This document shows positions 1-43,125 of a stretch of DNA of 43,125 nt, one piece after another. A model generated the notes under the pieces. It was not told where the DNA came from, did no database searches, and saw nothing but the letters and a program-made list of their open reading frames with translations. The position numbers and the translations under genes are program-made. The stretch is from Acidobacteria bacterium RIFCSPLOWO2_02_FULL_67_21. GTDB lineage: Bacteria > Acidobacteriota > Vicinamibacteria > Vicinamibacterales > UBA2999. Location of the stretch: the NCBI GenBank assembly GCA_001767195.1, contig MEKU01000037.1, positions 22,252 to 65,376 on the forward strand. Reading direction: 5' to 3'. Numbering within the stretch: position 1 is the stretch's first letter; every line of letters begins with the position of its first letter.

Positions 1-58
1 GCCCCTGTCCAGGCGCGGCGGCCTCGTCTTCCAATTGCTCCTGTCCGCGCGGCGGCCG

Positions 59-2146
<2,088 letters not shown>

Positions 2147-2163
2147 GGTTCCAGGTTTCCTTG

Positions 2164-2183
2164 GGCGGACCTGCAGGTCCGCC
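2164..2183. repeat. 20-bp perfect palindrome upstream of the acyl-CoA ligase
   Basis: GGCGGACCTGCAGGTCCGCC reads the same on both strands. It fills most of the 58-bp gap between the MFS gene and the ligase start, ending 18 bp upstream of the ligase ATG. As RNA it would form a GC-rich hairpin in the ligase leader. It may be a copy of a dispersed GC-rich hairpin repeat or a cis-regulatory element; the sequence alone does not decide. Confidence 0.7.
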
Positions 2184-2204
2184 TCTCCATGAATGAGGAC
2201 GCGG

Positions 2205-3443
2205 TTACGACGTCGCGCGGGCGGGCGCCGCGGGCACCGGCGTCGGCCCCGCCAGGTGGGGCGGCCGCGCCGCCACGAGCGATCCGAACGACACCAGCGC
2301 CAGCGCCGCGGCGGCATAGAACGCATACCGGTAGTCGCCGAGGGCGTCGAACACCCGCGCGCCGACGATCGGACCGAGGATGCCCGCGACGCCCCACGCG
2401 CTGAACAGCAGGCCGTAGTTCATGCCCAGGTGCCGCGTGCCGTAGAAGTCGGCCGTGGTCGACGCGAACACGGACAGCTGCGTCCCGTAGCACCAGTAGA
2501 CGACGACCGCCAGCAGGTAGAACAGCGCGACTTCCGCGCGGACCGCAAACCAGATCGGCATGGCGAGCGCCGACATCAGAACCATAACCCGCAGCGTCGT
2601 CAGGCGGCCGAGCGTGTCGGACAACCACCCGGACAGGATGCGGCCACCGGCGTTGCCGACCGCGCCCATCGTGATCGCGAAAGTCGCCGCCGCGGCGCTG
2701 AGCCCGGCCTCGCGCGCGAACGGCACGAGCTGGCTGATCACCATGAGGCCGGCGGTGGCCCCGAGGCAGTAGGCGATCCAGAGCAGGTAGAATGTCGGCG
2801 TCCGCAGCATCTCCGACGGCAGGTAGTCGCGCGCGGTCCGCTGGGCGGCGGCGCCGGTCTGAGGCGGCGTCCAGCCGGGAGGCTGATAGCCGGCGGGCGG
2901 ATTCTTCAGCAGCGCCGCGCCCACCATCCCCATCACGAAGAAGAGCGCGCCGAGAACCTGAAACGTCAGCCGCCAGCCCACGCCGCCGATCAACGAGGTG
3001 GCGACCGGCCCGAAGACTGCCGAGCCGGCGCCGTACCCGCCGACCATCAGGCCGACCACGAGGCCGCGCTTGTCCGGAAACCACTTCGAGGCGACCGGCA
3101 CCGGCGTCGCGTACCCGAAGCCGTTGCCGAGTCCGACCACCACGCCGAAGATAACGTAGAGGTAGAGCAACGACGCCGTGAAGCTCGCCAGGATGAACCC
3201 GAGGCCGACAAGCGTCGCGCCCAGCGCGGCGGCGATTCTTGGTCCCCGCCGATCCTGGATGCGGCCGCCCAGGATGAACGAGGCGGCAAACGTCACCACG
3301 GCGATCGTGAACGTCCAGGACGTCTGCGCACGCGTCCAGCCGAATTCCTGCTCGAGCGGGAGCACGAAGACGCTCCAGGCGTACAGACTGCCGAGCGCGA
3401 GGTTCATGCAGACGCCGCCGACGACGGGAAGCCATCGATTCAT
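2205..3443 (-). CDS. OFA-family MFS transporter (oxalate/formate antiporter-like)
   Basis: A 412-residue inner-membrane protein with about twelve hydrophobic segments and the start MNRWLPVVGGVCMNLALG typical of OFA (oxalate:formate antiporter) transporters. The conserved N-terminal LGSLYAWSVFVLPLE and GGRIQDRRGPR, the usual MFS loop 2-3 motif, are visible. The family exchanges or imports small mono- and dicarboxylates. The ATG at 3443 follows GGAGCG in the leader. It is directly upstream of an acetyl-CoA synthetase-like gene, so a carboxylate that is afterwards activated to its CoA ester is a reasonable substrate (inference). Specificity cannot be read from the sequence. Confidence 0.85.
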   Translation of the reverse strand: MNRWLPVVGGVCMNLALGSLYAWSVFVLPLEQEFGWTRAQTSWTFTIAVVTFAASFILGGRIQDRRGPRIAAALGATLVGLGFILASFTASLLYLYVIFGVVVGLGNGFGYATPVPVASKWFPDKRGLVVGLMVGGYGAGSAVFGPVATSLIGGVGWRLTFQVLGALFFVMGMVGAALLKNPPAGYQPPGWTPPQTGAAAQRTARDYLPSEMLRTPTFYLLWIAYCLGATAGLMVISQLVPFAREAGLSAAAATFAITMGAVGNAGGRILSGWLSDTLGRLTTLRVMVLMSALAMPIWFAVRAEVALFYLLAVVVYWCYGTQLSVFASTTADFYGTRHLGMNYGLLFSAWGVAGILGPIVGARVFDALGDYRYAFYAAAALALVSFGSLVAARPPHLAGPTPVPAAPARATS

Positions 3444-3506
3444 GGTCGCGCTCCAGAAAGCCGGACGTCGTCGTGGGCCATGAACGGATGAATATACCCG
3501 GAATCC

Positions 3507-4637
3507 CTAACGCCTTCCCGCGCGCCGATCGAGCCCCTTCTCGCTGAGGTACTTCGACAGCAGATCCGCGACCTGGACGTTGTTCACATCCGAAAACGGG
3601 AAGTGGGTGTTCCCGTACACCCTCGCTTCCGGCAGATGCAGGACCGTCGCATCCCCGCCATGGCGGTTGACCACTTCGGCAAACTGCCGCGCAAACATGA
3701 GGCGAACACGCCACGCGTCCCGCCAGGGCATCGGATCCGGAGCGGTGGGAATGTTGTCGCCAAGAATGATCTGAATCGGGATCTGCGTCAGTGGTAGAAA
3801 TTGCGACAGCGGAATCGGACTTCCCGGACTCACCAACGTCCCATCGGAGATCGCAACCGCCGGCGGCACCTCGCCTTCGGGGAACAGATAGCCGCCGAAC
3901 GTCGGCATGCCGGGCTCGTAGGCGACGATCGCCCTGGTGTTCTGGCTCTTGATGCGGGTCAGCCAGCCGAGCGGCCCGCTCGCCGAGTGCGTGACGAGAA
4001 CCCCCGGACCGATCCTCTCGAACAGCGCGGAGACTGCATCCGAGGCCACCGCGGGGTCGCCGGGGCCATGCACCGCGCCTCCCTGCCTGAAGAAATGGTC
4101 CACGGACGCCGGGTCCTGCGGGAACTGGACGCCGGGGAAGAAGTTCGGCCAGATCCCGAGACGCCATGTATTGAAGTTCTGCTGCTCGCCGGGCGTCGGC
4201 GTGATGGTCATGCCCTGGCTGCTCTTGCCGGCCCGTCCCTGCCGCGGCTGATCGATGACGTACACCGCGAAGCCACGGCGGACGAAGATGCTCTTGTAGC
4301 CCTCGCGATCATCGGGTGTGGACTCCCACGCCGTGCTCAGACATCCGTGCCACATCACGAGCGGCAGGGTCCGCGCGTCGGGCGGAATCTGGTACTGGAC
4401 GTAGGCGTGATCGACGTGGAGCGTCTGCCCGGCCGGCGTCGGACAGGCGGCGCCCGGACACACCCTTGAGTCATACGTCCCGGGCGCGGTGATCACCGGC
4501 CCGCCGACGAAGAAGCTGCCTTGCCGTTCGATGACGAGCGGAGCGGCCTGCGACGGCGCCTGGGATGCTCCAGCCGCCGATGCGCAGGCCCAGGTCGCCA
4601 GCGCGAGCACGGCCGCCAGGGCAGCACGGTCGCGCAC
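3507..4637 (-). CDS. secreted alpha/beta hydrolase (esterase-like)
   Basis: About 376 residues from the GTG at 4637, which follows AAGGG at 7 nt and lies just after the upstream stop. The frame can also begin at a TTG at 4661, overlapping the upstream gene by 14 bp. The N-terminus (VRDRAALAAVLALATW... ending ASAAGA) is a signal peptide. The alpha/beta hydrolase core shows the oxyanion-side WHGC, the nucleophile elbow VTHSASG with Ser in place, and a late NTHFPFSD that may supply the catalytic His. Similar proteins are annotated as secreted esterases or hydrolases of unknown substrate. It is the last gene of the minus-strand secreted-protein operon, 10 bp after the cytochrome/propeller gene. 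Confidence 0.75.
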   Translation of the reverse strand: MRDRAALAAVLALATWACASAAGASQAPSQAAPLVIERQGSFFVGGPVITAPGTYDSRVCPGAACPTPAGQTLHVDHAYVQYQIPPDARTLPLVMWHGCLSTAWESTPDDREGYKSIFVRRGFAVYVIDQPRQGRAGKSSQGMTITPTPGEQQNFNTWRLGIWPNFFPGVQFPQDPASVDHFFRQGGAVHGPGDPAVASDAVSALFERIGPGVLVTHSASGPLGWLTRIKSQNTRAIVAYEPGMPTFGGYLFPEGEVPPAVAISDGTLVSPGSPIPLSQFLPLTQIPIQIILGDNIPTAPDPMPWRDAWRVRLMFARQFAEVVNRHGGDATVLHLPEARVYGNTHFPFSDVNNVQVADLLSKYLSEKGLDRRAGRR

Positions 4638-4647
4638 GAAGAGGCCC

Positions 4648-6846
4648 TTACCGTGACGCAACGGCCTGCGCCTGAGAGCGCAGCGCCTGCAGGTCCTTCT
4701 CGGTGCGAATCACCATCCGTCCCGCCCTGCTGGTGCCCCAGAACGACGTCACCACCTGCACCACACCGTCCCTGTCGAGTACCGACAGGTGACGCGGCGC
4801 GGCGCCGCGGCTCGGCCAGTAGTACTGCGTCCACCTTTCGCTCTGCGGGTTCAACATGGCCACCTGATCGTCGCCCTGCACGTTGACCCAGACGTTGTGG
4901 CTGTTATCGATGGCCGGCATGTACGCACCCATGCCGTTTCCTGGAAGCGGATAGATCTTGTGGTCCATCGTTTTCCCGTTCAGCCGCATGAGATTGCCGC
5001 CCGCGAACAGGCCGACCCAGATGTCGTCGGTCTGCTTGTCGGCTGCCAGGCGGCGCGGTCCCTGCTGCCACGGCGGGCCGTTCGTGGAGTTCGCGAATGT
5101 CACCGTTTCGTAGAACTGGATGTCCTCCGGTGTGATGTCCTTGGCCGAGACAAACGTATTCTTCGGAACGTCGAACTCGAGCGACTTGCCGGTGGCGACG
5201 TCGCTGTAGCCGAGCTTGTCGATCGCAATCTCCGCCCACCAGCCGACGCCGTGACGGTCAGCGGCCACCCCGTACGTGCCCGACCGCTCCCTGGTCAACG
5301 ACTTGAACTCCTTCCACTCGCCCGCCCGAGGGTCGAAGCGGAGAGCGCCATCTCGGGTCGAGGCCCAGATGAATCCCTTGCCGTCCCAGTCCACGTGTCC
5401 GCCGACGCCGCCGATCCCCTTGGGCGGCGTGTAAATGTCGATCTTTCCGGTCTTGACATCGATCCTGCCGAGACTGCCGGGAGTGCCTTCGCCGTCGCCC
5501 ATCGCACCCGCGCCGGCGCTGCCGCTCACGTTGACCCACATGTTGCCGTCAGGTCCACGCATCATGCCGTGCGTGGTGGCCGCGTTGCCGTTGCGGCCAG
5601 GGATCTTGAAGTCTGTGACTTCGCCCGTCTTTGTGTTGATACGGCCGTACGTCCGGTTCCTGCTGCCGACCGAATAGGTGAACCAGATATTGCCGGCGAA
5701 GTCGATCGAGGCGTCGTGAACGCCGCGGACGCCGTACGAATTACTCGGCGTCCCGAGCGACCAGTCGCTGCCGTTCTGGACGGCATAGCCGCCGTATTCC
5801 TCGAGCGGGATGTCGTACTCGTAGACGACCGGCAGGGTCGCCGCTCCGGTCGGACGTGGCGGGATCTTGAACTGCATCGGCGAGGGCCCCGACCCGCGCA
5901 TCTCCGCGAGGTACGCCGCCAGCTCGTTCTTGTACCGGCGGATGTGTGGAACCTCCGGGCCCATCCCCTGTGTCGCGGTCAGCCGGGTCATCAGCGTGAT
6001 GATGGCCTCCCACCCGGCCTCGTCGTACCGGTTCTGCAGCGCCGTCGCCGCCGTATGGCACGTCGTGCAGTTGTGGACGAAGACGTCGCGCATCCGGCGG
6101 CGATGCGGCGTGTCGGTCGGCAGCGCCGCGACGTACTCGCCGCCGCTGAGCTGCCTTACGAAGTCCTTCGTCTCCTTCAGGGTGAAATCGCGGCGCTGCG
6201 ATGTGCCCTGGAGAGTCATCTCGGCGCGCGCCGCGTCGAAGCCAACCGCCTGCGCCCAGACGCGGTACGACCCGCCCGGCATCGCCGGGAAGTAGTAGCT
6301 GCCGTCCTTTCCGGTGAACACGCTGGCCGTGACCATCTCGCCGTCAGCTTTCGCGGAGACCGTCACGCCTTCCATCGTCTCGCCGGAGGCCGACCTGATG
6401 GTGCCGGTCAGGACGACCGGGCTGCCAGCCGGCCGCCTCGGCGCCGCGACACGGAGGGGCTCCTGCGGCCGCGGTGTGCTGTCAACCGTCTGCAGGTACG
6501 CCACGATCGCGTCCACCTGCCCCGGCTCCAGTGCGTACTTGAACCCCGGCATGACGCCAGGCCGTCCCGTCAGGACGGTCTCGCGGAACCGGCCGGCGGC
6601 GTCGACGAGATCCCTGTGCAGCCGCGGACCGTATGCGCGGTCGCCGCGCGGCCCGGGGATGTGGCAGACCGAGCAGTTCTGTTGAAACAGCCGGAGCCCT
6701 TCCTGCTGCACACTCGTCAGCGCCGGTCGCGAAGCGGCCTGCGCCTCAGAAGAGGGCGCCTGGGCGCTCACGTCGTTCGAGGCCCTCGCCAGCCCCACTC
6801 CCGCACACGTCGTGAGCGCGAACCCGACGATCACAAGGCGTCGCAT
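4648..6846 (-). CDS. secreted diheme cytochrome c / carboxypeptidase-regulatory / Vgb-like beta-propeller fusion
   Basis: A 732-residue periplasmic protein. In order: signal peptide (1-29); a cytochrome c domain with CSVCH at 58-62 and a likely Met ligand at residue 99 (GVMPGF); a carboxypeptidase-regulatory-like Ig fold (about 145-225); a second heme site CTTCH at 260-264; and a virginiamycin-B-lyase/SMP-30-like beta-propeller (about 345-725) with repeated GNIWFT-, GNMWVN- and DDIWVG-type blades. The ATG at 6846 follows GAGGGAGGGACT, a strong ribosome site. The same modules occur at 24.1-26.4 kb as two genes, with the first cytochrome domain separate. The Vgb fold is named after streptogramin lyases, but fusion to hemes makes an electron-transfer or oxidoreductase role more likely; the substrate is unknown. 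Confidence 0.8.
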   Translation of the reverse strand: MRRLVIVGFALTTCAGVGLARASNDVSAQAPSSEAQAASRPALTSVQQEGLRLFQQNCSVCHIPGPRGDRAYGPRLHRDLVDAAGRFRETVLTGRPGVMPGFKYALEPGQVDAIVAYLQTVDSTPRPQEPLRVAAPRRPAGSPVVLTGTIRSASGETMEGVTVSAKADGEMVTASVFTGKDGSYYFPAMPGGSYRVWAQAVGFDAARAEMTLQGTSQRRDFTLKETKDFVRQLSGGEYVAALPTDTPHRRRMRDVFVHNCTTCHTAATALQNRYDEAGWEAIITLMTRLTATQGMGPEVPHIRRYKNELAAYLAEMRGSGPSPMQFKIPPRPTGAATLPVVYEYDIPLEEYGGYAVQNGSDWSLGTPSNSYGVRGVHDASIDFAGNIWFTYSVGSRNRTYGRINTKTGEVTDFKIPGRNGNAATTHGMMRGPDGNMWVNVSGSAGAGAMGDGEGTPGSLGRIDVKTGKIDIYTPPKGIGGVGGHVDWDGKGFIWASTRDGALRFDPRAGEWKEFKSLTRERSGTYGVAADRHGVGWWAEIAIDKLGYSDVATGKSLEFDVPKNTFVSAKDITPEDIQFYETVTFANSTNGPPWQQGPRRLAADKQTDDIWVGLFAGGNLMRLNGKTMDHKIYPLPGNGMGAYMPAIDNSHNVWVNVQGDDQVAMLNPQSERWTQYYWPSRGAAPRHLSVLDRDGVVQVVTSFWGTSRAGRMVIRTEKDLQALRSQAQAVASR

Positions 6847-6874
6847 AGTCCCTCCCTCGGCGAAACCCGAGAAC

Positions 6875-6905
6875 GCCGGACGGCTGCTGCCTGCAGCCGT
6901 CCGGC
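6875..6905 (-). terminator. 13-bp GC-rich hairpin after the TonB receptor gene
   Basis: GCCGGACGGCTGC, a TGCCT loop, then GCAGCCGTCCGGC form a perfect 13-bp stem. It sits in the 65-bp gap between the TonB-dependent receptor stop and the cytochrome/propeller start. There is no clean T-run after it on the minus strand, so it may be an attenuator, an mRNA-stabilising hairpin or a dispersed repeat rather than a classical terminator. Confidence 0.6.
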
Positions 6906-6911
6906 CCATTC

Positions 6912-8645
6912 CTAGAACGTAATCTGAGTGCCGATCTTCAGCAAGCGTCCCACGACGATCTCGTTCGGCCGCAGCCAGGCTGCGCCGTACCTGGTGGTCA
7001 GCCGCAACACAGAGTTCGCATTGAGCGCGTTGAACACTTCGAAAGTGCCCAGCACGCGCGCCCCCTTGATCTGGAACGCGCGGCTCAGCCGGAGATCCAG
7101 CTGGCGCCGGCGGTCTTCCCGCATCGTGAACGGCTCGATGAGCTGGACCGTGCGCGTTGCACGGGCACCAGCCGCCTGATCGCGCCCAAGGCTCGGCGCA
7201 ATCATCGCGTTGGTCAGCACATGATCCGCCGAAACATCGATGCCGGGCAGGTCCTGGAAGGTCGCGCTGACCGAGAAGTCCGCCGGCATCGGATACACAC
7301 CGTAGATCCGGAAATTCGTCTGCGCGGCAAACGGCAGGGTCTGCTTGCAGAATCGCAGCGCTTCCGGGGAATCGACGGCCGCATTGCAGTTGTCCGTCAC
7401 TGTCTGACCGGTGCTGACGCCGCCCGCGACCTGGGCGCCGTTCGGAAACCGGCCGCGCATGTTGACGTCGATGCCGTTGTACACCTCGGACCTGTCGGCC
7501 TGGATGATTAGGTTGTCCACCTGGCCAAACCTCGACGGGACGACGTCGTAGAGGCCGCAGATCCGCTCGCCGCCGCCCGGCAGCCGGCTGTCCGAGGGAC
7601 CCGTGACGCAGAACTCCTGGAAGTCGGCCGGTGTGACCGCCACATTGTCGGTGACAGTGAGATTGCCGTACCAGGTGCGGAAGTAACCCGCATCGAACGC
7701 AAGGCCGGGGCGCAGTTCATGCTCGATGACGGCAGACGCCTGCCAGTTGTACTCACGATTGCCGAAGCCCTTACGCACATCGTCGGCCAGCCGCGTGCGG
7801 ATCAGCTGCGTGCCGAAGGCCCGGTTGGATGACAGGCCGAGCTCGCTTTCCTGCGACGTCCAGTCCCGGTTCAGATCGTTCCAGGTCCGCGTGGTGGCGA
7901 ACACTTCCGTCTGAGAAGGGGAATTGGCGGCAGCGAGCGACGTCGACCCGATCGAGACATACCGCCCCAGCGAAGCCTTGAGCGCGGTCTTGCCGTTGTC
8001 GAACAGGTCGTAGGCGAAGCCCAGCCGCGGCGACAGATCCTTGAAGTTCGGGAGGTCGTCGGTCCGGGGGTAGTGGCGCGCCCCCACCCATCGACCGGCC
8101 GGAGCGTCCATCTCCGGGCTCCAGCCGTTCAGCATGTCGAGCCGCACTCCCAGATTGAGCGTCAGCTGGCGCGTGGGCTTCCACTGATCCTGCGCGTACC
8201 ACGCGGTGTTGACGGCCCTGGCACCGTTCACGCCGGGCGTCGCAAACTGTGTAATCGAGTTCGGGACGCCGTTGAGCAGCGTGTAGAGCACGTCGCCGTT
8301 CGTGTTCGTCTCGTGGTCGGTGGAGGCATACATCCAGAACAGGCCGGTCTTGAAGTTGTGGGACCCCGTCACGTACGACACCGCGAACCGGCCGTTGTAC
8401 TGGTCTTCGTACAACGCGCCGTAGCTCCGGCCGGGGAATACGGTGTTGGAGAAGGCCCGGGCGTTGAACGTGAGCCCGTTGGCGAGCTCAACGAGAGCGA
8501 TATCGCTGGAATTGACGCCTGTATTCGGGTCGGCGAAGAAGTCCCACTTGTAGTACATGGCGCCCGCGTCGAACAGGAGCCGGCTGGTAGCAGGATAGCT
8601 CCACGTCACCTGCGAGATGTCCTGCTTGTACTCGTGGAACGACAT
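6912..8645 (-). CDS. TonB-dependent receptor, C-terminal beta-barrel portion (separated from its N-terminus by a frameshift)
   Basis: About 577 residues from the first in-frame ATG. The same frame carries receptor-like sequence up to about 8849 (FNKNHGTDRFFIYEPD and onwards). The content is outer-membrane beta-barrel: alternating hydrophobic strands, aromatic residues, TonB barrel motifs such as LSPRLGFAYDLF, and a C-terminal end IGTQITF. It lacks its own signal peptide and plug, which lie in the next frame (8668-9606), so it is unlikely to be functional alone. Acidobacterial receptors of this form combine a carboxypeptidase-regulatory domain, plug and barrel in roughly 950-1000 residues. The two parts here sum to about 897, implying that some 80-100 codons are missing at the junction. 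Confidence 0.8.
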   Translation of the reverse strand: MSFHEYKQDISQVTWSYPATSRLLFDAGAMYYKWDFFADPNTGVNSSDIALVELANGLTFNARAFSNTVFPGRSYGALYEDQYNGRFAVSYVTGSHNFKTGLFWMYASTDHETNTNGDVLYTLLNGVPNSITQFATPGVNGARAVNTAWYAQDQWKPTRQLTLNLGVRLDMLNGWSPEMDAPAGRWVGARHYPRTDDLPNFKDLSPRLGFAYDLFDNGKTALKASLGRYVSIGSTSLAAANSPSQTEVFATTRTWNDLNRDWTSQESELGLSSNRAFGTQLIRTRLADDVRKGFGNREYNWQASAVIEHELRPGLAFDAGYFRTWYGNLTVTDNVAVTPADFQEFCVTGPSDSRLPGGGERICGLYDVVPSRFGQVDNLIIQADRSEVYNGIDVNMRGRFPNGAQVAGGVSTGQTVTDNCNAAVDSPEALRFCKQTLPFAAQTNFRIYGVYPMPADFSVSATFQDLPGIDVSADHVLTNAMIAPSLGRDQAAGARATRTVQLIEPFTMREDRRRQLDLRLSRAFQIKGARVLGTFEVFNALNANSVLRLTTRYGAAWLRPNEIVVGRLLKIGTQITF

Positions 8646-8667
8646 CGCCTCCGGCGCAATGAGCCCT

Positions 8668-9606
8668 TCATAGATCTGCGGGCAGTTGCAGGACGGCTGG
8701 GCATCGTAGAGGAAGGTCAGCTTGTGCTTCTCTGCGGCCTGCCATGTGAACCGTGCGTTGTAGCTCCGGCGCGGAAGCTTCGAGTAATGCGGCCGGCTTG
8801 CGTCGGGCTCGTAAATGAAGAACCGGTCGGTGCCATGGTTCTTGTTGAATGTTCCCGCCCTCCCGGGGCACCACGTTCATCTGCACGCCCCCGGTTTCGC
8901 TCTCGGCCGACATTCCGCTCGTCTGGAACGTGATCTCCTGGACGCTAGCCTGGTTGATCGCCTGGCTGGAAAAGCCGCCGCCCTGCCCACCGCGGTGGGC
9001 GCGCATACCATCGATATTCACGATCATGTCGCCGCCGCGGCTGCCGTGAATCCCAATGCTGACCTGTGTGTCTCCGAGGCTACCGCCGACGTCCTGACGG
9101 ATGGCCGGGACGGAAGCTCCGGGCATCAACGTGCCGAATCCGAGCGCTGTGCGGCTGACGGGGAGCTCATCCAGCACGTCGCGCGAGAACACCTGCTGCG
9201 TGCGCACGTTGGACGTGTCGACAATCGGGCTCTCTCCCGTGACGGTGATCGTCTCCTCCACCGCGCCGACCTGTAAATCGGCGTTGACGGCCGCCGTGAA
9301 GCCGGTCGTCAGCTCGATGCCTTCGCGCCGGACGGTGCGAAATCCGGGCAACATAAAGGTCACCGTGTAGGTGCCGGGCCGCAGGTCCACGATGCTGTAC
9401 GCACCCTGGCCGTCGGTGACGGCTGTCCGCACCTTTTCGATCAGCGCCGGGCTGGACGCTTCGACGGTCACGCCGGGCAGCACTCCGCCCGACGTATCAC
9501 GGACGACGCCGCTGATGGCGCCGCTGACGGCGGTCTGCGCAAATGCGCCGGCTGGCGGCAGCAGCAGCAGCGCACACACGGCCAACCGAATGCTCTGGAC
9601 CTTCAT
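8668..9606 (-). CDS. TonB-dependent receptor, N-terminal portion (signal peptide, carboxypeptidase-regulatory domain, plug), frameshifted
   Basis: The ATG at 9606 follows GGGAGGAAAGAG. Signal peptide at 1-24, carboxypeptidase-regulatory-like domain at about 27-112 (SGVVRDTSGGVLPGVTVEA), then a plug domain from about 115 with VTGESPIVDTSN and HGSRGGDMIVNIDGM. Receptor-like sequence runs to MNVVPREGGN (residues 243-252, near position 8851). After that the frame becomes Arg/Pro/Leu-rich and has no receptor character until its stop at 8668. The expected continuation lies in another frame from about 8849. The break is therefore an out-of-frame junction at about 8850. The protein would have been an outer-membrane importer for a glycan, peptide or chelate; the ligand is unknown. 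Confidence 0.8.
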   Translation of the reverse strand: MKVQSIRLAVCALLLLPPAGAFAQTAVSGAISGVVRDTSGGVLPGVTVEASSPALIEKVRTAVTDGQGAYSIVDLRPGTYTVTFMLPGFRTVRREGIELTTGFTAAVNADLQVGAVEETITVTGESPIVDTSNVRTQQVFSRDVLDELPVSRTALGFGTLMPGASVPAIRQDVGGSLGDTQVSIGIHGSRGGDMIVNIDGMRAHRGGQGGGFSSQAINQASVQEITFQTSGMSAESETGGVQMNVVPREGGNIQQEPWHRPVLHLRARRKPAALLEASAPELQRTVHMAGRREAQADLPLRCPAVLQLPADL

Positions 9607-9699
9607 TGCAGTCTCTTTCCTCCCGAGGGACTTCCGAAAACGTCCGATTATCAGCCGAAACGCCGTGCGCGTCGAATATCCCGTGCCCGCAGAGAGCGG

Positions 9700-10764
9700 C
9701 TACTGCTCCAGCACTGTCGCAGGGAGGCGCTCGTCCCGCATCTCGATTGCCGGGTCCTTGCCTTCCTTCTCCAGCTTGCGGGCACCCTCGAGAATGTTCA
9801 CCAGGCCGTTGTTCCCTTCATGACAGGCGTACTCGAACATCGGCCCCTCGACCCTGAAGAGGGGAAGAATCGCCGTCCACGGCCGGACCCAGGTCGACGG
9901 GTCGTCCACCGTGTACCGGTATTCGATCGTGTCGGCGTCGAGCCGCGTGAACCGCTCCGTGAGCTTCACCATCGCGGGATTGGACCCTTCCGGCTCTGAG
10001 CCGGGCTGGAAGTTTCTCGACTCGATCACCAGCGTGTCGCCTTCCCACCGCGCGCGCGGTTCGCCGCGCCAGAACCGGATCTGCCCGGACGTATGCGGAC
10101 GCGACGCGAGCGGCACGACCCGCGTGGAGCTGCCCCATTCGTACTCGAAGACGACGTGGTCCTTGCCCTGCAGGATGAAGGTGTTGTGGTTGTAGGCCCT
10201 GCCGGCCGGAATGGGCGGGCCGCCGAACGTCAGGCACCGCAGTCCGGCCCCGGCGGTTTCGGGGCCGTCGTACCGGTTCCGCTGCGGTGACGACGACCGG
10301 CGACGGGCCTCGGGGGTCAGCTCCGGCAGCCTCCCGGTCTCCGGGGCGACGACGAGCGAGGTGCGCCGGTTCGGCCTGACGCCGTTCTGCCACGGATCGA
10401 GCGCATACACGGTGGCATCGTAGACAGGCGTCTCGGCCGGGTTCTGGAACGTGAATTCGTACGACCGATCGATGCCGAGCTTGAAGAACTGCTGGAGCTC
10501 CTCGTCGGTGAAGAACTCGCGCATGCCGAACCGCTCGGGGCGTTCGAACGGCGTGAAGCTGAGACTGTTCCAGTACCCCTGCAGGTCGGGATGACCGTCG
10601 GGCGTCCGCGGCACCTTCCAGCCAGGCGCGGGCTTCACCGGAGCCGGCGCCGGCATGGCCGCTGGGGCGGGGTCACCTGGGGGCGCCTGAGCTGCGAGCG
10701 ACGCCGTTTGAATGGCGAGCACCGCGATGCCAACTAGATACGCCGGAAGCTTCGTGTACGACAT
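9700..10764 (-). CDS. secreted protein of the uncharacterised WKVPRTPDGHPDLQG family (copy 1)
   Basis: A 354-residue protein from the ATG at 10764, preceded by GGAGGATGGG. Signal peptide, then a Pro/Ala linker, then the family signature WKVPRTPDGHPDLQG at about residue 70. Later family blocks are GDTLVIESRNF, ERFTRLDADTIEYRYTV, WVRPWTA and FEYACHEGNNGLVNIL. Four other copies lie at 18.9-23.0 kb. I know of no assigned biochemical function; such proteins are usually annotated as hypothetical and occur beside TonB-dependent receptors and DUF6152 genes. It lies 26 bp after the NHL-repeat gene and just upstream of the receptor, so it was probably co-transcribed with both. Confidence 0.75.
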   Translation of the reverse strand: MSYTKLPAYLVGIAVLAIQTASLAAQAPPGDPAPAAMPAPAPVKPAPGWKVPRTPDGHPDLQGYWNSLSFTPFERPERFGMREFFTDEELQQFFKLGIDRSYEFTFQNPAETPVYDATVYALDPWQNGVRPNRRTSLVVAPETGRLPELTPEARRRSSSPQRNRYDGPETAGAGLRCLTFGGPPIPAGRAYNHNTFILQGKDHVVFEYEWGSSTRVVPLASRPHTSGQIRFWRGEPRARWEGDTLVIESRNFQPGSEPEGSNPAMVKLTERFTRLDADTIEYRYTVDDPSTWVRPWTAILPLFRVEGPMFEYACHEGNNGLVNILEGARKLEKEGKDPAIEMRDERLPATVLEQ

Positions 10765-10790
10765 CCCATCCTCCACGATCCCACTATAGA

Positions 10791-12074
10791 TCAATCCATC
10801 AGCGGTCCAATCAGCTGGGACGCGCTGCCGTCCTTCCGCGGCGTGTACTTCTGCAGCCGCCAACCGAAGTCTTCACCCGTATACAGATTGCCCTCGCTGT
10901 CCGTGGTGAAGTAGTGCAGCCCCAGCCATGCGCCCGGCGCATTCCCGAAGGTTCCCCACGTCGTACCGGGAATGAGCTGGCCGGTGAGCGCGTCGTATTT
11001 CTGAATCTTCATCGCAGCCCCATCCCCCACCCACAGGTACCGGCCGTCCTCGGTCAAACGAATCGCATACGGCCCTACGATGTTGGGCCACATATCGAGA
11101 AACTTTCCGTTCAAATCGAACACCTGGATCCGAGACATGATGCGATCCGCCACATACAGCCGGTTGCGCGTGGAATCGATCTGGATCCCGTGAATGCCTC
11201 CGGCGTGGCGGTTGGCCGTCATCCCGAACTCGCCCGGGCCTGTGCCCGGCTTGCCGAAGTGGGACACGTACTTCCCGTCCTTCGTGAATCGGGTCACCCA
11301 CGCCGCTCCGGACGCGTAGATGTCGCCGTTCGAGGCAAAGGCAAAATGCTCGATCATCAGGAAGTCCTTCTGCGGGTGATCCGCCGGAAGCGCTTTCTCG
11401 TCGATCGACCGGATGTGCTTCTTGCCGTCTCGCGACAACTGAACGAGAGGCCCCGAGGTCGAAATCCAGAGCGGACGCTCCGGGTCATAGACATTGGGAT
11501 GAATCAGCTGCATCTGGTTCGGCCCGAGGATCGGAATGTAGTGATCCCACGTCTCGACGACCTTTCCGTTGCGGTCGAAGACGACGATCATGTACTGGTT
11601 TTTCTGGATGTCATCTCCCCTGGCCATCATCGTTCTGCCGCTGTAGCCCCCGAGAAACGCCGGGCCCCAGTACCCCATGAACGGCCGCTTGCGCCACCCG
11701 TAGCCGACGACCAGCAGGCGATCCGGCGATTCGGGATAAAACCCTTCGGCGCTGATCTGCCAGCCGGACTCCACTGGCGGCGGCCAGTTCTTCGCTATTT
11801 GGTACGGGCCAGTGATCTCCTGGCCGCCTTTTCCATTGACGGGTGCGTAATCGTCGTGCACGGCCATCGGCCCGAGTGGCAGCTTCCAGACATCGGGCCG
11901 TTCCGACACCTCGGGCGCCTCCGCCGCCACCGTGTTGCCGGAAGGCGCCGCAGCCCCGGCTGCGCGGACCTGATCCGGCTCTCCCAGCAGCGAGGTCACA
12001 AGCAGCGTGGCTCCGGACCCGACCGCGAGGAACACCAGCGCACGCGCCACCGATCCAGTTAGAGAGTTCGCCAT
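10791..12074 (-). CDS. membrane-anchored or secreted NHL-repeat beta-propeller protein
   Basis: A 427-residue protein from the ATG at 12074. An N-terminal hydrophobic segment (ALVFLAVGSGATLLVTSLL) acts as signal peptide or anchor. The rest is a propeller with NHL-type blades: FTKDGKYVSHFGKPGTGPGEF, IDSTRNRLYVADRIMSRIQVF and DSEGNLYTGEDFGWRLQKY. The closest recognisable architecture is the peptidyl-alpha-hydroxyglycine alpha-amidating-lyase-like propeller, but no catalytic residues can be assigned from sequence alone. It follows the SBP-NHL fusion by 34 bp and precedes copy 1 of the unknown family by 26 bp. The blade sequence resembles the propeller half of its upstream neighbour, suggesting local duplication. 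Confidence 0.75.
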   Translation of the reverse strand: MANSLTGSVARALVFLAVGSGATLLVTSLLGEPDQVRAAGAAAPSGNTVAAEAPEVSERPDVWKLPLGPMAVHDDYAPVNGKGGQEITGPYQIAKNWPPPVESGWQISAEGFYPESPDRLLVVGYGWRKRPFMGYWGPAFLGGYSGRTMMARGDDIQKNQYMIVVFDRNGKVVETWDHYIPILGPNQMQLIHPNVYDPERPLWISTSGPLVQLSRDGKKHIRSIDEKALPADHPQKDFLMIEHFAFASNGDIYASGAAWVTRFTKDGKYVSHFGKPGTGPGEFGMTANRHAGGIHGIQIDSTRNRLYVADRIMSRIQVFDLNGKFLDMWPNIVGPYAIRLTEDGRYLWVGDGAAMKIQKYDALTGQLIPGTTWGTFGNAPGAWLGLHYFTTDSEGNLYTGEDFGWRLQKYTPRKDGSASQLIGPLMD

Positions 12075-12108
12075 AACACTCGCCCGTTGTGGTCGCCGTC
12101 TCGGCAAC

Positions 12109-13899
12109 CTACCGGCTTGACGTCGTCGCTCTGTCCGGACGCAAGATGAGTTTCTGCATGCGCCAGTTCAGAAGCTCTCCCACATATAGCTCGTTCTCGG
12201 ACGGGCACGCCATGGCATGCACCCAGGCGAACTGCCCAATTTTCTTGCCGGCGGTGCCGATCGTGCCGAGGAGCTTCCCGTCCAGCGTCATCTTGTAGAT
12301 GTAGCCGGGGATCGCCTCGACCGCATACAGGAACTGACTGGCCCCGGGGTTGATGCAGATCGCCAGCGGGTAGAGCGAGTTGTACTCGCCGCGATCGTTC
12401 ATCCCGAACCCGGGGATCGGCGGCGGCGTGCGGCTCAGGGGCAGCGGCCGAGGGATCTCCCGAAGGAACTCGCCCTCCGCATTGAACACCTGGATCCGCG
12501 CATTCGACCGATCCGAGACGTACACGTTGTCCTTGTTGTCGATCGCGATGCCGTGCACCAGATTGAACTGGCCGGGCTTGGTGCCCCGCTCGCCCCAGCT
12601 CTTGACGATGTGGCCGTCCCGATCGAATTTTGCCACGCGCGAATTCCGATACCCGTCGGACACGTAAACGTTGCCGGCCGAGTCGAAGGCCACGTCGGTC
12701 GGCCTGTTGAATATGCCGGGCTGCGCCGGCGGCACCGGGTTCGGCTCCCTCGGCGGGTCGTAGGCCTCGACCGATTCGGGTCTCCGACCGAGGACGATCA
12801 AGGGCCGGCCGTCAGGCGTGAGCTTCACTACCGTGTGCGATCCGTTGTCCACGAGCCAGATATTGTCCTGCCGATCGAAGCGCACGGCGTGCGCCTGCGC
12901 CATCGAGTACAGGTTGTGCCCGATCTCCCGGATGAACTTGCCGTTGCGATCGAACTCGAACAACTGCGCGTTGCGCATGCCGCGGATGGCGGCCGGTGAT
13001 GCGGTCCGGGCGTACACGAAGATATTGCCTTTGGAATTGACAGCCACGCCGGCGACCTCGCCGAGATACATCCCGTCCGGCAGCCGCAGCGGCTCCGAGG
13101 CGTCGAACGGAATGGCGGGCGCACTGGTCACCTGCTGCGCCGCTGCGCCCGAGCCGGGCTGCATCCGCAACTCCCGGTAGACCGCGGCGGCGGCAGGCGA
13201 GGATATAAACGTCAGAAATGCCCTGGCGGCCTCGCCAACCTTTGTCTGTGCCGAGATAAACGCCACATGCGGGATCGGCGCGATCAGCGCTGCCGGCAGT
13301 ACACCGAGGACCTCGATCCCGGGATCGTGGATCTCGCTGCCGAACGTCACCGCCACGTCAACGTCGCCCCTGGTCACCAGCTCCTCGAGGCTGACGCCCT
13401 GCACACGCTTGGCCTTCGGCTCCATCTCGGCCGCGATGCCGAGCTTCTTGAACGCCTCGACGACCCGGTCGCCGGCCAGCGTGGCGCCGGGCGGGGGAAA
13501 CGTAATCGCCCTGGCGCCGAGCAGCATCTTGCGGAGCCCGTCGGGCGAAGTGACATCCGACTTCGGTGCTCCCCTCTTCACAACGACCACGAACGACGCG
13601 TCGGCCAGCCGCGTCTCGCTGCCGGCGACAACTTGCCCAGACTTGACGACGTCGCCGTGCGGGGACTGAACGATCGGAATGTCGAACGGCTCGCCCTTGA
13701 TCACTCGTGCGCGGGTTGCACCGCCGCCCCCGAATGTCGCCTTCACCCGGTGGCCGGTCTTCGCTTCGAAGAGCGGGATCAGCTTCTCCATAGCCGCGCG
13801 GATCCCGCCGGGACCGATCAACGTGATCTCGTCGGCGAACGCGCTCATCGGCGCGCACAAGATCAGGGCAATCAGCGTCGCACGAATCTGTTTCACCAC
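12109..13899 (-). CDS. ModA-like periplasmic binding protein fused to an NHL beta-propeller
   Basis: A 596-residue secreted protein starting at GTG 13899 (a second GTG follows), preceded by AAGGAGCCGGAT. Signal peptide at 1-22. Residues 24-250 are a type II periplasmic binding domain of the molybdate/sulfate-binding class: ITLIGPGGIRAAMEKLIPLFE, FGGGGATRARVIKGEPFDIPI, and the domain-ending FLTFISSPAAAAVYRE. Residues 270-590 form an NHL propeller with blades such as VAFDSAGNVYVSDGYRNSRV and DNKDNVYVSDRSNARIQVF. No permease or ATPase gene is adjacent, so this is unlikely to be a standard ABC importer component. The binding domain may act as an oxyanion or small-anion sensor or scaffold. It is the first gene of the minus-strand secreted operon. 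Confidence 0.8.
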   Translation of the reverse strand: MVKQIRATLIALILCAPMSAFADEITLIGPGGIRAAMEKLIPLFEAKTGHRVKATFGGGGATRARVIKGEPFDIPIVQSPHGDVVKSGQVVAGSETRLADASFVVVVKRGAPKSDVTSPDGLRKMLLGARAITFPPPGATLAGDRVVEAFKKLGIAAEMEPKAKRVQGVSLEELVTRGDVDVAVTFGSEIHDPGIEVLGVLPAALIAPIPHVAFISAQTKVGEAARAFLTFISSPAAAAVYRELRMQPGSGAAAQQVTSAPAIPFDASEPLRLPDGMYLGEVAGVAVNSKGNIFVYARTASPAAIRGMRNAQLFEFDRNGKFIREIGHNLYSMAQAHAVRFDRQDNIWLVDNGSHTVVKLTPDGRPLIVLGRRPESVEAYDPPREPNPVPPAQPGIFNRPTDVAFDSAGNVYVSDGYRNSRVAKFDRDGHIVKSWGERGTKPGQFNLVHGIAIDNKDNVYVSDRSNARIQVFNAEGEFLREIPRPLPLSRTPPPIPGFGMNDRGEYNSLYPLAICINPGASQFLYAVEAIPGYIYKMTLDGKLLGTIGTAGKKIGQFAWVHAMACPSENELYVGELLNWRMQKLILRPDRATTSSR

Positions 13900-14028
13900 A
13901 TCCGGCTCCTTTCAGCCCGCACAGCTCGGGTTGTCGTGCGATGACGCAATACAGGCGCGGCTATCCTAGCCTGAACCGGTGCATGCGGCATTGCGTTATC
14001 GCGCCGTTTGTCAGCGCGTGGGGCAATC

Positions 14029-15285
14029 TTATTGCGCGCCTCGCCTGGAAACAACGCCTGCGAGGAGGCGGGCGGGCTCCTCGATGACGCGGCGGAATTC
14101 GGCCAGGAATCTGGCCCCCGTCGCGCCGTCGATGGCCCGGTGGTCCGCGGCCAGCGTGCACGACATCCTGAGTCCGACGCCGACCTGCCCGTCCCGGACG
14201 ACCGGCTGCTCGGCGATCGCGCCCACACCCAGGATGCAGCTTTGAGGCGGATTCACGATTGGCAGCAGCATCCCGATGCCCTCCATGCCCAGGTTCGAGA
14301 TCGTAAAGGTCCCTCCGCTGTACTCCTCAGGGCGGAGCCGCCCGGCGCGGGCGCGTGCGATGAGCGCCCTGAGTTCGGCTGAGATGGTGCGAACATCCTT
14401 CTCGTCCGCGCGCCTGATGATCGGCGTGATCAACCCGTTCGACGTGTTGACCGCCACCGCAACATCGCATATCCGAAAGATCCTCAAGACGCCGTCGGCG
14501 AAGCTGGAATTGGCCTCGGGCACCCGCCGTAGCGCGAGCGCGGTGCCGCGGATCACGAGGTCGGTCACCGACAATTTCGACTCAGCGTCGGCCGCGTTCA
14601 CCCGTTGGCGAAGCTGCACGAGCGCATCAGCGGCACACTCGATCTGCAGGTAGAAGTGAGGCACCGTTTGCTTGGCGACCTGCATCCGCTCGGCCGTGAC
14701 CCTGCGCATCGGCGACAGACGCTCCTCGACGTAGTCGAGTTCCGGATGCGGGGCTCCGCGTTGGTGGGCACGCTGCACATCACGCCTGCCCACCCGGCCA
14801 TCAGGTGCTGTGCCGGGAACCCGCCTCAAGTCCAGATTCAGCACTTCCGCCATTCGACGCGCCAAGGGCGTTGCGGGAACGTCGCACGCCTCGGACACGA
14901 CAGCTGCCGTCGATTCCGGGCCTGCGGTTGTACTGACAGCGACGGACGCCACCGGCTGAACTTCTTCAGGACGTTCAAATGGCATCGAAGGTCGTGCATC
15001 GCCAGCCTCCGCTCGCCCGGTGCTGGTGGCGTCAAGCGGCATGATTTCCGCCAGCAACATTCCGACAGATGGCGTTGCACTGCCGGGAGGCGCGTGAATC
15101 TTGACCAAGGTGCCCGAGGCAGGTGCCTGCAGCTCGACGATGGTCTTGTCGGTCTCGACTTCCGCGATCACTTCCCCGGCTTCGACGCGTTCACCCTCAG
15201 CCTTCAGCCACCCGGAGATCTTCGCGGATTCCATCGATTCCGCGATCTGGACCAGACGCATCTCAACCGGCATCGCGCGATTCAT
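14029..15285 (-). CDS. dihydrolipoamide acyltransferase (E2) of a 2-oxoacid dehydrogenase complex
   Basis: A 418-residue cytoplasmic protein whose ATG at 15285 overlaps the E1 stop as ATGA, so translation is coupled. Domains: one lipoyl domain (about 5-80) with the lipoylated lysine in VETDKTIVEL; an Ala/Thr/Ser-rich linker; a peripheral-subunit-binding domain (TPLARRMAEVLNLDLRRVPG); and a C-terminal catalytic domain with FTISNLGMEGIGMLLPIV and the active-site DHRAIDG. It transfers the acyl group from lipoyl to CoA. With the homodimeric-type E1 upstream, pyruvate is the likely substrate. No E3 with a clear complex-specific role lies next to it; the MerA-like gene at 40.4 kb is remote and in another operon. 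Confidence 0.88.
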   Translation of the reverse strand: MNRAMPVEMRLVQIAESMESAKISGWLKAEGERVEAGEVIAEVETDKTIVELQAPASGTLVKIHAPPGSATPSVGMLLAEIMPLDATSTGRAEAGDARPSMPFERPEEVQPVASVAVSTTAGPESTAAVVSEACDVPATPLARRMAEVLNLDLRRVPGTAPDGRVGRRDVQRAHQRGAPHPELDYVEERLSPMRRVTAERMQVAKQTVPHFYLQIECAADALVQLRQRVNAADAESKLSVTDLVIRGTALALRRVPEANSSFADGVLRIFRICDVAVAVNTSNGLITPIIRRADEKDVRTISAELRALIARARAGRLRPEEYSGGTFTISNLGMEGIGMLLPIVNPPQSCILGVGAIAEQPVVRDGQVGVGLRMSCTLAADHRAIDGATGARFLAEFRRVIEEPARLLAGVVSRRGAQ

Positions 15286-17675
15286 CGGGCCTGAAGGCCC
15301 CCAATCAGAATCGTCGCGGCCGCGCTGATCATCGCGTCTGTGTCGATACCATTCACCGCGTAAAGGGCTGGAATGTCTCCGGATTGCCCGAAATGCTCCA
15401 CGCCGAGTGGAACCACCGTATGTTGGCGAACCGATCCCAGCCAGGAGAGCGTCATCGGATGCGCGTCGACGACCGTTATCAGTCCTGCGTCTCGAGCCAG
15501 CGGAGAGAGCAACGCATCGACATGCGGCTGAACCGCAGCATCGCCATGGCCGTTGCGCCGACAGCGAAGCCATCCCTGGTGAAGCCGATCCGGAGACGTC
15601 ACAACCAGCACTCCCAACCCTGGAACGTCCTCGACCATCGCTTCGTACGCAGCCACAGCCTCGCGTACGACTGGGCCGCAGCACACGATCGCCAGTTCGG
15701 CACCGGGTTCGGGCGGCGTCAGCCAGTACCCCCCCTCAACGACGTCATGCGCCAGCTCTGGCGACATCTCACGTGTCGGCTGTGCGAGAGGGCGCGTCGA
15801 TAGCCGCAGGTACACGGATCCGCCCTTCTCCGATTGGAGATGCTCGAGACTCCACCTGACGATCTCGAGCAATTCATCGACGTACGCGGGCTCGAACGCT
15901 GTCAGCCCGGGCTGCCCGATGCCGATGAGCGGGGTATACACCGACTGATGCGCGCCGCCTTCCGGAGCGAGCGTCGTCCCGGACGGCGTGGCGACGAGCA
16001 GAAATCTGGCGTCCTGATAGCACGCGTAATTCAGCTGATCGAGCCCTCGCGCGATAAATGGATCGTACACCGTGCCGATCGGCAGCAGCCGTGTGCCGAA
16101 CAGCGGACCGGAGAGGCCGAGCGCGGCGAGCAACAGGAACAGATTGCTTTCCGCGATGCCGAGCTCGATGTGGTGACCGTCCGGGGATTGTGACCACTGC
16201 TGGGCAGATGTGATGGAGCGCAGCCGAAACATGTCAGGCACGGCGTGCCGGCTGAACACACCCCGGGCGTTCACCCACCCCCCGAGGTTGGTGGAGACGG
16301 TGACGTCTGGTGAGGTAGTGACGATGCGACTCGCGAGCTGCGGATAGTGACGCGACACATCCACCAGCCACCGGCCGAAGCCTTGCTGCGTCGACATCTC
16401 CGCCGACATGGGTATCGTCAATCGTTCAGGAATGTTGATCAGAGGCGCGTCGAACCGGCGCGGCGGCGCGCCGGCGAACGGGCTGCCCGCCACGAACTCA
16501 CGAATCGCCGGCTCGGGGACGTCCACTCCCGCAAACGCATCCCACTCCTCGCCCTCGGCTATGCCCATCGATTGCCGCAGGGCGGCAACCTGTTCCGGCG
16601 ACATCAAGCCGGAATGGTTGTCCTTGTGCCCGATGAACGGCAGCCCGTAACCCTTGATCGTGTACGCCACAAAGCAGGTGGGCTGGTCATCCTGTGCCCG
16701 CGCGAACGCGTCGTGGATCGAGCCGAAGTCGTGACCCCCGAGATTCGTCATAAGGCGATGCAGACCGGCATCGTCATACTCGTCGAGCAGTTGCCGGATC
16801 CCGGCGGTGTCGCCGATCGCCCGCGTCAGCTCGCGCCGCCAGGCAGCCCCGCCCTGAACGACCAGCGCCGAATACAACGTGTTGGAGCAGCCGTCGAGCC
16901 AGTCGCGCAGCGCGTCGCCACCCCCCTTGAGAAATGCTGCCTCCAACTCCTGCCCGTACTTCAGCGTGATGACGCGCCAATCCATGGCCTCGAAGACCGA
17001 CTGAATCGGCCGCGTCGCGCCGTCAGCGATTACCGCGTCGAGACTCTGGCGGTTGTAGTCGAAGATCCACCAGACGTTCCGGATCCGATGTTTCGACGCT
17101 TCGTATAACGCCTCGAATACGTTCCCTTCGTCGAATTCCGCGTCACCCTGCAGCGCGACCATGCGCCCCAGAACCTGCGAGCCGTCCGCGAGGCCCTTGA
17201 GGCGGACGTAGTCCTGCACGAGCGCGGCAAAAATCGTGATTGCCGCCCCGAGGCCGACCGATCCGGTTGAAAAATCAACGTCGTCAACATCCTTGGTGCG
17301 CGACGGGTACGCCTGCGCGCCGCCTAAACTGCGAAAACGCTCCAGATTCGTTCTGGTCTGGCGGCCGAGCAGATATTGAATGGCGTGATACACCGGGCTC
17401 GCATGCGGCTTGACCGCAACGCGATCCGACGGCCGGAGCACGTCGAAATACAGCGCCGTCATCAGCGTCGACACGGACGCGGATGACGCCTGGTGACCTC
17501 CGACCTTCAGCCCATCACGCCGCGGTCGAAGATGATTGGCATGGTGAATCATCCAGACCGCCAGCCAGAGCACCTTCCGCTCGAGCGCCCGGAGGCACGC
17601 GCGGCGCGTCTCCGACAGTCCGGTCTGCGCTGCGCCGGCGATACACGGATTCGCAGTGGACGACCCCACGACCAT
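15282..17675 (-). CDS. pyruvate dehydrogenase E1-like (homodimeric type, transketolase fold)
   Basis: A 797-residue ThDP enzyme. The start chosen is the ATG at 17675 (MVVGSSTANPC); the frame is open for 41 more codons but those lack family character, and the ribosome site here is weak. Visible features: GHQASSAS near residue 60, characteristic of AceE-type E1; the ThDP/Mg motif GDAEFDEGN at 177-185, followed by WWIFDYNRQSLDA; and a transketolase-like pyrimidine domain with ELGIAESNLFLLLAALGLSG. It is about 90 residues shorter than E. coli AceE. It would decarboxylate pyruvate (or a related 2-oxoacid) and hand the acyl group to the E2 encoded next, with a 4-bp overlap. An Lrp/AsnC regulator is divergently transcribed and is a candidate controller. 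Confidence 0.82.
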   Translation of the reverse strand: MVVGSSTANPCIAGAAQTGLSETRRACLRALERKVLWLAVWMIHHANHLRPRRDGLKVGGHQASSASVSTLMTALYFDVLRPSDRVAVKPHASPVYHAIQYLLGRQTRTNLERFRSLGGAQAYPSRTKDVDDVDFSTGSVGLGAAITIFAALVQDYVRLKGLADGSQVLGRMVALQGDAEFDEGNVFEALYEASKHRIRNVWWIFDYNRQSLDAVIADGATRPIQSVFEAMDWRVITLKYGQELEAAFLKGGGDALRDWLDGCSNTLYSALVVQGGAAWRRELTRAIGDTAGIRQLLDEYDDAGLHRLMTNLGGHDFGSIHDAFARAQDDQPTCFVAYTIKGYGLPFIGHKDNHSGLMSPEQVAALRQSMGIAEGEEWDAFAGVDVPEPAIREFVAGSPFAGAPPRRFDAPLINIPERLTIPMSAEMSTQQGFGRWLVDVSRHYPQLASRIVTTSPDVTVSTNLGGWVNARGVFSRHAVPDMFRLRSITSAQQWSQSPDGHHIELGIAESNLFLLLAALGLSGPLFGTRLLPIGTVYDPFIARGLDQLNYACYQDARFLLVATPSGTTLAPEGGAHQSVYTPLIGIGQPGLTAFEPAYVDELLEIVRWSLEHLQSEKGGSVYLRLSTRPLAQPTREMSPELAHDVVEGGYWLTPPEPGAELAIVCCGPVVREAVAAYEAMVEDVPGLGVLVVTSPDRLHQGWLRCRRNGHGDAAVQPHVDALLSPLARDAGLITVVDAHPMTLSWLGSVRQHTVVPLGVEHFGQSGDIPALYAVNGIDTDAMISAAATILIGGLQAR

Positions 17676-17741
17676 ACCGGAACGATAGCGGAAAATCTCC
17701 GCGGCACGATTGCGATCACGCGCTGCGTTTCGCGGGTTTTG

Positions 17742-17754
17742 GCAACAATGTTGC
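17742..17754. promoter_or_regulatory. candidate Lrp/AsnC operator between lrp-like gene and E1 gene
   Basis: GCAACAATGTTGC is a perfect 6+1+6 palindrome in the 154-bp divergent intergenic region, 67 bp upstream of the E1 ATG and 75 bp upstream of the regulator start. Size, symmetry and A/T-rich centre fit binding sites of Lrp/AsnC-family dimers. That the neighbouring regulator binds here is inference. Confidence 0.5.
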
Positions 17755-17829
17755 GCGCAGCGATGCGCCGTGTGTGCAAAATGATCGCCTGACGGCAATT
17801 TCGGAGTATTGTGCTAGGCCTGCCGAACG

Positions 17830-18369
17830 ATGAAAGGTGAGCCCATATCTGAGATGCAGCTCGACGCGATCGACCGGAAGATTCTGGCCATCTTGCAGGA
17901 GAACGGCCGGATCTCGAACGTAGAGCTGGCCGATCGCGTTGGGTTGTCTCCCGCTCCGTGCCTGCGGCGTGTTCAGGCGCTCGAAGCCTCCGGCGTCATC
18001 CGGAAGTACGTGGCGCTGCTGCACCCCGAGACGGTGAACCTCGGCGTGACGGTCTTCATCCAGATTTCACTCGACCTCCAGGTGGAGGGAAGGCTGGAAT
18101 TGTTCGAGAAGGCGATTCTGACGCGGCCGGAAGTACTGGAATGCTACTTAATGACGGGGGATTCCGACTATCTGCTGCGCGTCGTGATCCCCGACGTCGC
18201 ATCGTACGAACATTTCCTGAAGGAGTGTCTGACTCGGATCGAGAGTGTGGCCAGCATCAAGTCGAGCTTCGCGCTCAACCAAGTGAAGTATTCCACAGCG
18301 TTGCCAGTCGGCGTCGAGATGCCGCGATCTCCCGTGCGGCCGCGTAGGCCGTCACAGGCCGATACATGA
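17830..18369 (+). CDS. Lrp/AsnC-family transcriptional regulator
   Basis: A 179-residue cytoplasmic regulator. An N-terminal winged helix-turn-helix begins MQLDAIDRKILAILQENGRIS and continues NVELADRVGLSPAPCLRRVQ. A C-terminal RAM/ligand-binding domain follows (LVEGRLE..., VLECYLMTGDSDYLLRV). A slightly later ATG at 17854 begins closer to the usual family N-terminus, but neither has a strong ribosome site. The Ser/Pro/Ala-rich tail after ALPV is probably disordered. Divergent orientation to the E1-E2 operon and the palindrome between them suggest local control of pyruvate oxidation. The family senses amino acids or small organic acids; the ligand here is unknown. Confidence 0.88.
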   Translation: MKGEPISEMQLDAIDRKILAILQENGRISNVELADRVGLSPAPCLRRVQALEASGVIRKYVALLHPETVNLGVTVFIQISLDLQVEGRLELFEKAILTRPEVLECYLMTGDSDYLLRVVIPDVASYEHFLKECLTRIESVASIKSSFALNQVKYSTALPVGVEMPRSPVRPRRPSQADT

Positions 18370-18374
18370 TTGGA

Positions 18375-18415
18375 GGTGGGCTGCAGAAGCGCCTGTGTTG
18401 CTTCTGCCTCCCACC
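18375..18415. terminator. bidirectional hairpin between convergent lrp-like and DUF6152 genes
   Basis: GGTGGG-CT-GCAGAAGC, a 9-nt loop, then GCTTCTGC-CT-CCCACC form a 14-bp interrupted stem 6 bp after the regulator stop. It is placed where both convergent genes need to end. There is no long T-run, so efficiency is uncertain. Confidence 0.6.
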
Positions 18416-18438
18416 CGATTCAGGCAGCCCGCGTTACA

Positions 18439-18855
18439 TCACCTGCCGGCCGGGGCCGCGGTAGCGCCAGGCGCGGAGCCGCCCATCAGCACCTTGCGGC
18501 CGTCGGGGTACGTGAGAAAGGCGCCGACGCCGCGCGGCTCGCCGGTCATCGCCTGATAGCCCACGATGCGAATCACCGCGCCCACCGGCAGGCTGGTCTT
18601 CGTGATCCCGTTCCGGAACAGGCTGTTCGGCGGGCCCCCTTCGATGCCCCAGTTCACGACCTTGCCGTCGCGCCCTTTGACATCAACCCAGATCCACGAA
18701 TGCGGGTTGATCAGCTCCACCTTCGTGACGGTGCCTTCCAGATTGATCGGCTTGTTCTCGTCGAACGCGGCCGCAAATGCGTGGTGCGCCTCGATGGCCA
18801 CCGCCGCCCGCAGCAGGATCAGGACACCGATCACCACGCCTAGCCTGATTCGCAT
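18439..18855 (-). CDS. DUF6152-family secreted protein
   Basis: A 138-residue protein from the ATG at 18855, preceded by GGGAGGAAAGCG. Signal peptide at about 1-22, then the family hallmark HHAFAAAFDENKPINLEGTV, followed by TNPHSW-like INPHSWIWVDV and VNWGIEGG. The small beta-rich fold is of unknown function. It is the last gene of a minus-strand run with three members of the WKVPRTPDGHPDLQG family (about 50 bp from the nearest). DUF6152 genes repeatedly occur with that family, which suggests a shared periplasmic role. Confidence 0.85.
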   Translation of the reverse strand: MRIRLGVVIGVLILLRAAVAIEAHHAFAAAFDENKPINLEGTVTKVELINPHSWIWVDVKGRDGKVVNWGIEGGPPNSLFRNGITKTSLPVGAVIRIVGYQAMTGEPRGVGAFLTYPDGRKVLMGGSAPGATAAPAGR

Positions 18856-18904
18856 CGCTTTCCTCCCATTCGTGCCCAGAGTGCCTGGAGTGCCTCGCGT
18901 GCAG

Positions 18905-19792
18905 CTACTCACTGTCGAGATTCCCATACATCATGTCTTCGACGAACGGCACGCAATTGAAGTCGACCAGTTGCACGTTCGGCTCCATGCGGCGGTACAG
19001 GGGAAACCGGACCTTCCATGGACGCGTGAAGACCTTCGGATCCTCGATCGTCGCTTCGTACTGCATGTGGTAGGGGCTGGCCGGCGTGAAGCGCTCGACC
19101 ACATGCAGCCCATCGCTGTGGAAGTTGCCGGCGCGATCGAACCACGTGTACGGGTTGAACTGCTTCACATCCACGACCAGCGACTCGCCGTCGAACGTGC
19201 CGTTCGACCACCCCATCCAGCTGTCGGCGGGGCCCTCCGGATACGCGTCGGTCAGATGGATCGTGCGCACCGCGTTCTTGAACTCGTACACGATCATGAC
19301 CTGCTCGTCGGTCTGGAAGATCTGGAACGGGAAGGGCATGTAGTTGGCGCGCGGGATGCCGGGCCGGTAGCACTTCAGCTCCGGGTCGCCGGTGTCGTTC
19401 TGGCTGTCGTCGCCGGTGACCCGGACGACCATCCGCTGCGCCGCGTTCTCCTTCGCCTTCTCGGCCGCCCACGGCTGATACGGGATCTCGTTGCCCTCGA
19501 CAATGCCCTGCCCGCCGGGCCAGGCGCCGTACACGCCCATCATCGCGGGATACGGCCCGGCGTACGCGTCGTGATCGAGCACGTCGGCGTTGGCCGTCGT
19601 CATCGCCTGCCAGATGCCGTTCAGATCGGGCCGGCCGCTCACGGTGCGCTGCGCGCGGAAGGACGCCGGAAACGCGTTGGGCGTGCCGGAGGATTGACCG
19701 GCCGCCGGGGCCCCCATAAACATCCAGGCGCCGGCCGCCAGCACCGCCGTGACGGCCGCACCGATCGACAGACTCTTCAGATCTATCCGCAT
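18905..19792 (-). CDS. secreted protein, divergent member of the uncharacterised HPDLQG family (copy 2)
   Basis: A 295-residue protein from the ATG at 19792, preceded by GGGGGAGACTGAC. Signal peptide or N-terminal anchor (AAVTAVLAAGAWMFMGAPAAGQ), then the shortened signature SGRPDLNGIWQAMTTANADV. Later blocks match the family in order: FQIFQTDEQVMIVYEF, FDGESLVVDVKQFNP, VERFTPASPYHMQYEATIEDP and FTRPWKVRFPLYRR. It lacks the C-terminal FACHETNYGLxNIL block in its usual form (VDFNCVPFVEDMMYG instead). Function unknown. It sits 30 bp downstream of copy 3 and upstream of DUF6152 in one operon. Confidence 0.72.
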   Translation of the reverse strand: MRIDLKSLSIGAAVTAVLAAGAWMFMGAPAAGQSSGTPNAFPASFRAQRTVSGRPDLNGIWQAMTTANADVLDHDAYAGPYPAMMGVYGAWPGGQGIVEGNEIPYQPWAAEKAKENAAQRMVVRVTGDDSQNDTGDPELKCYRPGIPRANYMPFPFQIFQTDEQVMIVYEFKNAVRTIHLTDAYPEGPADSWMGWSNGTFDGESLVVDVKQFNPYTWFDRAGNFHSDGLHVVERFTPASPYHMQYEATIEDPKVFTRPWKVRFPLYRRMEPNVQLVDFNCVPFVEDMMYGNLDSE

Positions 19793-19822
19793 GTCAGTCT
19801 CCCCCGCGCTCCCACCGGGAGC

Positions 19823-20893
19823 TCACCTGGCTCCCACTGGCAGCTCACCTTCGGTTCGCGCCCGGCGCCGACTCTCGGTCGGTCCGCCCCGCTTGGCCGC
19901 GGCCATCTGGCTCTTGAGGATGTTCAAGAGGCCGTAGTTCGTCTCGTGGCACGCGAACTCGAACATCGGGCCCGGCGACGTGACCCACGGAAGCTCGCCG
20001 GAGATCGGCGCGGTCCAGGTCGCGGGATCCTCGATCGTGAACTGATAGAGCAGCACGTCCTCCCGGACGCGGGTGAGCCGTTCAACGAGGTGCATCTGCG
20101 GCGAGGCGCCGCGGAAGGAGGTATGGCCCAGATTCGTCGTGTCGATCACCAGCGTGTCCCCGTCCCAGCGCCCGCGCGCGTCGCCAAACCAGCGTGGGAT
20201 GCGCGACGAGAGGTGCGGCCGGCCGTCGAGCGGGATGATGCGATTGTCATTGCTGGACTGCGAGACGATCAACACATAGTCCTTCGTCTGCAGAATCTGA
20301 TGCTCCGCATCGGCGCCAGGCCCGCCCGAGTTGGTGAGCATCGGCAATCCGCCCCAGTACCCCGTGATGCAGCGTTCGGTGATCCCGCGTGAACGGATGT
20401 CGGCGCCGCGCGGCCGCGGGACCGACAGGCGTGCTTTCGCCTCGGGCGTCATCGGCGGGAGCCGGCCGTTCTTCGGGTCGTAGATGACTGACGTCCGCAG
20501 GTTGGCCTTGACGCCGTTCTGCCATTTGTCGAGGCCATACTGCGTGAAATCGTAGTGCACGAGCTGATCGCGGCGGCCGTCCACGTCGGCGGCGGCCATG
20601 TCGTTGTAATAGGCGACGGCCTCCTCTTCGGTGAAGAACTCCTTGTCGGCCAGCTTCAGCGACCGTTCGAGCGACGTATAGGTGCCGTTGTTCCAGATCC
20701 CCTGCAGATCGGGGTGGCCCCAGGCGGTCTTCGACGGCGTCCACGCGGGATCCGACGTCGCTTTGATCACCGGGTTGGGCGCATTCTGCTGCCCATTCTG
20801 CTTCGCGACGGGCGCCGCGCTCCACCACAGCACCAGGATGCCTGCTGCGGCGGTCGCGACCACCGCCGTCCAACGCTTCGACTGCCCTGACAT
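19823..20893 (-). CDS. secreted protein of the uncharacterised HPDLQG family (copy 3)
   Basis: A 356-residue protein. The ATG at 20893 overlaps the upstream stop by one base (TGATG). Signal peptide with WTAVVATAAAGILVLWWSAAPVA, then GHPDLQGIWNNGTYTSLER, FFTEEEAVAYYNDM, and GADAEHQILQTKDYVLIVSQSSND. It continues with IIPLDGRPHLSSRIPRWFGD, GDTLVIDTTN and FEFACHETNYGLLNIL. This is the most complete copy in the cluster and is a useful reference for the shortened and broken neighbours. No catalytic motif is evident. The conserved His/Asn/Asp/Glu-rich C-terminal block could bind a metal or ligand (speculative). Confidence 0.75.
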   Translation of the reverse strand: MSGQSKRWTAVVATAAAGILVLWWSAAPVAKQNGQQNAPNPVIKATSDPAWTPSKTAWGHPDLQGIWNNGTYTSLERSLKLADKEFFTEEEAVAYYNDMAAADVDGRRDQLVHYDFTQYGLDKWQNGVKANLRTSVIYDPKNGRLPPMTPEAKARLSVPRPRGADIRSRGITERCITGYWGGLPMLTNSGGPGADAEHQILQTKDYVLIVSQSSNDNRIIPLDGRPHLSSRIPRWFGDARGRWDGDTLVIDTTNLGHTSFRGASPQMHLVERLTRVREDVLLYQFTIEDPATWTAPISGELPWVTSPGPMFEFACHETNYGLLNILKSQMAAAKRGGPTESRRRARTEGELPVGAR

Positions 20894-21750
20894 CAGTCAC
20901 CTCCTCCGCCCCGCGGCCGGCGACCCGCGCGGGTGCCGTTCCGTTCCGATTCCCGCTCACCCTTGAGCACGTTCACGATGCCGTAGCTGCCCTCGTGGCA
21001 GGCAAATTCGAAGATGGGACCAGGCCGCCGCGGCCACACGGTTTCCGCCGTCCACGGGCGCGTCCAGATCGTCGGATCCTCCGCCGTGATCCGATACTGC
21101 AGCGCATCGGGACCAATCCGCGTGAGCCGTTCGACCACCCGCGCGTTCTTCATCGGCAACCCGCGGTAGCGGACCTCAGGATCGAAGTTCGTGGTCTCGA
21201 TGACGAGGGTGTCCCCTTCCCAGCGGCCGCGCGAGTCGCCGAACCACGGCGTCATCCGCGACGACACGTGCGGCCGGCCGTCGAGCGGAATGATGCGCAT
21301 GTCGTTGTTCGACTGCGACAGGAGCAGGATGTGGGTCGGCGTCTGCTGGAGCTGCTGCTCGGGATCGAGCCCGCCCCCGCCAGTCAGGCTGAGAAGGCCG
21401 CGCCCCCAGTAGCCCGCAATGCACCGCTCGTAGAGCTCGCGGGATTGCGCCGTCACACCGCGCTCGCGCGATTGCGTCGACAGCCACGCCTTCGCCTCGT
21501 CGGGGGTGAAGAACTCCTTCCCCGCGAGTTCGGCCGGGCGCTCGAGCGGCGTGTACGTGGCGAAGCTCCACACGCCCTGCAGCTCCGGGTCACCCCACGG
21601 CGTCCGCGGCACCTTCCAGTCCGAGGCGGACTGCGGCGTTCCGGAGGCGCCCGACGGAGTCTGCCGCGCTGCGCCGCTGGTCGAGGCCACGAGAATGGCG
21701 ACAACGGCGATTGACAGCTCCGCCAGGGCTCTGACGAACGCGCTCCTCAT
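20893..21750 (-). CDS. secreted protein of the uncharacterised WKVPRTP family (copy 4, internally shortened)
   Basis: A 285-residue protein from the ATG at 21750, with GAGGTG ahead of it. Signal peptide at about 1-28, then DWKVPRTPWGDPELQGVWSF, TYTPLERPAELAGKEFF, LSQSNNDMRIIPLDGRPH, GDTLVIETTNF and FEFACHEGSYGIVNVL. Compared with copy 3, about 70 residues are missing between KEFFTPDEAKA and ELYERCIAGYW, while the frame is kept. The missing stretch is where copies 1 and 3 have the DKWQNGV/GRLPxxTPEA region. A deletion between two similar TPxEAKA-coding segments would explain it. It is the first gene of the copy 4-copy 3-copy 2-DUF6152 operon. Confidence 0.72.
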   Translation of the reverse strand: MRSAFVRALAELSIAVVAILVASTSGAARQTPSGASGTPQSASDWKVPRTPWGDPELQGVWSFATYTPLERPAELAGKEFFTPDEAKAWLSTQSRERGVTAQSRELYERCIAGYWGRGLLSLTGGGGLDPEQQLQQTPTHILLLSQSNNDMRIIPLDGRPHVSSRMTPWFGDSRGRWEGDTLVIETTNFDPEVRYRGLPMKNARVVERLTRIGPDALQYRITAEDPTIWTRPWTAETVWPRRPGPIFEFACHEGSYGIVNVLKGERESERNGTRAGRRPRGGGGD

Positions 21751-21886
21751 CGGCACCTCAGCCCGTCCGCTCGCGGGCAGCGCCGTTATACCACCCCGGT
21801 AGATCACGGTCAACGAGGCGCGCTTGTCGGTGCGCTTGTCGGCCGCCCCTGATTTCCTTATCATTCGGCGCTCAGGAGGCGGTGCC

Positions 21887-22095
21887 ATGATGAACGCGAC
21901 ACGTCGACCTGTCGGACGGACGGTCATGCTCCTGGCCGGGCTCGGGCTGGCCGGAACGGCGCCTCGTCGCGGCGGGTGATTGGCGGGTTCGTTCCGCTGG
22001 GCGACCCGATCGTGCTGGGGACGCGCATCGTGAACCTCGTGCCCGGCGAGGCCTGCGGCCCCGGCTATCGGAAGTTCCGCGGGACGACGGAGTAG
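21887..22095 (+). pseudogene. small secreted protein gene with an apparent single-base frameshift
   Basis: A perfect AGGAGG lies 7 nt before the ATG at 21887. The frame encodes a signal-peptide-like start (MMNATRRPVGRTVMLLAGLG, then LAGTA) and stops at 21979. The next frame, open from before 21976 to the TAG at 22095, reads VIGGFVPLGDPIVLG, then TRIVNLVPGEACGPGYRKF. That looks like real protein. One missing base near 21960 (for example a C in GGC(C)GCC) would join them into a protein of about 69 residues with cleavage after an Ala-rich site. I do not recognise the family. It is divergent from the copy 4 operon. Confidence 0.45.
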
Positions 22096-22125
22096 GGGAC
22101 TCAGACTGCTTTCACGTCCACGTAG

Positions 22126-22191
22126 CCACAGAGTCACAGAGACACAGAAACAAATTGGCTCAAGAACCTCTGTGCCTCTGTGTCTCTGTGG
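22126..22191. repeat. imperfect 23-bp inverted repeat (CCACAGAG type)
   Basis: Left arm 22126-22148 and right arm 22169-22191 are reverse complements with two mismatches; the arms are built from CACAGAG units. This type of CACAGAG-rich hairpin is a recurrent intergenic element in many bacterial genomes (general knowledge). Here it lies between the convergent small frameshifted gene and the disrupted copy 5 and may serve as their shared terminator. Confidence 0.7.
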
Positions 22192-22214
22192 CCCGTGCCT
22201 GTGAACGGCGCCTT

Positions 22215-22966
22215 CTAGTCGCCGCCGCTGCGCCTGCCGCGCAGCTCCACCGGTTTCATCCCCTTCGCCAGCGCGGCCAGCTCGCCTCGGAGCACGTTGT
22301 ACAGGCCGTAGTTCGTTTCGTGGCACGCGAACTCGAACATGGGACCTGGTGCCTTCCCCCACAACACCTCCGCCGTCCACGGCCGCGTCCAGACGGTCGG
22401 ATCCTCGACCGTGAGCCCGTACTTCAGTGTGTCGGCATCGACGCGCGTGAACCGCTCGGTCAGCCGAAGGTTCGTGACAGGGAAACCGCGGAAGCGGACG
22501 ACATCGTTGAAATTGGTGGTTTCCACGACGAGCGTGTCGCCCTCCCATCGGCCGCGTCCGTCTCCAAACCACCGCACCATCCTCGACGACAGATGGGGCC
22601 GGTCGCCGAGCGGAATGACGCGCACGTCGTTGTTCGACTGCGCCACGATGACCACGTGGTCGCGGGTCTGCAGGATCTGATGCTCGGCGTCCGCGCCCGT
22701 GCCCAGATCGGCGTCCGCATCGCCTCCGCCTCCGTGAAGGTCGCCTTGCCGGCGAACTGCGGCGGCCGCTGCAGCGGCGTGTAGGTGTTATTGGTCCAGA
22801 CCCCGGCAATCTCCGGGTGACCGTCCGGCGTGCGCGGCGGCGTCCACTGTGCCGCGGCACCCTCCCGGGCGGCCGGGGCCGATTGCGCACTGATGGCCGG
22901 GATCACAGTGACCGCGAGCGCCGCGGCCGCCAGCGTGCCGCACAGCACGAGCGTTTGAAACTGCAT
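22215..22966 (-). pseudogene. secreted protein of the uncharacterised HPDLQG family (copy 5), broken by an out-of-frame internal deletion
   Basis: The N-terminal part from the ATG at 22966 has a signal peptide, then WTPPRTPDGHPEIAGVWTNN, TYTPLQRPPQF and KATFTEAEA, after which it loses family character. The family resumes in another frame from about 22735: GADAEHQILQTRDHVVIVAQ, SNNDVRVIPLGDRPH, GDTLVVETTNFNDVV and FEFACHETNYGLYNVL, ending at 22215. Compared with copy 3, about 100 codons are missing between FTEAEA and GADAEHQ. The junction sequence GGCGGAGGCG can be read as part of either side, as expected for a microhomology deletion. The gene as written cannot make a full protein. Confidence 0.75.
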
Positions 22967-22985
22967 CTGACACCTCCGAAGCCGG

Positions 22986-24059
22986 CTACCGCGTCGCCGC
23001 CGGAGCGGCGCTCCTCGCCGGATACTCCTTGCTGAATCCGTTCCGGCCGTTGGTCACCGTGAAGCTGCCGTCCTGCCGCGCAGAGATCTTGATGTGGTAG
23101 CCCACGTGGCCCGGCGTCTCCTCGAGGTTGGCGATGAACTGCTCGGGGGAATTGTCGGCCTTCGACGCATTCTTCATCGAGAAGTGCGCCTGCCAGACGT
23201 CCTCGAATCCCGGCGAGCTGCGCAGCGTCCGGAAGGTGTCGGCGTGGCCGCCCTTCACCGCCGCGTTGTTCATGACCGCCACCCGCGGCCTGATCGCATG
23301 GACCATCACGGGGTTGGATCCCCACTCATCCGCGTGCCCCGACGTGTGGTAGACGTCGGCGGTCCCGAGCAGGTTGTTCGGACAGACGAGCCGCATCTCC
23401 TGGTTCCAGATCATGTCGCTCAGCTCGATCATGCTGAAGCTCCCGAAGCGGACTGCCGCCGCCACGACATAATCGTTCTCGACGCCGCGCACGTCGCGCT
23501 TCGGCTTGTGCTGGCTGCAGAGCGGGTTGGTGCCCCCGCCGCCGGGAAGTGGAGTGGACGTGAACTCCCCGGCCGACGCGACCACGTGCACCTGGACGGG
23601 CCCGAGCGAGATCACCTCGCCGGGCATGGCGCGCCGCGCTCTCGCCATGTTGCGCACCGCCAGATACCGCTCGAAGCCGGCCCGCTGGCCCGGCTGCAAC
23701 TCGGTCGTGAACGGGCCGTGATCGAGATACTGCCGGATGTTCCGCATCGGCAGAGTGGCCAGATCGGCGGCGTTCCCGACGTGGTCGCCATGGTTGTGCG
23801 ACACGATCACGTAGTCGAGCACCTGCACCCGGGCTTCCTTCACCGCGGTCGCGATGCGGGCAAGGTCGCGCTTGTTCGCGTCCTGGTTGCCACCGCCCGT
23901 GTCGAAGAGCAGCGTCTCACCGTTGGGCGAGACGTACAGCACCGATTCCCCGCCTTCGGTGTCGAAGACGTAGATGTCCAGCGTCTTCTGCTGCATCTGA
24001 GCCGCCGCGGCCCCCACGAGCAGCACAATGGCGATGAGCACGAGCGAGATCCTACGCAT
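22986..24059 (-). CDS. secreted MBL-fold metallo-hydrolase
   Basis: A 357-residue protein from the ATG at 24059 (MRRISLVLIAIVLLVGAAAA signal peptide). GGAGG lies 9 nt ahead; the GTG three codons upstream directly abuts the same GGAGG and is less likely. The metallo-beta-lactamase fold shows FDTGGGNQDANKRD, the metal motif SHNHGDHVGN (HxHxDH), a later TSGHADEW, and a C-terminal TPGHVGYH that may hold a further His. The overall form resembles secreted ComEC/Rec2-like or hydrolase-type MBL proteins rather than a beta-lactamase. Substrate unknown. It lies between the Vgb-like gene and copy 5 of the unknown family, all on the minus strand with short gaps. Confidence 0.82.
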   Translation of the reverse strand: MRRISLVLIAIVLLVGAAAAQMQQKTLDIYVFDTEGGESVLYVSPNGETLLFDTGGGNQDANKRDLARIATAVKEARVQVLDYVIVSHNHGDHVGNAADLATLPMRNIRQYLDHGPFTTELQPGQRAGFERYLAVRNMARARRAMPGEVISLGPVQVHVVASAGEFTSTPLPGGGGTNPLCSQHKPKRDVRGVENDYVVAAAVRFGSFSMIELSDMIWNQEMRLVCPNNLLGTADVYHTSGHADEWGSNPVMVHAIRPRVAVMNNAAVKGGHADTFRTLRSSPGFEDVWQAHFSMKNASKADNSPEQFIANLEETPGHVGYHIKISARQDGSFTVTNGRNGFSKEYPARSAAPAATR

Positions 24060-24104
24060 GTCAATCACCCTCCGCTGAAACGCTGGATATCACGCCCGAC
24101 CCAC

Positions 24105-26051
24105 TCAGCGCGCCGGGTTCGTCCGGAACTGCACGCGCGCGACCTTGCCGCCCGCCTGGTACGGCACCCAGACTTCCGGGATCGCCGGCGTGTTGTCGAC
24201 GTCGATGTTGCGGGCGTTATGGCCGCGCGTCGGGATCGGGTAGAACGTGAACCGCTCGGTGCGCGGGTCGAACCTGGCCAGCAGATCGGCGTTCGACATG
24301 CTCACCCAGACGATGCCGTTCTTGTCGACGACGGGCTCGTAGGGATTGCCGAACCGGTACGGGCCGGGCAGCTTGTACTCGGTGAGCTGCTTCGTCCGGA
24401 TGTGGATCCGCGACAGCAGCCCTCCGAAGTACGACGAGGCCCACACGTAGTCGCCGCGCGGATCGGCCTGCAGACGGCGGGGCCCCTTCCCGTAGATCGG
24501 CTGGTTCCACGTCCAGCCCCGCTCCGTCTTCCGGTCCTCGTCGGTCATCGGCTCATCCGCAATCGGCGGCAGCGTGACTTCGCCGACATCGCCGGTCCGG
24601 CCGTCGACGTACCCGATCTTGTCGACGGCAATCTGCGCGAACCAGGCCTTGTCTTCCCGATCGACGGTCAGGCCGTAGGGCCGTCCCAGCGGGGTCACCG
24701 ACGGGAAGAGCGTGTACTGACCGGTCCGGGGATCGAGGCGGTACGCGCCCGCGGCGGTCGCCGCCCAGAAGCGCCCCTGCGAATCGACGCCCTTGCCGTT
24801 CTCGAACCCTTCCCAGCCTTTGGGCAGCGGATACACGGTGAACGTCTCCGCTTTGACGTCGAACTTCACGCCACCCCCGGCGCCGGAAAACCAGACGTTC
24901 CCCTGGGGGTCGAGGTCGCGGCCGATGCCGGGCGGTAGGTACACGTAGCCGTCGCGGCCGACCTTGAGGTCGTGCTGTCCGATCTCCTGGAACTGGTTCC
25001 GGATCCCGCGAGACCAGTCGCTGCCGTTCCGGTACTCGTTCAGGTAGTAGGCCGGGGTGTCGTTGCGCGCCGTGCCGCCGTCGCGGCCCAGCGTGAACTG
25101 CGTCATGCGGCCCGTCTTCGGGTCGAGCCGGTTGAGCGTCCCGCCCTCCGGCACGTCGTACTCCGTCACCACGATGTTGGCGGCGTCGCCGGTCGGCCGT
25201 GGCAGCGTCCGCCAGGCCATCGGGTACGCCTCCGGCCCGCGGACGCGGGTCAGGTAGGCGATGATGTCCTTCTTGTAGAACTCCATCAGCCGCTTCTGTG
25301 CGCCAAGCGGCTTTCCGCCGGCGTCGAGCATCGGGCTGGCAAACGTGCCGCCGCCCGGCGCCTCATCCGTGTATTCCGTCTCCCGCGCCTTATTGGTGAT
25401 CCCCTCGTCGTCGTACGGCGGATCGGCGCGGCTCGTGAGGTTCGACATGTGCGTGTGGATCAGCTCCCAGTCGGCGGCGCTGAAGCGCTTGGCGAAGAGG
25501 TACCCGGAGTTATGACAGGTGCCGCAGTTGTAGTGCAGCACGCGCTTCATGCGCCCCGGCATGCCTCGATCCTCGGGCGTGTCGTCCGGGAGGCTTTCGA
25601 ACCATTCGATGTCGTCGAGCTGGCGCCAGACGTCCGCGTACGGAGGGAGCGTGAAGTTCTGCCGAACCTCCTTACCCACGGCCAGCGTCTGCTCGGCGCG
25701 CGTCAGGGTAAACCGGACCGCCTGCGCCCACATCCGGTACCGGCCATCCGGGAGCGGCGGGAAGCTGTACTCGCCCTGCTGGTTCGTCCAGACCGAAGTC
25801 GTCATCGTGGACCCCTCGGCCCGCGTCGACACTGCCGCGCCTTCGAGCGGCTTCCCGTCGGAGGAAGTCACGACACCGCCGATCGAACGCTGCGACTGCG
25901 ACTCGACCGGCAGCCCGGCCACGAGCCATCCGGCCACAAGGCAGAGACCAGCCAAGGGCTTCGCCCTTGATATCCCGCTCGCCTTGGCTGGTTGGCAGTA
26001 TCTCTTTGGCGCGCTTCGCGCGCCTAGCACACAAAGACGAAATCGCGACAT
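24105..26051 (-). CDS. secreted carboxypeptidase-regulatory / cytochrome c / Vgb-like beta-propeller protein
   Basis: A 648-residue protein from the ATG at 26051, with GGAGG 7 nt ahead. Residues 1-30 are Arg/Lys-rich and encoded by a hairpin repeat (see 25948-26037). The hydrophobic segment AGLCLVAGWLVAGLPVES then acts as signal peptide. Carboxypeptidase-regulatory-like domain about 57-135 (GGVVTSSDGKPLEGAAVSTR); one heme site CGTCH at 176-180; Vgb/SMP-30-like propeller about 290-645 with GNVWFSGAGGGVKFD, GRFWAATAAGAYRLD and GIVWVSMSNADLLARFD. This is the middle and C-terminal part of the fusion at 4.6 kb; the missing first cytochrome domain is encoded by the next gene upstream (26070). Likely a periplasmic redox protein; substrate unknown. 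Confidence 0.8.
   Translation of the reverse strand: MSRFRLCVLGARSAPKRYCQPAKASGISRAKPLAGLCLVAGWLVAGLPVESQSQRSIGGVVTSSDGKPLEGAAVSTRAEGSTMTTSVWTNQQGEYSFPPLPDGRYRMWAQAVRFTLTRAEQTLAVGKEVRQNFTLPPYADVWRQLDDIEWFESLPDDTPEDRGMPGRMKRVLHYNCGTCHNSGYLFAKRFSAADWELIHTHMSNLTSRADPPYDDEGITNKARETEYTDEAPGGGTFASPMLDAGGKPLGAQKRLMEFYKKDIIAYLTRVRGPEAYPMAWRTLPRPTGDAANIVVTEYDVPEGGTLNRLDPKTGRMTQFTLGRDGGTARNDTPAYYLNEYRNGSDWSRGIRNQFQEIGQHDLKVGRDGYVYLPPGIGRDLDPQGNVWFSGAGGGVKFDVKAETFTVYPLPKGWEGFENGKGVDSQGRFWAATAAGAYRLDPRTGQYTLFPSVTPLGRPYGLTVDREDKAWFAQIAVDKIGYVDGRTGDVGEVTLPPIADEPMTDEDRKTERGWTWNQPIYGKGPRRLQADPRGDYVWASSYFGGLLSRIHIRTKQLTEYKLPGPYRFGNPYEPVVDKNGIVWVSMSNADLLARFDPRTERFTFYPIPTRGHNARNIDVDNTPAIPEVWVPYQAGGKVARVQFRTNPAR
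25948..26037. repeat. compound hairpin repeat overlapping a coding N-terminus
   Basis: Nested inverted repeats: CCAGCCAAGG (25948) with CCTTGGCTGG (25982); CAAGGGC-TTC-GCCCTTG (25953-25969); GGCGCGC-TTC-GCGCGCC (26008-26024); and TCTTTG/CAAAGA as an outer pair around the last. The block looks like a REP/MITE-like intergenic element, yet it lies inside the start of the Vgb-like gene, whose start codon and ribosome site are just beyond it. Confidence 0.65.
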
Positions 26052-26069
26052 AGGAAGGCCTCCGGTTAT

Positions 26070-26438
26070 CTAGCGGATCTTCAAGTACGCAATCAGATCG
26101 TCGATCTCGCGAGCGGCCAGGGTGTAGCGGAAGCTCGGCATGCGTCCCGGCATTCCGACCAGAATCAACGTCCGCACGGCCTCGTCCGTGACGGTCGGGC
26201 GTTTGTACAACCCGATCAATTCGGTGGAAGACTGGACGTTGAATCGCTTCTTATCGCCCGAGAACACGTGGCATAACGTGCAGTTCTGCTGAAAGATGGC
26301 TTCGCCGCTCTTCTGCTGGTCTGTTTTGGGGACACCCGGGGTGCTGGGCGTGCCTGCCCCCTGCGCTCGCGGCGCCGCGGGCAACCACCCAAAAACTGCC
26401 AACAGCACCAAACATATGACTTGATACGGGAAACGCAT
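26070..26438 (-). CDS. small secreted monoheme cytochrome c
   Basis: A 122-residue protein with a signal peptide (FPYQVICLVLLAVFGWLPAAPRAQ), heme site CTLCH at 53-57 and the likely Met ligand at residue 100 (GMPGRMPSF), ending REIDDLIAYLKIR. It ends 18 bp before the start of the Vgb-like gene. The domain matches the first cytochrome domain of the 4.6-kb fusion (QQNCSVCH, GVMPGFKYAL, VDAIVAYLQTV). The two adjacent genes therefore look like the split equivalent of that single protein and probably form a complex. Confidence 0.85.
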   Translation of the reverse strand: MRFPYQVICLVLLAVFGWLPAAPRAQGAGTPSTPGVPKTDQQKSGEAIFQQNCTLCHVFSGDKKRFNVQSSTELIGLYKRPTVTDEAVRTLILVGMPGRMPSFRYTLAAREIDDLIAYLKIR

Positions 26439-26505
26439 CCGGAGCCTCCGTGACCGCTCGGACCGGTCGCGCCCCTTATACGCCCTGGCCCATGCGGCGT
26501 CAACA

Positions 26506-26563
26506 TCCCGGCGGACACATCCCGGCGGATCGTCTGTCCCGGCGGATCGTCCCGGCGGATCGT
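26506..26563. repeat. short direct repeats TCCCGGCGGATCGT
   Basis: About four copies of a 13-14 bp unit (26506, 26520, 26537, 26550), the first diverging at its end, in the divergent region between the cytochrome and the redoxin gene. They are nearly back to back with no spacer of constant length, so this is not CRISPR. The cause may be slippage; a role as clustered regulator sites is possible but unsupported. Confidence 0.6.
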
Positions 26564-26622
26564 GGGTGGATCGTGGGGATCGTGAACTATTTCACTGCCG
26601 ACACCAGGGCTGGCGGAATAGA

Positions 26623-27807
26623 ATGAGCTCGATGTCAAACATGTTTCATAGGGTGAGTTGGGCGGTCTTCCTGATGATCGCCGCCGTCCCCGCGTCGGGA
26701 TACGCTCAGACCCCCATGGAGGGACGATCGAAAGTCGACCTGTCGGCACTCGGCCCGCAGGTGGGCCAGCCGGTACCCGACTTCAGCCTGCGCGACCAGA
26801 CCGGCGCGGCGCGTACGCTCGCCTCGGTCATGGGGCCGAACGGCGCGATGCTCGTCTTTTACCGCTCGGCCGACTGGTGACCGTTCTGCCGAACGCAGCT
26901 CGTGGAGCTGCAAGCACAGGTTGACGCACTGAAGAAACAGGGGCTGGGCCTCGCGGGCATCAGCTACGACTCGCAGGAGATCCTGGCCGACTTCAGCAAG
27001 CGCCACGGCATCACCTACCCGCTGCTGTCGGACGTCGGCTCCGCGACCATCCGGCGCTACGGAATTCTCAATACGGTTGTCGAGGAGGCTCTCGGGCCCA
27101 ACGGCAAGGATCCGGCGGTGCGGGCGGACCTCCAGGTGTTTGCCACCGTCAACGAGCCGACCGAGCGGCTGCGAGGCATCCCCTTCCCCGGCATCTTCCT
27201 CGTCGACCGGCAGGGCCGTGTCACGTCGCGCTTCTTCGAGGACTACTACCGCGAGCGGATCACGACGTCCAACCTCCTGCTGAGGCTCGGAACCGGCCAG
27301 CCGCCGGTCCAGGCGACGCAGGTCGCTACCGATCACCTGGAGCTCAGGACATACCCCAGTGACACCAGTGTCGCGCTGGGGAACCGGTTCTCGCTCGTGT
27401 TCGAGGTCGCTCCCCGTCCCGGGATGCACGTCTATGCGCCCGGCGCGTCGGGCTATCGCGTGATCAAAGTGGAGATGGCGTCACAGCCTGGCGTCAACGT
27501 GCTTCCTGCTACGTATCCGGGTTCGGAGATCTATTTCTTCGAGCCGTTGAACGAGCGCGTGCCCGTCTTCCAGAAGCCGTTCACACTGCTGCAGGAGATC
27601 GTGCTCGACGTCACGCCGCAAGGGCAGGCCGCATTCAAGGGGAAGGACGGCCTGACGCTTACCGGCACGCTCGAGTACCAGGCGTGCGACGACAAGATCT
27701 GTTACAACCCCGTCTCGCTGCCGCTCTCCTGGACGGTGGCCATCCATGGGTTCGTGCCCGGCGCGCCGGCTCCGCCGCAGCCGCCCGCCGCCCCACCACG
27801 ACAGTAG
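26623..27807 (+). CDS. secreted seleno-redoxin (UxxC) fused to a DsbD-alpha-like domain, copy A; in-frame TGA at 26878-26880 read as selenocysteine
   Basis: Read through the TGA, this is one 394-residue protein. Signal peptide (VSWAVFLMIAAVPASGYAQ); AhpC/TSA-type redoxin domain about 45-230, with VGQPVPDFSLRDQTG, LVFYRSADW, then TGA (residue 86), then PFCRTQL. Family members have Cys at the TGA position, giving Cys-x-x-Cys; here it would be Sec86-Pro-Phe-Cys89. Downstream are GISYDSQEILADFSKRHGI and an IFLVDRQG strand. The C-terminal domain (about 240-380) resembles the DsbD N-terminal domain, with LEYQACDDKICYNPV supplying Cys355 and Cys360. Both halves are uninterrupted apart from the TGA. 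The start is uncertain (ATGs at 26623, 26632, 26641). A 7-bp stem-loop begins 14 nt after the TGA. Such proteins are known as redoxin-domain (seleno)proteins. No Sec machinery genes lie in this window. Confidence 0.85.
26895..26911 (+). promoter_or_regulatory. SECIS-like stem-loop, copy A
   Basis: GCAGCTC-GTG-GAGCTGC: a perfect 7-bp stem with a GTG loop, starting 14 nt after the in-frame TGA and inside the coding frame. Bacterial SECIS elements lie immediately 3' of the UGA and commonly carry a G/U-containing apical loop recognised by SelB. The second redoxin gene has the identical hairpin at the identical distance although the flanking codons differ. Confidence 0.72.
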
Positions 27808-27825
27808 CGTCGCCGCTCCTCAGCG

Positions 27826-27860
27826 AAGGCGGCCGGCTTGCCCGGCCGCCTTTTCTTTCT
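27826..27860 (+). terminator. rho-independent terminator of the seleno-redoxin gene (copy A)
   Basis: AAGGCGGCCGG, a 5-nt loop, then CCGGCCGCCTT form an 11-bp stem 19 bp after the stop, followed by TTCTTTCT. It cleanly separates the redoxin from the promoter of the CRP-like gene that begins a few bases later. Confidence 0.8.
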
Positions 27861-27865
27861 CCTCC

Positions 27866-27892
27866 GTAACCTTTTCGCGCTACTGTGCGAAT
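27866..27892 (+). promoter_or_regulatory. ECF sigma-type promoter of the CRP-like gene
   Basis: GTAACC (27866-27871), 16 bp, then CGAAT (27888-27892), 33 bp before the ATG. The element with its flanks (CCGTAACCTTTTC) matches the one before bufA at 42133. GTAACC-N16-CGAA is the form reported for the SigF ECF regulon of Caulobacter, which includes bufferin operons (recalled knowledge). The sigma factor gene itself is not in this window. Confidence 0.72.
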
Positions 27893-27924
27893 ACTCACAT
27901 CAGAACGCTCTCGGGTGGACTGTT

Positions 27925-28746
27925 ATGAGTACACGAGCATCATTTCTGGACGACTTCGGCCTGCTGACGACGCCGCCTCGCCGGCCGGCGTCGATGGTCC
28001 CGGCGCTCGGCGACGAGCAGGGCCGCCGGCTGCAGGCCGTCACGCGCACGGTTGACGTAAAACGGGGAACGAAGATCTATCTCCCCGGCGATGCAAGCGA
28101 CGAGATCTTCCTGCTCAGAAGCGGCGTCGTCAAAATCTCCACCATCACGCCTGACGCCCGCGAGGTGATCCTGGCATTTCTGCATCCAGGCGACGTCTTT
28201 GGCGAGCTGGCGGTCGTCGATGAGAGTCCGCGGGATCATGCGGCGGAAGCCTACGACGACTGCGTCGTGTGCGCGATGGGTCGCGACACGATTCTGCGTG
28301 CGATACGGGAGTCGCCCGAGATCGGATCCCACATCACCAGGCTGATTGGGTTGCGCCTTCGGACCTTCAGGTCTCGCATCGAGGAACTGCTGTGCAAGAG
28401 TGCCCACGCCCGCATCGCCCATGCGCTGCTCGAGCTCGCCGAACGGCATGGGGTGCAGGACACCGATGGCGTCATCATCTCGCTGAGAATGAGTCAGGGC
28501 GATCTCGGGCGGCTTGTCGGCCTCAGTCGCGAAACGGTGAACGCGATCCTCCAGGAGTGGCGCGAGGAGCAGGTCCTCGAAATGGATCGCCGGAGCATCC
28601 GCCTGCGCGATCCGAACCGCCTGCGGGCACTGGTGTCATTTTCAGTTCGTCGTAGCGGCGGGCCTTCCCGCCTCCGCCAAGGCTTCGGCGAGGCTCGCCA
28701 AAGCGCCGAAGGCGCGACGGCGGCAGGCCCGCCGAGGCCGGGCTGA
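27925..28746 (+). CDS. CRP/FNR-family transcriptional regulator with a repeat-derived C-terminal tail
   Basis: A 273-residue regulator from the ATG at 27925. An N-terminal cyclic-nucleotide-binding-type beta-roll spans about 40-130 (RGTKIYLPGDASDEIFLLRS, FLHPGDVFGELAVVDESPR). Next comes the dimerisation helix, then a Crp-type helix-turn-helix at about 185-232 (MSQGDLGRLVGLSRETVNAI). No FNR-like N-terminal cysteine cluster is present. The regular fold ends near LRALVSF (residue 239). The last 33 or so residues (RRSGGPSRLRQGFGEARQSA and onwards) are encoded by a hairpin repeat and are probably non-essential. An ECF-type promoter precedes the gene, and the ACIII-like operon begins 164 bp after it. 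Confidence 0.85.
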   Translation: MSTRASFLDDFGLLTTPPRRPASMVPALGDEQGRRLQAVTRTVDVKRGTKIYLPGDASDEIFLLRSGVVKISTITPDAREVILAFLHPGDVFGELAVVDESPRDHAAEAYDDCVVCAMGRDTILRAIRESPEIGSHITRLIGLRLRTFRSRIEELLCKSAHARIAHALLELAERHGVQDTDGVIISLRMSQGDLGRLVGLSRETVNAILQEWREEQVLEMDRRSIRLRDPNRLRALVSFSVRRSGGPSRLRQGFGEARQSAEGATAAGPPRPG

Positions 28747-28757
28747 AGCCCGGCCTC
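28657..28757. repeat. compound palindromic repeat forming the end of the CRP-like gene
   Basis: GGCGGGCC (28657-28664) pairs with GGCCCGCC (28726-28733). Inside it CTTCGGCG (28683-28690) pairs with CGCCGAAG (28704-28711). Immediately after comes GAGGCCGGGCT-GA-AGCCCGGCCTC (28734-28757), an 11-bp perfect hairpin. The final hairpin motif resembles GC-rich intergenic repeats of acidobacterial genomes (from memory). The CRP-like stop codon lies inside it, at 28744-28746. Confidence 0.72.
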
Positions 28758-28910
28758 TACGACCCAATGACAATTTGCACCAGCCCGACAGCCGCCCCGA
28801 TCGCCGCGGTGCTGAGTTCGACCGTGATGCCCGCCGCCTCAGCGCAGACGGTGGACGGGGCGCCGGGCCATTGCATGGTGCGTAATACACATGTCAGAAT
28901 CGATTGATCC

Positions 28911-29324
28911 ATGGCATTTATGAAGGGACTGCTCATTACGCTGATGCTGTTTGTGCTCGCGTTCACAGTGTCAGCCCAAACTCCCAACGGTAATCCTGCG
29001 GCACGCGCCATGAAGAATCCCGTGGCGGCGGCGCCGGCCTCGGCGACCGCCGGCGCCGCTGCGTACAAAAAGTACTGCGCGTTCTGCCACGGCATGGACG
29101 CCAAGGGGAATGGACCTCTGGCACCCAAAGATTCGAACCCTCCGAACCTCACGGATGCCACATGGATCTACGGATCCTCTGATGGCGAGATCTTCAGCGT
29201 GATCACCAAGGGCGCCGGGCCGAACTCGACGATGGTTGGCTTCAAGGGCAAGATGCCGGACCAGGATATCTGGCACATCATCAACTACCTGCGTAGCCTC
29301 GGACTGAAATCGGCCGCGCGCTGA
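28911..29324 (+). CDS. secreted monoheme cytochrome c of the ACIII-like operon
   Basis: A 137-residue periplasmic cytochrome: signal peptide (LLITLMLFVLAFTVSAQ), heme site CAFCH at 56-60, and a likely Met ligand in GFKGKMPDQD ahead of IWHIINYLRSL. No clear ribosome site precedes either ATG (28911 or 28920). It is the first gene of the plus-strand respiratory operon and resembles the monoheme ActE-type subunit or an electron-accepting cytochrome of Alternative Complex III. The next gene starts 16 bp after its stop. Confidence 0.82.
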   Translation: MAFMKGLLITLMLFVLAFTVSAQTPNGNPAARAMKNPVAAAPASATAGAAAYKKYCAFCHGMDAKGNGPLAPKDSNPPNLTDATWIYGSSDGEIFSVITKGAGPNSTMVGFKGKMPDQDIWHIINYLRSLGLKSAAR

Positions 29325-29340
29325 ACCCGGGACGACCAGC

Positions 29341-29961
29341 GTGGGTGCTCATATCCGGTTCCTCGCCGTCGTGGCCGTGTGCACGGCAGCCGCTGGCATC
29401 GGTATCGGTTGCCGCTGGTTCGACCCCGCACGCCCGCCATCCGAGTCCGCGCCGCCGATGCTCCCGGGGCAGCCCACGGGCGTCTTTACGACCGCCCGTC
29501 CGACCTTCGGGGCGGCGCTCGACGACTTCCTGAACCGCCGCCCCGCCGCGCAGCAGCCGATCGAATTCCCGCACAACATCCACATCGGGAAGGAGATCGC
29601 GTGCGACTTCTGCCACGAAGGCGTGGCGCGGGGCGCGGTGGCCGGGCTGCCGAGCATCCGCACCTGCATGATCTGCCACGACGCGATCGCGACGGATCGC
29701 CCGCGCATCCAGCAGATCGCCGCTCTGCGCGACAAGGGACTCGATCTGGCCTGGCAGCGCGTATACGGGTTCTCGAACGAGGATCACGTCCGGTTCAACC
29801 ATGCGCCGCACATCCGCGCGCAGGTCGACTGTGCGACCTGCCACGGCAATATGGCTGAACAGACCGTCGCGCAGCGGAGCGTCGAGCACACGATGGGCTT
29901 CTGCGTGAATTGTCACAATGAGCGCCGGGCGCCGGTGGACTGTCTGGCCTGCCACTTCTAG
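29341..29961 (+). CDS. actA: pentaheme cytochrome c, ActA-like subunit of Alternative Complex III
   Basis: A 206-residue protein starting at GTG 29341. N-terminal membrane segment (FLAVVAVCTAAAGIGIG) ending in a Cys that could be lipid-modified or simply part of the anchor. Five heme sites: CDFCH 88-92, CMICH 109-113, CATCH 164-168, CVNCH 188-192, CLACH 201-205. Additional His residues (FPHNIHIG, FNHAPHI) are suitable as distal ligands. This heme count and cytochrome c3/c7-type spacing fit ActA, which transfers electrons from the quinol-oxidising core to small cytochromes. It lies 8 bp before the ActB-like gene. Confidence 0.82.
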   Translation: MGAHIRFLAVVAVCTAAAGIGIGCRWFDPARPPSESAPPMLPGQPTGVFTTARPTFGAALDDFLNRRPAAQQPIEFPHNIHIGKEIACDFCHEGVARGAVAGLPSIRTCMICHDAIATDRPRIQQIAALRDKGLDLAWQRVYGFSNEDHVRFNHAPHIRAQVDCATCHGNMAEQTVAQRSVEHTMGFCVNCHNERRAPVDCLACHF

Positions 29962-29969
29962 CGATATCC

Positions 29970-32221
29970 ATGGACCGCCGCTCGTTCATCAAGCTCACCG
30001 CCGTCACCGGGACAAGCGCCGCGCTCGCCAGCTGCGGCAATCCCGAGAACCAGCTGATTCGCTTCGTCCCGGCCGAGGACATCGTGCCGGGCATCGCCGT
30101 GTGGAAGCCGGGGGTCTGCCCGTTGTGCCAGGCGGGGTGCGGCCTCACGGTTCGCGTCATGGACGCCGACGCGGATGTCGTGCGCAACGGCCAGGCGGGC
30201 CTCGTCCGGATTGCGGCTGCCAAGAAGCTCGAAGGCGCATCCGATCACCCCGTCAACCACGGCGGCCTGTGTGCGCGGGGGCAGGCGGCCATTCAGATCA
30301 CCTATCACCCCGATCGGATTACGCAGCCGTTGAAACGGTCGGGAGACCGGGGCAGCGGCCGGTTCGAGGCGATTTCGTGGGACGACGCCCTTGGCGACCT
30401 GGCCCGGCGGCTGGATGCGCTCGAAACGGCCGGGAACCAGCGGGCGGTGGCCTTCCTGACGCGGCCGGGCGCCGGATTTCGTCAGACGCTCATCGATCAG
30501 TTCGTGTCCCGATTCGGGGCTCCCGCTCCAGTCGCCTACGAGTTGTTCGGCGACGACGTGCAGCGGCAGGCGAACGCGCTCAGCTTCGGCCGCCACCAGG
30601 TGCAGACGCTCGACCTGGCGAACACCAGATATCTGCTCGGGTTTGGCGCCGATTTCCTCGGCACGTGGAACTCTCCGGTCGCGCAGGGCGCCGGCTACGG
30701 CGCGATGCGGCAGGGGCGTCTTGGGGTTCGCGGTGTGTTCGTGCAGGTCGAGGCGCGCATGTCGCAGACGGGCGCGAATGCCGACGAGTGGGTGGCGGCT
30801 CGCCCTGGCACGGAGGGTGTCCTGGCGCTGGGCCTGGCGCACGTGATGATGGCGGAGAAGCTCGTGCCCGACTCCGCCGGGCGTGCGGGCGCGATCGTCG
30901 CCGGATGGAGCGACGGGCTGGTGGACTACGCGCCCGACCGGGTAGAGAGATCGACCGGCGTCCCTGCCGCGCGCGTCGAGCGCCTCGCCCGCGAGTTCGC
31001 CGCGACGCGTCCGGCCGCCGCCATCGTCGGCGGCCCCCCTTTGGCGCATTCGAATGGGTTGTTTACGGCGCTTGCCGTGAATGCGCTCAATGCGCTCGTC
31101 GGCAGTGTCGATCAGCCCGGCGGAATGTCCTTCATGCCTCAGCTCGATACCGTCGCCGCAGCGGGCCTGACCGGCTCGCCGGCACGGCAGACCATCGAGC
31201 GGTTTGCTGCGGACGCGCTGTCTGGCCGCCCGGCACCGGACGTGGTGTTCATCGACGGCGTGAACCCGGTGTTCACCGCTCCCCCGGCGTGGCGTGTCCG
31301 CGAGGCGCTTGACCAGGCTGCCTTCGTCGTCAGCTTCGGCAGCTTCCTCGACGAGACGAGCGTCCTTGCAGATCTGGTCCTGCCCGATCATTCGTTTCTC
31401 GAGTCATGGAGCGAAGCCGTACCGGAGGCCGGCGCCGGGGTTGCCGTCGCGAGCGTCGCACCGCCGGTGATGCGTCCCTTGTATGACACGCGAGCGACGG
31501 GCGACGTACTGCTCGACATCGGACGCCGGCTCCGGCGCCCCCTGGAGCTGCCATGGCAGACTTTCGACGAGATGCTGGCCGCGAGCTTTTCGGCGCTTCC
31601 CTCCGCGACTGCGGACGCTGACGCGTGGACCGACGCGCAGGCCAAAGGCGTCTGGTCCGGTCCGCTTCCTCCTCGCCTGGCTCGACAGACAGGCCTTGCG
31701 AGCCCCGCGCGGCGCACCTTCTCGTTCGAGGCACCGCGATTCGACGGCGATGCGCAGCAATATCCCTTTCATTTTCTGCCGTACCCGTCGACCGCATTCC
31801 TCGACGGCTCGCTGGCGCACCTGCCGTGGCTTCAGGAAATGCCCGACCCGCTGACGTCGGCCATGTGGAGCAGCTGGATTGAAATCAATCCCGCAACCGC
31901 GGCGCGCCTCCGGATCGGCGATGGCGATGTCGTCGAGGTCGCCTCGAGCCAGGGGGCACTTCAGGCGGCGGCCGTGATTACGCCCGGCATCGCGCCCGAC
32001 GTGGTGGCGATGCCGATGGGTCAAGGCCATCGAACCTTCACCCGGTACGCCAGCGGGCGTGGTGTGAATCCGATCGAGATTGTCGCCGCTGTCACGGAGC
32101 CCGCCACCGGCGCGCTGGCCTGGGCGGCGACGCGGGTACGTGTGTCGCGCCTCGGCCCCCCCGACAGCCGGCTCGTACGGTTCGCGGGGGGGATGCGTGA
32201 GGAAACGGAGGAGCGTCGCTG

Positions 32222-32222
<1 letters not shown>
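29970..32222 (+). CDS. actB: ActB-like molybdopterin-oxidoreductase-family subunit (large part), Tat-exported
   Basis: A 750-residue protein. A Tat signal (RRSFIKLTAV) is followed by a lipobox-like LASC with Cys22. An N-terminal [4Fe-4S] motif Cys50-x2-Cys53-x3-Cys57-x43-Cys101 (CPLCQAGC ... CARGQ) follows. Next come the typical oxidoreductase body (HPDRITQPLKR) and a C-terminal aspartate-decarboxylase-like barrel (INPATAARLRIGDGDVVEVAS). In classical ACIII, ActB is one polypeptide with this part plus the ferredoxin-like part; here the latter is a separate gene sharing one base with this one (TGATG). Whether it binds molybdopterin is unknown; ACIII ActB does not. It would form the periplasmic Fe-S arm of a quinol-oxidising complex. 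Confidence 0.82.
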
Positions 32223-32907
<685 letters not shown>

Positions 32908-32911
<4 letters not shown>

Positions 32912-34266
32912 CGCATCCCACGGGATCGCGCATCAACAACGACCTGCTCCGTCCGCTGCTGCTGACGTCGTGGCGGTTCTACGTCCTCGTGGCGTTCTTC
33001 GGCGCCTTTGTCGCGGCCGGTCTGATTGCCTGGCTGAGCCAGATATTCTTCGGCTTCGGCATTTCGGGCCTTCGCTGGCCGGTGTACTGGGGCTTCTACG
33101 TCACGAACTTTGTTTTCTGGATCGGCATCAGCCACGCCGGCACCCTGATCTCCGCCATCCTGCGGCTCGTCAATGCGGGATGGCGCCGGCCCGTGACGCG
33201 GTGCGCCGAGGTGATCACCGTCTTCGCGCTGTTGATCGGTGCGATGTTCCCGTTGATCCACCTTGGCCGCCCCTGGCTGGCGTTCTGGCTGTTTCCCTAT
33301 CCGAGCGAGCGCCTGATCTGGCCGAACTTCCGATCGCCGCTCGTCTGGGACTTCTTTGCCATCAACACGTATCTCACCGGAAGCATCCTGTTTCTGTTCC
33401 TGCCGATGATTCCCGACTTTGCGGTGGTGCGCGACAGAGCGACCGGGCTCAGGCGGCGCGTCTATCGCGTGCTCGCGCTCGGGTGGCGGGGCACGCCCAA
33501 ACAGTGGCACCGGCTCGAGACCGCCATGCAGATCATGGCGATCGCGATCATTCCGGTCGCGGTGTCGGTGCACACGATCGTGTCATTCGACTTCTCCATG
33601 GCGCCCGTGCCGATGTGGAACACGACCATTTTCGGACCGTATTTCGTGGCCGGCGCGATCTTCAGCGGCATCGCGGGGCTGCTGATCGCGATGGCCGCGC
33701 TGCGCAAGTTCCTGCACCTGGAGGAGTATCTCCATCCCGTCCATTTCGAGAATCTCGGGAAGCTGCTGCTCGTGATGGCGCTGCTGTGGGGCTATTTCGT
33801 CTTCAACGAGCGGCTGGTGACCTACTACGGCAATGGCCCCGCCGAAATGGCCGTCTTCCGGCAGACCCAGTGGCAGTCGTTCGCGCCGCTGCACTGGACG
33901 ATGGTGTTCCTGAACTTCGTGCTGCCGTTGACGCTGATGGGAATCCGGAAGTTCCGGACGATCGCCGGGTGCGTGATCGCGTCGATCGGCGTGATCGTCG
34001 GCATGTGGCTCGAGCGCTTTCTCATCATCGTGCCGGCCCTCGGCCACAAGTATCTGCCGTACAGTTACGGCACGTACCGTCCGGAGCCGGTCGAAATCGT
34101 GATCACCATCGCCAGCTTCGCGGCAATGTCGCTGCTCTATGTCCTCTTCGCCAAGTTCATCCCGATCATTTCGATCTGGGAGCTCAAAGCCGGCGAACAT
34201 CCCCCCGCGCCGGACCTGGTGCCGCCCGCCACGGAGGAGCACCGGCTCGGAGACCTGCGCCTATGA
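32908..34266 (+). CDS. actC: NrfD/PsrC-type membrane subunit, ActC-like
   Basis: A 452-residue integral membrane protein with about ten hydrophobic segments (RFYVLVAFFGAFVAAGLIAW, VFWIGISHAGTLISAILRL and onwards). The quinol-site family signature GISHAGT and the region [31 protein letters not shown] are visible. ActC-type proteins bind menaquinol/ubiquinol and pass electrons to the Fe-S arm. The ATG is within the preceding stop (ATGA), and its own TGA overlaps the ActD start the same way. No ActF-like second NrfD subunit follows, so this would be a reduced ACIII-type complex. Confidence 0.86.
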
Positions 34267-34766
34267 CGGCCGTGTACGGGCTGTATCCGGACGGGGCGTC
34301 CGCCCAGCAGGCGGTCAACCGGCTGCGCGCGGCGGGCGTACTGGACCGCGACATCACGGTGATCTCCGCCCAGCCGATGGAGGACTACGAGTTCGGGCAG
34401 ATGGACAAGGCAACCTGGATGTGGTGGTTCGCCTGTCTTGGCGGACTGATCGGGTTGTCCGCGGGGCTTGGCCTCACGTGGTTGACAGAGACGTCCTGGC
34501 CGATGGACGTCGGAGGTCTTCCAATTTACGCATGGTGGCCCAATACCATCATCATCTTCGAAATGACGATGCTCGGCGCGATCGTGGCGACCACCCTGAC
34601 CTTCGTACTGTCAGCGTTGTGGCCTCAGCGCGGCCGCACATTGTACGACCCTGAAGTCACCGAAGGGCAGATCCTGGTTGGCGTCGAACATCCGGTCGAC
34701 GAACTCGTGTCGGAGCTCGAGCGGGCGCTGAGCGCGCCGCCGGGCGCGCGGGTGAAGACGCGGTAG
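34263..34766 (+). CDS. actD: DUF3341 membrane subunit, ActD-like
   Basis: A 167-residue protein with the DUF3341 pattern: an N-terminal soluble part (MTAVYGLYPDGASAQQAVNR, LRAAGVLDRDITVIS), two membrane segments (WWFACLGGLIGLSAGLGLTW; TIIIFEMTMLGAIVATTLTF), and a short soluble C-terminus. In ACIII, ActD is a peripheral membrane stabiliser of the ActB-ActC core. It is the last gene of the operon; ActE/F/G-type genes do not follow. The next gene is convergent, with two small inverted repeats (34800-34812, 34821-34833) between them as possible weak terminators. Confidence 0.85.
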   Translation: MTAVYGLYPDGASAQQAVNRLRAAGVLDRDITVISAQPMEDYEFGQMDKATWMWWFACLGGLIGLSAGLGLTWLTETSWPMDVGGLPIYAWWPNTIIIFEMTMLGAIVATTLTFVLSALWPQRGRTLYDPEVTEGQILVGVEHPVDELVSELERALSAPPGARVKTR

Positions 34767-34831
34767 GTCAATTCAGCGGCGCTCAGGACGTTCCGAGGTC
34801 CAGGCCGCCTGGCGTGACACGAGGGAGGCCC

Positions 34832-35863
34832 TCACCCCAGCGGCTTCAACGCCAGCATCCATGAGAGCGGCACCTGCTGGGGTGGATCGCAACTCTTGTC
34901 GGTGCAGGCCTGGTACTCGAGCACGCCCTTCAGCGTGACCGACGCGCCAGGCTGCTTCGAGACCTTCCGCATCTCATCGTTCACGACGATGGCGACGTCC
35001 TGCACCAAGCGAAACGGCTGCGCGTAGACGCCGATCCGCTCGTTTCGCGGCGCCACGCTCACCTCCGTGCTCCGCGGATAGCTCACCGGATACGTGCGCA
35101 CGTTGTCGCTCGCGTCGAGCGTCAGTCCGACGACACGGTAGCTGTGCTGGCCGGGGGCGACGATACGCATCCCGGACCTCGGCACGATGTCGAGCACGAT
35201 CGAAAAGCGGTGCCCGGGCGCAACGGTCTGATCGCTCACGAACGCGGTGAGGTCGAGATGCGCCGTCGACTGCCGGCTGGGCGCCCCCATGCCCGCGATC
35301 GGCTGGCCGATCTTCAAGGCAATGCTGGCCGACGTGTTGCGGTACTGGAACTCCTCCTCGAAGTACCTGGCGACGACGCGTCCTTCCCGGTTCAGGATGA
35401 AGGTGCCGGGATGCGGAATACCGTAGTTGCGATGGCCGGGCTCGAACTGCCGGTTCAAGATTCCATATCGCAGCACGATGCCGTGGTCCCCGTCAGAAAG
35501 GATTGGAAACTCGATCTTTCGCTCCTCGGCAAACTTCTGAATGGCCGCCGGCGGATCGTAGGTCAGGGCCGCGATCCCCAGGCCGAGCTTCCGAAACTCA
35601 CCGTAGCGTGCTTGCAGCTCCACGAGCTGCGCTTTGCAGTACGGTCACCAGTCCGCCGAACGGTTGAAGAAGAGCATGGCGCCGTTCGGCCCCATGATCG
35701 ATTTCAGCGTCTGCTCGCGCCCGAACTGATCGCGCGCCGCGAAGTCGGGAACAACGTCTCCCACTTGGGGTCCGAGCTTTTCCACATCCACGGGCGGCGC
35801 CTGAGCGCCGACGCCGAGCGCGATCAGGCCGGTCAACATCACAACAGCAACGAAACATCGCAT
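34832..35863 (-). CDS. secreted seleno-redoxin (UxxC) fused to a DsbD-alpha-like domain, copy B; in-frame TGA at 35645-35647 read as selenocysteine
   Basis: Read through the TGA, a 343-residue protein. Signal peptide (CFVAVVMLTGLIALGVGAQA); redoxin domain with VGDVVPDFAARDQFG, MGPNGAMLFFNRSADW, TGA (residue 73), then PYCKAQLVELQ, so Sec73-Pro-Tyr-Cys76. Further on are ALTYDPPAAIQKFAEER and TFILNREGRVVARYF. The C-terminal DsbD-alpha-like domain has LEYQACTDKSCDPPQQVPLSW, giving Cys320 and Cys325. It has the same architecture and TGA position as copy A but clearly different sequence, so this is not a recent duplicate. The start chosen is the ATG at 35863 with GGGGAG upstream; a GTG three codons earlier is possible. 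Its terminal stop is also TGA, but without the hairpin. It is convergent to the ACIII operon. Confidence 0.85.
35614..35630 (-). promoter_or_regulatory. SECIS-like stem-loop, copy B
   Basis: On the minus strand GCAGCTC-GTG-GAGCTGC lies 14 nt after the in-frame TGA, identical in stem, loop and distance to copy A. The encoded residues in the stem (QLVEL) are also identical, so coding constraint contributes. However, synonymous codon choice has remained fixed here while the flanking codons have diverged. Confidence 0.72.
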
Positions 35864-36060
35864 AGCAACCACGCTCCCCTCTGCGATCCCATCCGAGCCG
35901 CAACGCTTCCGACTCGACGCCCTTATAAGCCGCTGGATCGGGGCCCGTCAATTCCCTTTCGCAGCCTTTGCCGTGCTGCACCGGCCCGCGGAGCGGCAAG
36001 TGTGAGTTGGCCCACTATTCACGTGAGGCCGAAAGAAGATCTCACGCACAACTCGCCTCC

Positions 36061-36768
36061 TCATCCGGTGCCGGGTAGCTCACTCGCGAGTGCCCGCCGT
36101 GCCGCACGCGTTGCAACCACGACCCCGGCCACCGTCGCAACGAGCCCGCCGATGTACAACACGATTCTGGCGGGCCCGCCATCGGTACCAGGGGAGCGTA
36201 TTTCTGCCGCGGTGGCTGCCAACGAACCGAGATACACGTACAGGACGGTCCCGGGCAGCATCCCGACGAAGGAGGCGAGGACGTACGTACCCAGGCGGAT
36301 TCGTGAAAGGCTCAGCACATAGTTCAAGACGTCGAAGGGAATCAGCGGCGACAGGCGGAGCAGCAGCACGAGCTTGAAGCCCTCCCGTTCGACGGCCGAA
36401 TCGATCGCACGAGCCTGTGTCGACGCGCGAATCCTGCGCTCGGCCCAGCCGCGCAGCAACGTCCGACCGAGCAGGAAGGCCGCCGTCGCGCCGGCCACAC
36501 TCGCCGGCGACGCCACGGCGACACCCCACAGCGGTCCGTACGCAAACCCCGCTGCCAGCGTCAGGACCGAACCCGGCAGCATGGCGACGGTACTCACGAC
36601 ATAGGCGACCACGAAGAGGACGACTCCAGTCGAGCCTGACCCGCGCGCAGCCTGCGCCAGACGGATGGCAGGCTCGGCGCCGTGACGCAGGAGTAGAACG
36701 GCGACGGCTCCGATGACCAAGACCGTCGCCGTGAGAAGAAGCGGACGGCTGACGCGCGGCCGCCGCAT
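36061..36768 (-). CDS. TVP38/TMEM64 (DedA/VTT-domain) membrane protein
   Basis: A 235-residue inner-membrane protein with an N-terminal TM segment and the VTT/SNARE-associated core. Visible are VAYVVSTVAMLPGSVLTLAAG and FGP-like FAYGPLWGVAVAS. Next are GATAAFLLGRTLLRGWAERR, the re-entrant LLLRLSPLIPFDVLNYVLSL and VLASFVGMLPGTVLYVYLG. The family moves or scrambles lipids or small solutes and often sits next to MerA-like flavoproteins. The ATG at 36768 is 3 bp after the PiT stop. It is the last gene of the four-gene minus-strand operon. Confidence 0.88.
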   Translation of the reverse strand: MRRPRVSRPLLLTATVLVIGAVAVLLLRHGAEPAIRLAQAARGSGSTGVVLFVVAYVVSTVAMLPGSVLTLAAGFAYGPLWGVAVASPASVAGATAAFLLGRTLLRGWAERRIRASTQARAIDSAVEREGFKLVLLLRLSPLIPFDVLNYVLSLSRIRLGTYVLASFVGMLPGTVLYVYLGSLAATAAEIRSPGTDGGPARIVLYIGGLVATVAGVVVATRAARRALASELPGTG

Positions 36769-36771
36769 GCG

Positions 36772-37862
36772 CTAGGCCGTCCGCAGCAGCCACGTCGCCG
36801 TGCCGCCGAGCAACGCGCAGACCGGCAGCGTCACGAACCATGCCGTCACGAGCGAGGCCACGGTTCCCCACTGCACCGCACCCGTGCCCTGCCGCACACC
36901 GGCTCCGACGATCGCGCCGGTGGAGACGTGCGTCGTGGAGACCGGCAGCGTATAGAGAGAGGCGGCCATCACCAGCCCGGCTGCGACCAGGGCGCCAGCC
37001 AGGCCCGTGTCGGTGTGCATGTGCACCACACGATCTCGCCCAGCGTGCGCGAGACCCGCAGACCCGCCGCAAAGCTCCCGACGGTCATCGCGAGCGCCGT
37101 CAGGGCGAACGCGCTCGCGACTCCGGCCCCCACCGACGCGAAGGCGAGCGTGCCGAGCATCGCGATCTTCGAACTGTCGTTGACGCCGCGAGCGAAGCTG
37201 ATGGCGGCGGCGGCGCCCCAGTGTGTGACGTGTCCGGCCATCAGCCGCACGCGGCCCGGCGCAGGATCGCATCCCACCGCCGATGTCACGAGCGTCGGTA
37301 CCGACCGCACCGCCAGCGTGCCGTCCGCATTCATGATGGGTAGCGCGATCTGGTCTCCCGCGCACACACAGGCACTCTCGATTCGGCAGGCAACGCCGTG
37401 CAGGCTGTAACCAAGGAGTCCGGACACCAGGGGGCTGAGCGCGAGCGGCGCGGCAATGCCCGACAGCAGCAGTCCCCATCGAATTGCATCGATACTCCCC
37501 GTGCTCAAGGCCGCACCGACAATCGCACCGGTCAGCGCGTGTGTCGTCGATACCGGGAGGCCGGTGGCTGACGCACACAGCACCCAGACAGAGGCGCCGG
37601 CCGTAACGGCCAGAGGAAAGGACGACATGGCCAGCACGTCATCGGCAACCAGCGACGACGTGAAGACCTCGATGAGGCCGATTGAGACGATCGCGGCGGC
37701 AGATGCACCGGCGGCCGTCCAGAGCGTGCCCCACGCGAGCGCCTGGCGATACGTGGCGCGCCGGCTGCCGGCGAGCGTCGCGATGCCTTTGGAGACGTCA
37801 TTCGCGCCGTTGGCGAAGGCCAGCGCCATCACGGCGACAATCGTCAGCAACGGGATCAGCAT
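36772..37862 (-). pseudogene. PiT-family inorganic phosphate (oxyanion) transporter, frameshifted near 37022
   Basis: The ATG at 37862 lies 9 bp after the radical SAM-ArsM stop. It begins MLIPLLTIVAVMALAFANGA with the PiT signature GANDVSKGIATL, then GLPVSTTHALTGAIVGAAL and a second FARGVNDSSKIAML. The frame is good to SRTLGEIV. It then needs a 2-nt correction (an extra TG in GTGTGGTG) to continue in the adjacent frame as VHMHTDTGLAGALVAAGLVM, YTLPVSTTHVSTGAIVGAGV and ALLGGTATWLL, stopping at 36772. The rest is intact, so this may be a sequencing error or a very recent mutation. PiT carriers import metal-phosphate and can take arsenate; the neighbouring ArsM-like domain makes oxyanion handling plausible (inference). 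Confidence 0.75.
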
Positions 37863-37870
37863 CGAGCCGC

Positions 37871-40375
37871 TCAGCAGCACGGACTCCCCGGCGTACAATG
37901 GCCGTCATCGGCGCTCACATCGATCGTCGAGTCACCGTCGTCCAGCACCGCGAAGCTGACGGCGTACGGCGCGGCGCGCAGCTTCGCGGCTGTGTCGGTG
38001 CACACCTCCACGGGAACTCCTCGAGGAAAGAAGTGCCCCTCCTCGTCGACGGCCGCCTTCATCGGACCGAGATAGGTGGCCCACTGACCGATATAGCGGC
38101 ATCCCGCCTTCTTCTCGAACTTGAACCCGCGGACGGTCACCGAGTAGAACCGCGTGCGTTCCACTTCGCGCCAGAACGTCTTCTTCAGAATAGTCACGCC
38201 ATAGAAACCGGCACGCTCCAGCGCCGACAGGAAGCCATCCTCGGACAGCGCGCCACTGATGCACTCGCCCCAGAGCTGGCCGTCCGCGCGCAGCGCGGGC
38301 GGCACTTCACTATCCGCGACAATGTCTGCCAGCACGGCGCGGCCGTGATCCTTCAGCACGCGCCAGATTTCCCGGAACACTGCGGGCTTGTCCGGCGAAA
38401 GGTTGATGACGCAGTTCGACGTCACGATGTCGGCCGTGCCGTCGTCCACGGACATGCGCTCGAGAAAGCCGCGGCGGAACTCGACATTGTCGTACCCCAG
38501 GCTCGCGGCAACCTTCGGCTGACACTCGCGGGCGACGTTCAGCATCTGGTCGGTCATGTCGATGCCGATCACCCGACCTTCCCGGCCAACGCGCCGCGAG
38601 GCGATGAAGCAATCGATGCCGGCGCCGGACCCGAGATCGACGAGCGTTTCCCCGGGTTGCGGCGCGGCAGCCGAGACCGGACTGCCGCACCCGTAAAATC
38701 GTTCGACGACCTCCGGCGGAATGTGCGCCAGATCCTCCGCATCGGGCTTGATCGGGCAGCACAGTTCAGCCTGCGGCTGCTCCGCCGCGTGACCGTAGAA
38801 CTCGCGTACTTCCGCTCGTGACCTGTCGGCCACCTCTTCCGACAGCACGCAGGCGGAATGCGTCGTCCGCACGATCGCCGGCTCGTCGTGCAGCGTCCGC
38901 TCGCCCATCGCACGAAAGACGACGGGCCGGTCGAACCCCGACCGCGGCTGCACCGTTGAACGGCCCTCGTCCACCAGATCTGCCAAGACGTCGGCAGCCA
39001 TTCCCTTGTAGACGTCGCAGTACGGGTCGTGGCCAACGAAGCTCCCTGGACCAGTCGCGCCACCAGACGCCCAATACCCGTGCTCCAAATCCCCGCCGCC
39101 GCACAGGAATTTCAGATGGCAGGCGCGGCACTGTGCTTTCTGGTCCACGGTGGCGCCACGGAGGTCTCGCAGGACGGCACTGCCCTTCCAGACCGACTCG
39201 AGCGGCCGATCGAGGATGCTGCCGCAGTGCAGCTCAGGCACACCGGCCATGGACGCCGACGGATAGATGCCGCCGTCGGTATAGAGGCACAGACTCGTCC
39301 AGCCGGCACTCGCCAGATCGTTCTTCACGCCGTGCAGGCCGTCGAAGCGGAGCCGGAGCTCCTCGACGTTGTCGATCGTCACGCCGCGGTCACGCGCCAC
39401 CTGCCGTGCCGCGCGCACGGCGTCCAGGATTTCGCGGGCGTCGGGAAGGTTGGCGAATCGCCCCGTCAGCAGGCGGCCGCGGCGATGAGGCCAGAGCAGG
39501 TGCACGTTCGTGACGCCACAATCGGCGGCAAACGCGACGACGGCGGCCGCATCGTGGAGGTTGTACCGCAGCAGCGTCATCGTGATCGTCGTCCGCAGAC
39601 CGGCCCCAACCGCAGCACGGATGCCATCGACGATCCGGGCACAGCTGCCCTCTCCTCGAATCGGATCGTTGACCTCTGAGGAAGCGCCGTCGAGGCTGAT
39701 CTGCACGCGCAACCGTTCGGCTGGCAGCGCCGCCAGTGCAGCGAGGCGGGCACCCTTGAGCAGCGTGCCGTTTGTCATGACCACGAGCTCGCGTTCGTGC
39801 GTCCGCACGATGTGCTCGATCAGCTCGATGACGTCCGGGCGCGCCAGCGGCTCGCCGCCGGTCAGAAAGAACCGTTCGGTCCCAAGAGCGACAGCCTGGT
39901 CGATGGCGCCGCGCACCACCGCCCCCTCCAGATCCTGCGCGCGCTGCGGGCTGGATGACACGAGGCAGTGCTCGCACGCCAGATTGCAGAAGTCGTTGAC
40001 ATGGATCCAGAGCTCGCGCAGCCGGTCCGTGCGAAGGTACGTCGCGCGGCCGAGGTATGGCAGCGGGACGGCTCCATCCGTCGACACGAACCCGTGCCGC
40101 AGCGCGTCGCGGGCAAACGTGTCGACATCCAGCCACGCCCGGTTGATATCCAGTCCGGAGTCTGCCGCGTAGCCGCGCACCACATCGCCAAGCGCGGTCC
40201 GTCCGTCGAGGCGGCGCAGGATGGACATCCCGCGTTCGTCGGTGGCAATCCAGTGCGGCGACGCCGGGTCGATGGCCACGACCGCGCCGCGCGTGCGCTC
40301 GGTCACCGTGGCGGGCGCCCTGAGAATCGTCTTCTCGTCAACCTGGGTCTGCATGTCTGTACCTTGGGGAGTCAT
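37871..40375 (-). CDS. PqqD-like / radical SAM-SPASM / ArsM-like methyltransferase fusion
   Basis: An 834-residue protein. The ATG at 40375 overlaps the upstream stop (ATGA). Domains: a PqqD-like domain (about 15-100, [20 protein letters not shown]); a radical SAM core with Cys130-x3-Cys134-x2-Cys137 (CNLACEHC) and [11 protein letters not shown]; a SPASM-type cysteine region (about 394-453: [25 protein letters not shown]); and from about 500 an ArsM-like methyltransferase. The last part has LCCP (539-540), YGCGSP (563), the SAM motif [24 protein letters not shown] (Cys655) and GECISGAL (Cys705), the positions that bind As(III) in ArsM. The C-terminus is HCTPGSPCC. ArsM methylates arsenite; a fused radical SAM domain suggests a further radical step on a methylated metalloid or a peptide-linked substrate. 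Function is unproven. Confidence 0.82.
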
Positions 40376-41910
40376 CGTGTCCACTCGAAATAGCGCGTCA
40401 GCCACCTGCGCACAGCCGCGGTGAGCCCCTGTCTGCGATAGACGTCGCCGGCCTTCCGCAATGCCTCCGATTGCGTGGGGTAGGCGTGCACCGTGCCGGA
40501 CAGTTCGCCGAGCGTCCCTCTGTGCGTAATCGCGTACACCGCCTCAGCGATCATCTCGCCTGCATGACTGGCGACGATGGTGCACCCGCGGAGGCGTCCG
40601 CGCTCGTGATGCACCCGCACGAATCCATCCGACTCGTCGTCCACCACGGCGCGATCGATCTCGCTGAGGTCAACGGTGATCGTCTCCAGCCGTCCGTTCG
40701 ATTTGGCGATGTCCACGTGCGTCGCTCCGACATGGGCGACTTCCGGATCGGTGTAGGTCACCCACGGAATCACCAGCGCGCTCGCCTTGCGGCGGCCGAA
40801 GAACAGCGCGTTCTGGAGAACGATCCGGGACATGGCATCCGCGGCGTGGGTGAATTTGTACGCGGAGCACACGTCGCCTGAGGCGTAGACTCGCCGATTC
40901 GACGTCTGGAGACGGTCGCTCACGTCGATGCCCTGAGCGGTGGCTCGAATGCCCGCAGCCTCGAGCCCGAGCCCTTCGATGTTCGGAGCACGGCCGGCCG
41001 CGACTAACAGGGCATCGCCGGCAAGCATCGTGCGCTCCGGCCGCCGACTGACGTCTTTCGTGATGTGGAGGCGTACTTCGCCGTCGTGCATCTCCGCGCT
41101 CTCAACACTGACGCCCAGCTCCAGGCGAAGCCCGTCACGTTCGAGATGGCGCCTGAGCACGAAGGCGGCCATCGGATCTTCCCGGGGCAACACCTGCGTG
41201 GCCCGATCCAGCACGGTAACGGTCGACCCGAAGCGTGCGAAGGCCTGTGCCATCTCGCAGCCGATGGGTCCGGCCCCAATGACGAGCAGGCGCCGGGGAA
41301 GCTCGGAGATGTCGAACAGGGTTTCGTTCGTCACATACGGAACGGCGTCGAGGCCAGGGATGGGGGGCACCGCCGGCCGGCCACCGGTCGCGACGAGCGC
41401 CCGCCGAAAGCGCAGAGATGCACCGTCCACAACGACCGTCGTGGGATCGGCGAATCGGCCGTCGCCGAAAAACACGTCCACGCCTGCCGCTTGCAGGCGC
41501 GCGGCGGAATCGTGCACCGCGATCTCGGCGCGCCGAAGGCGGAGGCGTTGCATGACGGCCGGAAAGTCAACGCGGATCTGCGAGGTCTCCACTCCCAGTG
41601 ACGATGCCTTGCGGAGCTCGCCGACCGCGCGCGCCGAGCGAATCAGCGCCTTCGAGGGAACGCAGCCCGTGTTGAGACAGTCACCGCCGAGCAGGCGACG
41701 TTCGACGAGTGCCACGCGCGCCCCGAGACCAGCCGCCCCCATAGCGCCCACCAGCCCGGCGGTTCCGCCGCCGAGGACCACCAGATCGTACTTGGGCGCC
41801 GGTTGAGGGTTCCGCCAATCCGGCGGATGGACGTGCCTCAGGCGCCGATCGTCGGCCGGATCGGTCAGATCGGCGCGCTCCGGTTCAGTTACCGCCTCGG
41901 CTCGATACAC
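40372..41910 (-). CDS. MerA-like FAD-dependent pyridine nucleotide-disulfide oxidoreductase
   Basis: About 512 residues from the GTG at 41910 (AGGTG upstream); the frame continues 10 codons to another GTG at 41940 without a ribosome site. Class I flavoprotein disulfide reductase: FAD motif VVLGGGTAGLVGA, redox-active GGDCLNTGCVPSK (Cys78, Cys83), NAD(P) motif VIGAGPIGCEMAQAF, VYASGDVCSAYKFTHAAD, and C-terminal dimerisation domain with HAGEMIAEAVYAI. There is no N-terminal heavy-metal-associated domain and no vicinal Cys pair at the C-terminus (it ends [10 protein letters not shown]), so it is not a canonical mercuric reductase. Such proteins are often paired with TVP38 genes. As first gene of the operon it may regenerate thiols for the next-encoded ArsM-like enzyme. 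Confidence 0.84.
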   Translation of the reverse strand: MYRAEAVTEPERADLTDPADDRRLRHVHPPDWRNPQPAPKYDLVVLGGGTAGLVGAMGAAGLGARVALVERRLLGGDCLNTGCVPSKALIRSARAVGELRKASSLGVETSQIRVDFPAVMQRLRLRRAEIAVHDSAARLQAAGVDVFFGDGRFADPTTVVVDGASLRFRRALVATGGRPAVPPIPGLDAVPYVTNETLFDISELPRRLLVIGAGPIGCEMAQAFARFGSTVTVLDRATQVLPREDPMAAFVLRRHLERDGLRLELGVSVESAEMHDGEVRLHITKDVSRRPERTMLAGDALLVAAGRAPNIEGLGLEAAGIRATAQGIDVSDRLQTSNRRVYASGDVCSAYKFTHAADAMSRIVLQNALFFGRRKASALVIPWVTYTDPEVAHVGATHVDIAKSNGRLETITVDLSEIDRAVVDDESDGFVRVHHERGRLRGCTIVASHAGEMIAEAVYAITHRGTLGELSGTVHAYPTQSEALRKAGDVYRRQGLTAAVRRWLTRYFEWTR

Positions 41911-41931
41911 GTTGCGTAAGCACCTCGGTGG

Positions 41932-41955
41932 ACCCGGCACGATATTCTGCCGGGT
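41932..41955. promoter_or_regulatory. inverted repeat upstream of the MerA-like operon
   Basis: ACCCGGCA, 8 nt, TGCCGGGT: an 8-bp perfect inverted repeat, 22 bp upstream of the chosen GTG start and overlapping the alternative one. It is a candidate operator for a dimeric metal-responsive repressor or a leader hairpin. The remaining 41956-42132 segment shows no convincing gene or other signal on either strand. Confidence 0.4.
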
Positions 41956-42132
41956 GCCGACCCTCTCTGCGTATGGTCACGGCAGGAGAGACATCGTTAC
42001 GAACAAATCATGTGGGCCGCGCCACAGATCCGGATCGCGACGGTGCGGCTGGGGTCGCGATGAATTCGACTGGGAAGAGTCCTCAGCGCAGATACTGACG
42101 CCGGCACGCGTTCGTCATCTGCAGTGCGCTCC

Positions 42133-42159
42133 GTAACCTTTTCTCCCTGTTCGTCGAAT
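42133..42159 (+). promoter_or_regulatory. ECF sigma-type promoter of the bufferin operon
   Basis: GTAACC (42133-42138), 16 bp, CGAAT (42155-42159), 81 bp before the bufA start. Identical core elements and spacing to the site before the CRP-like gene (27866). It corresponds to the SigF-type promoter reported for bufferin operons in Caulobacter (recalled). With the MerA-like inverted repeat it accounts for the otherwise gene-free 330-bp divergent region. Confidence 0.78.
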
Positions 42160-42240
42160 TCCTCACTAACGCGTCTTGCCGGCTGCACGCCACAACGATC
42201 AGCCGCCGCTGTTACCGACACCACTTTATTGGAGGATTGC

Positions 42241-42513
42241 ATGAACATGCGTTTCGTCGTCGCCTCGGCGCTGGCCACTGCGGTGATCGCCCCCGTGCTG
42301 GTCTCGGCTCAGAAGCCGGTTCCGCCGCCGAGCAACTTCAAAGCCGAAACGTGCTACGAGCTCGCCAAAGCCGGTCAGAACGACTGCGCCTCGACGGGCA
42401 ACAACTCCTGCGGCGGAACGTCCAGGGTCAACGCCGACCCCAGGGCGTGGATCTACGTGCCTGCCGGCTATTGCGAGCGTATCGTCAACGGGAGCGTGAA
42501 GCCAAGAGCGTAG
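42241..42513 (+). CDS. bufA: bufferin-type metallophore precursor peptide (DUF2282)
   Basis: A 90-residue precursor from the ATG at 42241 with GGAGG 5 nt ahead. Signal peptide at 1-23 (FVVASALATAVIAPVLVSAQ), then a core with four cysteines: AETCYELAKAGQNDC, NNSCGGTSRV and PAGYCERIVNGS. DUF2282 proteins of this form are the BufA precursors of bufferins, periplasmic copper-sequestering RiPPs whose core cysteines are modified by the BufB/BufC pair. The next gene (DUF692) starts 12 bp later and DUF2063 follows, so the operon order is classical. Copper or another soft metal is the expected target (family knowledge). Confidence 0.88.
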   Translation: MNMRFVVASALATAVIAPVLVSAQKPVPPPSNFKAETCYELAKAGQNDCASTGNNSCGGTSRVNADPRAWIYVPAGYCERIVNGSVKPRA

Positions 42514-42525
42514 CGAGAGGTCCAG

Positions 42526-43083
42526 GTGGCCACCACCACGTCAATGTCGAATCGCCAACAACCCGACACGGCGGGCGTCGGTCTCAGACTGCCGCACCTC
42601 GCCGAGGTGGTGGCCACCCTTCCTGCCGTCGGGTGGCTTGAAGTGCACCCGGAGAACTTCCTCAGCACGTCGACGATGACGGAACTGGAATTCCTGAACG
42701 CGCTCGTGCATCGCCTCGGCTGTCAGTTGCTGTGCGACGTCAGCAACGTCTACCTGAGCGGCCACAACATGGGGTACGACCCCTATCGCTTCATCGACGG
42801 ATTGCCGGTTGCGGCCATCAGGGAGCTGCACTTGGGAGGGTTCACGCCTGAGGACGACGAGGCCACGCCCGGCGCGGAGCTGCTCGTGGACACCCACGCC
42901 ACGACGATTGCCGAGCCGGTGTGGAATCTGTATGCCCATGCTGTTCGCCGCCTCGGCCCGACACCTACGATCGTCGAGTGGGACAACGACATTCCGGCGC
43001 TCGCGACGCTGTTGGGTGAGGCGTCCCGGGCCGACGCGGTCGGCGCACGCGCGCTGGAAGCACACCGTGCCAACGCTGGCTGA
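42526..43083 (+). CDS. bufB: DUF692 multinuclear iron oxygenase (bufferin maturase), internally shortened
   Basis: 185 residues from the GTG at 42526 (AGAGG upstream). Family proteins (BufB/MbnB/TglH type) are about 270-290 residues. The start (AGVGLRLPHLAEVV, GWLEVHPENF) and the C-terminal half (MTELEFLNALV, LLCDVSNVYLSGHNMGYD, IRELHLGG, LVDTHATT, IVEWDNDIPALATLL) match well. But GWLEVHPENF runs straight into LSTSTMTELEF. About 95 residues are missing in frame, including the segments that normally carry HGVG-, SEH- and ENP-type metal ligands. As written it should lack part of the iron site. The end overlaps the next gene by 17 bp. Confidence 0.8.
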   Translation: MATTTSMSNRQQPDTAGVGLRLPHLAEVVATLPAVGWLEVHPENFLSTSTMTELEFLNALVHRLGCQLLCDVSNVYLSGHNMGYDPYRFIDGLPVAAIRELHLGGFTPEDDEATPGAELLVDTHATTIAEPVWNLYAHAVRRLGPTPTIVEWDNDIPALATLLGEASRADAVGARALEAHRANAG

Positions 43084-43125
43084 CCTTCAGGAGAGCGTTC
43101 GGCGGGCGGTCGTGCTGGGCGACAC
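43067..43125 (+). CDS. bufC: DUF2063 protein (BufC-like), 5' end only
   Basis: A GTG at 43067 opens a frame to the window edge reading VPTLADLQESVRRAVVLGD. This is the typical N-terminus of the DUF2063 (putative DNA-binding domain) partner of DUF692 enzymes. It overlaps bufB by 17 bp. In bufferin and related pathways this protein presents the precursor peptide to the oxygenase. Only 19 codons are visible; the call rests on those and on operon order. Confidence 0.65.
   Translation, partial: MPTLADLQESVRRAVVLGD

Follow-up and report, generated by a model that had tools for sequence, protein, structure and literature searches.

The window, meaning the whole stretch of DNA that was analysed, covers 43,125 nucleotides of one contig (MEKU01000037.1, here C37) in the 107-contig draft assembly of a soil-type Acidobacteriota bacterium, RIFCSPLOWO2_02_FULL_67_21. 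On its reverse strand lies a gene for a ModA-like binding domain (SBP) followed by a PAL-like propeller, an order written here as SBP-PAL. The reading frame opens with GTG and carries an AAAGGAG ribosome-binding site immediately 5′. The gene, its parts, and the neighbours that matter below are as follows.

12109–13899 (−): the whole fusion gene SBP-PAL, 596 aa, a single stop-free ORF
13834–13899 (−): signal peptide, about aa 1–22 (MVKQIRATLIALILCAPMSAFA), assigned from the sequence and aligning with the signal peptides of standalone SBPs
13174–13827 (−): SBP_bac_11/ModA-like binding domain, aa 25–242 (Pfam, 3e-35; TIGR01256; ModA homologues in the PDB)
13111–13155 (−): junction, aa 249–263 (GSGAAAQQVTSAPAI), the SBP end ...MQPG plus the mature propeller start AQQ, from alignment with standalone SBPs and propellers
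12127–13122 (−): PAL-like six-bladed NHL propeller, aa 260–591 (Foldseek, VIA, phmmer)
10791–12107 (−): second, divergent propeller gene, 1 nt after the fusion stop
14029–15684 (−): 2-oxoacid dehydrogenase E2 (lipoyl, E3-binding, and acyltransferase domains), upstream of the fusion
15282–17798 (−): 2-oxoacid dehydrogenase E1 (aceE/transketolase-like), upstream
6912–9606 (−): TonB-dependent receptor gene, same gene block, downstream
2205–3443: MFS gene, same gene block

The NHL repeats of the propeller half are recognized by Pfam with an E value of 9e-21, and the product is predicted to be an exported, two-domain, periplasmic protein. Since only 1 nt separates the fusion stop from the start of the next gene, the fusion and the divergent propeller gene probably form one operon. 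Several other features of the gene block were recorded. The TonB receptor gene is broken near position 8850, where the alignment with relatives runs in frame 1 to about nt 757 and switches to frame 2 after a gap of some 70 to 80 missing codons; it is either a pseudogene or the site of an assembly deletion. Positions 4648–6909 (−) encode a 753-aa protein that joins cytochrome c, carboxypeptidase-regulatory, and virginiamycin-B-lyase-like propeller domains; at another locus (L126), the two parts look like separate adjacent genes. The genes at 9700–10863, 18905–19792, and 19823–20893 encode secreted proteins of related families with no Pfam match, the first with a TPDGxPDLQGxW-type motif, and throughout the class these families recur beside SBP, PAL, and TonB genes.

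Both halves of the fusion protein are full length when aligned with standalone homologues, and all of the alignments fall in one frame. Standalone SBPs from four other genomes (253 to 260 aa, 49 to 51% identity to the fused SBP) stop at the junction, where ...MQPG is followed by K, R, or A and no more than a few residues beyond. In the standalone propellers, 50 to 58% identical to the fused one, a signal peptide comes first, in many cases with AQQ after it, and a P-x-I-x-F-D-type start follows; this signal peptide is present in every aligned standalone relative and missing from the fusion. The chain across the joint reads ...RMQPG-SGA-AAQQVTSAPAIPFDA..., so that both the SBP stop and the propeller signal peptide have been lost. 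There is no stop codon between the halves, and codon-position GC is coding-like, in the same frame, and unchanged over the junction. Because the propeller signal peptide has gone as well, the junction is not the result of a single lost stop. An earlier note on this DNA had described a complete ModA-like domain and a complete propeller in one gene, which the end-to-end matches of both halves to standalone homologues bear out. The note had also named a missed stop between the parts as a possible objection; a missed stop or a frameshift at the junction is ruled out by the junction alignments and the coding signal. We conclude that SBP-PAL is a true gene fusion.

Among 193 genomes of the class, no second protein with the SBP-PAL order was found, and one scan of genome contigs yielded just a Micropepsaceae MAG with a standalone propeller. 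The same pairing in reverse order does occur. Genome G091 encodes a 591-aa protein in which a signal peptide and PAL-like propeller (residues 1 to 360) precede an SBP_bac_11 domain (364 to 586). The earlier note's concern that no other genome might share the architecture thus applies to the SBP-PAL order, and not to the pairing of the two families. Standalone proteins of G096, G097, and G135 share 84 to 85% identity with the G091 propeller and have no adjoining SBP gene; in 14 loci with orthologues of the G091 fusion, no SBP gene was found next to a PAL gene, and most relatives have their PAL and SBP genes apart. The two fusions were grouped in 0 of 200 bootstrap trees of 59 propellers, the strongly supported branches require two origins, and the SBP halves of the two fusions are only 32% identical. 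On these grounds, the pairing arose at least twice, with no common origin. A looser association is seen in G030, where an NHL-propeller gene is followed without a gap by an SBP gene; the Tyr and the third His of PAL are missing from that propeller. The literature searched contained no report of SBP-propeller fusions.

A Foldseek search with the structure model, whose confidence is mostly good over the propeller half, ranked PAL (3fvz) first (E 1.9e-22), with TRIM NHL domains below it. The VIA alignment paired model residues 255 to 594 with PAL residues 492 to 820 (Z 32.7, 289 residues, 30% identity), a structural score to be read in the light of the similar Z that TRIM-type propellers obtain; in the phmmer comparison with PAL, likewise, NHL proteins crowd the top ranks. 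The zinc ligands of PAL are His585, His690, and His786 (3fvz), and these and three further residues all have counterparts in the fusion.

13006–13008 (−): R298, equivalent of rat PAL R533
12889–12891 (−): H337, equivalent of zinc ligand H585
12649–12651 (−): Y417, in the motif SDGY, equivalent of catalytic Y654
12553–12555 (−): H449, equivalent of zinc ligand H690
12508–12510 (−): R464, equivalent of catalytic R706 (PMC10303134)
12217–12219 (−): H561, equivalent of zinc ligand H786

In these assignments only the Arg533 region is aligned in register with PAL; the motifs of Tyr654 and His585 can be recognized in the stretches of 3fvz that were printed, and the His690 and His786 equivalents are placed by motif and alignment position rather than by a printed residue alignment. 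All six residues (R48, H87, Y167, H199, R214, and H311 in the numbering of the propeller domain) are invariant in the 12 aligned family members, which share about 50% identity. The fold by itself does not account for their conservation, because a same-genome paralogue (L061a) has lost all three His residues. The calcium site of PAL consists of Asp787 and backbone groups, the remaining ligands being backbone atoms; in the fusion the residue after H561 is Ala rather than Asp, and this position varies among relatives. The Tyr/Arg dyad is the catalytic pair of PAL (PMC10303134), which releases glyoxylate from hydroxyglycine-extended peptides (PMC6529398). The propeller half is predicted to bind zinc, and the retention of the PAL zinc and catalytic residues makes a putative zinc lyase more likely than a scaffold. 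PAL-type chemistry would then be present in a bacterial propeller family; PAL-type reactions were not found for this family in the literature searched. Two tandem pairs of PAL-like genes (L061, 6297–8522, and L145, 1137–3378) each combine a copy that has the zinc His residues and the Tyr/Arg pair with a neighbour that lacks the His residues, and they are possible enzyme/pseudoenzyme pairs.

The binding domain matches SBP_bac_11 (PF13531) over profile positions 1 to 222 of 227, and its PDB matches are ModA proteins, with about 20% identity to E. coli ModA. The match to TIGR01256 (modA) is marginal, at 63.0 bits against a cut-off of 62.5. The oxyanion ligands of E. coli ModA (1amf) are Ser12, Ser39, and Tyr170; the fused SBP and its three closest standalone relatives have Gly, Gly, and Phe at these positions. 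In the structure model the SBP half has a pLDDT below 50, and the ligand site is unreadable from it. The genome holds eleven SBP_bac_11 matches, of which the best, C50:13410, lies directly beside a permease (C50:14178) in a separate SBP-permease pair spanning C50:13410–14756; the C80 SBP also adjoins permeases. In contrast, no PF00528 permease lies on the contigs that carry the fusion and the genome's other orphan-type SBP_bac_11 genes (C29, C59, C61, and C62); the PF00528 family is absent from C37 and present on nine other contigs of the genome. The fused SBP belongs to an orphan, transporter-less group. The earlier note's remark that no transporter genes lie nearby is right for ABC transporters; the TonB-receptor and MFS genes do share the gene block. 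Its label of "oxyanion-type" is unsupported, given the Gly/Gly/Phe substitution and the existence of a separate, permease-linked SBP_bac_11 protein in the genome, and the ligand is most likely a small organic molecule.

Related orphan SBPs of the class are fused to other domains as well: to a PD40 propeller (G138), to DUF4440 (G002), and to carboxypeptidase-regulatory and TPR domains (G139). In three species of one genus, SBP_bac_11 is followed by a C-terminal region of the carboxymuconolactone decarboxylase (CMD) type (L142, 3325–4641; L143, 3186–4487; L144, 3413–4699); CMD was recognized by Pfam in two of the three, in one below the curated cut-off, and the third (L144) was assigned by its same length and layout. 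In G104 a standalone SBP of the same type as the fused one is preceded, 24 nt upstream, by a PD40 gene. We kept only fusions with a C-terminal extension or a recognized Pfam domain, and most other long frames around SBPs were spurious upstream extensions in GC-rich DNA. The survey covered this bacterial class, and the group is not claimed to be exceptional among bacteria. At locus L145 (6418–8076), between TonB-receptor-like genes and near the tandem PAL pair of that locus, a single protein has carboxypeptidase-regulatory, TPR, and SBP_bac_11 regions. Fused or adjacent genes are commonly taken to indicate functional coupling, and the independent fusions to PAL-like lyases (in both orders), PD40 propellers, DUF4440, and CMD-type proteins suggest, tentatively, that orphan ModA-like SBPs of the class could be a general accessory module of periplasmic enzymes, binding the substrate or product of a tethered or cotranscribed enzyme. 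We hold this broader idea to be somewhat less probable than not; if true, it would give binding proteins a role outside transport and signalling.

For the fusion itself, the best reading is a binding-module-plus-lyase protein of a catabolic operon. Overall, we put at about 50% the probability that an orphan SBP without an ABC transporter is joined to a PAL-like zinc lyase of the propeller type and that the two act together. The binding domain would capture the substrate or product beside the lyase, with a possible hand-over between domains. The lyase, through a zinc site formed by His337, His449, and His561 and the Tyr417/Arg464 pair, would act in the manner of PAL, cutting a hydroxylated C-N (or similar) bond and releasing a small 2-oxoacid, which could be taken up to feed the 2-oxoacid dehydrogenase E1-E2 encoded upstream. 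The link from lyase through 2-oxoacid to dehydrogenase is speculative. E1-E2 genes accompany PAL-type genes in few genomes, directly in G089 and about 5 kb away in G106, and in G083 a divergent propeller has E1 alone as its neighbour. The family richest in E1 copies often has its E1-E2 genes adjoining an AMP-binding gene instead, which makes the dehydrogenase path only a guess.

Four other explanations bear on this reading. That the gene is an assembly chimera of two unrelated genes is very improbable. The SBP-PAL order has been seen in just one genome, and that genome is a draft in many contigs, but an artificial joint would have had to fall in frame at natural domain ends, remove both a stop and a signal peptide, and leave the coding signal unbroken; moreover, E1-E2 upstream of a PAL-type gene recurs in other genomes, and independent fusions of the same families exist. 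A molybdate, tungstate, or other oxyanion receptor coupled to the propeller is also improbable, if less so. The TIGR01256 score just above cut-off and the ModA matches in the PDB speak for it, and the ligand-residue test alone is inconclusive, because the permease-linked SBP (C50:13410) deviates from the E. coli residues too; the changed positions, shared with the three closest relatives, the low identity to E. coli ModA, and the lack of a nearby permease argue against it.

Nor do we think it likely that the propeller is non-catalytic and, under gating by the SBP, acts as a scaffold for binding or for protein-protein contacts, which is the half of the earlier note's "ligand-gated scaffold or enzyme" that fares less well. 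TRIM-type NHL propellers, close in structural rank, are scaffolds, and paralogue L061a has lost its His residues; against this, six of six tested PAL active-site residues are present in the fusion and invariant in 12 members, though they can be lost in paralogues. We give more weight, while still considering it the less probable account, to the proposal that the domains need not cooperate and that tethering is mere coexport and coexpression of two proteins of the same pathway. It stays alive because exported chorismate mutase/cyclohexadienyl dehydratase (CM/CDT) fusions, known in both orders, gain no catalytic benefit from tethering (PMC10520331), and the SBPs of this class are joined to a variety of other partners; the repeated pairing of both families in both orders suggests at least a shared pathway.

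SBP-PAL is a new architecture built from known families. Transporter-less binding proteins occur in many bacteria, and the independent fusions of this orphan family to named enzyme families make its role testable: what the binding domain holds, and whether the attached enzyme is helped. Amidation of peptides by PAM has been described in eukaryotes; secreted PAL-like propellers whose active site is intact are numerous in the class examined here, and they may be zinc lyases of some catabolic reaction.

Compared with PAL (EC 4.3.2.5, 3fvz), the fused propeller has the same six blades and the same three His, Tyr, and Arg positions at about 30% identity, whereas the protein is bacterial, has no PHM monooxygenase partner in the gene, is fused to an SBP, and does not conserve the calcium-site Asp. 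The SBP half shares the fold family of ModA and other SBP_bac_11 proteins (1amf) and a full-length domain match, but differs in its Gly/Gly/Phe for Ser/Ser/Tyr, in having no ABC permease on the contig, and in the attached propeller. A close genetic parallel is provided by the exported CM-CDT and CDT-CM fusions, which are rare, occur in both domain orders, and are thought to be independent in origin (PMC10520331). Like SBP-PAL and its reverse, these are exported fusions that contain a periplasmic-binding-protein-derived domain; they differ in involving other enzymes, in belonging to Proteobacteria, and in that the binding-protein fold itself became the enzyme (CDT).
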